Shown: one piece after another, positions 1-50,384 of the stretch | Layout of the letters: every line of letters begins with the position of its first letter | How positions within the stretch are numbered: the stretch's first letter is position 1 | Assembly (NCBI GenBank): GCA_017467105.1 | Contig: JAFTSU010000011.1 | Coordinates: forward strand, 1-50,384 | Direction of reading: 5' to 3' | Origin: Clostridia bacterium | Lineage (GTDB): Bacteria > Bacillota > Clostridia > Oscillospirales > CAG-272 | Length of the DNA stretch: 50,384 nucleotides | Notes under the pieces: model-generated | Told to the model about the DNA's origin: nothing | The model's input: only the letters and a program-made list of their open reading frames with translations | Database searches by the model: none | Position numbers and translations under genes: made by a program

Positions 1-3000
1 GAAGTCGATACCTGCCTTAACGGGAGAGTAGAACTCCTCGGCATCCTCGGGGATAGTGGGAGCGTCGGGTGTTGCGGGAGTATCGCCGCTCGCCTCCTCG
101 TATACGTGCCAGAAGCTAACGTTGTCTATATACATCTTAGCTCCGGACTTGTTGTCCATAGAGAGCTTGAACTTATCTGCAAGAGCCGGTGTTGAACCGG
201 GAGTAACGGCGCCGGAATAAACCTTCGCCTCGTTTACGTAGAGATCCCATGAGCCGTCCACAGCGTCGATAATAAGCTTCACGGAAGCCTTAGTGCCGAC
301 TACGATGCCGGAATCAACGGTACCGAGAGACTTGTTTCTGAGGTCAACTACCTTGATAGAGGAGCCTGCGTCAGTACCTGTAACGGTGAAGTAAGGAAGA
401 GCCAGCTCTGTGCTGCCCTTGTAGATCCAGAGCTCGATAGCGCCTGCCGCAGTAACGTCGGTGTAGAGGATATCGAAGGCGATAACCGTAGTGTTAGCGT
501 TTTCCTCGGTAAGGTTTATAGCGTCATTGCCTTTTACGATCAGACCGCTCGTGGTTTTATCGCCGGACTTAACCTTATTTACAAGTATTGCCTTATCGCC
601 GTCGCCCTTATCCACAACCGTAACGGTGTTATCAGTATTGTAAATTACGCCTTCGTATCCGGAGGGAAGAGCGTCAAGCTTATCAAAATTAACGATAGGA
701 TCGGTGACGATCACCTCGTCCTCTGTCTCTATCTCTGCGGGAACGCTCTTCAGATACTTAATGGAGTAATTATCGAAGTAGAAGTCACCTACGTTTGCGC
801 CGGGAAGCGCGATTCTAACGTAGTTTATCTGATATAATTCGGGATAGGTTGTGCCGCTTCTCAGATGATCGCCTGAGAGAACGTATTTATCGTTCAAGTA
901 CAGATCGTATCTTTCAAGCTCGGGATAGTACTCGATTCTGACAGTTGCGAACTCACCGACTACAGCGCCTGATGCAATTGCCGGCTTTCCGGAGCCGTGA
1001 TCGTATACGTTGATTTTGCTGCCGTTCTGAGTTCCGCTGAACGTGAAGTAGGGAAGGAAATACTCAGTGTTGTTATTTCTTACGTAGATCTCAATGCCGC
1101 TTGCTGCAGTGAGGTTCTCTGCCAGCATATCGAAGCTGATAATTACAGCGTTTGCATCCTCATCTATAGCATTTACGAGATTTGAGAAGTTAATGGAAAC
1201 GAATCCGGACTCCTTCTTTACGTAGAGCGCGTTATCGCCGTCCTTAACCGAAAGACTTGCCTCGGACTTGTTGGTTTCGCCTATGCCGACGATAAGATAG
1301 TCGTTGGGCATCTCGTCAAAGTCGAGAGTCTCAGGGAAGGGAACTGTAGGCTCACGGTCAGTGCCACCGCCTAAAGGTCCGTGCTTGATTATATATTCCT
1401 GACTGTTCATTATGTCAAGGAATCTGAACAGATCCTCGCTTGTGTATACGGGAACGTCCGCAGTTAAGTTGAAGCCGTATACCGAGCAGATAGCATTGCA
1501 AAGAAGTGAAGTAGAGCAGTTTATAGCGTCAAGGTCAGAAAGGTTATCCGCAGAAACACCAACGGGAAGTCCGCCCTGCCATGTTGCAGTACCGCCGGAG
1601 ATGTTGTGCGCAAATCCGCCGTCGCTCTTCTTGAACGCCATAACCTTCTCAAGACATTTGTCTATCGCTACCGCTGCATAAGCTTTGTCAAGGGTATCGC
1701 CTGTTATGATATCGATCTTTCCTTCGAGAGTATTATCAATATATGCAAGCAACTCTGCCTTATCATTACCGGTGTAGTAAGTAGTAATATTTTTCTTTAA
1801 GTTGTTGAGAGATGACCATACGTTGTAGATAACGAGAATGTTGCCTGCAACGTTCTCATCGGAGTTGATGCACTTCAGCAGGCTTTCTGCAGCCTTCCAG
1901 GGCTCGGGATATGCAACGCCTGCCTCACCGTATCTGCCGATACCCTTGAGGAAGCCGTTAGAATTCTGATATCCCCATCCGCCGAAGAAGCCGTCGTACT
2001 TCGGGCTGTAGTCACCGTCTCCGTCCTCTGCCAGAACGTATTCGCCGTCAACGAGATCGTATCTGCCGTTCTCGTCCTCAACGTAATCGTTGGTTATCTT
2101 ACCGAACAGACCTGCCTCGTTGATCTGGCTGTTCGCCCATCTGATAATTATGTCATAAAGTGTATCGCCGTCGTAGATTTCAAGCGTTTTTTCGTTAAGA
2201 GTAACAGTAAGGTTACCGTCATGTCCGCCAAGGGAAGCATTCCAGTCCTTTATGATGCTTGCTACGGAAGATGTTTCGCTCATTGCGCTGTAGGGTTCGT
2301 TGTCTACGTCCCTGTTAAGCAACCACTTTGCGAAGTTCTCGTGGCTCTCGAAGTGAGTTGTTGCGGTAGAGTCAGAGGAGTCCGAGCCGGGAAGGTCCGG
2401 ATCTCTTACCTTATCTGCCCAATATATAACCGGTCTGTCATCCTCGGTAACAAGTCCCGCATCCACGAGGCTCTGCCAATACTGCTTACCGGTAATACCG
2501 TCACCCTTCATATCTCCAACGTCGTATGTGGGAGTACCGCCGAGTCTTGTGAGAAGTCCGGTACAAGCGTTACGGTCTCTGCCCATACGGTTAGATGGTA
2601 TCTTGGACATTGGCATCTGAGCTACGTAGAACTCACCGTTCTTTGCCTGGATGCTCTTAATGTAGTAGATTATCTGATATTTCTGAAGCTCGCTGATGGC
2701 GTATGCCTTGCCCTTTACCTGATTCAGCATACCGGTAGATACCATATAGCTGAGCATCTGTGAGGTAGCCTCGATGTGAGGATACATACCACTTGCGTTC
2801 TTACCTGATGTGGAGGAGTAGAACAGACCGGATGCAGGATCGTAGTAGGTTGCTATCAGGTCAACCATCTCGTCTGCGAAGAGAGTTTCCACCATATCCT
2901 TGAAGGAAAGGTAGATATCTTCGTTTCCGATGGTGTTCTTTACGTTCTGCCACTTTTCAGCAGCCTCTGCCTCGTCAAGCTCTATCTGCTTAGCCTTGAC

Positions 3001-3735
3001 GTCAACGGTGCCGGATGCTATAACACCTTTTGCGAAGAACATCTGGTCCTTATCTCTGATACTGTCCTCGACAAACTTCGCCACAGCATCAAGGATGGGC
3101 TCATATTTTGTAAGGGGGTTGACCTCGTATGCAAAGGCGATCTTTCCGCTGTCTGCATATATAACGTATCTTACGTCATAGGTCTCCGAGCTTTTAGGAA
3201 TCTCGCCGAGAAGTCTGTAGGCCTCAGCCGATACAGCCATATCGGGAAGGTATCCAACAAGGATACCGTTGCGGTAATTGCCCTCTGCAGTGTTACCGTT
3301 TACAAGATTGCCCTCAGTCGCTATGTCGGAGCCGATCTCGTTCATCAGATCCTCAGCGATCTGCTGTGCGTATTCGTCGGAAGAGAAGTAAAATGCGATG
3401 TCCGACTTCTTCCAGTAGAGTGTTTCGTCGGGCTCGTACTCGGGCTCCTTTTCGCCCTCATCCTCACCGGGCTGATCGCCGCCCTCGCCGGGCTGGTCGC
3501 CGCCGGAGCCGCCCTGTTCGCCGGAGCCGCCTTGTTCGCCGGAGCCGCCTTGTTCGCCGGAGCCGCCTTGTTCGCCGGAGCCGCCCTGTTCGCCGGAGCC
3601 GCCCTGTTCACCGGAGCCGCCCTGTTCGCCTGAGCCGCCTTCGCCGCCCTCCGAGCCGCCGCCACAGGACGTAAACGCAAGTGTCACTACCATAAGGATA
3701 AGCAACACCTGCCAAAGTGCACTAAACTTTTTCAT
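1..3735 (-). CDS. Large surface lipoprotein, toroid-like domain plus beta-sandwich domains (partial)
   Basis: The frame is open from the ATG at 3735 to the window edge, so at least 1245 residues are present and the C-terminus lies outside. An AAAGGAGAA ribosome site precedes the start. Residues 1-24 form a lipoprotein signal ending in FTSC (Cys24). A Gly/Ser/Glu/Gln linker with about seven six-residue repeats follows, to about residue 100. Residues about 240-780 are helical and carry spaced glycine motifs (GGWGYQNSNGF, KSDGGFAHN) that recall alpha/alpha toroid proteins such as lyases and prenyltransferase-like folds. Two beta-rich domains follow, at about 800-995 and 1015-1208, each with a late DN-Y/V-S strand motif typical of LamG-like sandwiches. 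It is probably anchored outside the cell and binds or processes polysaccharide. The enzymatic activity is not identifiable by eye. It shares architecture and promoter type with the gene at 4361-8338. Confidence 0.8.
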   Translation of the reverse strand, partial: MKKFSALWQVLLILMVVTLAFTSCGGGSEGGEGGSGEQGGSGEQGGSGEQGGSGEQGGSGEQGGSGEQGGSGEQGGSGGDQPGEGGDQPGEDEGEKEPEYEPDETLYWKKSDIAFYFSSDEYAQQIAEDLMNEIGSDIATEGNLVNGNTAEGNYRNGILVGYLPDMAVSAEAYRLLGEIPKSSETYDVRYVIYADSGKIAFAYEVNPLTKYEPILDAVAKFVEDSIRDKDQMFFAKGVIASGTVDVKAKQIELDEAEAAEKWQNVKNTIGNEDIYLSFKDMVETLFADEMVDLIATYYDPASGLFYSSTSGKNASGMYPHIEATSQMLSYMVSTGMLNQVKGKAYAISELQKYQIIYYIKSIQAKNGEFYVAQMPMSKIPSNRMGRDRNACTGLLTRLGGTPTYDVGDMKGDGITGKQYWQSLVDAGLVTEDDRPVIYWADKVRDPDLPGSDSSDSTATTHFESHENFAKWLLNRDVDNEPYSAMSETSSVASIIKDWNASLGGHDGNLTVTLNEKTLEIYDGDTLYDIIIRWANSQINEAGLFGKITNDYVEDENGRYDLVDGEYVLAEDGDGDYSPKYDGFFGGWGYQNSNGFLKGIGRYGEAGVAYPEPWKAAESLLKCINSDENVAGNILVIYNVWSSLNNLKKNITTYYTGNDKAELLAYIDNTLEGKIDIITGDTLDKAYAAVAIDKCLEKVMAFKKSDGGFAHNISGGTATWQGGLPVGVSADNLSDLDAINCSTSLLCNAICSVYGFNLTADVPVYTSEDLFRFLDIMNSQEYIIKHGPLGGGTDREPTVPFPETLDFDEMPNDYLIVGIGETNKSEASLSVKDGDNALYVKKESGFVSINFSNLVNAIDEDANAVIISFDMLAENLTAASGIEIYVRNNNTEYFLPYFTFSGTQNGSKINVYDHGSGKPAIASGAVVGEFATVRIEYYPELERYDLYLNDKYVLSGDHLRSGTTYPELYQINYVRIALPGANVGDFYFDNYSIKYLKSVPAEIETEDEVIVTDPIVNFDKLDALPSGYEGVIYNTDNTVTVVDKGDGDKAILVNKVKSGDKTTSGLIVKGNDAINLTEENANTTVIAFDILYTDVTAAGAIELWIYKGSTELALPYFTVTGTDAGSSIKVVDLRNKSLGTVDSGIVVGTKASVKLIIDAVDGSWDLYVNEAKVYSGAVTPGSTPALADKFKLSMDNKSGAKMYIDNVSFWHVYEEASGDTPATPDAPTIPEDAEEFYSPVKAGIDF
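3505..3632 (-). repeat. In-frame 18-bp tandem repeat (Gly-Glu-Gln linker)
   Basis: About seven copies of an 18-bp unit encode G-G-S-G-E-Q repeats directly after the lipid-anchored cysteine of the first lipoprotein. The unit length is a multiple of three, so copy number can change without breaking the frame. A flexible spacer between membrane and catalytic domains is the likely role. Confidence 0.85.
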
Positions 3736-3788
3736 TGTGTTCTCCTTTCGGTTTTTATTCACTTAGATAAAATCGGAATTCATCAATA

Positions 3789-3805
3789 TGATATCGATGA
3801 TATCA
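3789..3805. promoter_or_regulatory. Perfect 17-bp palindrome upstream of the first lipoprotein
   Basis: TGATATCgatGATATCA is a perfect inverted repeat just downstream of the predicted -10 (3808-3813, minus strand), so it would overlap the transcription start. It is a plausible repressor operator. No cognate regulator can be named. Confidence 0.4.
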
Positions 3806-3807
3806 GT

Positions 3808-3836
3808 ATTTTAGCACACAAAAAAAGGGAAGTATA
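3808..3836 (-). promoter_or_regulatory. Extended -10 promoter of the first lipoprotein
   Basis: On the minus strand TGCTAAAAT forms an extended -10, with only a weak TATACT at -35 (17-bp spacing). The same TGCTAAAAT with a weak TTTACT at -35 occurs in front of the second lipoprotein, which supports both as real promoters. The 5' UTR would be about 65 nt. Confidence 0.45.
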
Positions 3837-4149
3837 TAATTTATTTAAATTTTTTAATTGTTTTTATGTTTCAATTGTTAATTATTCACAATGATTTTCT
3901 TGATAATTTGTTAATATTTGCCGACAAAGAAATAAAAAGCACATCTGCGAGACTTAGCGTGATACTTTTAACGGAATACCACGCAGAAGATCCGTCTTAT
4001 ACGGGTGAAATCGCTCTATCGGTGAAATCCTGCTTCGAAGGGTTAAAGCGAGAAGGCTTTGATTTCTCCAAGGATATGTCCTTGGATCTCAACCGAACGA
4101 AGCGAAGATTGCGTAGTTGATGTGCAAAGATTTCATTAAACTAACAGAA
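3837..4149. other. Intergenic stretch without a convincing gene
   Basis: A plus-strand 84-codon reading frame (3866-4120) lies here. It has no ribosome site and no recognisable domain. Its 3' part contains a short perfect palindrome (TCCAAGGAtatgTCCTTGGA), which suggests repeat debris rather than a gene. Confidence 0.4.
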
Positions 4150-4192
4150 AAAAGAGAGAACATTTCGGAAACCGATCCGTTCTCTCTTTTTG
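4147..4192 (-). terminator. Bidirectional intrinsic terminator
   Basis: A 12-bp perfect stem (AAAAGAGAGAAC, 4150-4161, with its complement at 4179-4190) is flanked by T-runs on both strands, six on the minus strand. It lies about 170 bp downstream of the second lipoprotein and would end its transcript. Confidence 0.8.
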
Positions 4193-4360
4193 CCGGTTGT
4201 ACGGGTTTGGGATTAGCCCGTTTTCGTTTGCCAGTTCAAATTAGATGCTCGAACTGAAGAGATTATTAAAATTCTACGTTAAGAATGGCAGCCCTTGCGC
4301 CCCACGGGTGCTTTTAATCGGTATGCTGACCTTTTCTTATCTCTTTAATTGCCTGTCAGC
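4193..4360. other. 3' region of the second lipoprotein
   Basis: This 168-bp stretch between the lipoprotein stop and its terminator shows no gene or recognisable element. Confidence 0.4.
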
Positions 4361-7300
4361 CTACTCGGCTGTCGAGCAGACCTTCTTGCATACGATATTA
4401 TCGTAGATCGTGTCGTGGATAGTAGCGCTTTGTACCGCGAACATGATCATATTAATCTTGTCGAAGTCTATCGTATCTGCCTTAACGAAGATGGCTGTGG
4501 AGTCACCGATGGTGATGGTGGTCCTGCCGCTTATCACACCCTCGTTTTCTATCTTGGTGTACTCAAGTCTGAAGTGCACCCATTCACCGGCAGGAGCGGT
4601 TGCGGCTCCAAAGGTGACTGCGCTCGTTCCGTTTGAGATAATTCCCGTGTAATACGTGTTGTTATCTGTCGTGGTTTCGGGATTGGTAATGTAGATCGCC
4701 ATCTGATTGAACTGCGTAACCAGCATATCACATTCGAATATGAAGGTATCAGCGTTTTCCTCAGACTCCGAGACCATAGCGAACAGGCCGGCCTTATTCC
4801 AGCCGGTACTTAACTTTTGTACGCGAAGAGCCTTGTTGCCCTCACCCGTGTCAACTATTGTGTGGGTTACAGCGGTGCCGGATGTGCCGGTGATAGCCTC
4901 GGGGATCTTGCCGTCATCGAAGCCTATAGCGTCCGACGTACCATCACCTTCATTCTCGTGTCTGACGAGAAGGTTATCGATAAGCATGTTGCCGACGTAG
5001 GCGGATGAGAAGTTAAGCTTGGCAGTGGTAACGTCTGCGGGAGCGATCACGTTGCCTGTAGTCGCGTAGTAGTAGGAGGATGAATGAACAAGAGAGCCGT
5101 TTACGTAAATGTTGAATTTAAGATTCTCTCTGTCACCGCCTACGTATTCTATTCTGAGCTTGAACCACTCGCCTTCTACCGCACCGATATCGGATACGGG
5201 GTTGGTAATCTTATCATCGTTGTATTCGGTGAAGATAAGACCGCCGGAGGTAAAGCTGAACCATCCGTAATATACGGTGGTATCTCCGCTAAAGAGTCTT
5301 AAGTAAACGTCACCGCTGGCGGACGTTCTGTCAAGCTTCATCTTCGCTTCGTATACGAAGATCTCGCCGTCGGTATCAAAGGAGCCGATAGAGATGGTGG
5401 GCTGTCCGCCGCTTGACGTTTTTTCAAAGGAGAGAACGCCGTTTTCGCCGTCCTTTGTAACGGTTAGAGTGGCGTTAGTTGCGCTGCTCTGTATGATGGA
5501 CGTGCCTATAGCGGAGCTATCGTCGAAGGTGAGAGCGCCGGGTGTAACCGTATCTGGCTTTTCGGGATCGGAGGGAGAGTCGGACTCATCCTTTTCGATA
5601 AAAATAGCCTTAGCGCTCAGATTGTCGAATGACGCTTCTCCAAGGAAGTTTGAGCCCGGATTAAATATTATTGATGAAATGTCGCTTGCATCAGCGATGC
5701 TGCCTGAGATGCTGTGATATACGCGGCTTTCGCCTACAAGCTGATCGTTTGCGTATATCTTGAAGGACAGGGTATCTCTCGTTCCCTCGTGGAACTCAAG
5801 TCTGAACTTAAACCACTCACCCGCCTTCGCGTTCAGGGTCTTAGCCGCACTCACTACGCTCTTGCCGGCAGAATCCTTGTAGAAGTCCTTGAATGTCAGA
5901 TTTGATCCGTTACTTACCTCGAAGAACGCATTGTATGCGATATTGCCCTTTGATGTACGGAATGACACGTAGAAGTCCTTTGAGGCCCCCTCTGTATGAG
6001 TCAGACACATTTCTGTTTCCAGAACGAATACGTTAGCATTCTCCTCCTTCTTAGTGGGGGAGAAGGTCACGGAGGAGCTTTCACCCTTAACGAGCTTCGT
6101 AAGGTGCATATAGCTGTTGTCCTTATCGTCCTTTTTTACGGTAAGAGTGCCGGTGGAGGCAGATGCCGCGGCATAGGTAAAGGATGCGCCTATCTGTATA
6201 TCGAAATCGTCGAAGGTATGTATCTCCGGGATCTTTACGGTATTTTCCTCGGGTATTTCGTCCACGTAGGTCTTTACAGACTGAGTGAGGCTTACGTTAT
6301 CGAGATATATATTACCTACGAAGGTCGCGTGTGTGCTGATACGCATAAAGCCGGATCTGTTGGCGGATACCGCCTTGCCGTGCTCTACGTGGTAGTATTT
6401 CGTGCTTACTAAGAGAAGCTGATCCTCTACGTATACCTTAACCTTTACAGATCCGTCGGTATCGTCGTAGTACTCAATGCGAAGATTAAACCATTCGCCA
6501 AGCTTTGCCTTGGTGATAACGGTAGTGTTATCCTTTGCGGAGGAATAGTCGGTAAGCTTGATCTTACCGGAGGACACGTCGTAGGAAATAGCCGTCTGAT
6601 ACATATTGATAGCGGTTTCCTTGCGAAGACCCACGTAGAATTCCTTGCCGCCTTCAATGTGCTCAACGAGTATATCAGCATCAAATATAGTGACGTTTGC
6701 CTTGCTATTCTTTTCGGTAACGCCGAAGTCAAGATGCGCCTGTCTTACCGCCTTAGGCTGAGCGAGCTTCAGCGCCTTGTCGCCGTCCTTCTCAACCACG
6801 AGTGCGCCGGAATCAATGCTGCCCGCGGAAAGTCTGACGTACTTACGGTATGCACTCTCGATATTCTCGAAATCACAGATCTCGTCAAGCTCGTCACCAA
6901 AGAAAGAGGGAGTGGGTGCGGGCTCGGACTTCTCAACCTCGGGAACCTCGGATAGAGATGCGGGAAGCACAGTTGCCTCGCCGCCGTCGGGACGAACGTT
7001 AACATATACGTAGGATGCGCCGCCCTCGGTAAATACCTTGGCGTAGCTTACTCTGTCGCCCTGGGTTACCTTGACTGCCTCACAGCCCGAGGGAACGGAA
7101 AGCTTAACTGTGAGATCGTGATAGTAGATCTCGTCATCCATTTCGTCGGTGAGGACGATTTTCACCGCGCCGTCAACCCAGCTGACAGAGAGAGTAGCGG
7201 TAGTCTTTTCTCTCATATACATTACCGCGTCCTCAAACTGCGCGTTCCAGAGTGTGCCCGCCTCCTTGTGCTGAGCTATGCGTTGACACATGGTCTCGGC

Positions 7301-8338
7301 AGCGGAATAGGTGGTCCAGGAGCTTTCTCCAACCACGTCTAGCAGGTCGTCGTCAATTATATAGTGGTTATACACAAGGAAGAACTTGCCGTCGTTTGCG
7401 CAGGAATCAACGGTGTTCAGAATGCTGTTAAGATTGCCGAGAGAAAGGAGTGTGTATGGAAGCTCGTTCCACTTGAGGCTTTCTGCAGGTGCCGCAGGAT
7501 TTCCTCCGAATCTTCCGCCTATATAATACTTGCCGATCAGCTCCTTCTCACCCTCGCGAAGAGAGTTAGAACCGCCGTTTACAGAGCTTGCGTTACCCGT
7601 CATAGCGTATGTGAGAACACGCTGAGAGGGAAACGCCGCGCGGAGCTTAACTGCGGATTCGACGATCTCCTCATAGAGTCTGTTTTGATCCACCACGAAG
7701 CTTGCGCCGCTACCGGTGCCGTACGCCTTGTGAGTCATAGAGTGACAGATAACGGACCATCTGCCCGTATTGAGAAATTCGTTCCAAAGAGAGACGTCAC
7801 GCTCCTTAAGCTGAGTGTACGCTGTGTCATAATAGAGGTTCTTAGCAACCATACCGATGCCGCCGACAAGATCGTACTTTCTGTATAGCTCATCCATGCG
7901 GAAGAGAGTCTCGAAATCGCCGCTGTCGTTATCGGTCATCAGAACTATAATACCGTTGGTTCCGCCGTAGCCGTTTGTGATAGACGCAGCAGGGGAGAAC
8001 TCCTCGAATACGGAGCCGTATTCTTCACCGCCGCCCTCACCGGGCTGGTCACCGCCGCCCTCGCCGGGCTGATCGCCGCCGCCCTCACCGGGCTGGTCAC
8101 CGCCGCCCTCACCGGGCTGATCGCCGCCGCCCTCACCGGGCTGATCGCCGCCCTCACCGGGCTGATCACCGCCGCCCTCACCGGGCTGATCGCCGCCGCC
8201 CTCACCGGGCTGATCACCGCCGCCCTCGCCGGGCTGGTCACCGGAGCCGCCTTCTGAGCCGCCACCGCATGACGTCACAAGCGCCAGGGTCATAATCGCC
8301 AGCGCTAAAATCAAAAACATTGAAAGTATTTTTTTCAT
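4361..8338 (-). CDS. Large lipoprotein: polysaccharide deacetylase-like domain and four beta-sandwich domains
   Basis: The protein has 1325 residues. The ATG at 8338 is preferred over an in-frame ATG at 8359 because GGAG lies six bases upstream of it and the signal peptide then starts MKKILSMF. The lipobox is LVTSC. Nine GDQPGEGG-type repeats follow. Residues about 120-400 resemble a NodB-fold polysaccharide deacetylase: an early strand with LMTDNDSGD in place of TFDDG, and an ICHSMTH motif matching the metal-binding H-S-x-x-H. Four related domains of about 200 residues follow (roughly 490-683, 705-910, 933-1130, 1137-1325), each opening with FDD/FEN and containing GEWF-R-E and IYLDN strands, as in LamG/concanavalin-like carbohydrate-binding modules. 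It probably acts on extracellular glycan. The deacetylase call is moderate because the first motif is degenerate. Confidence 0.82.
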   Translation of the reverse strand: MKKILSMFLILALAIMTLALVTSCGGGSEGGSGDQPGEGGGDQPGEGGGDQPGEGGGDQPGEGGDQPGEGGGDQPGEGGGDQPGEGGGDQPGEGGGDQPGEGGGEEYGSVFEEFSPAASITNGYGGTNGIIVLMTDNDSGDFETLFRMDELYRKYDLVGGIGMVAKNLYYDTAYTQLKERDVSLWNEFLNTGRWSVICHSMTHKAYGTGSGASFVVDQNRLYEEIVESAVKLRAAFPSQRVLTYAMTGNASSVNGGSNSLREGEKELIGKYYIGGRFGGNPAAPAESLKWNELPYTLLSLGNLNSILNTVDSCANDGKFFLVYNHYIIDDDLLDVVGESSWTTYSAAETMCQRIAQHKEAGTLWNAQFEDAVMYMREKTTATLSVSWVDGAVKIVLTDEMDDEIYYHDLTVKLSVPSGCEAVKVTQGDRVSYAKVFTEGGASYVYVNVRPDGGEATVLPASLSEVPEVEKSEPAPTPSFFGDELDEICDFENIESAYRKYVRLSAGSIDSGALVVEKDGDKALKLAQPKAVRQAHLDFGVTEKNSKANVTIFDADILVEHIEGGKEFYVGLRKETAINMYQTAISYDVSSGKIKLTDYSSAKDNTTVITKAKLGEWFNLRIEYYDDTDGSVKVKVYVEDQLLLVSTKYYHVEHGKAVSANRSGFMRISTHATFVGNIYLDNVSLTQSVKTYVDEIPEENTVKIPEIHTFDDFDIQIGASFTYAAASASTGTLTVKKDDKDNSYMHLTKLVKGESSSVTFSPTKKEENANVFVLETEMCLTHTEGASKDFYVSFRTSKGNIAYNAFFEVSNGSNLTFKDFYKDSAGKSVVSAAKTLNAKAGEWFKFRLEFHEGTRDTLSFKIYANDQLVGESRVYHSISGSIADASDISSIIFNPGSNFLGEASFDNLSAKAIFIEKDESDSPSDPEKPDTVTPGALTFDDSSAIGTSIIQSSATNATLTVTKDGENGVLSFEKTSSGGQPTISIGSFDTDGEIFVYEAKMKLDRTSASGDVYLRLFSGDTTVYYGWFSFTSGGLIFTEYNDDKITNPVSDIGAVEGEWFKLRIEYVGGDRENLKFNIYVNGSLVHSSSYYYATTGNVIAPADVTTAKLNFSSAYVGNMLIDNLLVRHENEGDGTSDAIGFDDGKIPEAITGTSGTAVTHTIVDTGEGNKALRVQKLSTGWNKAGLFAMVSESEENADTFIFECDMLVTQFNQMAIYITNPETTTDNNTYYTGIISNGTSAVTFGAATAPAGEWVHFRLEYTKIENEGVISGRTTITIGDSTAIFVKADTIDFDKINMIMFAVQSATIHDTIYDNIVCKKVCSTAE
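8029..8250 (-). repeat. In-frame 24-bp tandem repeat (GDQPGEGG linker)
   Basis: Nine near-identical units encode GDQPGEGG. Eight are 24 bp and one is 21 bp. They lie between the lipid anchor and the deacetylase-like domain. The unit resembles the GDQPGEGG pair at the end of the other lipoprotein linker, which suggests recombination between the two genes. Confidence 0.9.
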
Positions 8339-8417
8339 ACCGTACTCCATCCCGATCAAATATAGTTGACCGTAATTTATATTCGCCGTTGGTGCTTCAA
8401 CATAAAATATTATATTT

Positions 8418-8446
8418 ATTTTAGCATACGAAGAGCAAAAAGTAAA
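8418..8446 (-). promoter_or_regulatory. Extended -10 promoter of the second lipoprotein
   Basis: On the minus strand TGCTAAAAT (TAAAAT at 8418-8423) forms an extended -10 with a weak TTTACT at -35, 17 bp upstream. An alternative is TATAAT at 8409-8414 with TTGCTC 18 bp upstream. Either gives a leader of about 60-75 nt. Confidence 0.45.
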
Positions 8447-8640
8447 TTGACAAATTGCATAATTTTGTCACTATTCTTTTGTGCAGGTTTGTTTTTAGAA
8501 AAAAGTTAGGTTTGACAATTGTGAAGAAACGATCGAAAAAGCGAATAATTAAATGAATTTGCAACGGCATAATCACCATGCAAAACAAGCGAAAATGCCT
8601 ATTATTATTTACATAATCTGTAAGTTTTCGGCAAGTTCTT
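8447..8640. other. Intergenic, nothing recognised
   Basis: This A/T-rich stretch lies between the lipoprotein promoter and the ATPase operon terminator. I see no reading frame with a ribosome site and no strong hairpin. Confidence 0.5.
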
Positions 8641-8642
8641 TA

Positions 8643-8697
8643 TTAAAACAAAAAAGGAAACCGAACGTCTGCGCCTGGATCGTCTGATTTCCTTTAT
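8643..8697 (-). terminator. Terminator of the ATPase operon
   Basis: On the minus strand AAAGGAAA and TTTCCTTT form a stem around a loop of about 30 nt, followed by a run of seven T. It sits directly after the atpC stop codon. Confidence 0.65.
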
Positions 8698-8699
8698 TT

Positions 8700-9101
8700 T
8701 TATTTCATTGATGAAACGCTTATTCTATTCAGCGCGCGCTTCAGCTTCGCCTCCGCCAAAGCCAGCTCTCGCGCGTTTTTTGCGCGACCCTTTAATTCCT
8801 CCGCTTTCTCCGCGGCGTGCCTTGCTCGATCTGCGTCTATGCTTTTTGCAAGTTCGAAGGTGGTTGCGACCACCTTGACCTTGCCGTTCGATACCGTAAT
8901 AAATCCACCCTGTACGGATGCGTATTCTGACTCGCCGCTCATTATTATTCGCGCTCTGCCAACCGACAGCGCCGCGACGAAGTCAGCGTGTCCCGCAAGT
9001 ATCTCAACGTCGCCGTCTGCCGTGCGGATGAGCAGGCTCTCCGCCTCACCGCTCAGGATTAGGCCGTCCGGAGTTACAATCTCAAGTGGGAAGCTTCTCA
9101 T
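8700..9101 (-). CDS. atpC: ATP synthase F1 epsilon subunit
   Basis: The protein has 133 residues, a normal length for epsilon. The start MRSFPLEIVTPDG is the beta-sandwich opening of the family, with GHADFVAAL at about residue 38. The C-terminal half is the Ala/Arg-rich helical hairpin. Epsilon links the rotor to F1 and can inhibit hydrolysis. AGGAGGGG lies eight bases before the start. It is the last gene of the operon, 20 bp after atpD. Confidence 0.95.
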   Translation of the reverse strand: MRSFPLEIVTPDGLILSGEAESLLIRTADGDVEILAGHADFVAALSVGRARIIMSGESEYASVQGGFITVSNGKVKVVATTFELAKSIDADRARHAAEKAEELKGRAKNARELALAEAKLKRALNRISVSSMK

Positions 9102-9121
9102 ATGATCTGCCCCTCCTTGCC

Positions 9122-10762
<1,641 letters not shown>

Positions 10763-11599
10763 TCAGAGCGCCTCAGCTCCCGAGACAATCTCGGTGATCT
10801 CCTGTGTGATCACAGCCTGACGTGCTCTGTTATATCGAAGCATCAGGTTTGATATCATTTCCTCTGCGTTTTTGTTGGCTGCGTTCATTGCCGTTCTTCT
10901 GGCTCCGGATTCCGAAGCGAGAGCTTCCGAAACGGCGGAGTAGATCTCACCGCATACGTAGCTTGATACTATGGACGCGAGTATCTCCTCGGGCTCACCG
11001 CCGAAGATTAAATCATTATTGCCACCGTTCTTTGTGTCCGCAAGGGGCAGAAGCTCTCTGTAGGTAGGAGTTTGTGTGATCATAGAATCAAATCTTGTGT
11101 AAACAAGGGTGACACGGCTTATCTCACCGCCAAGAAACGCGCGGCAAACAAGGTCGGATATCTCAAATGCATCACCAACGGATATCTCATCCACCTCGTC
11201 GAATGAGGTCGCGAAAAGCTCGCTTCGTCTGTAATGCTCCAGCGCTTTCTTTCCGATAGGAAGAAACAGCGCATCCTTGCCATTAGAGAGAGAATCTGCC
11301 AGTCGGAAGACGTTATTGTTATATCCTCCGGCAAGGCCTCTGTCACCTGCGATAACTATATAGAGGGGACGACCCTCTTTCGCTCCCTCTGCCCAGACGG
11401 AATTGTCCGTTTCGTCAGAGCGTATGACTGCGGTGAGAGCGTCTCTGAGGACAGTGCTGTACGGTCTTGAGCTTTCCGCTCTCAGCTTAGCCTTGCGTAA
11501 TTTAGAGGTGGCAACCAGCTCCATGGCCTTGGTTATCTGCATAGTTCCGTTTACACTTTTTATTCGCGATTTTATATCATTCATTCCTGCGCCTGCCAT
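10763..11599 (-). CDS. atpG: ATP synthase F1 gamma subunit
   Basis: The protein has 278 residues. The N-terminal helix (DIKSRIKSVNGTMQITKAM) and the C-terminal helix (NLMLRYNRARQAVITQEI) are the conserved coiled coil of the central stalk, with GDRGLAGGYN between them. Gamma rotates inside the alpha3beta3 head. GGAGG lies eight bases before the start. The gene is 134 bp downstream of atpA, and that spacer holds a 9-bp inverted repeat (TTACATTGA at 11665-11673 with TCAATGTAA at 11702-11710). Confidence 0.97.
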   Translation of the reverse strand: MAGAGMNDIKSRIKSVNGTMQITKAMELVATSKLRKAKLRAESSRPYSTVLRDALTAVIRSDETDNSVWAEGAKEGRPLYIVIAGDRGLAGGYNNNVFRLADSLSNGKDALFLPIGKKALEHYRRSELFATSFDEVDEISVGDAFEISDLVCRAFLGGEISRVTLVYTRFDSMITQTPTYRELLPLADTKNGGNNDLIFGGEPEEILASIVSSYVCGEIYSAVSEALASESGARRTAMNAANKNAEEMISNLMLRYNRARQAVITQEITEIVSGAEAL

Positions 11600-11733
11600 G
11601 TGACCGCCTCCTTTTATCCTATATTTTGTATGGTATAGTTGTCATAATTCCGTTTTTCGCTTTTTTACATTGAGTCGGTTACGTATCTGAAAACGATTTT
11701 TTCAATGTAACGCAAAATGCAGTGAGCGTAAAA

Positions 11734-13239
11734 TCAGACAAACTTTTCCTTGCAGTGAAATATAGCCTCTACGAGAAGAGACTCAGCCTCCTCCGACAGC
11801 GCTCCCGTATCTCTGATGGAGGAGAGAAGCGCGTCGCACTCGGCGATAAGATACTCGTACAGATCACTCTCGAACGCCTTGATCCTGTCAAGAGGAATAT
11901 CCGAGAGGAGATTGTTCGTTACTGCGTAGATGATAGCCACCTGCAGCTCTACCGCTACCGGAGCGCCACGGTCCTGCTTCAGAACCTCAACGATCCTGGA
12001 GCCCTGATCCAAACGAGCCTTTGTATCGGCGTCAAGATCCGATCCGAATTGGGCGAAGCCCTGCAGCTCTCTGTACTGAGAGTAGAGCAGCTTCAGCTTT
12101 CCGGCGACCTTCTTCATCGCCTTTATCTGAGCGTTTCCGCCAACTCTCGAAACGGATATACCCGGATTTACCGCGGGGCGTACGCCCGAGTGGAACAGCT
12201 CTGTTTCCAGGAAGATCTGTCCGTCGGTAATGGATATTACGTTAGTGGGAATATATGCGGATACGTCACCTGCCTGCGTCTCTATAATGGGAAGAGCGGT
12301 CAGCGAGCCTCCGCCGTACTCAGGCGCCAGCCTTGCCGCGCGCTCAAGAAGTCTGGAGTGAAGGTAGAAAACGTCGCCGGGATATGCCTCTCTGCCCGGG
12401 GGACGTCTGATAAGAAGAGACAGGGCGCGATACGCTACCGCGTGCTTTGATAGATCGTCGTAAACGATAAGCACGTCCCGTCCTTTATCCATGAAGTACT
12501 CGCCCATAGCGCAACCGGAGTAAGGCGCGATATACTGGAGAGGAGCCGGATCAGAGGCGGTGGCAGATACTACGATAGTATAATCCATAGCGCCGTTTTT
12601 GGTAAGCGTTTCCACCACTCCCGCAACGGTAGACTGCTTCTGTCCGATGGCTACGTATATGCATATAACGTTCTTTCCGCGTTGATTTATGATGGTATCG
12701 GTGGCAATAACGGTCTTACCCGTCTGTCTGTCGCCTATGATCAGCTCACGCTGACCTCGTCCGATAGGAATCATAGAGTCGATCGCCTTAATACCGGTCT
12801 GCAGAGGCACGGAAACGCTCTTTCTCTCTATGATGCCGTATGCGCGACGCTCGATAGGACTGTATTCGGAGGCGGTTATAGGGCCGCCCATATCAACCGG
12901 CTCACCGAGGGCGTTTACCACTCTTCCGATCATACCCTCTCCGACGGGGACGGAGACTACTCTACCGGTGCGCTTTACTACGCTGCCCTCGTTTATTCCG
13001 ACGTCACGGCCGAGAAGCACGGCGCTTACGGTGTTTTCCTCAAGGTTCAGTGCCATTCCGTAGGTACCGTTTGAAAACTCAAGCAGCTCGTTCGCCTTGC
13101 ACTTATCTATGCCGTAGACCTTGGCAATACCGTCACCGACAGAAATAACGTAGCCGATCTCGTCCTGCTCGGTCTTGCTTCTGTAATTTTTGATCTGTTC
13201 CTTGATTATCTTGCTGATATCGTCAATTTTTGATTGCAT
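11734..13239 (-). CDS. atpA: ATP synthase F1 alpha subunit
   Basis: The protein has 501 residues. It carries the non-catalytic nucleotide site GDRQTGKT at about residue 168, [12 protein letters not shown], and the arginine-finger region around [11 protein letters not shown]. It alternates with beta in the F1 head. Only 16 bp separate it from atpH. The ribosome site is weak (GGTGATAAA before the ATG), which fits translational coupling. Confidence 0.98.
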
Positions 13240-13255
13240 TTTATCACCAGCCTAA

Positions 13256-13789
13256 CTATATAACTGTATTCTTCAGACTCTTTTCAAAGGCGTCGAGTCT
13301 GGCTCTGACCGTGCCGTCCTGCTGTATGCCGGAATAGCGCACCTTGATGCCACCGAGAACGTAAGGATCTACGGTAGGCTCAAGTCTTATCCTCTTGCCC
13401 GTGATAGCGCCGAGCTTTGCTGTCAGCCTGTCGGCTTGGCCGCTCGTCAAAGGAATTGCGCTGATCACCTCAACCGAGATGATGCCGCGTGACTCGTCAT
13501 ACAGAGCGGAGTAGTCATCCGCGATTTTTGGGATCAGGTAGCAGAGGTGCTTTTCCGATAGGAGCATAATCAGGTTGCAAAGATTGCAGTCAAGCTCCCC
13601 AAAGGCGCGCTCCGCCAGAGAAGATCGCTCCTCCTTCGGTATTGCGGGCGTGTCCAGCAGCTTTACGTAATCAGGCGATTGTCCGATAGCGCTTTTCACC
13701 AGCCGCATCTCGCCAAGCACCCGATCGGTCGTACCCGCCTCCTCGGTTATCTCAAATAGAGCCTTGCCGTATTCATTGGAAGCAGTCAT
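13256..13789 (-). CDS. atpH: ATP synthase F1 delta subunit
   Basis: The protein has 177 residues. It is an all-helical N-terminal domain followed by the family signature near the C-terminus (DPYVLGGIKVRYSG). Delta ties F1 to the peripheral stalk b subunit. It overlaps the end of atpF by four bases, so the two are probably translationally coupled. Confidence 0.94.
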   Translation of the reverse strand: MTASNEYGKALFEITEEAGTTDRVLGEMRLVKSAIGQSPDYVKLLDTPAIPKEERSSLAERAFGELDCNLCNLIMLLSEKHLCYLIPKIADDYSALYDESRGIISVEVISAIPLTSGQADRLTAKLGAITGKRIRLEPTVDPYVLGGIKVRYSGIQQDGTVRARLDAFEKSLKNTVI

Positions 13790-14310
13790 TTATCATTACC
13801 CATATTTTCTATAAATTCGTTGATAAGCTCCTCGTGGTCGCGCTCACTTACGTCTCTGCCGATTACAGCCGACGCGATATCCAGCGCGATAGCAGAAACC
13901 TGATCCTTCATCTCGTTTACGGCGCGCTTTTTCTCTAACTCGATCTGCTCCTCGGCTCTCTCGAGAGCGCGGGCAGCCTTATCATTCGCTTCGCGGAGGA
14001 TCTCCTCCTCCTTCAGCTGCGCTCTGCGAACAGCTGAGCGGACTATCTCCTCGCTCTCGTCCTTTGCCCGACTCATCTTCTCCTCATACTCAGCCTGCAG
14101 CTCCTTGGCGCATCTTTCGCTGTCGCCCGCGGACTTGTACATATCATCAATCTCCCGCTGCCTTGAATCTATCATATTTTTTATAGGCTTAAAGAGGATC
14201 TTCTTGAGAATAATGTAGAGAATGAGCAAATTGATCCAAGCGAAAATCATAGTCCAGAAATTTACGCCAACGAAATTCTCAAATTTCTCTATAATCGTTA
14301 AAAGTCCCAT
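13786..14310 (-). CDS. atpF: ATP synthase Fo b subunit
   Basis: The protein has 174 residues. One N-terminal membrane helix (WTMIFAWINLLILYIIL) is followed by a long charged coiled coil rich in Glu, Arg, Lys and Ala, as expected for the peripheral stalk. AAGGAG precedes the ATG. Its place between atpE and atpH is the standard order. Confidence 0.95.
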   Translation of the reverse strand: MGLLTIIEKFENFVGVNFWTMIFAWINLLILYIILKKILFKPIKNMIDSRQREIDDMYKSAGDSERCAKELQAEYEEKMSRAKDESEEIVRSAVRRAQLKEEEILREANDKAARALERAEEQIELEKKRAVNEMKDQVSAIALDIASAVIGRDVSERDHEELINEFIENMGNDK

Positions 14311-14352
14311 TAGGGTTCTCCTTGATGATTACTGTTTTCTTTCCTGCGCTTA

Positions 14353-14583
14353 TCAGAACATAAAGAGGAGAAGAAGCGAAATAACCAGAGAGTAGATACC
14401 CGTAGTCTCTGTAATAGCACATCCAAGGATCATATTTGTACGGAGAGTTCCCGCCATCTCGGGCTGGCGCGCCATAGCCTCCAGCGCCTTACCTACTGCG
14501 TTACCCTCACCAATTGCGGGGCCGATAGCTCCAAGACCCATACACAGTCCTGCTGCCAAAAGTTTTGCTGCACTTGCATCCAT
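14353..14583 (-). CDS. atpE: ATP synthase Fo c subunit, two-carboxylate Na+-type site
   Basis: The protein has 76 residues. The ATG at 14583 is chosen because TAAGGAGG lies upstream and the protein then starts MDASAAKLLAAG. An upstream in-frame start would add a 30-residue tail unlike any c subunit. Helix one holds PAIGEG (Glu26) and helix two holds AITETTGIYS (Glu59, Thr60, Thr61, Tyr64). In Na+-translocating c rings (Ilyobacter, Propionigenium) the matching motifs are G-Q-G and ESTGIYS. Fusobacterium nucleatum has Glu in place of the Gln, a two-carboxylate site. Ours has the Fusobacterium pattern with Thr for Ser, so Na+ coupling is likely but inferred. Confidence 0.96.
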   Translation of the reverse strand: MDASAAKLLAAGLCMGLGAIGPAIGEGNAVGKALEAMARQPEMAGTLRTNMILGCAITETTGIYSLVISLLLLFMF

Positions 14584-14679
14584 TTTAAATTTCCTCCTTA
14601 AATAAACCAAAATAATATTTGTTTGTATTAAATTTGTATTGTTTTTGCCGAAAATGCCAATTAAAGTTAGCAAAGAACA

Positions 14680-15477
14680 TTATTTAACGCCCTTTTTCTT
14701 CTTTTTCGGGAGCTCCTCAGGCGGAGGACAAGCGCCGCCAACATATATCATAGTCAACAGCGAAAATACCAGCGCCTGCACGAATCCCGAGAAAAGATCG
14801 AAGTAGATGGAGAGGGCAGCAGGGATTCCTGCCGTGAGAAAGGGGATCTCTCCTATGATACCGGGAAGCCAAGAGAAGAGCGCGCTCGATGCCGCCGTAA
14901 GCGCTCCGTAAATCAGCGCCGTCAGTACAGATCCTCCGGCTACGTTTCCAAAATGACGGAATGCCATAGAGATCGGGTTAGCGATCTCCGACACTATATT
15001 CATAGGTGTCATAACGACGATAGGCTCTGTGAATCCCTTGAGCCAGGTGCCGAATCCAAAGTTCTTTATATTGTTGTACCACACCATTCCCGTTGTTACC
15101 AGCGCCCAGGCGGCTGTAACCGAAAGATCCGCCGTTGTAGAGCGGAAGAGCTGTGTCATTCCAATCAGCGTGCCGCATATTGACGACAGAAATATCGTGC
15201 CGATATAAGGGGCAAACTTCATGTTGTGCTTACCCATAGTGCCCTCGACCAGCCCATAGAGCATATTAACGAGCTTTTCTGTGATCACCTGCAGTCCGCC
15301 CGGTCTTTTTGAAAGGGAGCGTGTAGCGATCAGCGCAACTACAATGAGCAGTACCGTTACTGCCAGTAATGATACCGTGGTTTGCGTGATCAGATTTTTC
15401 ATAGTAAAAATGCTGCTGTCCGGCAGTTCAAAGGGGAGCTCCAGGTAGACCTTCGGCCCCTTAACCTCTAAATTCAT
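14680..15477 (-). CDS. atpB: ATP synthase Fo a subunit
   Basis: The protein has 265 residues and several membrane helices. The helix with ISMAFRHFGNVAGGSVL carries the essential arginine that faces the c ring, and the last helix (GFVQALVFSLLTMIYVGGA) is also family-typical. It forms the ion half-channels. It overlaps the upstream gene by four bases. The C-terminus is a Lys-rich tail. Confidence 0.97.
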   Translation of the reverse strand: MNLEVKGPKVYLELPFELPDSSIFTMKNLITQTTVSLLAVTVLLIVVALIATRSLSKRPGGLQVITEKLVNMLYGLVEGTMGKHNMKFAPYIGTIFLSSICGTLIGMTQLFRSTTADLSVTAAWALVTTGMVWYNNIKNFGFGTWLKGFTEPIVVMTPMNIVSEIANPISMAFRHFGNVAGGSVLTALIYGALTAASSALFSWLPGIIGEIPFLTAGIPAALSIYFDLFSGFVQALVFSLLTMIYVGGACPPPEELPKKKKKGVK

Positions 15478-16016
15478 TGATCATCATCCTCCTCCGCACC
15501 GTCACCGTAGCTTATGAGCTTATTTGGGTCGGGAGCCTTGTCGCTTTTTTTAAGAATAAGCTCGCCGATTGTCAGAATAGGTCTGAACGCAAGGAGCGGT
15601 ATAGCTGTTGCTAAGGGCGCGAACCAGTCGGATATAAATGCCAGCGCCAGAGCTACGAGCATGGTTACCGTTCTTATGATAAACGATGTTTTTACGGTGT
15701 TCTGTATTTCCATAGAGTGAGCTGCGGTGAACTGCGCTGCTTCCTCCTCGGTCATCTCCCGATTTCCGCGCAGCTCGACGTATCTGTCAATAGCGCGATT
15801 TACGGATAGTGAAAGGAAGAAGAAATTCAGCACGGTCACGAGGGTTCCAAGTATCGTACCCATGATCGCGCGAAGCATATCCACTTCCTGCTCCAATCCG
15901 AATTTCGCTATTGCGTATCCGCCTATCACCAGAGCGCTGACCGCGATCTCGCCAACCAGGAGTATGGTAGTTTCCTTTATGCTAGTATTACTTTTCTTCA
16001 TATTATTATCCTTCAT
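15474..16016 (-). CDS. ATP synthase I-like membrane protein
   Basis: The protein has 180 residues, four predicted membrane helices and an acidic tail. The pattern of two helix pairs and the position directly before atpB fit the AtpI/UncI group, which helps c-ring assembly or Mg2+/Na+ handling. It is longer than classical AtpI, with an insertion (about residues 72-105) between the pairs. Assignment rests mainly on context. Confidence 0.7.
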   Translation of the reverse strand: MKDNNMKKSNTSIKETTILLVGEIAVSALVIGGYAIAKFGLEQEVDMLRAIMGTILGTLVTVLNFFFLSLSVNRAIDRYVELRGNREMTEEEAAQFTAAHSMEIQNTVKTSFIIRTVTMLVALALAFISDWFAPLATAIPLLAFRPILTIGELILKKSDKAPDPNKLISYGDGAEEDDDQ

Positions 16017-16034
16017 CTTAATTAGAGACCGACC

Positions 16035-16316
16035 TCAGCCGTCGAGCTCCTCGGTATTATCGGTGTGCCCGAATTCCCGTTGGCGCTCAAGTCGCTCGTA
16101 TGCTGACATGGCGGATATTACGAATCTGACCATAGAGACGAGCCCTGCCAGAACTCCAAGAATGATCAGCGGTGCGTATATCCAATCTCCAACCGAGGCG
16201 TAGCGCACCAGAAGCCATCCCACTAAGAAGAATAGCCCTATAGGAGTTATGAGCGAGAAGAGCGCCTGAAATACAATGTTCATCACGTATGCGATGCTTA
16301 AAAACCTCTTGTACAT
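16035..16316 (-). CDS. AtpZ/AtpI-like small membrane protein
   Basis: The protein has 93 residues. The ATG at 16316 is chosen over a longer frame because GGAGG lies just upstream of it. Two membrane helices (residues about 10-35 and 45-68) are followed by a charged tail, the layout of AtpZ-type proteins at the head of F-ATPase operons. It is the first gene of the operon, 18 bp before the next. Confidence 0.65.
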   Translation of the reverse strand: MYKRFLSIAYVMNIVFQALFSLITPIGLFFLVGWLLVRYASVGDWIYAPLIILGVLAGLVSMVRFVISAMSAYERLERQREFGHTDNTEELDG

Positions 16317-16365
16317 CTCACACCTCCGTCCGAGATTTTGAAAAAACCAAAACCTCCACAATATT

Positions 16366-16394
16366 ATCCTACCATATTTTTGATAATAAATCAA
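16366..16394 (-). promoter_or_regulatory. Candidate promoter of the ATPase operon
   Basis: On the minus strand TTGATT (16389-16394), a 17-bp spacer and TAGGAT (16366-16371) lie about 50 bp before the first operon gene. This is the best sigma-A-like match in the region. Confidence 0.4.
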
Positions 16395-16800
16395 TAGACT
16401 GACCGAAAGTTAATTATTTAACGAAATATTCTTCGCAATAGTGAAATATCGGGCAAAAAGCTACTCTGCTGCTTAAAAATGTAAGTGAATATCCAAACGG
16501 CAGAGAAAAACGCATAACGCCTCTGCCACTCGGAAGGGTAAGCCAATCGTAAAGATAAGAAAGAAAGCGTTGTGTTCCCTTGGCGATTTATGAAGAGTCT
16601 GTCCTTCGGCTGTCGTCGCGATGAACTAAAAGCATCTGTCTTCGGGCAGCTGACGCAGCACCCCAAAATCGTCTGTCCTCAGACCGCCTTCACGGTTACC
16701 CGAAAGCCTCTGCACCTGGATCCTCGCCACAACAACCCAAAATCTCATTTATCTGAGCCTTTACCTAAACAGCTCAGAATTTCTTGTCTGCATTCCTAAG
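16395..16800. other. Gene-free region with imperfect repeats
   Basis: No reading frame here has a ribosome site or a known domain. The plus strand shows three related segments (near 16592, 16627 and 16664) sharing TCTGTCNTC, spaced about 36 bp apart, and a GGCAGAG/CTCTGCC hairpin near 16499-16528. It may be an unrecognised structured RNA or a dispersed repeat. It does not match tmRNA, RNase P RNA or SRP RNA motifs that I can see. Confidence 0.4.
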
Positions 16801-16852
16801 GTAAAAAAAGCGCCTGCAGCCACGGACTTCCGCGGTATACAAGCGCTATGTG
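16801..16852 (-). terminator. Terminator after the RNHCP gene
   Basis: On the minus strand an imperfect stem with outer AGCGCTTG/CAGGCGCT and inner CCGCGG/CCGTGG is followed by seven T. It closes the rpmH-to-RNHCP block. Confidence 0.65.
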
Positions 16853-16877
16853 ATACTTATAATTTCGAGGCTTTACT

Positions 16878-17207
16878 TTACATAGGACCTGCCGTCAGCT
16901 TTATCAAAAGCTCCATATCGTCCGGCTGCACCTTTGCCTCGTGGGCGGCGCGATTGCGCACCTCCTCGCCGCATCTCTCACAGCGATGAATAATAACGTA
17001 GCCTCTTTTTGAGTCTGGCAGAACCTGCACGGGTCTGAGAATGCCTCCGCATTCGTTTGCTCTGTCACCCGGATTTATATCCACGTGCAGAGAGCAAAGG
17101 CAGAACGGGCAGTGGTTTCTGGAGGTGTATCCAAGGGGAAGGACCTCCTTGCCGCAGCTTTTACACATAAAGCCGGAGTCGTTTTTTCGGAATCTTTTAT
17201 CTTCCAT
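16878..17207 (-). CDS. RNHCP domain protein
   Basis: The protein has 109 residues. It contains the signature RNHCPFC at about residues 31-37, which names the RNHCP family, and three CxxC-type pairs (CKSC, CPFC, CERC), so it is probably a zinc-ribbon protein. The function of the family is not established. It starts eight bases after mnmE, so it is co-transcribed with RNA modification genes, and an RNA-linked role is a fair guess only. Confidence 0.85.
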   Translation of the reverse strand: MEDKRFRKNDSGFMCKSCGKEVLPLGYTSRNHCPFCLCSLHVDINPGDRANECGGILRPVQVLPDSKRGYVIIHRCERCGEEVRNRAAHEAKVQPDDMELLIKLTAGPM

Positions 17208-17214
17208 CTTTTCC

Positions 17215-18606
17215 TCACTTTCCTACGCAGAACCTGGAGAAAATATCTGCAACCACCATATCGTTTACCTCTCTGCCGTCAAGCTCACCGAGCGCGGATA
17301 TGGCACGCTCTATATCGGTAGATACGGCATCCTGAGAAAAGCCTCCGAGCAGGCTGTCGCGGGCAATGCTCATAAGCTCGATCGCACGATTAAGAGTGGC
17401 GTGCTGTCGGGCGGATGAAATGACGGCATCACGGCCTATATGAAGACTTACGTCGGTGAATAGCATCTCCGTTATCTCTTTTACGGCTTTGATGCTATCC
17501 TCCTCGCGCTCGGTAGAGATCTTTATTACGTTATTAAATTCCTCAGCAATCCGATCTGTGTCTAAAGCGGTAGGCAGATCCGTTTTGGTGAGTACCGCAA
17601 CGACTGTGCCGTGCGCGTTTTTTAGCTGCCTTATGATCTGCTCATCCTCCTCGTCCAAAGGACGCGAAATGTCAAATAATGCAAATATAAGTTCACATTT
17701 TTCCAGCATTTTACGGCTTCGGTCTATGCCTATGCGCTCAACCTGATCCGTTACGTTCGACGAGCGAATACCCGCTGTATCAAAGAGCTTTACGGTTACC
17801 TTGCCGATATGGGCATTACGCTCGAGAACGTCTCTTGTCGTGCCCTCAATATCCGTTACTATAGCTGCATCCTCGCCGAGAAGCATATTGTAGAGGGAGC
17901 TTTTACCTGCGTTTGGCTTACCGCATATGACGGTGCTTATGCCCTCGGATATAGCCCTTCCCGTTCTATAGGTATCACGGAGAGCTACGGCCACCGATAT
18001 GACGCTCTCAAGCTCTTTTGCAAGCTCATCGTCCGAGAAATCGCCGAGATCCTCGTCCGGATAATCAATTCTCGCGTAAATTGAGCTCATCAATCTGACG
18101 AGAGAGTGACGTATCATATCTACCTTTTCATTCAGACGCGCGCGCGACGAGTGTGAATTCAGTCTTATCTGCTCTCTGCCTGAGGCATCTAACAGATTTC
18201 CTATCGCCTCTGCCTCGGTGAGCGTCAGCTTGCCGTTTATAAAGGCTCTTTCGGTGAATTCACCCGGGCCTGCCGCTCTTGCCCCGGCGGTCAGAAGCGC
18301 CGAGAGCACAGCCGCCGTAACTGTGATTCCGCCGTGGCAGCATATCTCCGCCGTGTCCTCACCCGTGTATGAATTTGGGGCAGGGAAAAGGGTAAGGAGA
18401 ACGTCGTCAATAATCTCTCCTGACTCTGTTATATATCCGTAGGTCTGCTTTCGAGACTTAATTTTGTCGAAGCTGTATTGTCCTGCCGTTACGAATACCT
18501 TCCTCGCAATATCAAACGCCCCGTCTCCCGACAGTCTGATAAGGGCAACCCCACCCTTGCCGGGTGGGGTCGATATTGCCGCGATCGCGTCAGTGTGCCG
18601 CGACAT
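17215..18606 (-). CDS. mnmE: tRNA modification GTPase MnmE
   Basis: The protein has 463 residues. The N-terminal formyl-THF-binding domain (GGVALIRLSG, GPGEFTERAFINGKL) is followed by a helical domain and a G domain with GKPNAGKSSL, DIEGTTRD, DTAG and LTKTD. It ends in FCVGK, the catalytic C-x-G-K motif. With MnmG it makes the cmnm5 modification at tRNA wobble uridine. No mnmG is seen next to it here. It overlaps the jag stop by one base. Confidence 0.98.
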   Translation of the reverse strand: MSRHTDAIAAISTPPGKGGVALIRLSGDGAFDIARKVFVTAGQYSFDKIKSRKQTYGYITESGEIIDDVLLTLFPAPNSYTGEDTAEICCHGGITVTAAVLSALLTAGARAAGPGEFTERAFINGKLTLTEAEAIGNLLDASGREQIRLNSHSSRARLNEKVDMIRHSLVRLMSSIYARIDYPDEDLGDFSDDELAKELESVISVAVALRDTYRTGRAISEGISTVICGKPNAGKSSLYNMLLGEDAAIVTDIEGTTRDVLERNAHIGKVTVKLFDTAGIRSSNVTDQVERIGIDRSRKMLEKCELIFALFDISRPLDEEDEQIIRQLKNAHGTVVAVLTKTDLPTALDTDRIAEEFNNVIKISTEREEDSIKAVKEITEMLFTDVSLHIGRDAVISSARQHATLNRAIELMSIARDSLLGGFSQDAVSTDIERAISALGELDGREVNDMVVADIFSRFCVGK

Positions 18607-19658
18607 TATTTAAGCTCGTCATCGGAGCCTACGATCTCGTCAGCGGGGCGAAGCTCCTCAATAGCGGTCGATTCGCTTTCCTCACCCTCGGACATACAGA
18701 TCTCGTTAGCTACGATGGGATCGGTTATCTCGTTTGCTTCATCGGGAGCAAACTCCTCGGAGAGAGGAGTCTTTTTCTCCTCCTCGAAGATGCCGCGAGG
18801 CTTCTTGTCGGTAAGGAAGATAACGATCTTTCTGTTATTATCGGAGCCGATAGAATTGGTGGAAACACCATCTATTCCCTGAATTTCGGAGTGAATGATC
18901 CTTCTTTCGTACGCGCTCATAGGCTCAAGCATAACGCTTCTTCTGTTCCTCTGAGCCTTAGCCGCCATTCTTCTCGCGAGAGCTCTGAGAGTTTCCTCTC
19001 TCTTCTTTCTGTATCCCTCGATATCGAGAGTAACGCGGCTCTTATCTCTCTCGCCCTTGGAATTCTTCTTCGCGGATGCGAGATTTGCAAGATACTGAAG
19101 TGCGTCAAGAGTTTCGCCGTGGTGACCGATAAGCACGGACGCGTCGTCACCGACTATGGTGATCCTTCTGGTTCCATCCTCGCATGCGTACAGCTCTGCG
19201 CTGGCGGAAAGACCGATATCGGAGATCACGGTTCTTACGAAATCGTAGGACATATCCTCGCCCTCGCCTATCTCGCGGCGTTCCATCTTAAGCTCTGCCT
19301 CGGGAATTACCTCGCTCTTGGGAGCCTGAGGCTTGTCCTGACGCTCGGGTTTGTCGCCTCTTTTTTCGGGCTTGTTCTTTCTCTTCTTCTGTGCGGGCTG
19401 TCCCTCTGCTCTCTCGGGACGGGGTGACTTATCGCGCGCAGGCTTCTCGTGTCTCTTAGGCTTCTCGGGAGCGTCGGGACCCTCGATGAAGGCTCTAACC
19501 TTTGCGGGTCTTGACATAAATCCGAAGAAACCTCTTGTTCCTGCGTCAATTATCTCGAACTGAACATCGTCAAGCTCGCCTGCGCCCAGAGCGACGCGGG
19601 CATTTTCCTTAGCCTCGAGGATGTCCTTTCCTGCTGCTGTTATTTCCTTGATTATCAT
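18606..19658 (-). CDS. jag: RNA-binding protein Jag (KhpB)
   Basis: The protein has 350 residues. Residues 1-60 form the Jag-N domain (AKENARVALGAGELDDVQFEI). A charged, low-complexity linker rich in Lys, Arg and Pro follows, to about 120. Then comes a KH domain with the GxxG-type loop IGHHGETLDALQYL, and an R3H domain ending near residue 275. An acidic tail of about 65 residues follows. It binds RNA with KhpA and influences envelope growth. It lies between yidC and mnmE as in most Firmicutes. Confidence 0.95.
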   Translation of the reverse strand: MIIKEITAAGKDILEAKENARVALGAGELDDVQFEIIDAGTRGFFGFMSRPAKVRAFIEGPDAPEKPKRHEKPARDKSPRPERAEGQPAQKKRKNKPEKRGDKPERQDKPQAPKSEVIPEAELKMERREIGEGEDMSYDFVRTVISDIGLSASAELYACEDGTRRITIVGDDASVLIGHHGETLDALQYLANLASAKKNSKGERDKSRVTLDIEGYRKKREETLRALARRMAAKAQRNRRSVMLEPMSAYERRIIHSEIQGIDGVSTNSIGSDNNRKIVIFLTDKKPRGIFEEEKKTPLSEEFAPDEANEITDPIVANEICMSEGEESESTAIEELRPADEIVGSDDELK

Positions 19659-19676
19659 TATTTATTAATCCTATCG

Positions 19677-20756
19677 TCAGTCTTTAATGTCGGGAATATC
19701 CATACCCGTGTTGATGTTTTTCTTGTTATTTGTAGGAGTGATGTCGGGAAGCTCTTCGTAATCGTCCTCGTCGATGTAGTGGAGAGAACGGTATCTGGGA
19801 GCCTCCTTGAGGGCTGCCTTCTGCGCCTTTTCTGCTGCCTTCTGCGCCTTTTTCATTGCCTTAAGCTCCTCCTCTGTATACTTTGGGAGAGGCATCACGC
19901 GAGAGAGAATGAAGGTTTGCAGAATGCCGAGAGCGGACTGATATATCCAGTACAGACCCAGCATGCCGGAGAAGCTGAACGCGATAAAGAGCGTCATAGC
20001 GGGCATCATAAGGTCCATCATCTTCATGGAAGCCTGCGCCTGAGCATCCTGTCCTGCTGCCGCGGGATTTGAGTTGCCGTTCCACTTGCGTGAGAGGTAC
20101 ATAGAAAGCCAGGTAAGTCCTGCCGCGATGAATGGGATCAGCACGGTTAAGGAAAGGTTTTCGGTGAAGCTGGGGTTAGCCGCAAGATCCAGACCGAAGA
20201 GAGAGAAGCTGGGTCTGTTTGCGAGCTGGTCGGCAAACTCGCCGAGTCCCTCGCCGCCGGCGGAGAGGTAGGTGTTGATCTTACCGATCAGACCGATCTG
20301 ATCGATGCTCTTGAATTCGGCAAGCTCAGGTATAACGCCGTCTACAGTATTAACTATCTGGTTGATCTTGCAGACCGCTTCGTCGCCGAGCTTACAGATG
20401 TAGGAGAGGGGATTTCTGATAATGTTATAGAGGAAGATAATTATTGGAAGCTGCAGAAGCATGGGAAGACATCCCGCCAGAGGGCTGTAACCCTCCTTCT
20501 GCTGAAACTCCATAATTTCCTGTTGCATTTTCTGTTGTGTCTGTTGGTCGGTTCTGCCTCTGTACTTGGCCTTTATAAGCTCAAGCTTAGGGGTGAGCTT
20601 TGCCATTTTGATCTGATTCTTCTGCTGCTTAATAGAGAAGGGAAGAAAGAGCAGCTTAAAGACCAGCGCGTAGAATAGCAGACCCACGGCATAGCTGCCG
20701 CCGATGCTGAACCACGAAAGCATGGTTCCAATTAGTTCATACAGCCAATCTAGCAT
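19677..20756 (-). CDS. yidC: Membrane protein insertase YidC
   Basis: The protein has 359 residues and five membrane helices. The conserved core includes FKLLFLPFSIKQQKNQIKM, the coiled coil ending in GYSPLAGCLPMLLQLPI, and the final helices around GLYWIYQSALGILQTFI. It inserts small membrane proteins such as the ATPase c subunit. It has no N-terminal lipobox, so it is a shorter, non-lipoprotein form. The C-terminal tail is Lys/Ala-rich and then acidic. Confidence 0.97.
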   Translation of the reverse strand: MLDWLYELIGTMLSWFSIGGSYAVGLLFYALVFKLLFLPFSIKQQKNQIKMAKLTPKLELIKAKYRGRTDQQTQQKMQQEIMEFQQKEGYSPLAGCLPMLLQLPIIIFLYNIIRNPLSYICKLGDEAVCKINQIVNTVDGVIPELAEFKSIDQIGLIGKINTYLSAGGEGLGEFADQLANRPSFSLFGLDLAANPSFTENLSLTVLIPFIAAGLTWLSMYLSRKWNGNSNPAAAGQDAQAQASMKMMDLMMPAMTLFIAFSFSGMLGLYWIYQSALGILQTFILSRVMPLPKYTEEELKAMKKAQKAAEKAQKAALKEAPRYRSLHYIDEDDYEELPDITPTNNKKNINTGMDIPDIKD

Positions 20757-20762
20757 TTTGTA

Positions 20763-21050
20763 TTATTCCTTTTCTTCTGTTGTGTCGGTAGTGTCGGAGC
20801 ACTCTGTAGCCGATATTCTGCTGGTGTGTCTCTTTTTTCTTTCGGGCACAGGATCGTAGCCACCCTTCGAAAAGGGGTTGCAACGAAGTATCCTCCAGAC
20901 CGTAAGACCGAGACCCACGAAAAAGCCACGTTTGGTAAATGCTTCAATAGCATAGGCAGAGCAGGTTGGTGTGAACCTGCAGCAGGGCGGTTTGATCGGC
21001 GATATAAATTTCTGATACAGACGTATCAGCCATATCATCAGGTGCTTCAT
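20763..21050 (-). CDS. yidD: Membrane protein insertion efficiency factor YidD
   Basis: The protein has 95 residues. It contains the family core [31 protein letters not shown] and [15 protein letters not shown]. It overlaps rnpA by four bases and ends six bases before yidC, the usual arrangement. A 25-residue Thr/Ser/Glu tail is variable in the family. Confidence 0.97.
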
Positions 21051-21424
21051 AGCTTAAACATACCGAGCTTTTCAAATGCGATATTAAGGTTCTGCTTAAT
21101 ATCAGTGCTTTTAAGCTTGACCGCAGATGACCTTGCTGCGATAACGATGAGGAAACCTACCTTCAGCGGCTTCTCACGCTCGAGAGCCCTGAGACCCTCG
21201 CGCAGAATTCTGCGGACGCGGCTGCGCACTACTGCACCGCCAAGCTTTGTAGATACGGTCAGACCTATTCTGTTGACCGTCCTTCCTTCCGGATGAGCCT
21301 TCGCCAGCTTTTTTGCTGAGTAGTCGGGCAAAACGTAAACCGCGAGAGCTGACGTCACCGCTCTCTTGCCCTTTGCATACGCTTTGGAATACAGATGGTT
21401 TTCGCATATTGCTCTGAATTTCAT
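21047..21424 (-). CDS. rnpA: Ribonuclease P protein component
   Basis: The protein has 125 residues. The basic motif [14 protein letters not shown] at about residues 73-86 is the RNase P protein signature, and [14 protein letters not shown] precedes it. It pairs with RNase P RNA to mature tRNA 5' ends. It is a little long because of an extended middle loop. It follows rpmH across a 169-bp spacer. Confidence 0.96.
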
Positions 21425-21514
21425 AGCTGTATCCCCCGTTTCTTTCTGTAGGTCGCATTACGGTCGCGACCGTGACCCTGCGGATCGGAGCATCCAACCC
21501 CAATCAATTAAAAT

Positions 21515-21558
21515 CCTCCGATAAAGAGCCGTCAGAACCGCTTCTATCGGAGGTTTTT
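21515..21558. terminator. Hairpin between rpmH and rnpA
   Basis: CCTCCGATA (21515-21523) and TATCGGAGG (21545-21553) make a 9-bp perfect stem. Read on the minus strand the tail is only ATTTTAATT. On the plus strand five T follow. It may be a partial terminator or processing site that lets rpmH be expressed above rnpA. Confidence 0.45.
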
Positions 21559-21593
21559 ATAGTCGCACGGCGACATCAAATCACAAGACTTGA

Positions 21594-21728
21594 TTAATAG
21601 GTGAGCTTAGCTCTACCCTTGGCGCGTCTTCTTTTAAGAACTTTTCTGCCGTTAGCGGTCGCCATTCTCTTTCTGAAGCCATGCTCCTTTTTTCTCTGTC
21701 TCTTCTTAGGCTGGTATGTTCTCTTCAT
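21594..21728 (-). CDS. rpmH: 50S ribosomal protein L34
   Basis: The 44-residue frame encodes [19 protein letters not shown] followed by the basic repeat ending KLTY, a full-length L34. AAGGAGG lies just before the ATG. It heads the rpmH-rnpA-yidD-yidC-jag-mnmE block. In many bacteria dnaA is divergent here, but hpt takes that place. Confidence 0.98.
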
Positions 21729-21809
21729 GTCGGCACCTCCTTGTCCAAAGTATTAACGTCACGGGCGGAAATATGCCCGTTTTTGCGTATTCATACGAAA
21801 GCAGACTAT

Positions 21810-21838
21810 ATTATAACTTAAAAAGAATAATTTGTCAA
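21810..21838 (-). promoter_or_regulatory. Consensus promoter of rpmH
   Basis: On the minus strand TTGACA (21833-21838), a 17-bp spacer and TATAAT (21810-21815) make a perfect sigma-A promoter, as expected for a ribosomal protein gene. Confidence 0.9.
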
Positions 21839-21943
21839 GAGCAAAAACGAAAAAATAATTACAAAAAATCTTAAAGCGTGGAAAGAGCAAAAAAATAATC
21901 CCGAAAAAATGAGAAAAAACCGCCCGGAGTCCGTCTTCCCGTC

Positions 21944-21972
21944 TTGACAATTACTAAGCTTTCTGTTAAAAT
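21944..21972 (+). promoter_or_regulatory. Promoter of hpt-mtaB
   Basis: TTGACA (21944-21949), a 17-bp spacer and TAAAAT (21967-21972) lie about 30 bp before the ribosome site of hpt. Together with the rpmH promoter they form a divergent promoter region of about 130 bp. Confidence 0.85.
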
Positions 21973-22008
21973 AAAGATTGATTTATTTTATCCTTGGGAG
22001 ATTGTCTT

Positions 22009-22563
22009 ATGATGAATAAGGACGTAGCAAAAATAATGATCGGCGAGGAGGATCTTGACGGTATAGTCAGCCGTCTTGCTGAGGAAATAAGCCGTGACTA
22101 TTCCGGAGATGACAAGAGGCTCGTGCTTCTCTGTATTCTTAAGGGCTCTATCGTATTTACGGGAGATCTTATGAAGAAGCTTACCGTGCCGGTAGAGATC
22201 GACTGTATGAGAGTTTCCTCCTACGGAAACGGTACGGAGTCGGGCGGTAACGTAAATATACTTCTTGACCTTGTCCGTCCGGATCTTGATAAATGCGACG
22301 TTCTGATCGTCGAGGATATTATAGACAGCGGCAGAACCCTTGCTTACCTCGTAGGATATCTGAAGCACAAGGGTGTTAAGAGCGTAAAGACCTGCACGCT
22401 TTTGGATAAGCCCTCGCGCAGAGTAGTTGAATTCGAGCCGGATTACAAGGGCGTTGAGATCCCCGACGAGTTCGTTATAGGCTACGGACTTGATTACGCG
22501 GAGATGTACCGCGCGCTTCCTTACGTCGGCATACTTAAGCCGGAGGTTTACGAGAATAAATGA
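22009..22563 (+). CDS. hpt: Hypoxanthine phosphoribosyltransferase
   Basis: The protein has 184 residues. The ATG at 22009 is chosen because GGGAG lies eight bases upstream. A second ATG follows directly and could also serve. The PRPP-binding motif VLIVEDIIDSGRTL is at about residues 102-115, and the LLCILKGSIVFTGDL segment is also typical. It salvages hypoxanthine and guanine to IMP and GMP. It overlaps mtaB by four bases (ATGA), so the two genes form an operon. Confidence 0.96.
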   Translation: MMNKDVAKIMIGEEDLDGIVSRLAEEISRDYSGDDKRLVLLCILKGSIVFTGDLMKKLTVPVEIDCMRVSSYGNGTESGGNVNILLDLVRPDLDKCDVLIVEDIIDSGRTLAYLVGYLKHKGVKSVKTCTLLDKPSRRVVEFEPDYKGVEIPDEFVIGYGLDYAEMYRALPYVGILKPEVYENK

Positions 22564-23879
22564 TGGACCGTCGCTACACGGTTGGACTTTATACTCTCGG
22601 CTGCAAGGTCTCAAGCTACGAGACCGAGGCGGTTGCGGAGGCGTTTTGCGATGCGGGCTTCGAGATAAGACCCTTCAGCGAGGTCTGCGACGTGTACGTG
22701 ATCAATACCTGTACGGTTACGAGTGAGAGTGATGCCAAGTCACGCAAATACGTCCGACGCGCGATCAGGACGAACCCGAAGGCTAAGGTGATAGTTATGG
22801 GCTGCTACAGCCAGCGCTCGCCCTCCGAGGTAATGGCGATAGACGGTGTTGACGCTGTTATAGGCACTGCGGGCAAGATGACTGTGGTGGATAGGGCAAT
22901 ATCGCTGCTTAACGGCGGTGAACGTCAGATGGACGTTTGCAGTCTTGATGGAGCGGAGTTTGAGCCTATGGCTGTGATGCGGGCGCCCAGAACGCGCGGA
23001 TACGTTAAAATTGAGGATGGCTGTGAGTGTAAATGCACCTATTGCGCCATCGCGGATGCCAGAGGACCGGTCAGATCAAAAAGACCGCAGGACGTTATAT
23101 CTGAGGTGCAGCAGCTTTATCGCAGCGGTACTCGTGAGATCGTTCTGACGGGAATAGAAACAGGCTCGTACGGTTCTGATTTCGACTTCGAGTACGGACT
23201 TGCGGATCTTATTGAGGAGTTGGATAGCCTTCACGGAGCGGAGAGAATACGCCTCGGCTCTATGGCACCCGAGCTTCTGAACGAAAAATTTATCAAGAGA
23301 GTCGCGGGGTGCGGTATACTCGTTCCTCACTTTCATATTTCTATGCAGTCCGGCTCGTCAAGCGTGCTTCGCCGTATGCGACGCAGATATTCGAGAGATA
23401 TGGCGCTTCGCAGCGTCGCGCTTATAAGGGAGCTTATTCCAAGGGTCATGCTGACCGCTGATCTTATGGTTGGATTTCCCGGTGAGACCGATGAGGAGTT
23501 TCTTGATACCGTAAGCTTTGTAAAAGAAGCGCGGCTTCTCGACTCCCACGTATTCGCGTATTCTATGCGAGAGGGAACACCTGCGGCAGCTATGCCCAAT
23601 CAGATAGATCCGTCGGTCAAGCAGGAGCGATCGGAGAGGCTTCGGAGAGCTCAGCAGGATATGCGCGACGAGGTATTATCCGCGGTCGTAGCGGAGGGGT
23701 ATCTGCTCCCTACCGTTTTCGAAACGAGGCGCGGCAGGGAGTACACAGGTCACTCGGACTCCTATATAGAGGTAAGATGCACCTCGGATAATGATGTCAG
23801 AGGAGAGATAATCGACGTGATACCTAAATATCATAGCAATGGTATTCTGTACGGAAATATACAGCAAAACATAACTTAA
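22560..23879 (+). CDS. mtaB: tRNA (t6A37) methylthiotransferase MtaB
   Basis: The protein has 439 residues. The N-terminal UPF0004 domain has the three iron-sulfur cysteines in LGCKVSSYE, NTCTVT and MGCYSQ. The radical SAM motif is C-x3-C-x2-C within GCECKCTYCAI at about residue 150. A C-terminal TRAM-like domain follows. Among methylthiotransferases, the start VGLYTLGCKVSSYETEA is the MtaB type, which makes ms2t6A at position 37 of tRNA. It is coupled to hpt by overlap. Confidence 0.93.
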   Translation: MMDRRYTVGLYTLGCKVSSYETEAVAEAFCDAGFEIRPFSEVCDVYVINTCTVTSESDAKSRKYVRRAIRTNPKAKVIVMGCYSQRSPSEVMAIDGVDAVIGTAGKMTVVDRAISLLNGGERQMDVCSLDGAEFEPMAVMRAPRTRGYVKIEDGCECKCTYCAIADARGPVRSKRPQDVISEVQQLYRSGTREIVLTGIETGSYGSDFDFEYGLADLIEELDSLHGAERIRLGSMAPELLNEKFIKRVAGCGILVPHFHISMQSGSSSVLRRMRRRYSRDMALRSVALIRELIPRVMLTADLMVGFPGETDEEFLDTVSFVKEARLLDSHVFAYSMREGTPAAAMPNQIDPSVKQERSERLRRAQQDMRDEVLSAVVAEGYLLPTVFETRRGREYTGHSDSYIEVRCTSDNDVRGEIIDVIPKYHSNGILYGNIQQNIT

Positions 23880-23912
23880 ATTTACAAAATAGATTAAGAT
23901 AGAGGTGTAACA

Positions 23913-25304
23913 ATGAAAAACACGGAAAAAACAATGGATAAAATCGTAGCTCTTTGTAAGAACAGAGGCTTCATTTTCCCCGGCTCTGAGATCTACGGCG
24001 GTCTTGCTAATTCCTGGGACTACGGTCCTCTTGGAGTTGAATACAAGAATAACGTAAAGCGTGCTTGGTGGAAGAAGTTCGTTCAGGAGTCCAGATATAA
24101 CGTAGGTCTTGATTCCGCTATCATTATGAACCCGGAGGCATGGGTGGCATCCGGTCACGTTGGCGGATTCTCCGATCCTCTTATGGACTGTAAGGGCTGT
24201 AAGGCGAGACATAGAGCGGACAAGCTTATCGAGGATTATGCATTCCAGAACGGACTTTCCGACAATCCTGCAGGCTGGTCCTTCTCCGAGATGGCCGACT
24301 ATATAAAAGAGAAGGGAATCGTGTGCCCTGATTGCGGCGGCTCCTATTTCACGGATATCAAGAAGTTTAATCTTATGTTCAAGACCTTCATAGGTGTAAC
24401 CGAGGATTCTACCAACACGGTTTATCTTCGTCCCGAGACGGCGCAGGGAATTTTCGTTAACTTCAACTCAGTTCAGCGCGCCTCCAGAAAGAAGCTGCCC
24501 TTCGGTGTTGCCCAAATCGGTAAGTCTTTCAGAAACGAGATCACTCCCGGAAACTTCGTATTCCGCACCCGTGAGTTCGAGCAGATGGAGCTTGAGTTCT
24601 TCTGCAAGCCTGGTACTGATCTTGAGTGGTTTGCTTATTGGAAAAACTATTGTCATCAGTGGCTTCTGAACCTGGGTATGAGAGAGGAGAACCTTCGTCT
24701 CCGCGACCACGATCCCGACGAGCTTTGCTTCTATTCTAAGGCAACCACAGACTTCGAGTTCCTCTTCCCGTTCGGTTGGGGCGAGCTTTGGGGCGTAGCT
24801 GACAGAACGGATTACGACCTGGGTCAGCATCAGAATCATTCCGGCAAGGATATGACCTACTTCGATCAGGAGACAGGTGAGCATTATATTCCTTACGTTG
24901 TCGAGCCATCTCTTGGCGCAGACAGAGTAGCTCTCGCGTTCCTTGTTGACGCATACGACGAGGAGACCATCGGTGAGGGCGACGTGCGTACGGTGCTTCA
25001 TCTCCATCCCGCTCTCGCTCCCGTTAAGGCGGCGGTGCTTCCTCTCTCCAAGAAGCTCTCAGAGAAGGCGCTTGAGCTTTATGATGAGCTGTCTCGTGAG
25101 TTCAACGTGGACTTTGACGAGACCGGCTCGATCGGTAAGAGATATCGTCGTGAGGATGAGATCGGTACTCCATTCTGCATCACGTATGACTTCGACACCG
25201 AAAACGACGGTTGCGTAACAGTTCGTGACAGAGATACTATGGATCAGGTGAGAATTCCTCTCTACTCCGTAAGATCCTATATCAGAGAGAAACTTGAGTT
25301 CTGA
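23913..25304 (+). CDS. glyS: Glycyl-tRNA synthetase, alpha2 type
   Basis: The protein has 463 residues and is of the single-chain eukaryote/archaea-like class, not the glyQ/glyS pair. Class II features are visible: the opening [30 protein letters not shown], the motif 2 region [22 protein letters not shown] and a C-terminal anticodon-binding domain. CxxC pairs (CKGC, CPDC) may bind zinc. AGAGGTG precedes the ATG. It follows mtaB by 33 bp with no T-box, so it may be read through from hpt. Confidence 0.97.
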
Positions 25305-25316
25305 AAATAATTACAC

Positions 25317-25346
25317 GAAGGGTTGCATATCTACTTGCAACCCTTC
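25317..25346 (+). promoter_or_regulatory. Strong hairpin before azlC without a T-tail
   Basis: GAAGGGTTGCA (25317-25327) and TGCAACCCTTC (25336-25346) form a perfect 11-bp stem with an 8-nt loop. No T-run follows on the plus strand. It sits 13 nt after the glyS stop and 12 nt before azlC, so it may act on transcript stability or azlC translation. Confidence 0.6.
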
Positions 25347-25358
25347 AGGCATAATTGT

Positions 25359-26096
25359 ATGAAAAACACGAAAAAAGCAAACAAAAGTGTGCATTTATCA
25401 GCATTAAAAGCGGCGTTTCCCCATACTGTGCCTATTATGGCAGGCTTTCTGTTCCTAGGGGCTTCATACGGAGTTCTGATGGCGTCGGAGGGATTTTCGT
25501 TCCTATATCCTATGGCGACCAGCATTCTTGTTTTTGCCGGGAGTATGGAATTTGCTCTGGCAGGACTTCTGCTCGGGGGCTTTGATCCTCTCTCAGCTCT
25601 TATACTTACGCTTATGATAAATTCCCGTCATATATTCTACGGAATCTCTATGATAGATAAGTACAAAGGTATGGGACTTAAAAAAATATATATGATTTTC
25701 TCTTTGTGTGACGAGACATTCTCGGTTGCGTACACCGCAGAGCCTCCTCCCACTGTGGATCGGGGATGGTTTACCTTCTATATATCTCTTCTCGATCATA
25801 GCTATTGGGTGATAGGAGCTACCCTTGGCGGCATTTTCGGCTCTCTTATTCCCCTTGGTATCGTTGGCTTTGACTTCGCTATGACGGCGCTGTTCGTGGT
25901 TATTCTGTTGGAGCAGCTTATGAAGGAGGGAAATTTGCTTTTCGTTATTATCGGTGGGTTGTCCTCGGTTCTGGCTCTGCTTGTATTTGGACAAGATAGC
26001 TTCATTATCCCCGCAATGCTGCTTATGCTTTTAGCTATTGTGCTGACGAGGTCTGTAGTTGATAAGGATAAATCGCAAAGGGAGGAGCCGTCATGA
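25359..26096 (+). CDS. azlC: Branched-chain amino acid exporter, AzlC subunit
   Basis: The protein has 245 residues. The ATG at 25359 (MKNTKKANK) is chosen because an earlier in-frame start would sit inside the hairpin. Family features include AFPHTVPIMAGFLFLGASYGVLM, SILVFAGSMEFALAGLLL and the NSRHIFYGISM segment. It has about six membrane helices. With AzlD it exports branched-chain amino acids or analogues. The ribosome site is weak (only AGG). It overlaps azlD by four bases. Confidence 0.94.
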   Translation: MKNTKKANKSVHLSALKAAFPHTVPIMAGFLFLGASYGVLMASEGFSFLYPMATSILVFAGSMEFALAGLLLGGFDPLSALILTLMINSRHIFYGISMIDKYKGMGLKKIYMIFSLCDETFSVAYTAEPPPTVDRGWFTFYISLLDHSYWVIGATLGGIFGSLIPLGIVGFDFAMTALFVVILLEQLMKEGNLLFVIIGGLSSVLALLVFGQDSFIIPAMLLMLLAIVLTRSVVDKDKSQREEPS

Positions 26097-26422
26097 CTTT
26101 TTATGAAGGTATAATTACTATAACGATAGTGTCTGTGGCAACTATGCTGACGAGATTTTTGCCCTTCCTTATCTTCAAGTCCGGTAAGCTTCAGAGCGGT
26201 TATATGAATTACGTAGGTCGAGCGCTCCCACCTGCCGTATTTGCCATGCTGGTGATATACTGCTTTAAGGGGATGAGCTTTGCGGCTCCGAGCGGCTTCT
26301 TGTCGCAGCTTATAGCTACCGCGGTTGTCGTTATCCTGCATCTCGCCTTTCGCAGAACTCTTCTGTCAGTCGCCGCAGGTACGGCCGTCTATCTTTTGCT
26401 CGTTAACCTGTTTTTCGTATAA
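26093..26422 (+). CDS. azlD: Branched-chain amino acid transport protein AzlD
   Basis: The protein has 109 residues with four membrane helices. TMLTRFLPFLIFKSGKLQSGYMNYVGRALPPAVFAML-type sequence is the AzlD signature (residues about 15-55). It is the small partner of AzlC and is coupled to it by overlap. Given the likely Ile-responsive ligase elsewhere in the window, branched-chain amino acid handling appears twice. Confidence 0.93.
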   Translation: MTFYEGIITITIVSVATMLTRFLPFLIFKSGKLQSGYMNYVGRALPPAVFAMLVIYCFKGMSFAAPSGFLSQLIATAVVVILHLAFRRTLLSVAAGTAVYLLLVNLFFV

Positions 26423-26438
26423 CGTATTGCCGTTTTTT

Positions 26439-26505
26439 AACCTGCCGCGGCGGTGAGCATCGCCTGCCCTTGCAGGTGGCTCTCGTACGCTTACCGCTGT
26501 AGGTT
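26439..26505 (+). ncRNA. Structured RNA element between azlD and luxS
   Basis: Three nested pairings are visible: AACCT/AGGTT (26439-26443 with 26501-26505), GCGGTGAGC/GCTTACCGC (26450-26458 with 26489-26497, one G-U pair) and CCTGC-ccct-like loop-GCAGG (26463-26467 with 26472-26476). It is more elaborate than a simple terminator and has only a short T stretch after it. It lies about 70 nt before luxS. It could be a terminator of azlCD or a cis-acting leader of luxS. I do not recognise a riboswitch class. Confidence 0.5.
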
Positions 26506-26577
26506 GTTTTATATGAATACTGTTTTGGTGGGAGAGTTCGGATATTGCCCATCTAATCAAACTAAAAGGATAATAAT

Positions 26578-27045
26578 ATGGTAGAGAAAATTGCTTCATT
26601 TACGGTGGATCACGATCTTCTTGTCGAGGGTATTTACGTGTCCCGCATAGACGGTGACGTTACCACCTACGATCTTCGCACCAGGATCCCTAACGGCGGA
26701 GATTATATGGATAATCTTACAATGCATTCGGCAGAGCATATGCTGGCAACATATCTTCGCTCCGGGGAGATAGGCAGCGACGTAATCTATTTCGGTCCTA
26801 TGGGATGCCAGACCGGCTTTTATCTTCTTGTCAGAGATGCTGATAACGGTCGCGTTCTGGCGGCTCTTAAGACGGCGCTTATCAATACTGTAAACCACTC
26901 CGGCGAGATGTTCGGCGCTGTCCGGAGAGAATGCGGAAATTATAAAAACCTTGATCTCGACGCTGCAAAGCGAGAGTGCAAGAGGTATCTTGATATACTG
27001 AATTCAAGAGAGCAGGACTTCACATATAAGGGCGATAAGGTATAG
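26578..27045 (+). CDS. luxS: S-ribosylhomocysteine lyase LuxS
   Basis: The protein has 155 residues. The metal site HSAEHM (His and Glu-His) is at about residues 55-60, GCQTGFYLL follows at about 80, and the catalytic cysteine region is REC-GNY at about 120. It splits S-ribosylhomocysteine to homocysteine and the AI-2 precursor. AAAAGGA precedes the ATG. The nucleosidase that feeds it (mtnN) is the next gene, so the methyl-cycle branch is complete. Confidence 0.97.
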   Translation: MVEKIASFTVDHDLLVEGIYVSRIDGDVTTYDLRTRIPNGGDYMDNLTMHSAEHMLATYLRSGEIGSDVIYFGPMGCQTGFYLLVRDADNGRVLAALKTALINTVNHSGEMFGAVRRECGNYKNLDLDAAKRECKRYLDILNSREQDFTYKGDKV

Positions 27046-27190
27046 CGCTTTAAGGTACAGATTAGGCAGAGCGACCTGTTTGCCGCACGGCATAACGTTG
27101 AATTTTCTTAACACGGGTATAGGCATTCTGCGGGAATGGGAAGAAAAACCCTTTATTAAAAGCTAAGACGTTTATCTGAAAGGAAAAGAA

Positions 27191-27886
27191 ATGAACATAG
27201 AGATCGGAATAATTGGCGCTATGGATAAGGAGCTTGAGGATCTTATATCAATGCTGGAGGATCGTGGCACAGACAGCATAAGCGGTATAGATTTTCATAC
27301 GGGCATTCTGTCAGGCAAAAGCGTGGTTATAGCAAAATGCGGCATAGGCAAGGTTTTTGCCGCTATGTGTGCAGAGATAATGATACTGAGATTTTCGCCC
27401 ACGCTCATTATTAATACCGGTGTTGCCGGCGCGGTTGCGGATGGCATCGTAACAGGCGATATAGTAGTTGCAGACACTCTTTGTCAGCACGATATGGACA
27501 CGTCTCCCATCGGCGACCCTTTAGGTCTGGTGTCCGGAATCAACAAAATATACTTTGACGCTGATAAAAGAGCCGTGGAAATACTTAAAGGTCGGGCGGC
27601 TGATATGGGACTGAAGGTCCACGTTGGCAGAATAGCTACGGGTGATAGGTTTGTCGCGGGTGCAGAGGAAAAATCCCGTATACGTAAGCTGTTTTCCGCG
27701 TCAGCCTGCGAAATGGAGGGCGGCGCAGTGGCTCACGTTGCGTTCGTAAATTCCACTCCCTTTGCCGTCGTTCGCGCTATATCCGACTCAGCAGATGGCT
27801 CTGCGACTGAGGACTATCCTACGTTTCTCTCAAAGGCTGCAGCAAGGAGTGCGGCGCTGACGCTTGCCCTTGTGGAGCGTTGGTGA
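27191..27886 (+). CDS. mtnN: 5'-methylthioadenosine/S-adenosylhomocysteine nucleosidase
   Basis: The protein has 231 residues. IGIIGAMDKELEDL at the start, NTGVAGAV at about 78, the CEMEGGAVAHVA substrate-binding loop at about 175 and RAISDSADG near the end are all standard for the family. It hydrolyses SAH to S-ribosylhomocysteine for LuxS. It follows luxS after 145 bp with no obvious terminator. AAAGGAAAAGAA precedes the ATG. Confidence 0.97.
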   Translation: MNIEIGIIGAMDKELEDLISMLEDRGTDSISGIDFHTGILSGKSVVIAKCGIGKVFAAMCAEIMILRFSPTLIINTGVAGAVADGIVTGDIVVADTLCQHDMDTSPIGDPLGLVSGINKIYFDADKRAVEILKGRAADMGLKVHVGRIATGDRFVAGAEEKSRIRKLFSASACEMEGGAVAHVAFVNSTPFAVVRAISDSADGSATEDYPTFLSKAAARSAALTLALVERW

Positions 27887-27902
27887 TTTCTTTGGAGGAA
27901 TT

Positions 27903-28346
27903 ATGGAATATATAATCAGAAATATGATTGAGTCGGACAGAGAAGACGTTCTTTCTATGATGCGGCTATTTTATTCATCCCCCGCTGTGTATACCGACGG
28001 CTCAGAGGAAATATTCAATGCGGATATAGATTACTGCGTCGGTGACTCCCCCTATCTTGACGGCTACGTTATAGAGGACGGAGGGCGCTTGATCGGTTAT
28101 CTGATGGTCGCTAACGGCTTCTCTACCGAGTTTGGCAGAAGATGCGCCTGGATCGAGGATATCTACGTTAAGGATGAGTATAGGGGACGGGGTATTGGTT
28201 CTATGTGCCTTGAGTATATTGAGGAAAGATACAAGGGTCACCTTCTTCGCCTTGAGGTAGAGGAGGAGAACGGCAGAGCTCTTCACGTATACAGAAAATG
28301 CGGCTTTGATCTCCTTCCGTATATGGAAATGAAGAAGCTGACCTGA
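27903..28346 (+). CDS. GNAT family N-acetyltransferase
   Basis: The protein has 147 residues. The ATG at 27903 is chosen because GGAGG lies six bases upstream. It starts MEYIIRNMIESDRED. The acetyl-CoA loop reads DEYRGRGIGSMCLEYIEE at about residues 92-110, and LEVEEENGRALHVYRKCGF is the usual C-terminal GNAT segment. The substrate cannot be told. It is 16 bp after mtnN. Confidence 0.92.
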   Translation: MEYIIRNMIESDREDVLSMMRLFYSSPAVYTDGSEEIFNADIDYCVGDSPYLDGYVIEDGGRLIGYLMVANGFSTEFGRRCAWIEDIYVKDEYRGRGIGSMCLEYIEERYKGHLLRLEVEEENGRALHVYRKCGFDLLPYMEMKKLT

Positions 28347-28431
28347 CGGGCAGTTTGTTGTCAAAATATTCTGTTAATAGGCACCCGTGCTGAATTTAAT
28401 CAAAATTTGCGGTGTAAAAGCGGGAGGAAAT

Positions 28432-29541
28432 ATGGGCAAAATCAGAAAATCAATACATCCAGATGACGCCCCTCATTATGAGAAAATGGGTCTGTCACGG
28501 GATAAGGTAGAAATATGGGAGGACGGCGCGAGAGTCGACGGCTCGGGAAGCTCGTATGAGTGGTGGTATTTCGATTCTCATTACCCTGACGGCACGGTCT
28601 TAGTTATCTTCTTCTACTCTAAAATGCCGATAAACGTAAACGGCCCCATAAAGCCGATCTCTTCCATGGAGCTGACTCTTCCGGACGGTAGAAAGCTCTC
28701 GGAGGAGGTTTACGCCACTATTGAGGAGAGCCACTACTGCAAGGATATGTGCGACGTTAAAATAGGGGAATGCTATTGCAACGGCGACCTTAAGCACTAC
28801 GACGTAGTATTCAAGGGTAAAACCATGAGAGCAAGACTCACCCTTGACGCAAATATAAAAGCGTGGAGATCTCAAACCGGCAGCATCTTCTTCGGTGACC
28901 GTGAGGAGCATTATTTTGCTTGGCTTCCCGCAGTACCGGAGGGCAGGGCAGAGGCGGAGATCGTCTATGACGGCGGCAAAACGAAAAGACTCGTTGGCTC
29001 GGGATACCACGATCACAATTGGGGCAACGTCTCGATGCTCTCTCTTATGCATCATTGGTATTGGGGCAGAGCAAAAATAGGAGATTACAAGGTTATATCC
29101 GCTTGGATTACAGGAGAGAAAAAATACGGTTACAAGGAGTTTGACGTATTCATGCTCGCCAAGGGTGATGAGATCATAGGAGATAACTCAAACCATACTC
29201 TCCGATTCAGACCCGAGTGCAGATATATAGACGCGCACACAGGTAAGCCGGTGTATAACAAGATCGTATACGAGTATACCACCCCATCCGGCGATGAGTA
29301 CAGAATTATATATGACAGACACGGTGATATTAACAAGACTCGATTTACTGACGTTTTACCAAAGCCTCTGGGCTTTATGGCTAAGCTCGTGGGATTCGAC
29401 GGCGGATATCATAGATTTGAGGGTGTTGCTACGGTAGAGAGGCTCGAGCGCGGTGAGGTTAAGGAATCGGTAAGCGCACCTGCGGTATGGGAGCTTATGT
29501 ACTTCGGTAAATCAGGCGCGGATGAAAAATATAACGGATGA
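28432..29541 (+). CDS. CrtC/AttH-like lipocalin-fold protein
   Basis: The protein has 369 residues. The start at 28432 (MGKIRKSIHPDD) is chosen because GGAGGA lies just upstream. YEWWYFDSHY at about residue 42 and GYHDHNWGN at about 195 match the paired EWWYF and DHxWG motifs of the carotenoid 1,2-hydratase/AttH family (CrtC-like), which also includes lipocalin-like terpene-modifying enzymes. No signal peptide is visible. The substrate is unknown. It is rich in aromatic residues. It is the last gene before a strong terminator. Confidence 0.75.
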   Translation: MGKIRKSIHPDDAPHYEKMGLSRDKVEIWEDGARVDGSGSSYEWWYFDSHYPDGTVLVIFFYSKMPINVNGPIKPISSMELTLPDGRKLSEEVYATIEESHYCKDMCDVKIGECYCNGDLKHYDVVFKGKTMRARLTLDANIKAWRSQTGSIFFGDREEHYFAWLPAVPEGRAEAEIVYDGGKTKRLVGSGYHDHNWGNVSMLSLMHHWYWGRAKIGDYKVISAWITGEKKYGYKEFDVFMLAKGDEIIGDNSNHTLRFRPECRYIDAHTGKPVYNKIVYEYTTPSGDEYRIIYDRHGDINKTRFTDVLPKPLGFMAKLVGFDGGYHRFEGVATVERLERGEVKESVSAPAVWELMYFGKSGADEKYNG

Positions 29542-29654
29542 CGTACTGTCAGCGCATCAATCATCACGCAGGCGCAGATGCTTCAAGGTAGCATACGACG
29601 CTTCGTTAAAGTCAAGAGAAAGTACGACGTAATAAATAATTAAGGTAGAAAATG

Positions 29655-29686
29655 GAGATCAAAGCGGAAGCGTTGATCTCTTTTTT
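29655..29686 (+). terminator. Intrinsic terminator
   Basis: GAGATCAA (29655-29662) and TTGATCTC (29673-29680) form a perfect stem followed by six T. It ends the transcript of the CrtC-like gene, about 115 bp after its stop. Confidence 0.9.
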
Positions 29687-29732
29687 CTTTGCAATTCGTA
29701 AGCTCTGTAATTATCAAGCTATCTCTTGCTTT

Positions 29733-29784
29733 AACAAAACGCAAACAAAATTCAAACCTTTGGGAAACAAGCCATCGCTATAAT
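29733..29784 (+). promoter_or_regulatory. 11-bp repeat-ladder promoter A
   Basis: Four in-phase 11-bp units (AACAAAACGCA, AACAAAATTCA, AACCTTTGGGA, AACAAGCCATC) run from 29733 to 29776. Two bases later comes TATAAT (29779-29784). There is no consensus -35. The same geometry occurs before 30487 and 30958, so an activator that binds 11-bp direct repeats is likely. Confidence 0.7.
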
Positions 29785-29825
29785 ATGGGTGTAAAAAGTA
29801 AAACAATATATTATGGGGGGAGACT

Positions 29826-30387
29826 GTGAAAATTAAATACAAGGTCAGCAAGGGCAAGGAAACGATAGAGCGAGAATACAATTACATTCAGGTTCGCTAT
29901 GTTGTTGCGGTTCTCATTACGCTTTTTGAGATAGTCGCCATCATTGGTATTGTGGTCGCGTGTTGCTATTACATTCCGTATTTTTATATAGCTGCTTGGA
30001 TGACCGAAATCTTCTGTATTATTAAGATAATTGCCTCGGATGACAATCCCGATTACAAGGTTCCGTGGCTCTTATTCGTTCTCATATTACCTATTGCGGG
30101 CTTTATGATATACTTTCTTTTTTACTCACGGAAGCTTGAAAAGAAATTTATTCGCCGTCTTGAAGAACTGAAAAGGTATCGGTACGATCAACCTTGATTA
30201 TCGTAGTCTCGTGCATCATTTTGAAAACGGAGTGTGGATGTATCGGTGCGATTCTGTCAAGTCTTTGCGACAGGATATTGAAAGTACCATGGAGAGATCT
30301 ATAGAAGTAACGCCGGATATGCTGAAAACGGGACTTATTACCGGGTTTATCCGTTCGGTTGTCAGAATTTTTGCGCCGATGCTGTAA
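29826..30387 (+). pseudogene. cls: Cardiolipin synthase with internal deletion
   Basis: The 5' frame (29826-30197, GTG start after GGGGGGA) encodes 123 residues: two membrane helices and the PLDc-N motif VPWLLFVLILPIAGFMIYFLFY. From 30190 the next frame (+1) encodes 65 residues beginning NLDYRSLVHHFENGVWMY and ending VVRIFAPML, which is the C-terminus of a cardiolipin synthase. The middle, including both HKD phospholipase motifs (about 320 residues in a usual protein of about 500), is absent. The junction is near 30186-30196. It cannot be an active synthase. The N-terminal membrane fragment could still be made. Confidence 0.85.
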
Positions 30388-30400
30388 AAATATGTTTTAT

Positions 30401-30452
30401 AACATTTCAGAAACAAATCAGAAGCAAAACTCAAAAAACAGCACCTTATAAT
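30401..30452 (+). promoter_or_regulatory. 11-bp repeat-ladder promoter B
   Basis: The units AACATTTCAGA, AACAAATCAGA, AGCAAAACTCA and AAAAACAGCAC run from 30401 to 30444. Two bases later comes TATAAT (30447-30452). Spacing is identical to promoters A and C. Confidence 0.7.
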
Positions 30453-30486
30453 ATAATCACAATGAACGACAAAAAACAGGAGTATT

Positions 30487-30867
30487 ATGAAAAACATCAA
30501 TTTTAACTACACGTATTCGGCTGCCAGAAACAAGGAGGTCGAAAGCATCAGAAGAAAATACATGCCCGAAGAGGAAAGCAAGCTTGAAAGACTCAAGAAG
30601 CTTGATTTGCGCGTGCAAACGGCAGGCACGGTCGAAAGCCTATGCTTCGGAATCGTGGGCGCGCTCGTATTTGGCATCGGAATGTGCTTTTTCCTTGCTG
30701 TGTTTGCAGGCGAGGCTTGGCTCTCGGCACTTTTTATAATCATCGGTTCTCTTATTATGATCCCTGCCTACCCAATATACCGTCGTATTGCACGCAAAAC
30801 AAAGGAAGAGCTTACACCCGAAATTCTTCGTTTGTCCGAAGAAATAATAAAATCCGAAAACAATTAG
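30487..30867 (+). CDS. Small membrane protein, paralogue 1
   Basis: The protein has 126 residues. A charged N-terminal helix (residues 15-45, rich in Glu, Lys and Arg) is followed by two membrane helices (about 50-72 and 78-97) and a charged C-terminal helix ending EILRLSEEIIKS. It is clearly related to the next gene: both share IR-YM, LD-V, PIY and EIL-LS-II in the same order. No named family comes to mind. AGGAG precedes the ATG. It has its own ladder promoter. Confidence 0.8.
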   Translation: MKNINFNYTYSAARNKEVESIRRKYMPEEESKLERLKKLDLRVQTAGTVESLCFGIVGALVFGIGMCFFLAVFAGEAWLSALFIIIGSLIMIPAYPIYRRIARKTKEELTPEILRLSEEIIKSENN

Positions 30868-30871
30868 GATT

Positions 30872-30923
30872 AACAAAATGCAAACATTTCACAAAACAAT
30901 CAAAAACAAACGCTTGCTATAAT
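30872..30923 (+). promoter_or_regulatory. 11-bp repeat-ladder promoter C
   Basis: The units AACAAAATGCA, AACATTTCACA, AAACAATCAAA and AACAAACGCTT run from 30872 to 30915. Two bases later comes TATAAT (30918-30923). It drives paralogue 2 and probably the coiled-coil and ABC genes behind it. Confidence 0.7.
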
Positions 30924-30957
30924 ATAGTCACAAAAACAGACAGAGAGGTAATTTACA

Positions 30958-31323
30958 ATGAATAAGAATGATCAGCAGTTTATAGCGCAGAAGATCCGCA
31001 CACAGTACATGGAAAAGACTCCCTCCGAGCTTGATGCTCTCCGCGAGCTTGATGCAAAAGTAAAGCGTCCCGCAAACGTATTCGCTTACGTATTCGGAAG
31101 CATTTCCGCCGTTGTTATGGGCGCAGGTATGAGCCTTGTAATGACCGATATCGGCGCGACCGTCGGTATCGCGAGCCCGTTAGTGCCCGGAATCATCATC
31201 GGTGTTCTGGGACTTGGCATGGCTCTTCTTACCTATCCGATATATAAGGGAATTCTTAATTCGCGCAAAGATAAGTATGGTGCTGAAATTCTGCAACTAA
31301 GCGATAAAATTATAAACAAATAA
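30958..31323 (+). CDS. Small membrane protein, paralogue 2
   Basis: The protein has 121 residues with the same layout as the preceding gene: a charged N-terminal helix, two membrane helices (about 42-65 and 73-95) and a charged tail ending EILQLSDKIINK. AGAGGTAA precedes the ATG. It is the first gene of the likely operon that continues through the ABC transporters, 32 bp before the coiled-coil gene. Function is unknown. Co-regulation with exporters suggests an envelope role. Confidence 0.8.
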   Translation: MNKNDQQFIAQKIRTQYMEKTPSELDALRELDAKVKRPANVFAYVFGSISAVVMGAGMSLVMTDIGATVGIASPLVPGIIIGVLGLGMALLTYPIYKGILNSRKDKYGAEILQLSDKIINK

Positions 31324-31355
31324 TAAGCAACAGAAAGACAAAGGAGAATTATACA

Positions 31356-31604
31356 ATGGGAATCAAGGCATTTTTCAAGAAGGCATTTAGTGACATGAAG
31401 GAAAGCACCAAGGCGCAGCACGAGGTCGATAAGGCAAACTTTGCCGCGGCAAAGGCAGAGGCTAAAGCGCAGTGGGAGGAAGCAAAGATGTCACCCTCAC
31501 AGAGACAGGCAAAAATGCAGGAGGAGCGCGAGGCGCAGATCGCGGCGGCGAACGAGCGCAAGGCGGCAGCCGAAGCTCGCATTGAGGCAGCGAGGGAAAA
31601 ATAA
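31356..31604 (+). CDS. Small charged coiled-coil protein
   Basis: The protein has 82 residues and is almost entirely Ala, Glu, Lys, Gln and Arg (for example QEEREAQIAAANERKAAAEA), a long amphipathic helix or coiled coil. The N-terminus MGIKAFFKKAFSDMKES is amphipathic and may touch the membrane. AAAGGAGAA precedes the ATG. I do not recognise a family. It lies between the paralogous membrane proteins and the ABC genes. Confidence 0.75.
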   Translation: MGIKAFFKKAFSDMKESTKAQHEVDKANFAAAKAEAKAQWEEAKMSPSQRQAKMQEEREAQIAAANERKAAAEARIEAAREK

Positions 31605-31678
31605 AAATTTGATAGCGCGAGCGAGGCGTAGCAATACGGCTCGCTTGTGTTGCGTTTACACATAAAAAGGAGTAAAAA

Positions 31679-32581
31679 ATGAACGCTATTGAAATCAGAA
31701 ATCTTTCAAAAAGCTTTCGCGGAATGTACGCGGTAGATCATCTGAATATGACAGTTCCGCAGGGCGCGATCTACGGCTTTATAGGCGAGAACGGATCGGG
31801 CAAATCCACCACGGAGAAGCTTATTTGCGGTCATCTCGTTTCCGACGGCGGTGAGATCAAGCTGTTCGGCAGAGATTACACCGATCCCGGCGTAAGAGCC
31901 AGAGTCGGCGCACTGATTGAGAACGCAGGCTGTTTTCCCGGTTCGTCCGTGTATCAGAACCTTATGATGCAGTGTATCAATCTGGGTATCGAGAACCCCG
32001 ACGAAGAAATACGCCGCGTGCTTGAGATCGTGCGTATGGAGGACAACGCAAGCCTCAAATTCAAGAGCTGCTCTCTCGGTATGAAGCAGCGTATCGGTAT
32101 CGCCATGGCTCTGCTTGGAGATCCTGCGCTTCTTATTCTCGACGAGCCGATCAACGGTCTTGATACCGACGGTATGCGTATTATGCGCGAGATTCTCGTT
32201 GACATCACAAAAAAGTACGGCTGTACCGTTCTCATTTCCTCCCACATCCTCGGTGAGCTTGAGAAAATAGCCACTCACTACGGAATTATCCGTCAGGGAA
32301 GGATGATTATGGAGCTTTCCGCCGAGGAAATGGACTCCAGAGCGCAGGTGTTTACCTCTCTTAAATGCGCGGATATGCAGGACGCGAAAAAAGTTCTTTG
32401 CAGTCGGTATGACGACGTGCGCGAGGAAGAAGGATATATCCGCGTTTATGACGTGGATGATACCGCTTCTATCGTGGATTACTTAATGAAAAACGGTCAC
32501 GTTGTCAGCGAGATTTCAAGAAATAAGATCGGTCTTGAAGAATATTACATCGAGCTGATGTCGAAGAAGGAGGCAGAATAA
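31679..32581 (+). CDS. ABC transporter ATP-binding protein (first system)
   Basis: The protein has 300 residues. The Walker A motif is GENGSGKSTT (about 37-46), the signature is CSLGMKQR (about 133) and Walker B is LLILDEP (about 155), with the switch histidine in SSHILGEL. The C-terminal extension of about 80 residues is as in BcrA-type ABC-2 ATPases. It overlaps the permease start by one base. It powers export, often of antimicrobial peptides in this type. It is about 60 percent similar by eye to the second ATPase at 33434. Confidence 0.93.
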   Translation: MNAIEIRNLSKSFRGMYAVDHLNMTVPQGAIYGFIGENGSGKSTTEKLICGHLVSDGGEIKLFGRDYTDPGVRARVGALIENAGCFPGSSVYQNLMMQCINLGIENPDEEIRRVLEIVRMEDNASLKFKSCSLGMKQRIGIAMALLGDPALLILDEPINGLDTDGMRIMREILVDITKKYGCTVLISSHILGELEKIATHYGIIRQGRMIMELSAEEMDSRAQVFTSLKCADMQDAKKVLCSRYDDVREEEGYIRVYDVDDTASIVDYLMKNGHVVSEISRNKIGLEEYYIELMSKKEAE

Positions 32582-33420
32582 TGAATACAACACGTGATAT
32601 TAAATTTGAATCGCCTACCTTTGCTTGCAGAATTAAGGGTATGCTTGGTGTGGACTTCTACCGTCTGTTCCACACGCCTCTCTTTTACATTTTCCTCGCC
32701 ATTGCCGCTATCATCCCTGCGATGGTATCGGCTATGACGACGATGCCGGGACCCGACGGAGAGCAAATTGAGCTTTACTCAAACGTCTGGCAGATCATTG
32801 CCGCGGGTGAGCCTCTTTACGTTATAAAGGGAATTGCCGATTATGCAAACATGAATATGGTATTCATATTCGGCGGGATAATGGTATCGATTTTCATAGG
32901 TCACGATTATAAGTCGGGCTACGTTAAGCAGCTCTTTACCACACACGCAAAGAAGCAGGATTATGTGATCTCCAAGAGCCTTGCTTGCGCCTTTGCGATT
33001 ATCTGTATGTGCGTCACATACCTTATTGGTGGTACGGTGGGCGGCTTACTTGCAGGATATGAAACCGACGTGAACGTAGGCTCGCTTATTATCGCGATCC
33101 TTGGCAAAGCGGTTATGTCGTTCGGTTGGGCAAGCCTTTACACCTTCCTGAACGTAATTTTCAGAAGATATTTCGGGATTTCCGTTGCCTCGTCCTTCTT
33201 CTTCGGAACGGGTATCATTATCATCGGAGCGGCTGCCATAATAGAGTCGTTAGGGCTTCCCACCTACGTGCTTAATCTTTTCCTTTACGGTTCGTCGGTT
33301 AACGCATGTTTGAGCAGTAACGTAGGAACGCTGATAGTCTGCGCGCTTGTGTCGGCTTCGTGGTCGATAATATATAACGTGGTAGGTACAATGCTGCTCA
33401 ATAAATGCGACGTTTATTAA
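32581..33420 (+). CDS. ABC-2 type permease (first system)
   Basis: The protein has 279 residues with six predicted membrane helices. The first helix follows a short cytoplasmic N-terminus and a large loop (about 60-90) lies between helices one and two, as in ABC-2 permeases of BcrB type. The DYKSGYVKQLFTT segment is the conserved cytoplasmic coupling region. Its partner is the ATPase encoded immediately upstream. Confidence 0.9.
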   Translation: MNTTRDIKFESPTFACRIKGMLGVDFYRLFHTPLFYIFLAIAAIIPAMVSAMTTMPGPDGEQIELYSNVWQIIAAGEPLYVIKGIADYANMNMVFIFGGIMVSIFIGHDYKSGYVKQLFTTHAKKQDYVISKSLACAFAIICMCVTYLIGGTVGGLLAGYETDVNVGSLIIAILGKAVMSFGWASLYTFLNVIFRRYFGISVASSFFFGTGIIIIGAAAIIESLGLPTYVLNLFLYGSSVNACLSSNVGTLIVCALVSASWSIIYNVVGTMLLNKCDVY

Positions 33421-33433
33421 GGAGGTCGAAAGG

Positions 33434-34333
33434 ATGAATGCGGTTGAAATAAAAAACTTATCTAAAAGCTTCGGCCCAAAGCAAGCTGTGTGCGGTCTTG
33501 ATATGACCGTGCCGATGGGCGCGATCTACGGATTTATCGGAGAAAACGGATCGGGAAAATCCACCACAGAAAAAATGATTTGCGGTCTTATTCCCACGGG
33601 CGGAGGCTCGATCAAGCTGTATGGCAAGGATTATACGGATGAGTCAGTTCGGACGAAAATGGGCGTCCTGATCGAAGCTCCCGGCTGCTTCCCGGGACTT
33701 ACCGTGTTTGATAATATGATGATTCAGGCGGCTAATCTGAATATTGAAAATTCGGTCAAAGAGGTCACCCGTGTATTAAAAACCGTGCGAATGGAGGGCG
33801 CCGCAGGCAATAAATACAAGAACTGCTCCCTCGGTATGAAGCAGAGAGTCGGTATCGCAATGGCGTTGCTTGGCGACCCTACGCTACTTGTACTCGACGA
33901 GCCGCTGAACGGTCTTGATGCAGATGGCATGAGAATTATGCGCGAGGTATTTTTAAACATTGTAAAGGATGGCAAGCGCAGCATAATAGTATCCTCTCAT
34001 CTTCTCGGAGAGCTTCAGAAGGTAGCTACTCACTACGGCATTATCCGTCACGGAAAAATGATCGTAGAAATGACGGCAGATGAGCTTGACGCAAGTTGCC
34101 GCACATACATGGCATTGCAGTCTGCTGAAATGAACAGAACCAAGATGCTCCTCGGCTGCAGATATTCACGGGTGGAAGAGGACGAAGCGGGTTATATCCG
34201 TGTGTACGATCTGACTACACCCGAAGAGATTGTAACATATCTCTACGAAAACGGAGTATGCGTAACCGAAATAAAGACCGACAAGATCGGGCTTGAGGAA
34301 TACTATATCGATCTTATGAAAGGAGGCAAATAA
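33434..34333 (+). CDS. ABC transporter ATP-binding protein (second system)
   Basis: The protein has 299 residues and carries the same motifs as the first ATPase: GENGSGKSTT, CSLGMKQR and LLVLDEP. Both open with NA-V/I-EI-NLSKSF and end with EEYYI-LM. The pair looks like a tandem duplication of an ATPase-permease unit. AAGGAGG lies just upstream. It could pair with either permease. Confidence 0.93.
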   Translation: MNAVEIKNLSKSFGPKQAVCGLDMTVPMGAIYGFIGENGSGKSTTEKMICGLIPTGGGSIKLYGKDYTDESVRTKMGVLIEAPGCFPGLTVFDNMMIQAANLNIENSVKEVTRVLKTVRMEGAAGNKYKNCSLGMKQRVGIAMALLGDPTLLVLDEPLNGLDADGMRIMREVFLNIVKDGKRSIIVSSHLLGELQKVATHYGIIRHGKMIVEMTADELDASCRTYMALQSAEMNRTKMLLGCRYSRVEEDEAGYIRVYDLTTPEEIVTYLYENGVCVTEIKTDKIGLEEYYIDLMKGGK

Positions 34334-34335
34334 GA

Positions 34336-35145
34336 ATGGAAAACACAATGAAATTTGAAAAGGTCAGCTTTTGTAAGCGCGTGAAAAGCATGCTCAAGGT
34401 TGATTTACGCAGAATGTTCAAGTCAAAGCTGTTTTACATCTTGATTGCCTGCGCACTCGTAATGCCCATACTTATGACGGTTATGATGTCGATGATGGAC
34501 GGTCAGGAATCTGTCAATCAGCAGACCGGTGAGATCACTATTATGGAGGGTCCCGAAAACGCTTGGCAGAATATAGGTACTCTTCCCGGCGGCGAAGCAA
34601 TGGGTGGCAACGAGGTATTTATGATGTGTAATATCAATATGGCGTTTATGGGCGTTGCCGTTTTCGTCTGTCTCTTTGTTTCTGACGATTTCAGAAGCGG
34701 ATATTCTAAAAATCTCTTTACCGTTCGCACGAAAAGAGGAGAATACGTGCTGTCTAAAATCGTTTGCGGCTTTATCACGGGTGCGCTGATGCTTATTGTG
34801 TATTTTGTAGGATCGATGCTGGGAGGAGCGATCTCAGGACTGTCCTTTGATCTTCACGGTCTGAATGCTTGGAATATTGTAATGTGTATGCTCTCAAAGA
34901 TTCTTTTAATGCCCGTGTTCGTTTCCATATTTACGCTGATCAGCATTGCCGCAAAGCAGAAGGCGTGGCTGTCAATATGCGGCTCGTTGGGCGGCGGTAT
35001 GCTGCTGTTTATGACCGTTTCGCTTATCACGCCCCTGGACTCAACTCCCGTTAACGCCATTTTGTGCCTTGCGGGCGGCTTGCTTTTCGCTATAGGTCTC
35101 GGCTTTTTCAGTAGAGCGGTATTGCGTAAAACCGCTTTGGTTTAA
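34336..35145 (+). CDS. ABC-2 type permease (second system)
   Basis: The protein has 269 residues with six membrane helices. The opening KRVKSMLKVDLRRMFKSKLF matches the RIKGMLGVDFYRLFHTPLF region of the first permease, and DDFRSGYSKNLFTVRTKRGEYV matches its coupling segment. The large loop between the first two helices differs most between the two permeases. AGGAGG precedes the start. It is the last gene before a large terminator hairpin. Confidence 0.9.
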   Translation: MENTMKFEKVSFCKRVKSMLKVDLRRMFKSKLFYILIACALVMPILMTVMMSMMDGQESVNQQTGEITIMEGPENAWQNIGTLPGGEAMGGNEVFMMCNINMAFMGVAVFVCLFVSDDFRSGYSKNLFTVRTKRGEYVLSKIVCGFITGALMLIVYFVGSMLGGAISGLSFDLHGLNAWNIVMCMLSKILLMPVFVSIFTLISIAAKQKAWLSICGSLGGGMLLFMTVSLITPLDSTPVNAILCLAGGLLFAIGLGFFSRAVLRKTALV

Positions 35146-35209
35146 AATGCGCCTAATTATTAACAATTACTGTCGTGAGTTAGTGAGTATTCCTTAACGT
35201 CACAACGCT

Positions 35210-35325
35210 AAAGAGAGCATTTGGGTTAAAATGATATTAAGCTTTAAAGGCAGCTTGAAAGGCACGCAGAGTTTTTCAAGCTCTCTGATATGTTTTTTAT
35301 CAAAGCCGTTTTGCTCTCTTTTTGA
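35210..35325 (+). terminator. Large hairpin terminator of the ABC operon
   Basis: An outer stem AAAGAGAGCA (35210-35219) pairs with TGCTCTCTTT (35312-35321) and runs into further T. An inner stem AGCTTGAAA/TTTCAAGCT (35252-35260 with 35274-35282) lies inside. It ends the transcript about 65-180 bp after the last permease. Confidence 0.65.
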
Positions 35326-35467
35326 TTAGATTAGGTTTTTAGAAGCAGAAGCTTTTTGGAGATAAAAATCCTTGGCATGCGTAGATTATTTGGAAGGATC
35401 ATTCCGTGAATTAGTGAGAGGTGCCGGCAGAGCAACCAAAAATTTTCGAAAAAAAATCAAAAAGGTA
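35326..35467. other. Intergenic before the T-box promoter
   Basis: I see no gene in this stretch. It carries a short GTGAATTAGTGAG segment similar to GTGAGTTAGTGAG near 35175, so the terminator region may have been partly duplicated. Confidence 0.35.
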
Positions 35468-35496
35468 TTGACAAGCGCGTTTTTTCGTGCTAAGAT
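35468..35496 (+). promoter_or_regulatory. Promoter of the T-box leader
   Basis: TTGACA (35468-35473), a 17-bp spacer and TAAGAT (35491-35496) put the transcript start near 35503, just before the T-box stem I. Confidence 0.85.
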
Positions 35497-35502
35497 GTAA
35501 GA

Positions 35503-35790
35503 AAATTTGAATAACACAAAACGACTATGATGAAGACGGTCGGAAGGTAGAGCTTTGCAGAGAGTTGTCGGGCGGTGCGAGACAATAGTGATTTCTTCCA
35601 AGTGACCTATCACTTCTGAGTCGGAGGACCGAAAGGCGAATGCCGAGTAGACTCCTTCCGTAATGCTGCGTAAAGGCAAAGAGCTTGCTAGAGCTCGGAA
35701 AGTGGCGGAGATCAAGCTTCCGCAATTTGAGTGGTACCGCGGGTTATATACTCGTCTCAAAGGTTTTACTTTTGAGGCGAGTTTTTTGTT
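35503..35790 (+). promoter_or_regulatory. T-box leader, probable isoleucine (AUC) specifier
   Basis: The T-box sequence GTGGTACCGCGG is at 35731-35742, and the AGAGAG and GGGCGGTG apical motifs of stem I are at 35569-35577. Stem I closes with CGGTC (35537-35541) on GACCG (35627-35631) and GGAAG (35542-35546) on CTTCT (35613-35617), followed by CTGAGT. In the B. subtilis glyQS leader the specifier sits one purine before this helix. The same position here is ATC (35609-35611) followed by A, hence isoleucine. The TGGT bulge fits a tRNA with A73. The terminator is a 12-bp stem (35750-35761 with 35771-35782) and six T. The next gene is an acyl-CoA ligase, not a tRNA synthetase. Confidence 0.9.
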
Positions 35791-35848
35791 TTATTCAATT
35801 TTGTAATCATCATACGAAGAGTTTCAGGGAACGAAAGGAGACAAAAGA

Positions 35849-38152
35849 ATGGATTACAGCTTGAAAGAGGTTGCGGGTAGAATTAAGGACCTGCGTGAAG
35901 CAAAAGGATACACCCAGGAGGAGCTTGCCCGGCTTACCGGTGTTTCCGTTGAGGAATATCGCGTACTCGAGACCGGCGAAACAGATTTCAGCTTCACCTT
36001 TATTTATAAGTGCGCCAAGGCTTGCGACGTCGAGGTGGTTGATCTGCTCGAGGGACGAAGCACGACCCTTACCTCCTTCGCCATAACGAGAAAAGGCGAA
36101 GGCTTAAAGATCTTAAAGCAGCACGGTGTTGAATACAACAACCTTGCTCCTAAGTTTAAGGAAAAGCTCGCCGAGCCGTTCCTTGTTAAATTCCCATATA
36201 TCGCCGAGGAGCAGAACGCGCCGATAAAACTCAATTCTCACAACGGTCAGGAATTTGACGTTATCGTTAAGGGCTCACTTAAGGTTCAAGTCGGCAACCA
36301 CGTGGACGTTCTCCACGAAGGCGACTCCATATTCTATAACAGCTTGATCCCTCACGGTATGATCGCGGTGAGCGAGGGCGGATGCGAGTTTCACGCCGTG
36401 GTTCTCAATCCTCAGGACGGTCTGGTCAGCGAAGAATATCCGGAGGTTCGGTACGTTGCTCCTAAGGTGGTTGAGAAAACCGATACCGTATCAACGGTTG
36501 CAGATAACTTCATAGAGTCCTTCTATGATGAAAACGGTGTGTTCAGCGACATTAAGTTCAAGAACGAAGACAAGTTTAACTTCGCGTTTGATTGCGTCGA
36601 TGCTATCGCGAAGAAAAATCCCGACAAGCTCGCTATGATGTGGGTAGCCAATGACAAGACCGACAGAAGATTTACCTTCGGCGATATGAAGAAGTATTCC
36701 GCGAAGACTGCAAACTACTTCGAATCTCTCGGTATCAAAAGAGGCGATACCGTAATGCTTGTTCTGAAGCGTCATTATCAATTCTGGTTCTGTATGCTGG
36801 CTCTTCACAAGATCGGTGCTATCGCGATCCCTGCAACAAATCAGCTCGTAGAGCACGATTTTGATTACAGATATAAGGCGGCTGGAGTCAAGGCGATCGT
36901 TTGTACCGCCGACGGCGACGTATCCGTTGAAGCCGAAAAGGCAGCGGTAAATTACCCCGGTATGTTAAAGATTATGGTCGGCGGCGAAAAGGAAGGCTGG
37001 CACAACTTCAACGTTGAAATGGAGCGCTTCAGTACACATTATTACCGTACTGAAAATTCTCCCTGCGGTAACGATCCTATGCTGATGCTCTTCACCTCGG
37101 GCACAACCGGCTATCCCCGTATCGCAACCCATTCCTACAAATACGCATTAGGACATTATCCTACCGCAAAGCATTGGCATAACGTAAATCCCGACGGACT
37201 TCACTTCACTATATCCGATACCGGTTGGGGTAAGGCGCTTTGGGGCAAGCTCTACGGTCAATGGCTCTGCGAAGCGGCACAGTTCACCTATGATTTCGAC
37301 AGATTCCATTCGGAAGATATACTGCCGATGTTTGCAAAATATCATATCACTACGTTCTGCGCACCCCCAACTATGTACAGATTCTTCATTAAGGAAGATC
37401 TTTCCAAGTACGATCTGTCTTCTATCGAATATGCAACAACGGCGGGTGAAGCACTTAACCCGGAGGTGTTCAATCAGTTTAAGAAGGCAACCGGGCTTAC
37501 TATTATGGAGGGCTTCGGACAGACCGAAACGACTCTATCTATCGCAAACTTTGTGGGCTCTACTCCTAAGATCGGCTCTATGGGTAAGCCCAGTCCCCTT
37601 TATGACGTTGTTGTTCTCGATCCTGACGGTAACGAGTGTAAGATCGGTGATACCGGTGAGATCTGTATCCGTGTGAAGGACGGAGAAGCTCCCTGCGGAC
37701 TGTTCATCGGATATTATCTGGATGAAGAAAAGACGAGTGAGGTCTGGCACGACGGCTTCTATCACACCGGTGACCAGGCCACGATGGATGAGGATGGGTA
37801 CCTTTGGTACGTCGGTCGTATTGATGACGTTATTAAATCGTCCGGTTACCGTATCGGCCCGTTCGAAATCGAGAGCGTTATTATGGAGCTTCCTTACGTC
37901 CTTGAGTGCGCGATCACTCCCGTTCCCGATGAGGTTCGCGGTCAGATCGTAAAGGCAACCGTTGTGCTTGTGAAGGGTACGGAAAAGTCCGACGGATTGA
38001 AAAAGGAAATTCAGGAGTACGTAAAAACTCATACCGCGCCTTATAAGTATCCGAGAATAGTCGAGTTCGTTGATGAGCTTCCCAAGACTATCAGCGGTAA
38101 GGTAAGACGTGTAGAGATCCGTAAAAACGATATGGAAAAAATGAGAAAATAA
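35849..38152 (+). CDS. HTH-cupin-AMP-forming acyl-CoA ligase fusion
   Basis: The protein has 767 residues. Residues 8-67 form an XRE helix-turn-helix (KDLREAKGYTQEELARLTG). About 110-195 form a cupin (GQEFDVIVKGSLKV, LIPHGM). About 230-767 form an AMP-binding ligase with the P-loop LFTSGTTGYP (about 413), FGQTETT, YHTGDQATMDEDGYLWYVGR, and the C-terminal catalytic Lys in PKTISGKVRR. The DTGWGKALWGKLYGQW segment resembles medium-chain acyl-CoA synthetases. It should activate a carboxylic acid to its CoA thioester. The T-box leader indicates that it is induced by amino acid starvation, which suits activation of a branched-chain acid for amino acid synthesis (inference). AGGAG precedes the ATG. 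Confidence 0.93.
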   Translation: MDYSLKEVAGRIKDLREAKGYTQEELARLTGVSVEEYRVLETGETDFSFTFIYKCAKACDVEVVDLLEGRSTTLTSFAITRKGEGLKILKQHGVEYNNLAPKFKEKLAEPFLVKFPYIAEEQNAPIKLNSHNGQEFDVIVKGSLKVQVGNHVDVLHEGDSIFYNSLIPHGMIAVSEGGCEFHAVVLNPQDGLVSEEYPEVRYVAPKVVEKTDTVSTVADNFIESFYDENGVFSDIKFKNEDKFNFAFDCVDAIAKKNPDKLAMMWVANDKTDRRFTFGDMKKYSAKTANYFESLGIKRGDTVMLVLKRHYQFWFCMLALHKIGAIAIPATNQLVEHDFDYRYKAAGVKAIVCTADGDVSVEAEKAAVNYPGMLKIMVGGEKEGWHNFNVEMERFSTHYYRTENSPCGNDPMLMLFTSGTTGYPRIATHSYKYALGHYPTAKHWHNVNPDGLHFTISDTGWGKALWGKLYGQWLCEAAQFTYDFDRFHSEDILPMFAKYHITTFCAPPTMYRFFIKEDLSKYDLSSIEYATTAGEALNPEVFNQFKKATGLTIMEGFGQTETTLSIANFVGSTPKIGSMGKPSPLYDVVVLDPDGNECKIGDTGEICIRVKDGEAPCGLFIGYYLDEEKTSEVWHDGFYHTGDQATMDEDGYLWYVGRIDDVIKSSGYRIGPFEIESVIMELPYVLECAITPVPDEVRGQIVKATVVLVKGTEKSDGLKKEIQEYVKTHTAPYKYPRIVEFVDELPKTISGKVRRVEIRKNDMEKMRK

Positions 38153-38158
38153 CAAAGG

Positions 38159-38192
38159 CAGGAGCCGGGATTAAAATTCCGGTTCCTTTTTG
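38159..38192 (+). terminator. Terminator after the ligase
   Basis: GGAGCCGG (38161-38168) pairs with CCGGTTCC (38179-38186) and five T follow. It begins just after the ligase stop codon. Confidence 0.85.
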
Positions 38193-38307
38193 CTTATTAT
38201 AACCATCAAATTTTTGATCGTTACTCTCTTTCGAGCTTTCACGATACAGTTCGCTTTTGTGACAGCGCGCAAAATATAATTGATAGGTAGAAAAGCTTGC
38301 GAAAATA

Positions 38308-38316
38308 TGATATAAT
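38308..38316 (+). promoter_or_regulatory. Extended -10 promoter
   Basis: TGATATAAT is a full extended -10 element with no clear -35, about 40 bp before the 2H phosphoesterase gene. Confidence 0.55.
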
Positions 38317-38355
38317 GATCTAAAAGATAAATTAGAATTTGTAGGAGAAAATTAA

Positions 38356-38889
38356 ATGTACGTATGGGTTGCAGTTGACGTAGACGAGCAAGTGCGTGAG
38401 CTTAGAGAGAGTACAGAACACTATGTAAAGAATATTGGATCATCTTCACCTACATTTACCTTGCCTTTTCATATTTCTCTGAAAATCTCTTTTAATATTC
38501 CGGATGATATAATCAACGAGGCAATAGGCGACATAGTTGAATTATGCGGATCATTGAACCCGTTTCCGATTTCGGTAAAAGATATTGAGCAAAACGGTCC
38601 GATCGTTTGGATAACTATGCAAGAAAGCAAAGAGCTTGAGCATATACATAATAAGCTTGACGAGTTAGTGTTGAAAAAGTACGGCGTTCTTCAGCACGCT
38701 TTTGATAAAGCGTTTATATTCCATACGTCTTTAGTGATTATGGATGACGAAGAGCAAGCTCGTCTTGCCCTTGACACGATCAAAAAAACATCTATACCCA
38801 AAACACTTATTGCAAAAAAGATTATTATCGGCACTTCTTTAGAAGGGAAACCGGGAACTTACAGCATAAACGAAGAAATTGATATTTAG
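38356..38889 (+). CDS. 2H phosphoesterase superfamily protein (2'-5' RNA ligase-like)
   Basis: The protein has 177 residues. Two H-x-S/T-x motifs, FHISLKI (about residue 38) and FHTSLVI (about residue 122), are the paired catalytic histidines of the 2H superfamily, which includes LigT/ThpR and cyclic phosphodiesterases. The length fits this family. It may process cyclic phosphates on RNA. AGGAGA precedes the ATG. It stands alone with its own promoter. Confidence 0.85.
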   Translation: MYVWVAVDVDEQVRELRESTEHYVKNIGSSSPTFTLPFHISLKISFNIPDDIINEAIGDIVELCGSLNPFPISVKDIEQNGPIVWITMQESKELEHIHNKLDELVLKKYGVLQHAFDKAFIFHTSLVIMDDEEQARLALDTIKKTSIPKTLIAKKIIIGTSLEGKPGTYSINEEIDI

Positions 38890-38970
38890 CGTTCTTTTTT
38901 ACGCAAATTGACAACTTTAGTTTTATTTATCACTTAAATCAATAAGAATATGACGAGGCGATCTGACGCT

Positions 38971-39513
38971 ATGAAAAAGAAAATGCTTTTGATAACTCTG
39001 TTCTTGATTATCGTATTTGCGATCATTTTACCGATTTGCTTTACTTCTGGAAACGCCGTTATTGAAGATATTACAATTACGGTCGGAGTTACTCTCTACC
39101 ACTTTGTAATGCGGATTGCCGTTGGAGCTGCCGTGGATCTGATTATGAAGAATAAAGCCAATTATAAACATAGGTGGTTTCGCGAAAGGAGCTTTGAAAA
39201 AAGGTTATATAAGCTGCTTCGCGTACGAAAGTGGAAAAAATACGTTCCAACGTACAGTCCGGACACTTTCGATACCGGCAAAAAAACAGTTAAAGAAATA
39301 GTAGGAGCAACCTGCCAGGCAGAAATCGTACACGAGGTCATTATGGTGCTCAGCTTCTTGCCGATAGTCTTAATACCCTTTCTTGGCGGCGCGGCGGCAT
39401 TTGTTACAACCTCTGTTTTGTCGATGCTGATCGATTCCGTATTCGTTATACTTCAGCGCTACAACAGACCAATGCTCATCAGAGTAATGGAGCGATTTGA
39501 GAAATTGAGATAA
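38971..39513 (+). CDS. CrtO-like membrane acyltransferase family protein
   Basis: The protein has 180 residues from the ATG at 38971 (MKKKMLLIT). An in-frame ATG at 38950 would add seven residues. The ribosome site is poor for both (GAGG 12 bases before the second). Four hydrophobic stretches surround the motif WFRERSFEKRLYKLLRVRKWKKYVP, which is the hallmark of the glycosyl-4,4'-diaponeurosporenoate acyltransferase (CrtO) family. No carotenoid genes lie near, so the acceptor is unknown. The family assignment is fair and the substrate is not implied. Confidence 0.75.
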   Translation: MKKKMLLITLFLIIVFAIILPICFTSGNAVIEDITITVGVTLYHFVMRIAVGAAVDLIMKNKANYKHRWFRERSFEKRLYKLLRVRKWKKYVPTYSPDTFDTGKKTVKEIVGATCQAEIVHEVIMVLSFLPIVLIPFLGGAAAFVTTSVLSMLIDSVFVILQRYNRPMLIRVMERFEKLR

Positions 39514-39529
39514 TCTTTTTCGGTTGTAG

Positions 39530-39640
39530 CAACAGACGGTTGCTTGTTAATTCAGACTGTCTATGATATAATATCATCAGAACAGCTAAGGTGGTGCTTT
39601 AATGGAAACAGATTATGTTATTGTGCAAATTAAGAGTTGA
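39530..39640 (+). repeat. Duplicated promoter and truncated first codons of the XRE regulator
   Basis: This segment mirrors 41802-41912. Both have CAACAGAC-x-GTTG, a -35 (TTGTTA here, TTGTCA there), a 17-bp spacer, TGATATAAT, an AGGTGGTG ribosome site and a start METxx. Here the frame is only 12 codons (39602-39640, METDYVIVQIKS then stop), whereas the other copy continues into the 219-residue regulator. It looks like a remnant of a lost paralogue, or a decoy operator. Confidence 0.75.
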
Positions 39641-39665
39641 CACAAACGGAAAAATGTGATATAAT
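39637..39665 (+). promoter_or_regulatory. Promoter of ktrB-ktrA
   Basis: TTGACA (39637-39642), a 17-bp spacer and TATAAT (39660-39665, extended by TG) form a strong promoter. The -35 overlaps the stop codon of the 12-codon remnant. Confidence 0.85.
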
Positions 39666-39688
39666 TACAGAAACAAATAATTATAAAA

Positions 39689-39722
39689 GGAACCAGCTGA
39701 CTGCAGAGGACGTTGGTTCCTT
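39689..39722 (+). promoter_or_regulatory. Leader hairpin before ktrB
   Basis: GGAACCA (39689-39695) pairs with TGGTTCC (39714-39720), then TTT ATG. The loop of 18 nt contains CAGCTGACTGCAG. It lies in the short 5' UTR of ktrB and has only three T after it, so it may be a regulatory stem rather than a full terminator. Confidence 0.5.
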
Positions 39723-39745
39723 TATGCTTTTTAGAGGAAAAACTT

Positions 39746-41107
39746 ATGGTTAGGAAAAAGAAATTTAAGCTTTCGACCACGCAGATCATATTGCTCAGCT
39801 TTCTTGTGACTATCCTTGTGGGAAGCGGACTTTTGGCATTACCGATAAGCTCCGCAAGCGGAGAAGCCGTGCCGTATCTAGACGCGCTCTTTACGGCAAC
39901 CACCTCCACCTGTGTGACAGGACTCGTTACTCTACCCACGGTATCCACTTGGAGCATGTTCGGGCAGGTCGTTATATTGCTTCTGATACAGATCGGCGGT
40001 CTTGGTATCATTACTATTATGTCAGGGCTGATGATTCTTCTTAATAGAAAAATGGGTATCGGCGACCGTTTGCTTATTCAAGATGCATTCAATCTCAATA
40101 CGATGTCGGGGCTTGCCAAGTTCGTTAAGAACGTACTGTTCGGCACGCTGATCATCGAAGGAATCGGTGCTGCTCTTTATATGTTCGTGTTCGTTCCCGA
40201 GTTCGGTGCGAAAGGAATGTGGATATCTGTGTTCAATTCGGTTTCAGCCTTTTGTAACGCAGGTATTGACATAATAGCGGAAAACAGTCTTTGTAATTAC
40301 GCTACGAACCCTTTAATAAACATCGTCACCTCCGCGCTCATCATTCTCGGCGGTCTCGGATATATCGTGTGGTGGGATGTTCTGCGTGTGGTTAAAAGCC
40401 GTTCACCGAAAAACAGACAAATATTCAGGCACCTGACCTTGCACTCAAAGATTGCCATTACGGTCACGGCAGGACTCGTTCTTGTCGGTGCAATTCTCAT
40501 ATTTATTTTTGAATATGCTAACCCATTAACCATCGGAGAGATGTCCTTGCTCGATAAAATTCAAGTATCTCTCTTCCAATCGGTTACTACGAGAACGGCA
40601 GGCTTTGCTACAATTCCGCAAGAGAATTTGACAAACGCCTCCGCTGCCGTATCTATTATTTTGATGCTGATAGGCGGCTCACCCGTGGGAACGGCAGGCG
40701 GTATGAAAACGGTTACGATTGCCGTTCTCGTTTGTTCGGCGTTTGCAACGATAAGAAACAAGAATGGGGCAACCCTGTTCGGTCGCCGCATTTCCGAAGA
40801 ATCGATAAAGAAGGCGGTTGCTGTTGTTGTCATGTTCCTTACGATATGTGCCACCTCAACCGTGCTTTTGATGGCAACGAGTAATGTATCCGCCCTTGAT
40901 GCAGTCTATGAAACGGTCAGCGCAACTGCAACCGTCGGACTTTCAAGAAATCTGACGGCAACGCTGAATACTGTTGGAAAGCTTATTATCATTGTAACTA
41001 TGTATTTCGGCAGAGTTGGTCCCATCTCACTTGCGGTGGCGCTTGGCAGTAAAAGCGAAAGTCAGAACGTCATTTCCGAGCCGACGGAAGATATCAGTAT
41101 AGGATAA
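39746..41107 (+). CDS. ktrB: Potassium uptake channel subunit KtrB (TrkH family)
   Basis: The protein has 453 residues. The ATG at 39746 is chosen because AGAGGA lies upstream. An in-frame start at 39713 would fall inside the hairpin. Four P-loops, each with the filter glycine, are visible: STCVTGLV, SAFCNAGI, TTRTAGFA and ATATVGLS. This is the TrkH/KtrB channel fold. It moves K+ (or Na+-coupled K+) across the membrane and is gated by KtrA, the next gene, 12 bp away. Confidence 0.95.
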   Translation: MVRKKKFKLSTTQIILLSFLVTILVGSGLLALPISSASGEAVPYLDALFTATTSTCVTGLVTLPTVSTWSMFGQVVILLLIQIGGLGIITIMSGLMILLNRKMGIGDRLLIQDAFNLNTMSGLAKFVKNVLFGTLIIEGIGAALYMFVFVPEFGAKGMWISVFNSVSAFCNAGIDIIAENSLCNYATNPLINIVTSALIILGGLGYIVWWDVLRVVKSRSPKNRQIFRHLTLHSKIAITVTAGLVLVGAILIFIFEYANPLTIGEMSLLDKIQVSLFQSVTTRTAGFATIPQENLTNASAAVSIILMLIGGSPVGTAGGMKTVTIAVLVCSAFATIRNKNGATLFGRRISEESIKKAVAVVVMFLTICATSTVLLMATSNVSALDAVYETVSATATVGLSRNLTATLNTVGKLIIIVTMYFGRVGPISLAVALGSKSESQNVISEPTEDISIG

Positions 41108-41119
41108 AGGAGAAGAATA

Positions 41120-41770
41120 ATGAAAGCAAAGAAAACATACGCAGTCTTTGGACTTGGAAGATATGGCACAGCCGTGGCACGTGAGCTTGTAGAGAACGGT
41201 ATGGAGGTCATTGCAGTAGATACAGATGAAAGGATCGTCAACGATGCGGCGGCATATCTGCCGGTTTGCAAGTGTGCTGATGTGACCGATGCGGAGGTTA
41301 TCTCACGCCTTGGAATTGGAAGTATTGATACGGTCATTGTATGTATGGCAAGTAACCTTGAAGCCAGCGTCATGGCGGTCACGCTTTGCAAGGAGGCGGG
41401 CGTTAAGAACGTTATTGCAAAATGCGCCAATGAGATGCATCAAAAAATATTGCTCCGTGTGGGTGCAGATCAGGTGGTTTTCCCTGAAAACGAGTCTGGT
41501 ATACGCCTCGCCAAGAACCTACTCAGCTCCGGCTTTATTGATATGATCTCTCTGTCAAAGGACGTGTCTATGGTTGAGATCGATGTGAAGGACGGGTGGT
41601 GCGGCAAGAACTTAATTGAGTTAAATCTACGCAAAAAATACGGATTCAATATCGTTGCAATCAAGAAAGGCGAGAAGGTCAACGTAAATATCAATCCCGA
41701 GCAGGTGCTTGATGCAGAAACAACTCTAATCGTTATTGCGAATACTACGAAGCTTGGAAAGTTGAAATAA
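41120..41770 (+). CDS. ktrA: Potassium uptake regulatory subunit KtrA (TrkA family)
   Basis: The protein has 216 residues. The N-terminal RCK domain has the nucleotide motif GLGRYG (residues 10-15) and the acidic end VDTDE. The C-terminal domain from about residue 140 (SMVEIDVKDGWCGKNLIELNLR) is the RCK-C/TrkA-C domain, which often binds c-di-AMP in Firmicutes. It forms an octameric ring that gates KtrB. AAAGGAGAA precedes the ATG. Confidence 0.95.
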   Translation: MKAKKTYAVFGLGRYGTAVARELVENGMEVIAVDTDERIVNDAAAYLPVCKCADVTDAEVISRLGIGSIDTVIVCMASNLEASVMAVTLCKEAGVKNVIAKCANEMHQKILLRVGADQVVFPENESGIRLAKNLLSSGFIDMISLSKDVSMVEIDVKDGWCGKNLIELNLRKKYGFNIVAIKKGEKVNVNINPEQVLDAETTLIVIANTTKLGKLK

Positions 41771-41815
41771 GCTGTCAAATCCCAAATTGTCGAGTAGATA
41801 GCAACAGACAGTTGC

Positions 41816-41844
41816 TTGTCAATGCCAACAGTCCGTGATATAAT
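41816..41844 (+). promoter_or_regulatory. Promoter of the XRE regulator with flanking inverted repeat
   Basis: TTGTCA (41816-41821), a 17-bp spacer and TATAAT (41839-41844, TG-extended). CAACagacaGTTG (41802-41814) sits just upstream of the -35 and is conserved in the copy at 39530, so it is a good operator candidate. Confidence 0.75.
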
Positions 41845-41873
41845 ATAACCACAAAAATTCAGGTGGTGATTTT

Positions 41874-42533
41874 ATGGAAACGAAAGATATTATCTACGAA
41901 TTAAGAACGAAAAAAGGACTCTCGCAAGAAGAACTTGTCGAAAAGGTTTTTGTAACAAGACAGGCGGTGTCTCGATGGGAAAACGGCGAAACAATACCGA
42001 ACATAGATACGCTCAAGCTACTTTCCAAATTGTTTGACGTGTCTATCAACACACTTCTCGGGTCTCCAAGAGAGTTAGTATGTAAGTGTTGCGGTATGCC
42101 GCTTGAAGATTGCACCACAAGCCGTGAAACCGATGGCAATTTTAATGAGGAATACTGCAAATGGTGCTATGCCGACGGTGAGTACACTCTTGATATCTGG
42201 AAGCGATATGCCGAAATAGGTGGAAAAGAAAAGCTCGAAGAATTTAAACAACAGCTAATTCATGAATTCAACACGCTTTTGCATATCGAAGGATTGCCTA
42301 AGGTAGAGAATTTAAACGTGCTATCAGGTGAATTCATCAATATGGAATACACTCTGCCTAACGGAGAAAAAGTGAAATTTCTTGACGATAAGCAGACCTA
42401 CCTCGGTAGTCAGCTCGAAAGCGAATTCGGCGGCAGATGCTTTGGTATAGCAGCAAACATGGACTTCCTTCTCGTCTGTACTTATGAAGAAAACGGAGAA
42501 AATCCCGAACTCGTGATTTATAAAAAAAGATAA
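41874..42533 (+). CDS. XRE transcriptional regulator with zinc-ribbon domain
   Basis: The protein has 219 residues. Residues 5-60 form an HTH (KKGLSQEELVEKVFVTRQAVSRWENGETIP). A Cys-rich segment at about 67-100 (CKCCGMPLEDC, CKWCYADG) matches a putative zinc ribbon found in such regulators. The C-terminal 110 residues are of unknown type. The ribosome site is AGGTGG. The doubled promoter upstream suggests autoregulation. Confidence 0.88.
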   Translation: METKDIIYELRTKKGLSQEELVEKVFVTRQAVSRWENGETIPNIDTLKLLSKLFDVSINTLLGSPRELVCKCCGMPLEDCTTSRETDGNFNEEYCKWCYADGEYTLDIWKRYAEIGGKEKLEEFKQQLIHEFNTLLHIEGLPKVENLNVLSGEFINMEYTLPNGEKVKFLDDKQTYLGSQLESEFGGRCFGIAANMDFLLVCTYEENGENPELVIYKKR

Positions 42534-42540
42534 CGCAAAA

Positions 42541-42889
42541 GGCTGGCGAAAAACAATCGTCAGCCCTCAAAATTTGCGTCGCAGAAAACAAAGAAAAGGG
42601 ATTTTCAAAAGACTATAAAAAAGCCATGAAAAATCCCACAAAAAGCTAAAAAAATCAGGCGAACATGTGGTCAACTGAAAAGAGCCGATTTTGTGAAAAA
42701 TATATATAAAAACAGCCGAAAAAAGTCAAAACAGCTTGTTTTCGGCTGTTTTTTTGGTCGAAGTGACAGCGACGCATCCGAAGAAAATAAGGAGACGGCA
42801 AAGCCGCAGACTTGCGAAGGCGATAGGCGACGACTATATTTTCGAGCCGTCGGAGAACCTGCGATATCATCGACCCGAAGCGGCTCAGA
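42541..42889. repeat. Dispersed repeat, copy 1
   Basis: It aligns with 49892-50246. Shared blocks in order are a GGCTGGCG/CGTCAGCC hairpin, GAACATGTGGTCA or its variant, an AGCCGAAAA/TTTTCGGCT hairpin with a long T-tail (42711-42757), GGTCGAAGTGACAG, and a 90-bp block from GAAGAAAATAAGGAGACGG to GTCGGAGAACCT. On the minus strand CACTTCGACCA equals the 3' end of the tRNA-Pro fragment at the window end. No protein with a ribosome site is encoded. Copy 1 lacks a 37-bp stretch present in copy 2. Confidence 0.85.
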
Positions 42890-43056
42890 GTAGCCTTTTG
42901 ACTACTCTTATTTACTTTTTTAGTGCTTTTGAGTCCGAAAACGATGCTAATCTGTGCTCTCGTTCGCACTGTTTCCGCACAGTCCAAGTCCGTAGATGGT
43001 CAAAGGTGTGGTCAAGCCGAATTATCATCCAAAAACCGAGCCGCGATTATAGCTAA
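42890..43056. other. Gene-free region after repeat copy 1
   Basis: I see no gene here. The segment CAGTCCAAGTCCGTAGATGG and its surroundings show no clear promoter or hairpin. It is probably decayed mobile DNA between the repeat and the IS remnant. Confidence 0.3.
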
Positions 43057-43102
43057 CTCAACCGTCAGGTGACTAAACAGTTCACCCCGTGTTGAGTTTT
43101 TT
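43057..43102 (+). terminator. Terminator-like hairpin
   Basis: CTCAAC (43057-43062) and GTTGAG (43091-43096), with inner GGTGA/TCACC, form a stem followed by six T on the plus strand. Confidence 0.7.
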
Positions 43103-43173
43103 ATTCTGCCATCAGTATACCATACATTTTGATTTTAGTCAACAGACCTTTCTGAAAACTCAAAATTTGCATC

Positions 43174-43328
43174 GCAGTAACTCTTTGGAAACTCCATTTA
43201 CTAACGGCTTTACAGAAGGCTGCAACAACAAAATTAAGGTTCTTAAACGAAACGCTTACGGCTACCGTCGTTTCGACAGATTTAGAAACCGTATTTTACA
43301 TATTTTCTCCCACCAAAACGCCGCGTAG
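43174..43328 (+). pseudogene. ISL3-family transposase, C-terminal remnant
   Basis: About 50 codons encode TPFTNGFTEGCNNKIKVLKR, AYGYRRFDRFRNR and ILHIF, then a stop, which is the C-terminal end of ISL3-type transposases. All upstream parts, including most catalytic residues, are missing. A likely right terminal repeat follows at 43428-43452. The insertion sequence has been deleted on its left side. Confidence 0.8.
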
Positions 43329-43386
43329 ATAAGGCAAGAGGCCCCCACTTCGCTTCGCTCCGTTTCAGCCTCTTGCCTTATCTTTG
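43327..43386. terminator. 16-bp perfect stem after the transposase remnant
   Basis: AGATAAGGCAAGAGGC (43327-43342) pairs perfectly with 43368-43383. It overlaps the transposase stop codon. It is probably the transposase terminator, and a short T stretch follows. Confidence 0.65.
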
Positions 43387-43427
43387 TCCCTCTTTGGAAC
43401 TTTATTCGATTTTATTTAAATCTTTTT

Positions 43428-43452
43428 CCACCCCAACTATTGACAAAGAGCC
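43428..43452. mobile_element. Candidate right terminal repeat of the ISL3 remnant
   Basis: The sequence ends ACTATTGACAAAGAGCC, which resembles terminal repeats of ISL3-type elements (GGCTCTTTGTCAATAGT inward). It lies about 100 bp after the transposase stop, as expected. No left end is seen. Confidence 0.5.
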
Positions 43453-43521
43453 TAAAGTTTTTGCGGAGCTTTTTTCAAAAAGCGACCTTTAACACTTGAC
43501 TTTGTACATTATAATTAACAT

Positions 43522-45738
43522 TTAATCCGATTTATCGGGATTTAACTTGAGCTTTATTTCAAGTATTCCTCCTGCAGTTATTTCGGAATAAGTTAAATAG
43601 TATCTGTTAAGTAGATTTCCGTTTAAATACATTTCTCTGATGTACGGGTACTCCAAAGGATCCTTGTCGCACTCAACTTGGAAAATATCGTCGTTGATAC
43701 AACTGTGATATTTTGGAGATAAAGCAAGGCGTATTTTTTTGAATAGCGGTGTGTTTATATAATATTTATCGTCAGCCGGACATATCTGTGCAAACCCTAC
43801 AGCTGACAAAACATACCATGCGGAAAGCTGACCGACGTCCTCGTTTCCGCAGAAGCCAAAAGCTCCGAGTCGATACGCTTCTTTTTGCACTCTGCGCGTC
43901 CAATATTGAGTTCTATCTGGTAAACCGAGAATGTTGAAATAATGAGTAATATTATGACACGGCTCGTTTGAATGGTTGTAATTTTCGTTCCAAAGAGCTG
44001 AAAAATCCGCTTCTCCGAACAGACGCTCGAGCAGCGAGACCGATCTTTCTTTTCCAAAGAGATCGCATAACCCCTCAACGTCGTAAGGAACAAACCAAGA
44101 CTGCTGATATATATTGCTTTCAACGCATCCGTACTTGTCGTATTCATTCTTTGTGTTTACAAATTTTCCGTCATTATTCCTAGCATTCATAAATCCGGTT
44201 TTGGGATCGAAATTTTCTTTATATCTATTTACCCTGTCCATAAAATAACTCGCGTCATCGTTCTTTTCCATTGAAATGGCTAATTTATACATTGCGTAAT
44301 CGGCGAGTAAAAATTCAAGAGTTTCGCTAAGGCGCTCGGGAACATATGCTTCGGCGAGATATTGTGGGATTTTTGGATGAATTGATTTGAAGTCCTTGCC
44401 GTATAGCCTTTCAGCGCACTTCGAGGATGCAAGGCATATATTATACGCCTTGTTTACGTCGTAATCCCGAATGCCCTTCAAATATGAATCTGCAAAAACC
44501 AAAAGTCCGGGATCGCCAACCATGCAGCCGGAATCTATGCCCATCAGCTCCCATTTGGGAAATGATGAATTACATAAAATTGCGATGTTAAGAAGAGACT
44601 TTACGGTATCGTTAACTGTATCCGGTCTTATTAAAGTCAATAGCGGAAATTCGCTTCTATATACATCCCAGCCGCTGAACATGGTTCGATGAGTATAGTC
44701 CGCTTTTAATATTTCTCCCTTTGCGTTACGATATCTTCCGTCAACATCAATAGAAGTCCTCGGATCAAGCAAGCAATGATATAGGCAAGTGTAAAAGATA
44801 GTTTTGAGAGTCTCGTTATCAGACTCGATTTCCATGCATTTTATTGCTTTTTTCCATTCTTCGGATGCTTTCTCTGCCGTTTTGTCAAAATCAAGCTCTA
44901 CGCACTCGGAATTAAAATTTGCTTGAGCTCCTTCGATATCGGTATATGAAATACTGCATTTTACTGTTATTTTTTCATCTTTGCAAGTCTTAAATCTTGC
45001 GACCAGACCGACATCTTTTCCCTCACACTCATTTATGTAAGCGTCCAAATATTCTTCGTCGCTTATAAATCGCAGGCTCTCGGCGGGCTTGCTTAATTCA
45101 ATTTTAAAGAAAAGATCGTACGATATTCCGCCCAATCCTCTTCCGAAGCCTCCTCCGTTTGGAGTGCAATGTATATGTCCTTCGATACTAGAATTATTTA
45201 TTATCTTAATCTTTTCCGAATCGGCACGCCCCGCAATTCTTCTTGAAAAATTGAAAATAATGCCTGAATTGTCGCATTCGGGGTATGTAAATCTTAACAG
45301 TCCCGTATGGTAAGATGCGGTTGCCTCTGCAAATATTCCGTACCTATCGAGAAATACCGAATAATATCCTGCTTTGGCGTTCTCTTTATCGTGAGAAAAA
45401 GGCGATTTCCATCCGACAGTTCCTTTTTTAAACGGTACTTCTTCGTTACTTCCGCTTCTGAGGTCGGTATGGTTTATTACTGGCATAAGCTGAATGTTGC
45501 CGAGATCGCCGTACCAGCCGATTCCGCTCATGTGATTGAAGCTGAATCCTTCTATACTTGTATGGCAGTAATTATACCCTGTACCGTTATCACCGCCGGT
45601 TACCGTATCCGGAGATAACTGTACCATTCCTCCGGGCAAGCTCGCTCCGGGATGGGTTTTACCTCCGCCGTGAAAGCTGAACCCCTTCTCGTCTCCTACC
45701 GTTCCTATCATTGGATCTATATATTTAACTTTATTCAT
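43522..45738 (-). CDS. GH92 family exo-alpha-mannosidase-like protein
   Basis: The protein has 738 residues. The ATG at 45738 (MNKVKYIDPMIGT) is chosen because GGAG lies six bases upstream. Family motifs include YIDPMIGT at the start, PGGMVQLSPDT, GFSFNHMSG, SGWDVYRSEFPLLTLI and the late GNEDVGQLSAWYVLSAVGF. GH92 enzymes are calcium-dependent exo-mannosidases, many acting on N-glycans. There is no signal peptide, so it is probably cytoplasmic and acts on imported oligosaccharide. It is the last gene of the operon. The DNA beyond it is IS and repeat debris, so genes such as a transporter may have been lost. Confidence 0.93.
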   Translation of the reverse strand: MNKVKYIDPMIGTVGDEKGFSFHGGGKTHPGASLPGGMVQLSPDTVTGGDNGTGYNYCHTSIEGFSFNHMSGIGWYGDLGNIQLMPVINHTDLRSGSNEEVPFKKGTVGWKSPFSHDKENAKAGYYSVFLDRYGIFAEATASYHTGLLRFTYPECDNSGIIFNFSRRIAGRADSEKIKIINNSSIEGHIHCTPNGGGFGRGLGGISYDLFFKIELSKPAESLRFISDEEYLDAYINECEGKDVGLVARFKTCKDEKITVKCSISYTDIEGAQANFNSECVELDFDKTAEKASEEWKKAIKCMEIESDNETLKTIFYTCLYHCLLDPRTSIDVDGRYRNAKGEILKADYTHRTMFSGWDVYRSEFPLLTLIRPDTVNDTVKSLLNIAILCNSSFPKWELMGIDSGCMVGDPGLLVFADSYLKGIRDYDVNKAYNICLASSKCAERLYGKDFKSIHPKIPQYLAEAYVPERLSETLEFLLADYAMYKLAISMEKNDDASYFMDRVNRYKENFDPKTGFMNARNNDGKFVNTKNEYDKYGCVESNIYQQSWFVPYDVEGLCDLFGKERSVSLLERLFGEADFSALWNENYNHSNEPCHNITHYFNILGLPDRTQYWTRRVQKEAYRLGAFGFCGNEDVGQLSAWYVLSAVGFAQICPADDKYYINTPLFKKIRLALSPKYHSCINDDIFQVECDKDPLEYPYIREMYLNGNLLNRYYLTYSEITAGGILEIKLKLNPDKSD

Positions 45739-45832
45739 AATGATCTCCATTCTGCCGTCACCGGCGACTGCACAAATTGTTAATTTTGTTTTAGAACAGG
45801 CTGCAGACGCAGTTGCGGCGAAGCAACAAAAT

Positions 45833-47002
45833 TTACATAGGCTTGCTTACGATTTGGGACCGTAATTCAACGTCGGGTGATATCACGTCTTCCTCTGTAA
45901 AAACTAACAACCGTATTTCCTTTGCGCCCGTTCTTTCTCTGTCGTAGGTCAAATATATCTTGTCATCGAAGAAATCTACGTCCGGATAAGTCAAAAGATA
46001 ATCGGATTCATCAACGATTTTTTTGTATATAAAGCTTTCCCCGTCATCCTCTGAAAGCCATATGCTCATTCTTTGTCTTACGTCTGCCGAATCATTATTT
46101 ACGAGAATAATTCTGCCGCTCGGTGTTCGCGAAACGTAGAATCTGGTACTAGGAGATAAAATTCCGCTAAGGAACGTATCGGACCAGCTAATTCCGTTAT
46201 CCGAGGAGAGTGTTTCAGCCAACTGTCCGCTCTTATTACGGGCGAACATACGTATTTCACCGTTTTTCTTCTGATAAGCCATGGCCTCATCAAACGGTGT
46301 AGGAATTTTTTTCGCTCCATAGCGGCGTGTGAAGGTTTTACCGTTATCATCGGAAATACTGTATCCATAGTTATCGTTTAATTGATCGTAATTGAAAAAT
46401 ATCCATCTGCCGTCGGCGGTCACCAAGGGTTTACAACGTAAAAATCCGATGTCGAGTAAACGAGGCTCGGAGAATACGGGATCCTTTGCATCAGGATCGT
46501 CGCAAATGACGCACCACGAGGTATGTCTCATATCGGGGAACAGATATCCGCACCTATCCACAACGGGAAGCATGCTTTCCTGTGCAGCCAAGAGCAAATG
46601 GTTGTTCTCCTCCGTTAGTGGCAAGGCATTGTTTTGAACCCAAAATACCCAGAGAGCACCGTTTGGAGCTATCCAAAGCTGAATATCCAAGGCGTGTACG
46701 TTGCGCTCCCTATCGCTTTGAATAACTAAAAGAGGATCCCCAAAGCTTTTCCCCCCGTCGTCGCTGTACACGAGATAATTGTAATTATCCATATGCGGCT
46801 CACCTGTTCCGCCGGAATACCATCCTAAAAACACTCTTCCGCCTCGGGAAATGGCGACCGTGGGACAGCCCTGGAATTCTCTGATGCTTTCATCATATTT
46901 CGGATCAGCTGGCCTATACTGAACCTTGCAGGCGATTTTTGCCTGATCATTTCCGAAGCCTTTTAGGCTCTCATCGATTACTTCCTGTTTATGCAAATAC
47001 AT
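45833..47002 (-). CDS. Sialidase-fold (BNR/Asp-box) glycan enzyme
   Basis: The protein has 389 residues. The ATG at 47002 has GGAG seven bases upstream. At least four Asp-box motifs are visible (SDDGGKSF, SDDNGKTF, SSDNGISW, SEDDGESF), the mark of the six-bladed sialidase propeller. The usual FRIP arginine motif near the N-terminus is replaced by FQGCPTVA, so true sialidase activity is doubtful. There is no signal peptide. It overlaps the kinase frame end closely (stop at 47005) and precedes the GH92 gene by about 95 bp. Confidence 0.8.
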   Translation of the reverse strand: MYLHKQEVIDESLKGFGNDQAKIACKVQYRPADPKYDESIREFQGCPTVAISRGGRVFLGWYSGGTGEPHMDNYNYLVYSDDGGKSFGDPLLVIQSDRERNVHALDIQLWIAPNGALWVFWVQNNALPLTEENNHLLLAAQESMLPVVDRCGYLFPDMRHTSWCVICDDPDAKDPVFSEPRLLDIGFLRCKPLVTADGRWIFFNYDQLNDNYGYSISDDNGKTFTRRYGAKKIPTPFDEAMAYQKKNGEIRMFARNKSGQLAETLSSDNGISWSDTFLSGILSPSTRFYVSRTPSGRIILVNNDSADVRQRMSIWLSEDDGESFIYKKIVDESDYLLTYPDVDFFDDKIYLTYDRERTGAKEIRLLVFTEEDVISPDVELRSQIVSKPM

Positions 47003-47004
47003 AA

Positions 47005-47940
47005 TCAATCTCCTTCATATTCGAAAATTTTAACTGCGCCTATGGCTGCGGCAAGCTCCGAGTAGGAATCGCTTATTTCGCTCACAGAAAGCGATAGACG
47101 GTTTTTCAACAGATATATCAAGCTTTTACGAATGTTTTTTTGACCGCATATATATATTTGATTTTTACATTCAGCCAAAGTCTCTGCTTCTTCGCAAAGA
47201 ATAGCACCGAGGAAAAAGCTATAAAGCTCCATGGGCGTTTTTTTTAGTATATTATCCATTATTCTTGTATGGAACAAGGCGCGATTGATACCAAGCTCTC
47301 TGACACAGTCGTAGCCCGAAAGCAAGGCTTTCCCATCAAAATCCGCAATAGACAGATCGATGCTTTTGGAAAGAATAGTGTTTTGCGAAAGCGCGGCGAT
47401 CATCTCACCGCTTAAAAAGGTTCTTAAAGAGGATATTCGCTTATTTTCGTCGGAAAAAATATGTTTTGTATGTGAGCCGGGCATAATACAAACTGAATTT
47501 GGAGCAAGCTGCTCCGAAATTCCGAAATACTCGCATTCCTCACCGCGCATCATATCGATTTGATACGCATTTTCTGATTGAACCTTGACGCCCGGTATAA
47601 AATAGCATGGAATGGTGCTGATTTCCGTATCCGCACGCATCATAGAATCGTGAAGCTCCTTGATGCCCACCGGGGCTGTCAGATGCGGAAGGTTATATAA
47701 GCCGAACTCAGAGGTAAGCATACCTGAAACGATTATAGATCTAATATCTTTTTCTTCGGCGTTTACGGCCCTCAGAAGCTCCTTCAGCTTTTCCTTTATA
47801 AGATTTTTGTGAGTTGCATTTCCGAGGGTACAGTCCTTTGCGCCCATAGCGATACGAACTTCCGACGCTACGGTATGCTCCCTCACCAGACGAAGTCTGG
47901 TATTTGTCGTGCCTCCGTCAATAGTAATATAGTTGCTCAT
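47005..47940 (-). CDS. dgoK: 2-dehydro-3-deoxygalactonokinase-like kinase
   Basis: The protein has 311 residues. The ATG at 47940 gives MSNYITIDGGTTNTRLRL, the phosphate-1 loop of DgoK kinases. LTAPVGIKELHDS and MPGSHTKHIF at about residue 157 are also family features. It phosphorylates 2-keto-3-deoxy-galactonate (or a similar sugar acid) at C6 for the aldolase encoded 17 bp upstream. GGAG precedes the start at about 10 bases. Confidence 0.9.
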   Translation of the reverse strand: MSNYITIDGGTTNTRLRLVREHTVASEVRIAMGAKDCTLGNATHKNLIKEKLKELLRAVNAEEKDIRSIIVSGMLTSEFGLYNLPHLTAPVGIKELHDSMMRADTEISTIPCYFIPGVKVQSENAYQIDMMRGEECEYFGISEQLAPNSVCIMPGSHTKHIFSDENKRISSLRTFLSGEMIAALSQNTILSKSIDLSIADFDGKALLSGYDCVRELGINRALFHTRIMDNILKKTPMELYSFFLGAILCEEAETLAECKNQIYICGQKNIRKSLIYLLKNRLSLSVSEISDSYSELAAAIGAVKIFEYEGD

Positions 47941-47957
47941 AATTACCGCTCTCCGCC

Positions 47958-48605
47958 TTAGTTCGATTCTATTATTTCTACATATTCGTGCGCCAAACAC
48001 CGTATAGCCGCAAAATTCTTTTGTTCTATATACCCTTTGTGCACGATGTTAGACCCTATTCCTACGCCGTCGACGCCCGCCTTAAGATATTCTTTAAGAT
48101 TGGCAAGGTCGACCCCTCCCACTGCAAGCAACGGAACGTTGGAAAGGGGAGCTCTGACAGCTTTGATATATTCGCCCCCCAGTGCTTCCGTCGGAAATAC
48201 TTTGACGAAATCAGCACCGAAGGAGTAGGCGTAGGCAATTTCAGTTGGGGTTAACGCTCCGGGGATAGAAACAAGCCCGAGCTTTTTGGTTTTTCTGATA
48301 ATAGATCTGTTCGTGTTTGGGGAAATAATAAATTTTCCTCCGGCCTTCCGGGTCAAAAACACCTGTTTTTTTGTGATAACTGTTCCGGCTCCTACAACCA
48401 ACCGGCCGTCAAAGTGCTCACTTATAAGGCGAATATCGCGCCCAATTTTCTCGTCACTGAGACCGTCGGATGAAAAGGTTACCTCTACCAATCGTACCCC
48501 ACCGTCATAAAGCGCTTGACAAAGTGGGAGCAGATCCTCGCTCTCCACGTTTCGAATAATAGCAATCAGCTTGTGCTTTTTTATAAGCTCAACGGTATCC
48601 TTCAT
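47958..48605 (-). CDS. KDPG/KDPGal aldolase
   Basis: The protein has 215 residues. The ATG at 48605 is chosen because GGGAG lies six bases upstream. LIAIIRNVESEDLLPL at the start carries the family arginine, VGAGTV follows, and FVKVFPTE carries the Schiff-base lysine. It splits 2-keto-3-deoxy-6-phospho-gluconate or -galactonate to pyruvate and glyceraldehyde 3-phosphate. With DgoK next to it, KDPGal is the likelier substrate. It is the first gene of the operon. Confidence 0.93.
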   Translation of the reverse strand: MKDTVELIKKHKLIAIIRNVESEDLLPLCQALYDGGVRLVEVTFSSDGLSDEKIGRDIRLISEHFDGRLVVGAGTVITKKQVFLTRKAGGKFIISPNTNRSIIRKTKKLGLVSIPGALTPTEIAYAYSFGADFVKVFPTEALGGEYIKAVRAPLSNVPLLAVGGVDLANLKEYLKAGVDGVGIGSNIVHKGYIEQKNFAAIRCLAHEYVEIIESN

Positions 48606-48631
48606 TTTTCTCTCCCTTCTTCGTACTTTAA

Positions 48632-48660
48632 AATTTAACATGTATAAATTGAAAAGTCAA
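48632..48660 (-). promoter_or_regulatory. Promoter of the sugar-acid operon
   Basis: On the minus strand TTGACT (48655-48660), a 17-bp spacer and TAAATT (48632-48637) precede the aldolase gene. Confidence 0.65.
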
Positions 48661-48681
48661 TATCAAAAAATCTAAATTATA

Positions 48682-48710
48682 TTGCAAAAAATACAAACAG
48701 GTGATATAAT
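48682..48710 (+). promoter_or_regulatory. Promoter of the AraC gene overlapping its start
   Basis: TTGCAA (48682-48687), a 17-bp spacer and TATAAT (48705-48710, TG-extended). The -10 abuts the first ATG (48711), so transcription would begin near the second in-frame ATG (48717). The operon promoter is divergent, only about 20 bp away. Confidence 0.55.
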
Positions 48711-49496
48711 ATGATTATGGATACGAATTTTGTAAAGAAAATAGAATATGATCAGGTATATTTCCGATATTCACGCGGTCCGTCGTTAAGAAAGGGGCAC
48801 GAAATACACTCGCATCACGAAATTATTTATTACATAGACGGAGATGCAACCTTTATATCGGGTAACCACAGCGTTTTACTTAAAAAAAATACGCTGATTT
48901 TTGTACCAAAGGGGCACTTCCACAATTTTAACATCAAAAATCAGGACAAATATGTTCGTCTGACGATCGCTTTCCCCGATATTTCGGTTTTAGATGCACT
49001 TCTCGGGCAGATTTGCGACATTGTAATCACAAGAGATGACGACGTTATAGGTTTTGCTGAAGCCATTATCAAAAATTTGAAATGCGATTTCTTTGTTGCC
49101 CAATCGCTCTCGATCTACGCCTCGTTTTTGTCCTTGATGTCCGAATTGACAAAGGAACAGAGAACAATTATCGTGCCTAAAGCGGAAAAAAGCACGGTTT
49201 CGCAATGCTTAGCATTTATAGATGAACACTTTGAAGAAAATATCAAGGTGTCTGATTTGGCTAAAAGCTACTACGTCTCAAAATCATATTTGTTTTCCAA
49301 ATTTAAGAGGACTTACGGAATAACGATACATCAGTATATAACTCAGCGAAGGATGATTTACGCACAAAAGCTTCTGGGTGAAGGGAAAAAAGCGACGGAT
49401 ATATATTCCCTTTGCGGTTATTCGGATTACTCCACTTTTTATAAAGCGTACACCAAGCGTTTTGGAAAATCTCCAAAGGTTTTCAAGAAGGAGTGA
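48711..49496 (+). CDS. AraC family transcriptional regulator with cupin domain
   Basis: The protein has 261 residues from the ATG at 48711 (AGGTG seven bases upstream) or 259 from 48717. The N-terminal half is a cupin-type sensor (HEIHSHHEIIYYIDGDA, FVPKGHFHNF). The C-terminal 100 residues hold two HTH motifs (ISLSDLAKSYYVSKSYL-like and IYSLCGYSDYSTFYKAYTKRFG). It is divergent from the aldolase-kinase-GH92 operon and probably controls it in response to a sugar. Confidence 0.93.
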   Translation: MIMDTNFVKKIEYDQVYFRYSRGPSLRKGHEIHSHHEIIYYIDGDATFISGNHSVLLKKNTLIFVPKGHFHNFNIKNQDKYVRLTIAFPDISVLDALLGQICDIVITRDDDVIGFAEAIIKNLKCDFFVAQSLSIYASFLSLMSELTKEQRTIIVPKAEKSTVSQCLAFIDEHFEENIKVSDLAKSYYVSKSYLFSKFKRTYGITIHQYITQRRMIYAQKLLGEGKKATDIYSLCGYSDYSTFYKAYTKRFGKSPKVFKKE

Positions 49497-49529
49497 TGTC
49501 ACCGCTGCAGCGTTCGGAGGTGGTGGATT

Positions 49530-49600
49530 TTTGTTGTATAGCGAAGACTTTTTCTAAGTCTTCGCAGGAAAACCACCAGTCCGGCGGGTGGTTCCAAAAA
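49530..49600. repeat. Cluster of nested hairpins, possible IS200/IS605-type end
   Basis: GCGAAGACTT and AAGTCTTCGC form a perfect 10-bp stem near 49542-49567. ACCACC and GGTGGT pair around 49570-49592, with a further GGTGGT upstream (about 49521). Subterminal hairpins of this kind occur at ends of IS200/IS605 elements, but no transposase frame is present. Confidence 0.4.
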
Positions 49601-49654
49601 GCTTTAGCTATGCGTAGAAAAAGTACCTACCTTGGTGTATAATAGGAGGTTTCC

Positions 49655-49864
49655 ATGAAAAAACTATCAACGATTATTGAGGTACTTGCAATCTTGTTAA
49701 CAAACATCATGTGCATTGTTGTTATATACAATTGCACCGTCCTCCGATATGCACCCGGTAATAGTGCCCCTTGGGATGTAGGACTTCTATTTGCAATTCC
49801 ATTTGTAATTGGAATCATTGCTTGCTCCGCCGTTGCGTATATTGCAAAAAGGAAAGGAAAATAA
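49655..49864 (+). CDS. Small two-helix membrane protein
   Basis: The protein has 69 residues. Two membrane helices (about 7-30 and 42-63) are separated by a short loop with PGNSAPWD, and the tail is basic (AKRKGK). TATAAT followed closely by AGGAGG precedes the ATG. I do not recognise a family. It lies between a hairpin cluster and the second dispersed repeat copy. Confidence 0.65.
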   Translation: MKKLSTIIEVLAILLTNIMCIVVIYNCTVLRYAPGNSAPWDVGLLFAIPFVIGIIACSAVAYIAKRKGK

Positions 49865-49891
49865 ATCTCATTTTGTCGTGATAAACACAAA

Positions 49892-50246
49892 GGGCTGGCG
49901 AAAAACAACCGTCAGCCTTCAAAATTTGAGTCGCAGTAAGCAAAGAAAAAGGATTTTCTGAAACAGAGGAAAAATTGCGATGAAAAAACAGTCTAAAGGT
50001 TCGAAATTAGGGCAAACATGTGGTCACCCCAAAATCGCCATTTTTGTGCAAAAAGTATAAAAAATAGCCGAAAACAAGTCAAAAATGGCTCGTTTTCGGC
50101 TGTTTTTTGGTCGAAGTGACAGGTAAGCGAGGCATAAATAGTTGATAACTGTTTATGCCGACGCGCCCGAAGAAAATAAGGAGACGGCAGAGCCGCAGAC
50201 TTGCGAAGGCGATAGGCGGCGACTATATTTTCGAGCCGTCGGAGAA
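49892..50246. repeat. Dispersed repeat, copy 2
   Basis: It is the second copy of the element at 42541-42889 with the same block order. Its terminator-type hairpin is AGCCGAAAAC (50066-50075) with GTTTTCGGCT (50092-50101). It carries an extra stretch of about 37 bp (around 50122-50159) with a near-palindrome around AGTTGATAACTG. It ends next to a tRNA-Pro fragment. Confidence 0.85.
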
Positions 50247-50267
50247 CCTTGGTTCGAGTCCTGCGGG

Positions 50268-50312
50268 AAAAGAAAAAGGAACCACCCAAACTTTTATTGT
50301 TTGAATGATTCC
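50268..50312 (-). terminator. Intrinsic terminator downstream of the tRNA-Pro fragment
   Basis: On the minus strand GGAATCATTCAAAC (50299-50312) pairs over 14 bp, with G-U pairs, with GTTTGGGTGGTTCC (50278-50291). A T-rich tail TTTTTCTTTT follows. It is placed as a tRNA gene terminator. Confidence 0.8.
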
Positions 50313-50316
50313 TAAG

Positions 50317-50361
50317 TGGTCGAAGTGGCGGGACTCGAACCCACGGTCTCCAGTTCCCGAA
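50317..50361 (-). tRNA. tRNA-Pro(CGG) 3' fragment, probable att site
   Basis: From the minus strand, TTCGGGA (anticodon loop, CGG), ACTGG, AGACC, the T arm GTGGG-TTCGAGT-CCCGC, CACTTCG, A and CCA follow in correct order, 45 nt in all. The 5' anticodon strand should be CCAGT but is ATTTG, and no acceptor 5' strand is in range. The tRNA is thus cut at the anticodon loop, which is where tyrosine integrases commonly recombine. The native terminator is retained on the left, so an integrated element probably begins at 50362 and extends beyond the window. Confidence 0.7.
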
Positions 50362-50384
50362 CAAATACGCCATCGTTTTTTGAC

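Follow-up and report, generated by a model that had tools for sequence, protein, structure and literature searches.

A T-box leader with an isoleucine specifier precedes an XRE-cupin-acyl-CoA ligase in Clostridia and suggests a route from 2-methylbutyrate to isoleucine

Introduction

Why would a leader RNA of the kind that senses uncharged tRNA stand before a gene for an acyl-CoA ligase? The leader in question lies in a 50,384-nucleotide stretch of a Clostridia genome (contig JAFTSU010000011.1 of assembly GCA_017467105.1), hereafter the window. It resembles the T-boxes of ileS, valS, and branched-chain biosynthesis genes in its stem I, specifier, AGAGAG, distal-loop motif, UGGN, and antiterminator/terminator, and, as in those, its specifier codes for the end product of the pathway proposed to be under control. 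The target differs, being a single fusion protein of XRE, cupin, and acyl-CoA ligase domains. No CoA or acyl-CoA target of a T-box was found by term in the main-text portions available for a pair of surveys (PMC2494555, PMC3766115) and the TBDB paper (PMC7778990).

Formation of isoleucine from 2-methylbutyrate by rumen microbes has been known since 1969, judging by the title of Robinson and Allison as referenced in PMC2812497, and the available part of that paper describes a requirement of M. ruminantium for 2-methylbutyrate and proposes conversion of the acid to isoleucine there. The literature searched did not yield a paper that names the genes for the activating step of this conversion in Clostridia or says how they are controlled. 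We provisionally assign Clostridia genes to the activating step of such reductive carboxylation, together with the RNA proposed to regulate it and a distinct branch leading to valine. The parts are known and the combination is apparently new. With good confidence, we propose that a transcriptional T-box sensing tRNA-Ile controls a branched-chain acyl-CoA ligase that feeds 2-methylbutyrate into isoleucine, with a sister system for valine. For a widespread ligase family, a codon in an RNA that names the final amino acid of a route predicts which acid is used, and the pairing of T-box and ligase bears on ruminant nutrition and cross-feeding.

Results and Discussion

Anatomy of the T-box Leader

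A reading of the window made from its sequence alone (the sequence-only reading) had described a complete T-box ahead of the ligase gene, and a covariance model search bore this out, with the sequence motifs where they had been placed. RF00230 covered the leader (35518-35762, from stem I to antiterminator; all features are on the + strand) over the full model, 1-219, at 80.4 bits (E 6.8e-18). Rfam's gathering score, which is a curation threshold, lies higher, at 93 bits, so a default Rfam scan is blank; 5 of 13 same-family loci, the window counted, reach 93. Four helices were placed in stem I (35522-35623) and their pairs counted in 26 leaders: basal (35522-35526/35619-35623; 92.3% of cells paired), lower (35532-35535/35613-35616; 100%), upper (35542-35546/35595-35599; 83.8%), and distal (35565-35569/35581-35585; 99.2%). 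The sequence also contains the AGAGAG bulge motif (35559-35564), the distal-loop motif GGGCGGTG (35570-35577), and, from 35731, the T-box sequence GTGGTACCGCGG, in which UGGU (35732-35735), invariant in our alignment (A1), is presumably the pairing partner of the tRNA acceptor end. An intrinsic terminator with its T-run occupies 35750-35790. Directly upstream of the leader is a promoter-like TTGACA-17-TAAGAT (35468-35496), the one site found by a consensus scan in which 1.1 were expected by chance.

Minimum-energy folds of the leader (z -1.7), of stem I alone (z 0.3), and of the antiterminator piece (z -0.4) were uninformative, and covariation was therefore taken as the evidence for the leader. 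Across the 26 leaders, 96.1% of cells were paired, and 14 pairs had changed on both sides. Shuffled alignments gave 5.9 such pairs, with none of 500 reaching 14, and slid controls gave no more than 6; double changes were present in the helices flanking the specifier. The antiterminator and terminator helices have bases in common, and both are conserved. Covariation of the terminator helix is weak, its double-change cells being equalled by 242 of 500 shuffles; the terminator is supported by its stability, the folding energy of 35750-35782 plus the T-run being -20.5 kcal/mol (z -8.5), which none of 200 shuffles matched. By anatomy, the leader is a transcriptional T-box, and tRNA-responsive switching is predicted for it.

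The Specifier Codon Reads Isoleucine

Rfam alignment, the genome's own ileS leader, and related leaders all placed the specifier at 35609-35611, where AUC (Ile) is followed by A and the lower-helix strand CUUC; this is the codon that the sequence-only reading had favored. The ileS T-box of the same genome carries AUC in equal register (GAAGAUCACUUCAGAG, read by eye, with the gene confirmed separately), and AUC was present in 78 of 78 readable leaders from 80 related loci. In the same genome, Rfam alignment gave UGG for the trpB leader and UAC for tyrS, while reading by eye gave GUA for valS and, less surely, ACC for thrS; the gene names of ileS and thrS come from fragments scoring under cut-off. 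Together, the trpB, tyrS, ileS, and valS leaders fix the specifier register.

That register bears on whether the specifier is another codon, for instance UUC (Phe) or, with the frame moved by one base, a codon for Ser or Tyr, with a different acid such as phenylacetate as the substrate. UUCUUCC does occur upstream (35593-35599), and a +1 shift in AUC-type leaders always yields Ser (UCA, UCC, or UCG). However, UUCUUCC overlaps the covarying 3' strand of the upper helix, outside the specifier position, the base preceding AUC is either U or C within the window clade, and the same +1 shift turns most Val-type specifiers into UAG or UAA, with UCG or UCA in three leaders. A different codon is thus extremely unlikely, and UUC/Phe with phenylacetate was ruled out by register.

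A Fused XRE-cupin-acyl-CoA Ligase Related to Macs

Domain and structure-database matches confirmed the HTH-cupin-ligase architecture reported from the sequence for the 767 aa product of the downstream gene (35849-38152), whose domain content rules out a tRNA synthetase or transporter as the T-box target. The XRE-type helix-turn-helix spans aa 12-65 (35882-36043; HTH_3, PF01381, E 2.6e-12), and the solved sequence nearest to the N-terminal part is 1y9q, a regulator of the HTH_3 family (aa 6-188, E 3.4e-5). The cupin domain follows at aa 127-184 (36227-36400; Cupin_2, PF07883, E 1e-8), and its His131, Gln134, Glu135, and His169 are shared by all 123 labelled rows. The AMP-forming acyl-CoA ligase domains (aa 252-751; 36602-38101) comprise AMP-binding (PF00501, aa 252-610) and AMP-binding_C (PF13193, aa 673-751), the latter ending in Lys751, which we take to be the catalytic lysine of AMP-forming ligases and which is likewise found in all 123 labelled rows.

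The closest solved relative is Methanosarcina acetivorans Macs (PDB 3etc), aligned over aa 233-762 at 669.5 bits (3etc_A). Macs matches the ligase part alone (chain residues 45-578 of 580), leaving the XRE-cupin part as an extra in the window protein. According to the available part of PMC10455477, Macs prefers 2-methylbutyrate, its Trp259 is critical, and Gly replaces Trp414 of Acs. The window ligase keeps both residues, as Trp443 and Gly557, respectively, and both were found in 280 of 280 distinct ligases. The best NCBIfam match was the equivalog model for MbcS (NF047394), another AMP-forming ligase, but at 447.6 bits against a curated cut-off of 850 the window ligase was not filed as MbcS. 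Staphylococcus aureus MbcS is selective for 2-methylbutyrate and isobutyrate, as the available part of PMC10026030 reports, and supplies fatty acid synthesis.

Specifier and Ligase Type Change Together

Related ligases in other genomes often occur in tandem with one T-box each, AUC (Ile) and GUA (Val), followed by Vor genes. Related loci were fetched for a subset of the matches listed, and the same gene was consistently downstream of the T-box in the fetched genomes, rather than the different targets whose discovery would have weakened the sequence-only reading. Among 211 distinct full-length ligases, a set that leaves aside two short ORFs, the T-box specifier was ATC in 148, GTA in 40, and GTC in 2, with 21 none or unread. 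On a tree of 142 of these ligases (every fourth of those with at least 84% identity, and all others), 123 tips could be labelled, and the specifier changes once among them.

Residue 461, which by Acs numbering we presume to lie in the acyl pocket, is Gly in the window ligase (codon 37229-37231, within DTGWG-KAL) and Ala in Val-type paralogues. Across 280 distinct ligases, which share descent and are not independent counts, 179 combined ATC with Gly, 46 GTA or GTC with Ala, 1 ATC with Ala, and 0 GTA or GTC with Gly. All 81 ATC rows had Gly and all 50 Val-clade rows had Ala; five N-terminal columns split both groups as cleanly. The rule-breaker is the second copy in the window's own genome, a Val-type ligase with an AUC T-box 505 nt upstream, a mismatch that probably reflects a deletion.

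Genomic Association with Vor and Scarcity of IlvC and IlvD

A Vor alpha gene was located downstream in 37 of 42 tandem loci, the remaining five reaching the contig end, and two loci had an amino-acid dehydrogenase in operon with related ligases. Compared with the known Vor (PRK07119) 2-oxoacid:ferredoxin oxidoreductases, the Vor alpha of the genome's own C3 operon passes NF005507 (550 vs. 399 bits), and Vor genes are here found 3' of T-box-controlled ligases. The window's genome encodes Vor at C3:33190-34257, outside the window, and none turned up next to the window ligase. The Vor neighbourhood was fetched for 23 window-type genomes, and in 21 of them there was no fused ligase by Vor and, in an exact-core scan, no T-box directly before it.

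For comparison, the occurrence of Vor, IlvC, and IlvD was determined in 80 genomes, that is, 93 planned minus 13 left out, either with both ligase types (G269, G176, G129, G154, G186, G106, G134, G046, G283) or with no ligase (G007, G012, G013, G017). Ligase-free genomes were drawn from 20 listed unmatched ones, with 132 more beyond the list, and consequently all 15 belong to the window's own family. Vor was present in 63 of 65 ligase genomes, with Vor alpha in 26/28 carrying the window ligase, 25/25 carrying both types, 12/12 carrying a lone AUC ligase, and 1/15 with no ligase. True IlvC and IlvD were carried by the same 23 of 80 genomes (1/28, 4/25, 6/12, and 12/15 in the same order). Within the own family alone, IlvC was found in 1 of 15 genomes with the ligase vs. 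12 of 15 without (p 1.2e-4). IlvC was kept in 11 of 65 ligase genomes, including one with a window-type ligase (G117), and was also absent from 3 of 15 ligase-free genomes, so plain auxotrophy occurs. The IlvC counts exclude weak partial matches to PF07991 (E 1e-9 to 1e-3), and the IlvD counts exclude weaker PF00920 matches (1e-103 to 1e-113) in G072, G152, G310, and G042 and second PF00920 copies in the same range in G227, G340, and G189.

These associations support the tie to branched-chain amino acid synthesis that the sequence-only reading had suggested, and they also weigh on a role in membrane-lipid salvage, whereby 2-methylbutyryl-CoA would prime branched-chain fatty acids when isoleucine is short, with no carboxylation to an amino acid. 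S. aureus MbcS acts in this way with 2-methylbutyrate and isobutyrate (PMC10026030, available part), its model is the best NCBIfam match of the ligase, the window copy stands apart from Vor, and AUC control would fit, since the primer derives from isoleucine. Set against this are the score far under the MbcS cut-off, the paralogues with a similar leader in Vor operons, two of them with a dehydrogenase, and the prevalence of Vor in ligase genomes that mostly lack IlvC. We therefore regard lipid salvage as an unlikely sole function, although amino-acid and lipid fates may exist side by side.

A Predicted tRNA-gated Route to Isoleucine

For the favored amino acid route, the sequences themselves provide the T-box anatomy, the conserved specifier, the match of paralogue, specifier, and residue, the Vor operons, and the scarcity of IlvC/IlvD, whereas the substrate, the reductive direction, T-box-like switching of the RNA, and any cupin role are inferred. 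When isoleucine is short, uncharged tRNA-Ile (anticodon GAU) would pair with the leader at two places, the AUC of stem I and the UGGU of the antiterminator, preventing the terminator from forming and allowing the ligase to be made. The ligase would convert scavenged 2-methylbutyrate to 2-methylbutyryl-CoA, from which a 2-oxoacid:ferredoxin oxidoreductase of the Vor type, whose gene lies in another part of the genome, could generate 3-methyl-2-oxovalerate by reductive carboxylation, and amination would then yield isoleucine. The paralogous ligase behind the GUA T-box probably serves a like route from isobutyrate to valine.

Given the reversibility of Vor enzymes and the fermentation of amino acids by gut Clostridia, ligase and Vor could in principle run fermentatively, with isoleucine or valine oxidised, the acyl-CoA cleaved, and the acid excreted. 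Induction by a T-box on amino-acid scarcity is, however, opposite to what a catabolic gene would call for, AMP-forming ligases as a rule consume ATP, and the standard IlvC/IlvD pathway is mostly missing from ligase genomes, making this direction very unlikely.

A broader form of the biosynthetic proposal, which we put forward tentatively and hold to be somewhat doubtful as a whole, is a two-branch, tRNA-gated salvage regulon of gut Clostridia. Its paired XRE-cupin ligases would have diverged in acyl pocket (Gly461/Ala) as well as in specifier (AUC/GUA), making the RNA codon a predictor of the enzyme substrate; the HTH-cupin part would add a second, metabolite-sensing input within the enzyme; and the leader with its one gene would act as an interspecies plug-in, providing isoleucine from the excreted acids of other microbes. 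Of 391 genomes of the class, 180 had ligase-family matches at E 1e-180 or better, unfused ligases included, and a ruminant gut site was named in 51 of 80 record titles. The carriers are gut bacteria of cattle, sheep, and goats, with a switch predicted to sense isoleucine shortage. As rpoB was not found in the window's own genome, which is 56.6% complete, valS and ileS were used as yardsticks of horizontal transfer. The leader and ligase gene occur in unrelated surroundings, an observation that, like the GUA (Val) sister ligase and the presumed-pocket residue that tracks the specifier, goes beyond the sequence-only reading.

T-box leader and predicted specifier codon

A focused Rfam scan matched the T-box model RF00230 over its entire length to positions 35518-35762 (+) (80.4 bits, below the gathering score of 93; E 6.8e-18), and scanning the window at Rfam's default settings gave no match at the leader. 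A promoter-like site, stem I motifs, UGGU, and a strong terminator were all present. Across 26 leaders (alignment A1), the seven named helices were 96.1% paired, pairs with both sides changed numbered 14 versus 5.9 in shuffles, and pairing dropped to 31 to 54% in slid controls; the terminator helix was stable, but showed little covariation. Taken together, these features bear out the complete T-box that the sequence-only reading had placed before the ligase.

AUC (35609-35611) occupies the Rfam alignment column where trpB and tyrS of the same genome have UGG and UAC, respectively, which we took as the specifier column. This genome has 11 T-boxes with E <= 0.01. By eye, its ileS leader reads AUC-A-CUUC-A-GAG versus AUC-A-CUUC-U-GAG in the window, its valS leader has GUA in the same register, and its thrS leader, weak at 30.2 bits, has, less surely, ACC. 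Genes behind the trpB, tyrS, and valS leaders passed model cut-offs; behind the other two leaders lie gene fragments that matched ileS and thrS best, with scores below cut-off. ATC was read in 29/30 leaders of loci L012-L041 (the L035 leader is truncated at a contig end, and that of L041 was read with one helix mismatch) and in 78/80 loci of a genome-collection scan, the remaining two being cut by contig ends; some contigs occur in both sets. Within the window clade, ATC was preceded mostly by T or C and followed by A, C, or G. The Rfam column, the shared register with ileS, valS, trpB, and tyrS, and the 78 loci all agree with the AUC specifier claimed earlier.

Three further T-boxes of the genome were observed. 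On contig C18, one with GCA (Ala; L004 1501-1735) is followed by genes for a regulator resembling the Lrp family and for an aminotransferase, both with best models below cut-offs. On C10, one has an unsure, Ser-like UCC (L007 1501-1697), and the first long ORF behind it, not an amino-acid gene, best matched alpha-glucosidase (70 bits, below cut-off). The UGG (Trp) T-box on C22 (L002 1501-1725) has no ORF of >=50 codons starting <=300 nt downstream; its first long ORF best matched a CehA/McbA metallohydrolase (69 bits, below cut-off).

Paralogous ligases and their codons

The product of the gene at 35849-38152 combines XRE HTH and cupin domains with those of an AMP-forming ligase. Its closest solved structure is 3etc (669.5 bits), and its best NCBIfam match was the MbcS model, but far below the MbcS cut-off. 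Of 394 genomes in the order, 242 had a related ligase (E 1e-100 or better). Many fetched neighbourhoods hold tandem ligases, mostly with one T-box per gene, the first ATC and the second GTA. Among 211 distinct full-length ligases, 148 had ATC, 40 GTA, 2 GTC, and 21 no T-box or no readable one. In a FastTree of 142 of these, one change explained the ATC versus GTA/GTC label over 123 labelled tips, and the GTA/GTC (Val-type) group comprised 50 rows with local support of 99. The specifier split represents a single duplication rather than a series of independent changes.

The second copy of the source genome (contig C3, locus L122) falls in the Val-type group, yet lies 505 nt behind an ATC T-box; it carried no label in the 142-row tree, and scoring it as ATC adds one change. 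In the relative G278 (L134), a matching leader is followed by an Ile-type (ATC leader) and then a Val-type ligase with no T-box found before it. The C3 leader and Val-type gene are 85% and 77% identical in DNA to the G278 pieces and the intervening Ile-type gene is absent, so the C3 mismatch likely arose through deletion of the Ile-type ligase. By eye, the C3 ligase has a TTGACA/TATAAT-like promoter of its own in this stretch (L122 10500-11010), and the apparent loss of the Ile-type ligase would leave the upstream AUC leader orphan.

Unfused forms, a short XRE-cupin-matching gene with a separate ligase, were seen at L203, L207, L209, L212, L216, L223, L281-L287, L289, L291, and L297, three of them (L289, L291, L297) behind an ATC T-box.

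In the catalytic domain, the column best splitting both groups was window Gly461 (Gly in 81/81 ATC rows, Ala in 50/50 Val-group rows), directly after the Trp of a GWG motif; columns 464, 561, 563, and 564 also differed. We take residue 461 to be the position of Acs Val310, a pocket residue. A larger residue (Ala) for a smaller acid (isobutyrate) is the direction expected, but N-terminal columns 54, 91, 94, 97, and 111 split the groups equally well, so column 461 alone is no proof of a pocket effect. Among 280 distinct ligases from all fetched loci, with T-boxes found by exact-core scan, 179 combined ATC with Gly461 (134 order, 45 class, many class-level rows being window clade and hence not independent), 46 GTA/GTC with Ala461 (42 order, 1 Vor loci, 3 class), one, the C3 copy, ATC with Ala461, and none GTA/GTC with Gly461. 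For 48 the scan neither found nor read a T-box, including L057, L089, L106, and L108, read as ATC in the 80-locus leader scan. The scan gave other codons for six, which by eye were GTA (L127, L170, L275), ATC (L190), cut (L035), and unclear (L292). Trp443 (Macs Trp259) and Gly557 (Acs Trp414), positions whose role is treated in PMC10455477, were invariant (280/280).

Four candidate metal ligands of the cupin were kept in 123/123 rows, and the XRE-cupin part holds many of the columns most different between groups, a pattern compatible with ligand sensing, though no demonstration of it.

Co-occurrence with Vor and proposed function

Gene content was compared across 80 genomes. True IlvC (PF07991, E < 1e-70) and true IlvD (PF00920, E 1.1e-130 or better) co-occurred in the same 23, namely 1/28 window-type genomes, 4/25 with both ligase types (tandem, except about 11 kb apart in G392), 6/12 with a lone ATC ligase, and 12/15 without a ligase. 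The alpha gene of Vor, the 2-oxoacid:ferredoxin oxidoreductase (E 1e-60 or better), occurred in 26/28, 25/25, 12/12, and 1/15, respectively, the two Vor-less window-type genomes being 65 and 57% complete. Uncorrected for kinship, Fisher p was 3.5e-7 for IlvC (window-type versus no ligase) and 1.2e-12 for Vor (ligase versus no ligase). All 15 genomes without a ligase belong to the source family; within it, IlvC occurred in 1/15 with versus 12/15 without a ligase (p 1.2e-4), and Vor in 15/15 versus 1/15 (p 2.1e-7), again uncorrected. In the source genus, G198, G278, and G309 have ligases and Vor without true IlvC, and G363 has IlvC and neither ligase nor Vor.

Vor alpha lay within the fetched stretch in 37/42 loci with two fused ligases, the other five reaching a contig end; an amino-acid (ELFV) dehydrogenase was present in two, L122 and L185. 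The order on C3 is T-box (AUC), Val-type ligase, P-loop gene, Vor alpha, beta, gamma, and ELFV (Glu/Leu/Phe/Val) dehydrogenase. Among Vor neighbourhoods from 23 window-type genomes, 21 had no fused ligase adjoining Vor; their Vor alpha was 59 to 68% identical to that of the source genome, and the exact-core scan found no T-box directly 5' of Vor (L219 has one ~1.6 kb upstream). In six (L203, L207, L209, L212, L216, L223), Vor has behind it a short XRE-cupin-like gene plus a ligase encoded separately.

The protein encoded at L122 7541-8209, a P-loop protein by eye, matched no Pfam or NCBIfam model at the thresholds applied; its gene precedes Vor alpha in almost every Vor locus fetched. The divergent gene on C3, preceded by a CTT (Leu) T-box, encodes a LeuA-like synthase that includes a LeuA dimer domain; after it comes a xylose-isomerase-like TIM barrel fused to an AMP ligase (L122 11598-15726); LeuA-like genes with a distant ligase downstream recur in several loci.

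From the leader, paralogue, and gene-content data, we infer that isoleucine shortage would raise uncharged tRNA-Ile, cause antitermination, and allow synthesis of the ligase, which would form 2-methylbutyryl-CoA from the putative substrate 2-methylbutyrate; Vor would then reductively carboxylate this ester before amination. A T-box brings about induction on starvation (PMC7778990), which favours a role in synthesis over one in catabolism. In the open-access literature collection searched, we found no report joining a T-box with 2-methylbutyrate and isoleucine, only one work, unrelated by title and abstract start, for T-box riboswitch with acyl-CoA synthetase, and, by title, nothing on bacteria for T-box with reductive carboxylation. 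The combination appears novel within that collection.

Probable horizontal spread of the leader and gene

When window positions 29-44.5 kb were compared with all 80 loci (blastn, E 1e-10), matches were limited to leader and gene, at most 35434 to 38191, and no common flanking DNA was found at the DNA level, where diverged neighbours would escape. More than 1.5 kb of flank was available on at least one side in 79/80 loci and on both in 58. For the 16 window-type genomes that lie outside the source family and gave a ValS match of near full length, the ligase was 86 to 91% identical to that of the window, versus 66 to 74% for ValS; within the family (G386, G117, G357), values were 90 to 93% and 83 to 86%. 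IleS identity outside the genus was 34 to 74%. This pattern suggests that leader and gene spread horizontally between genomes. Of the 80 record titles, 51 named a gut site in a ruminant (sheep, goat, cattle, yak, buffalo, deer), and the 29 SIG titles gave no host. Directly 5' of the window T-box, two similar ABC ATPase-permease pairs were seen by eye in tandem (31679-35145).
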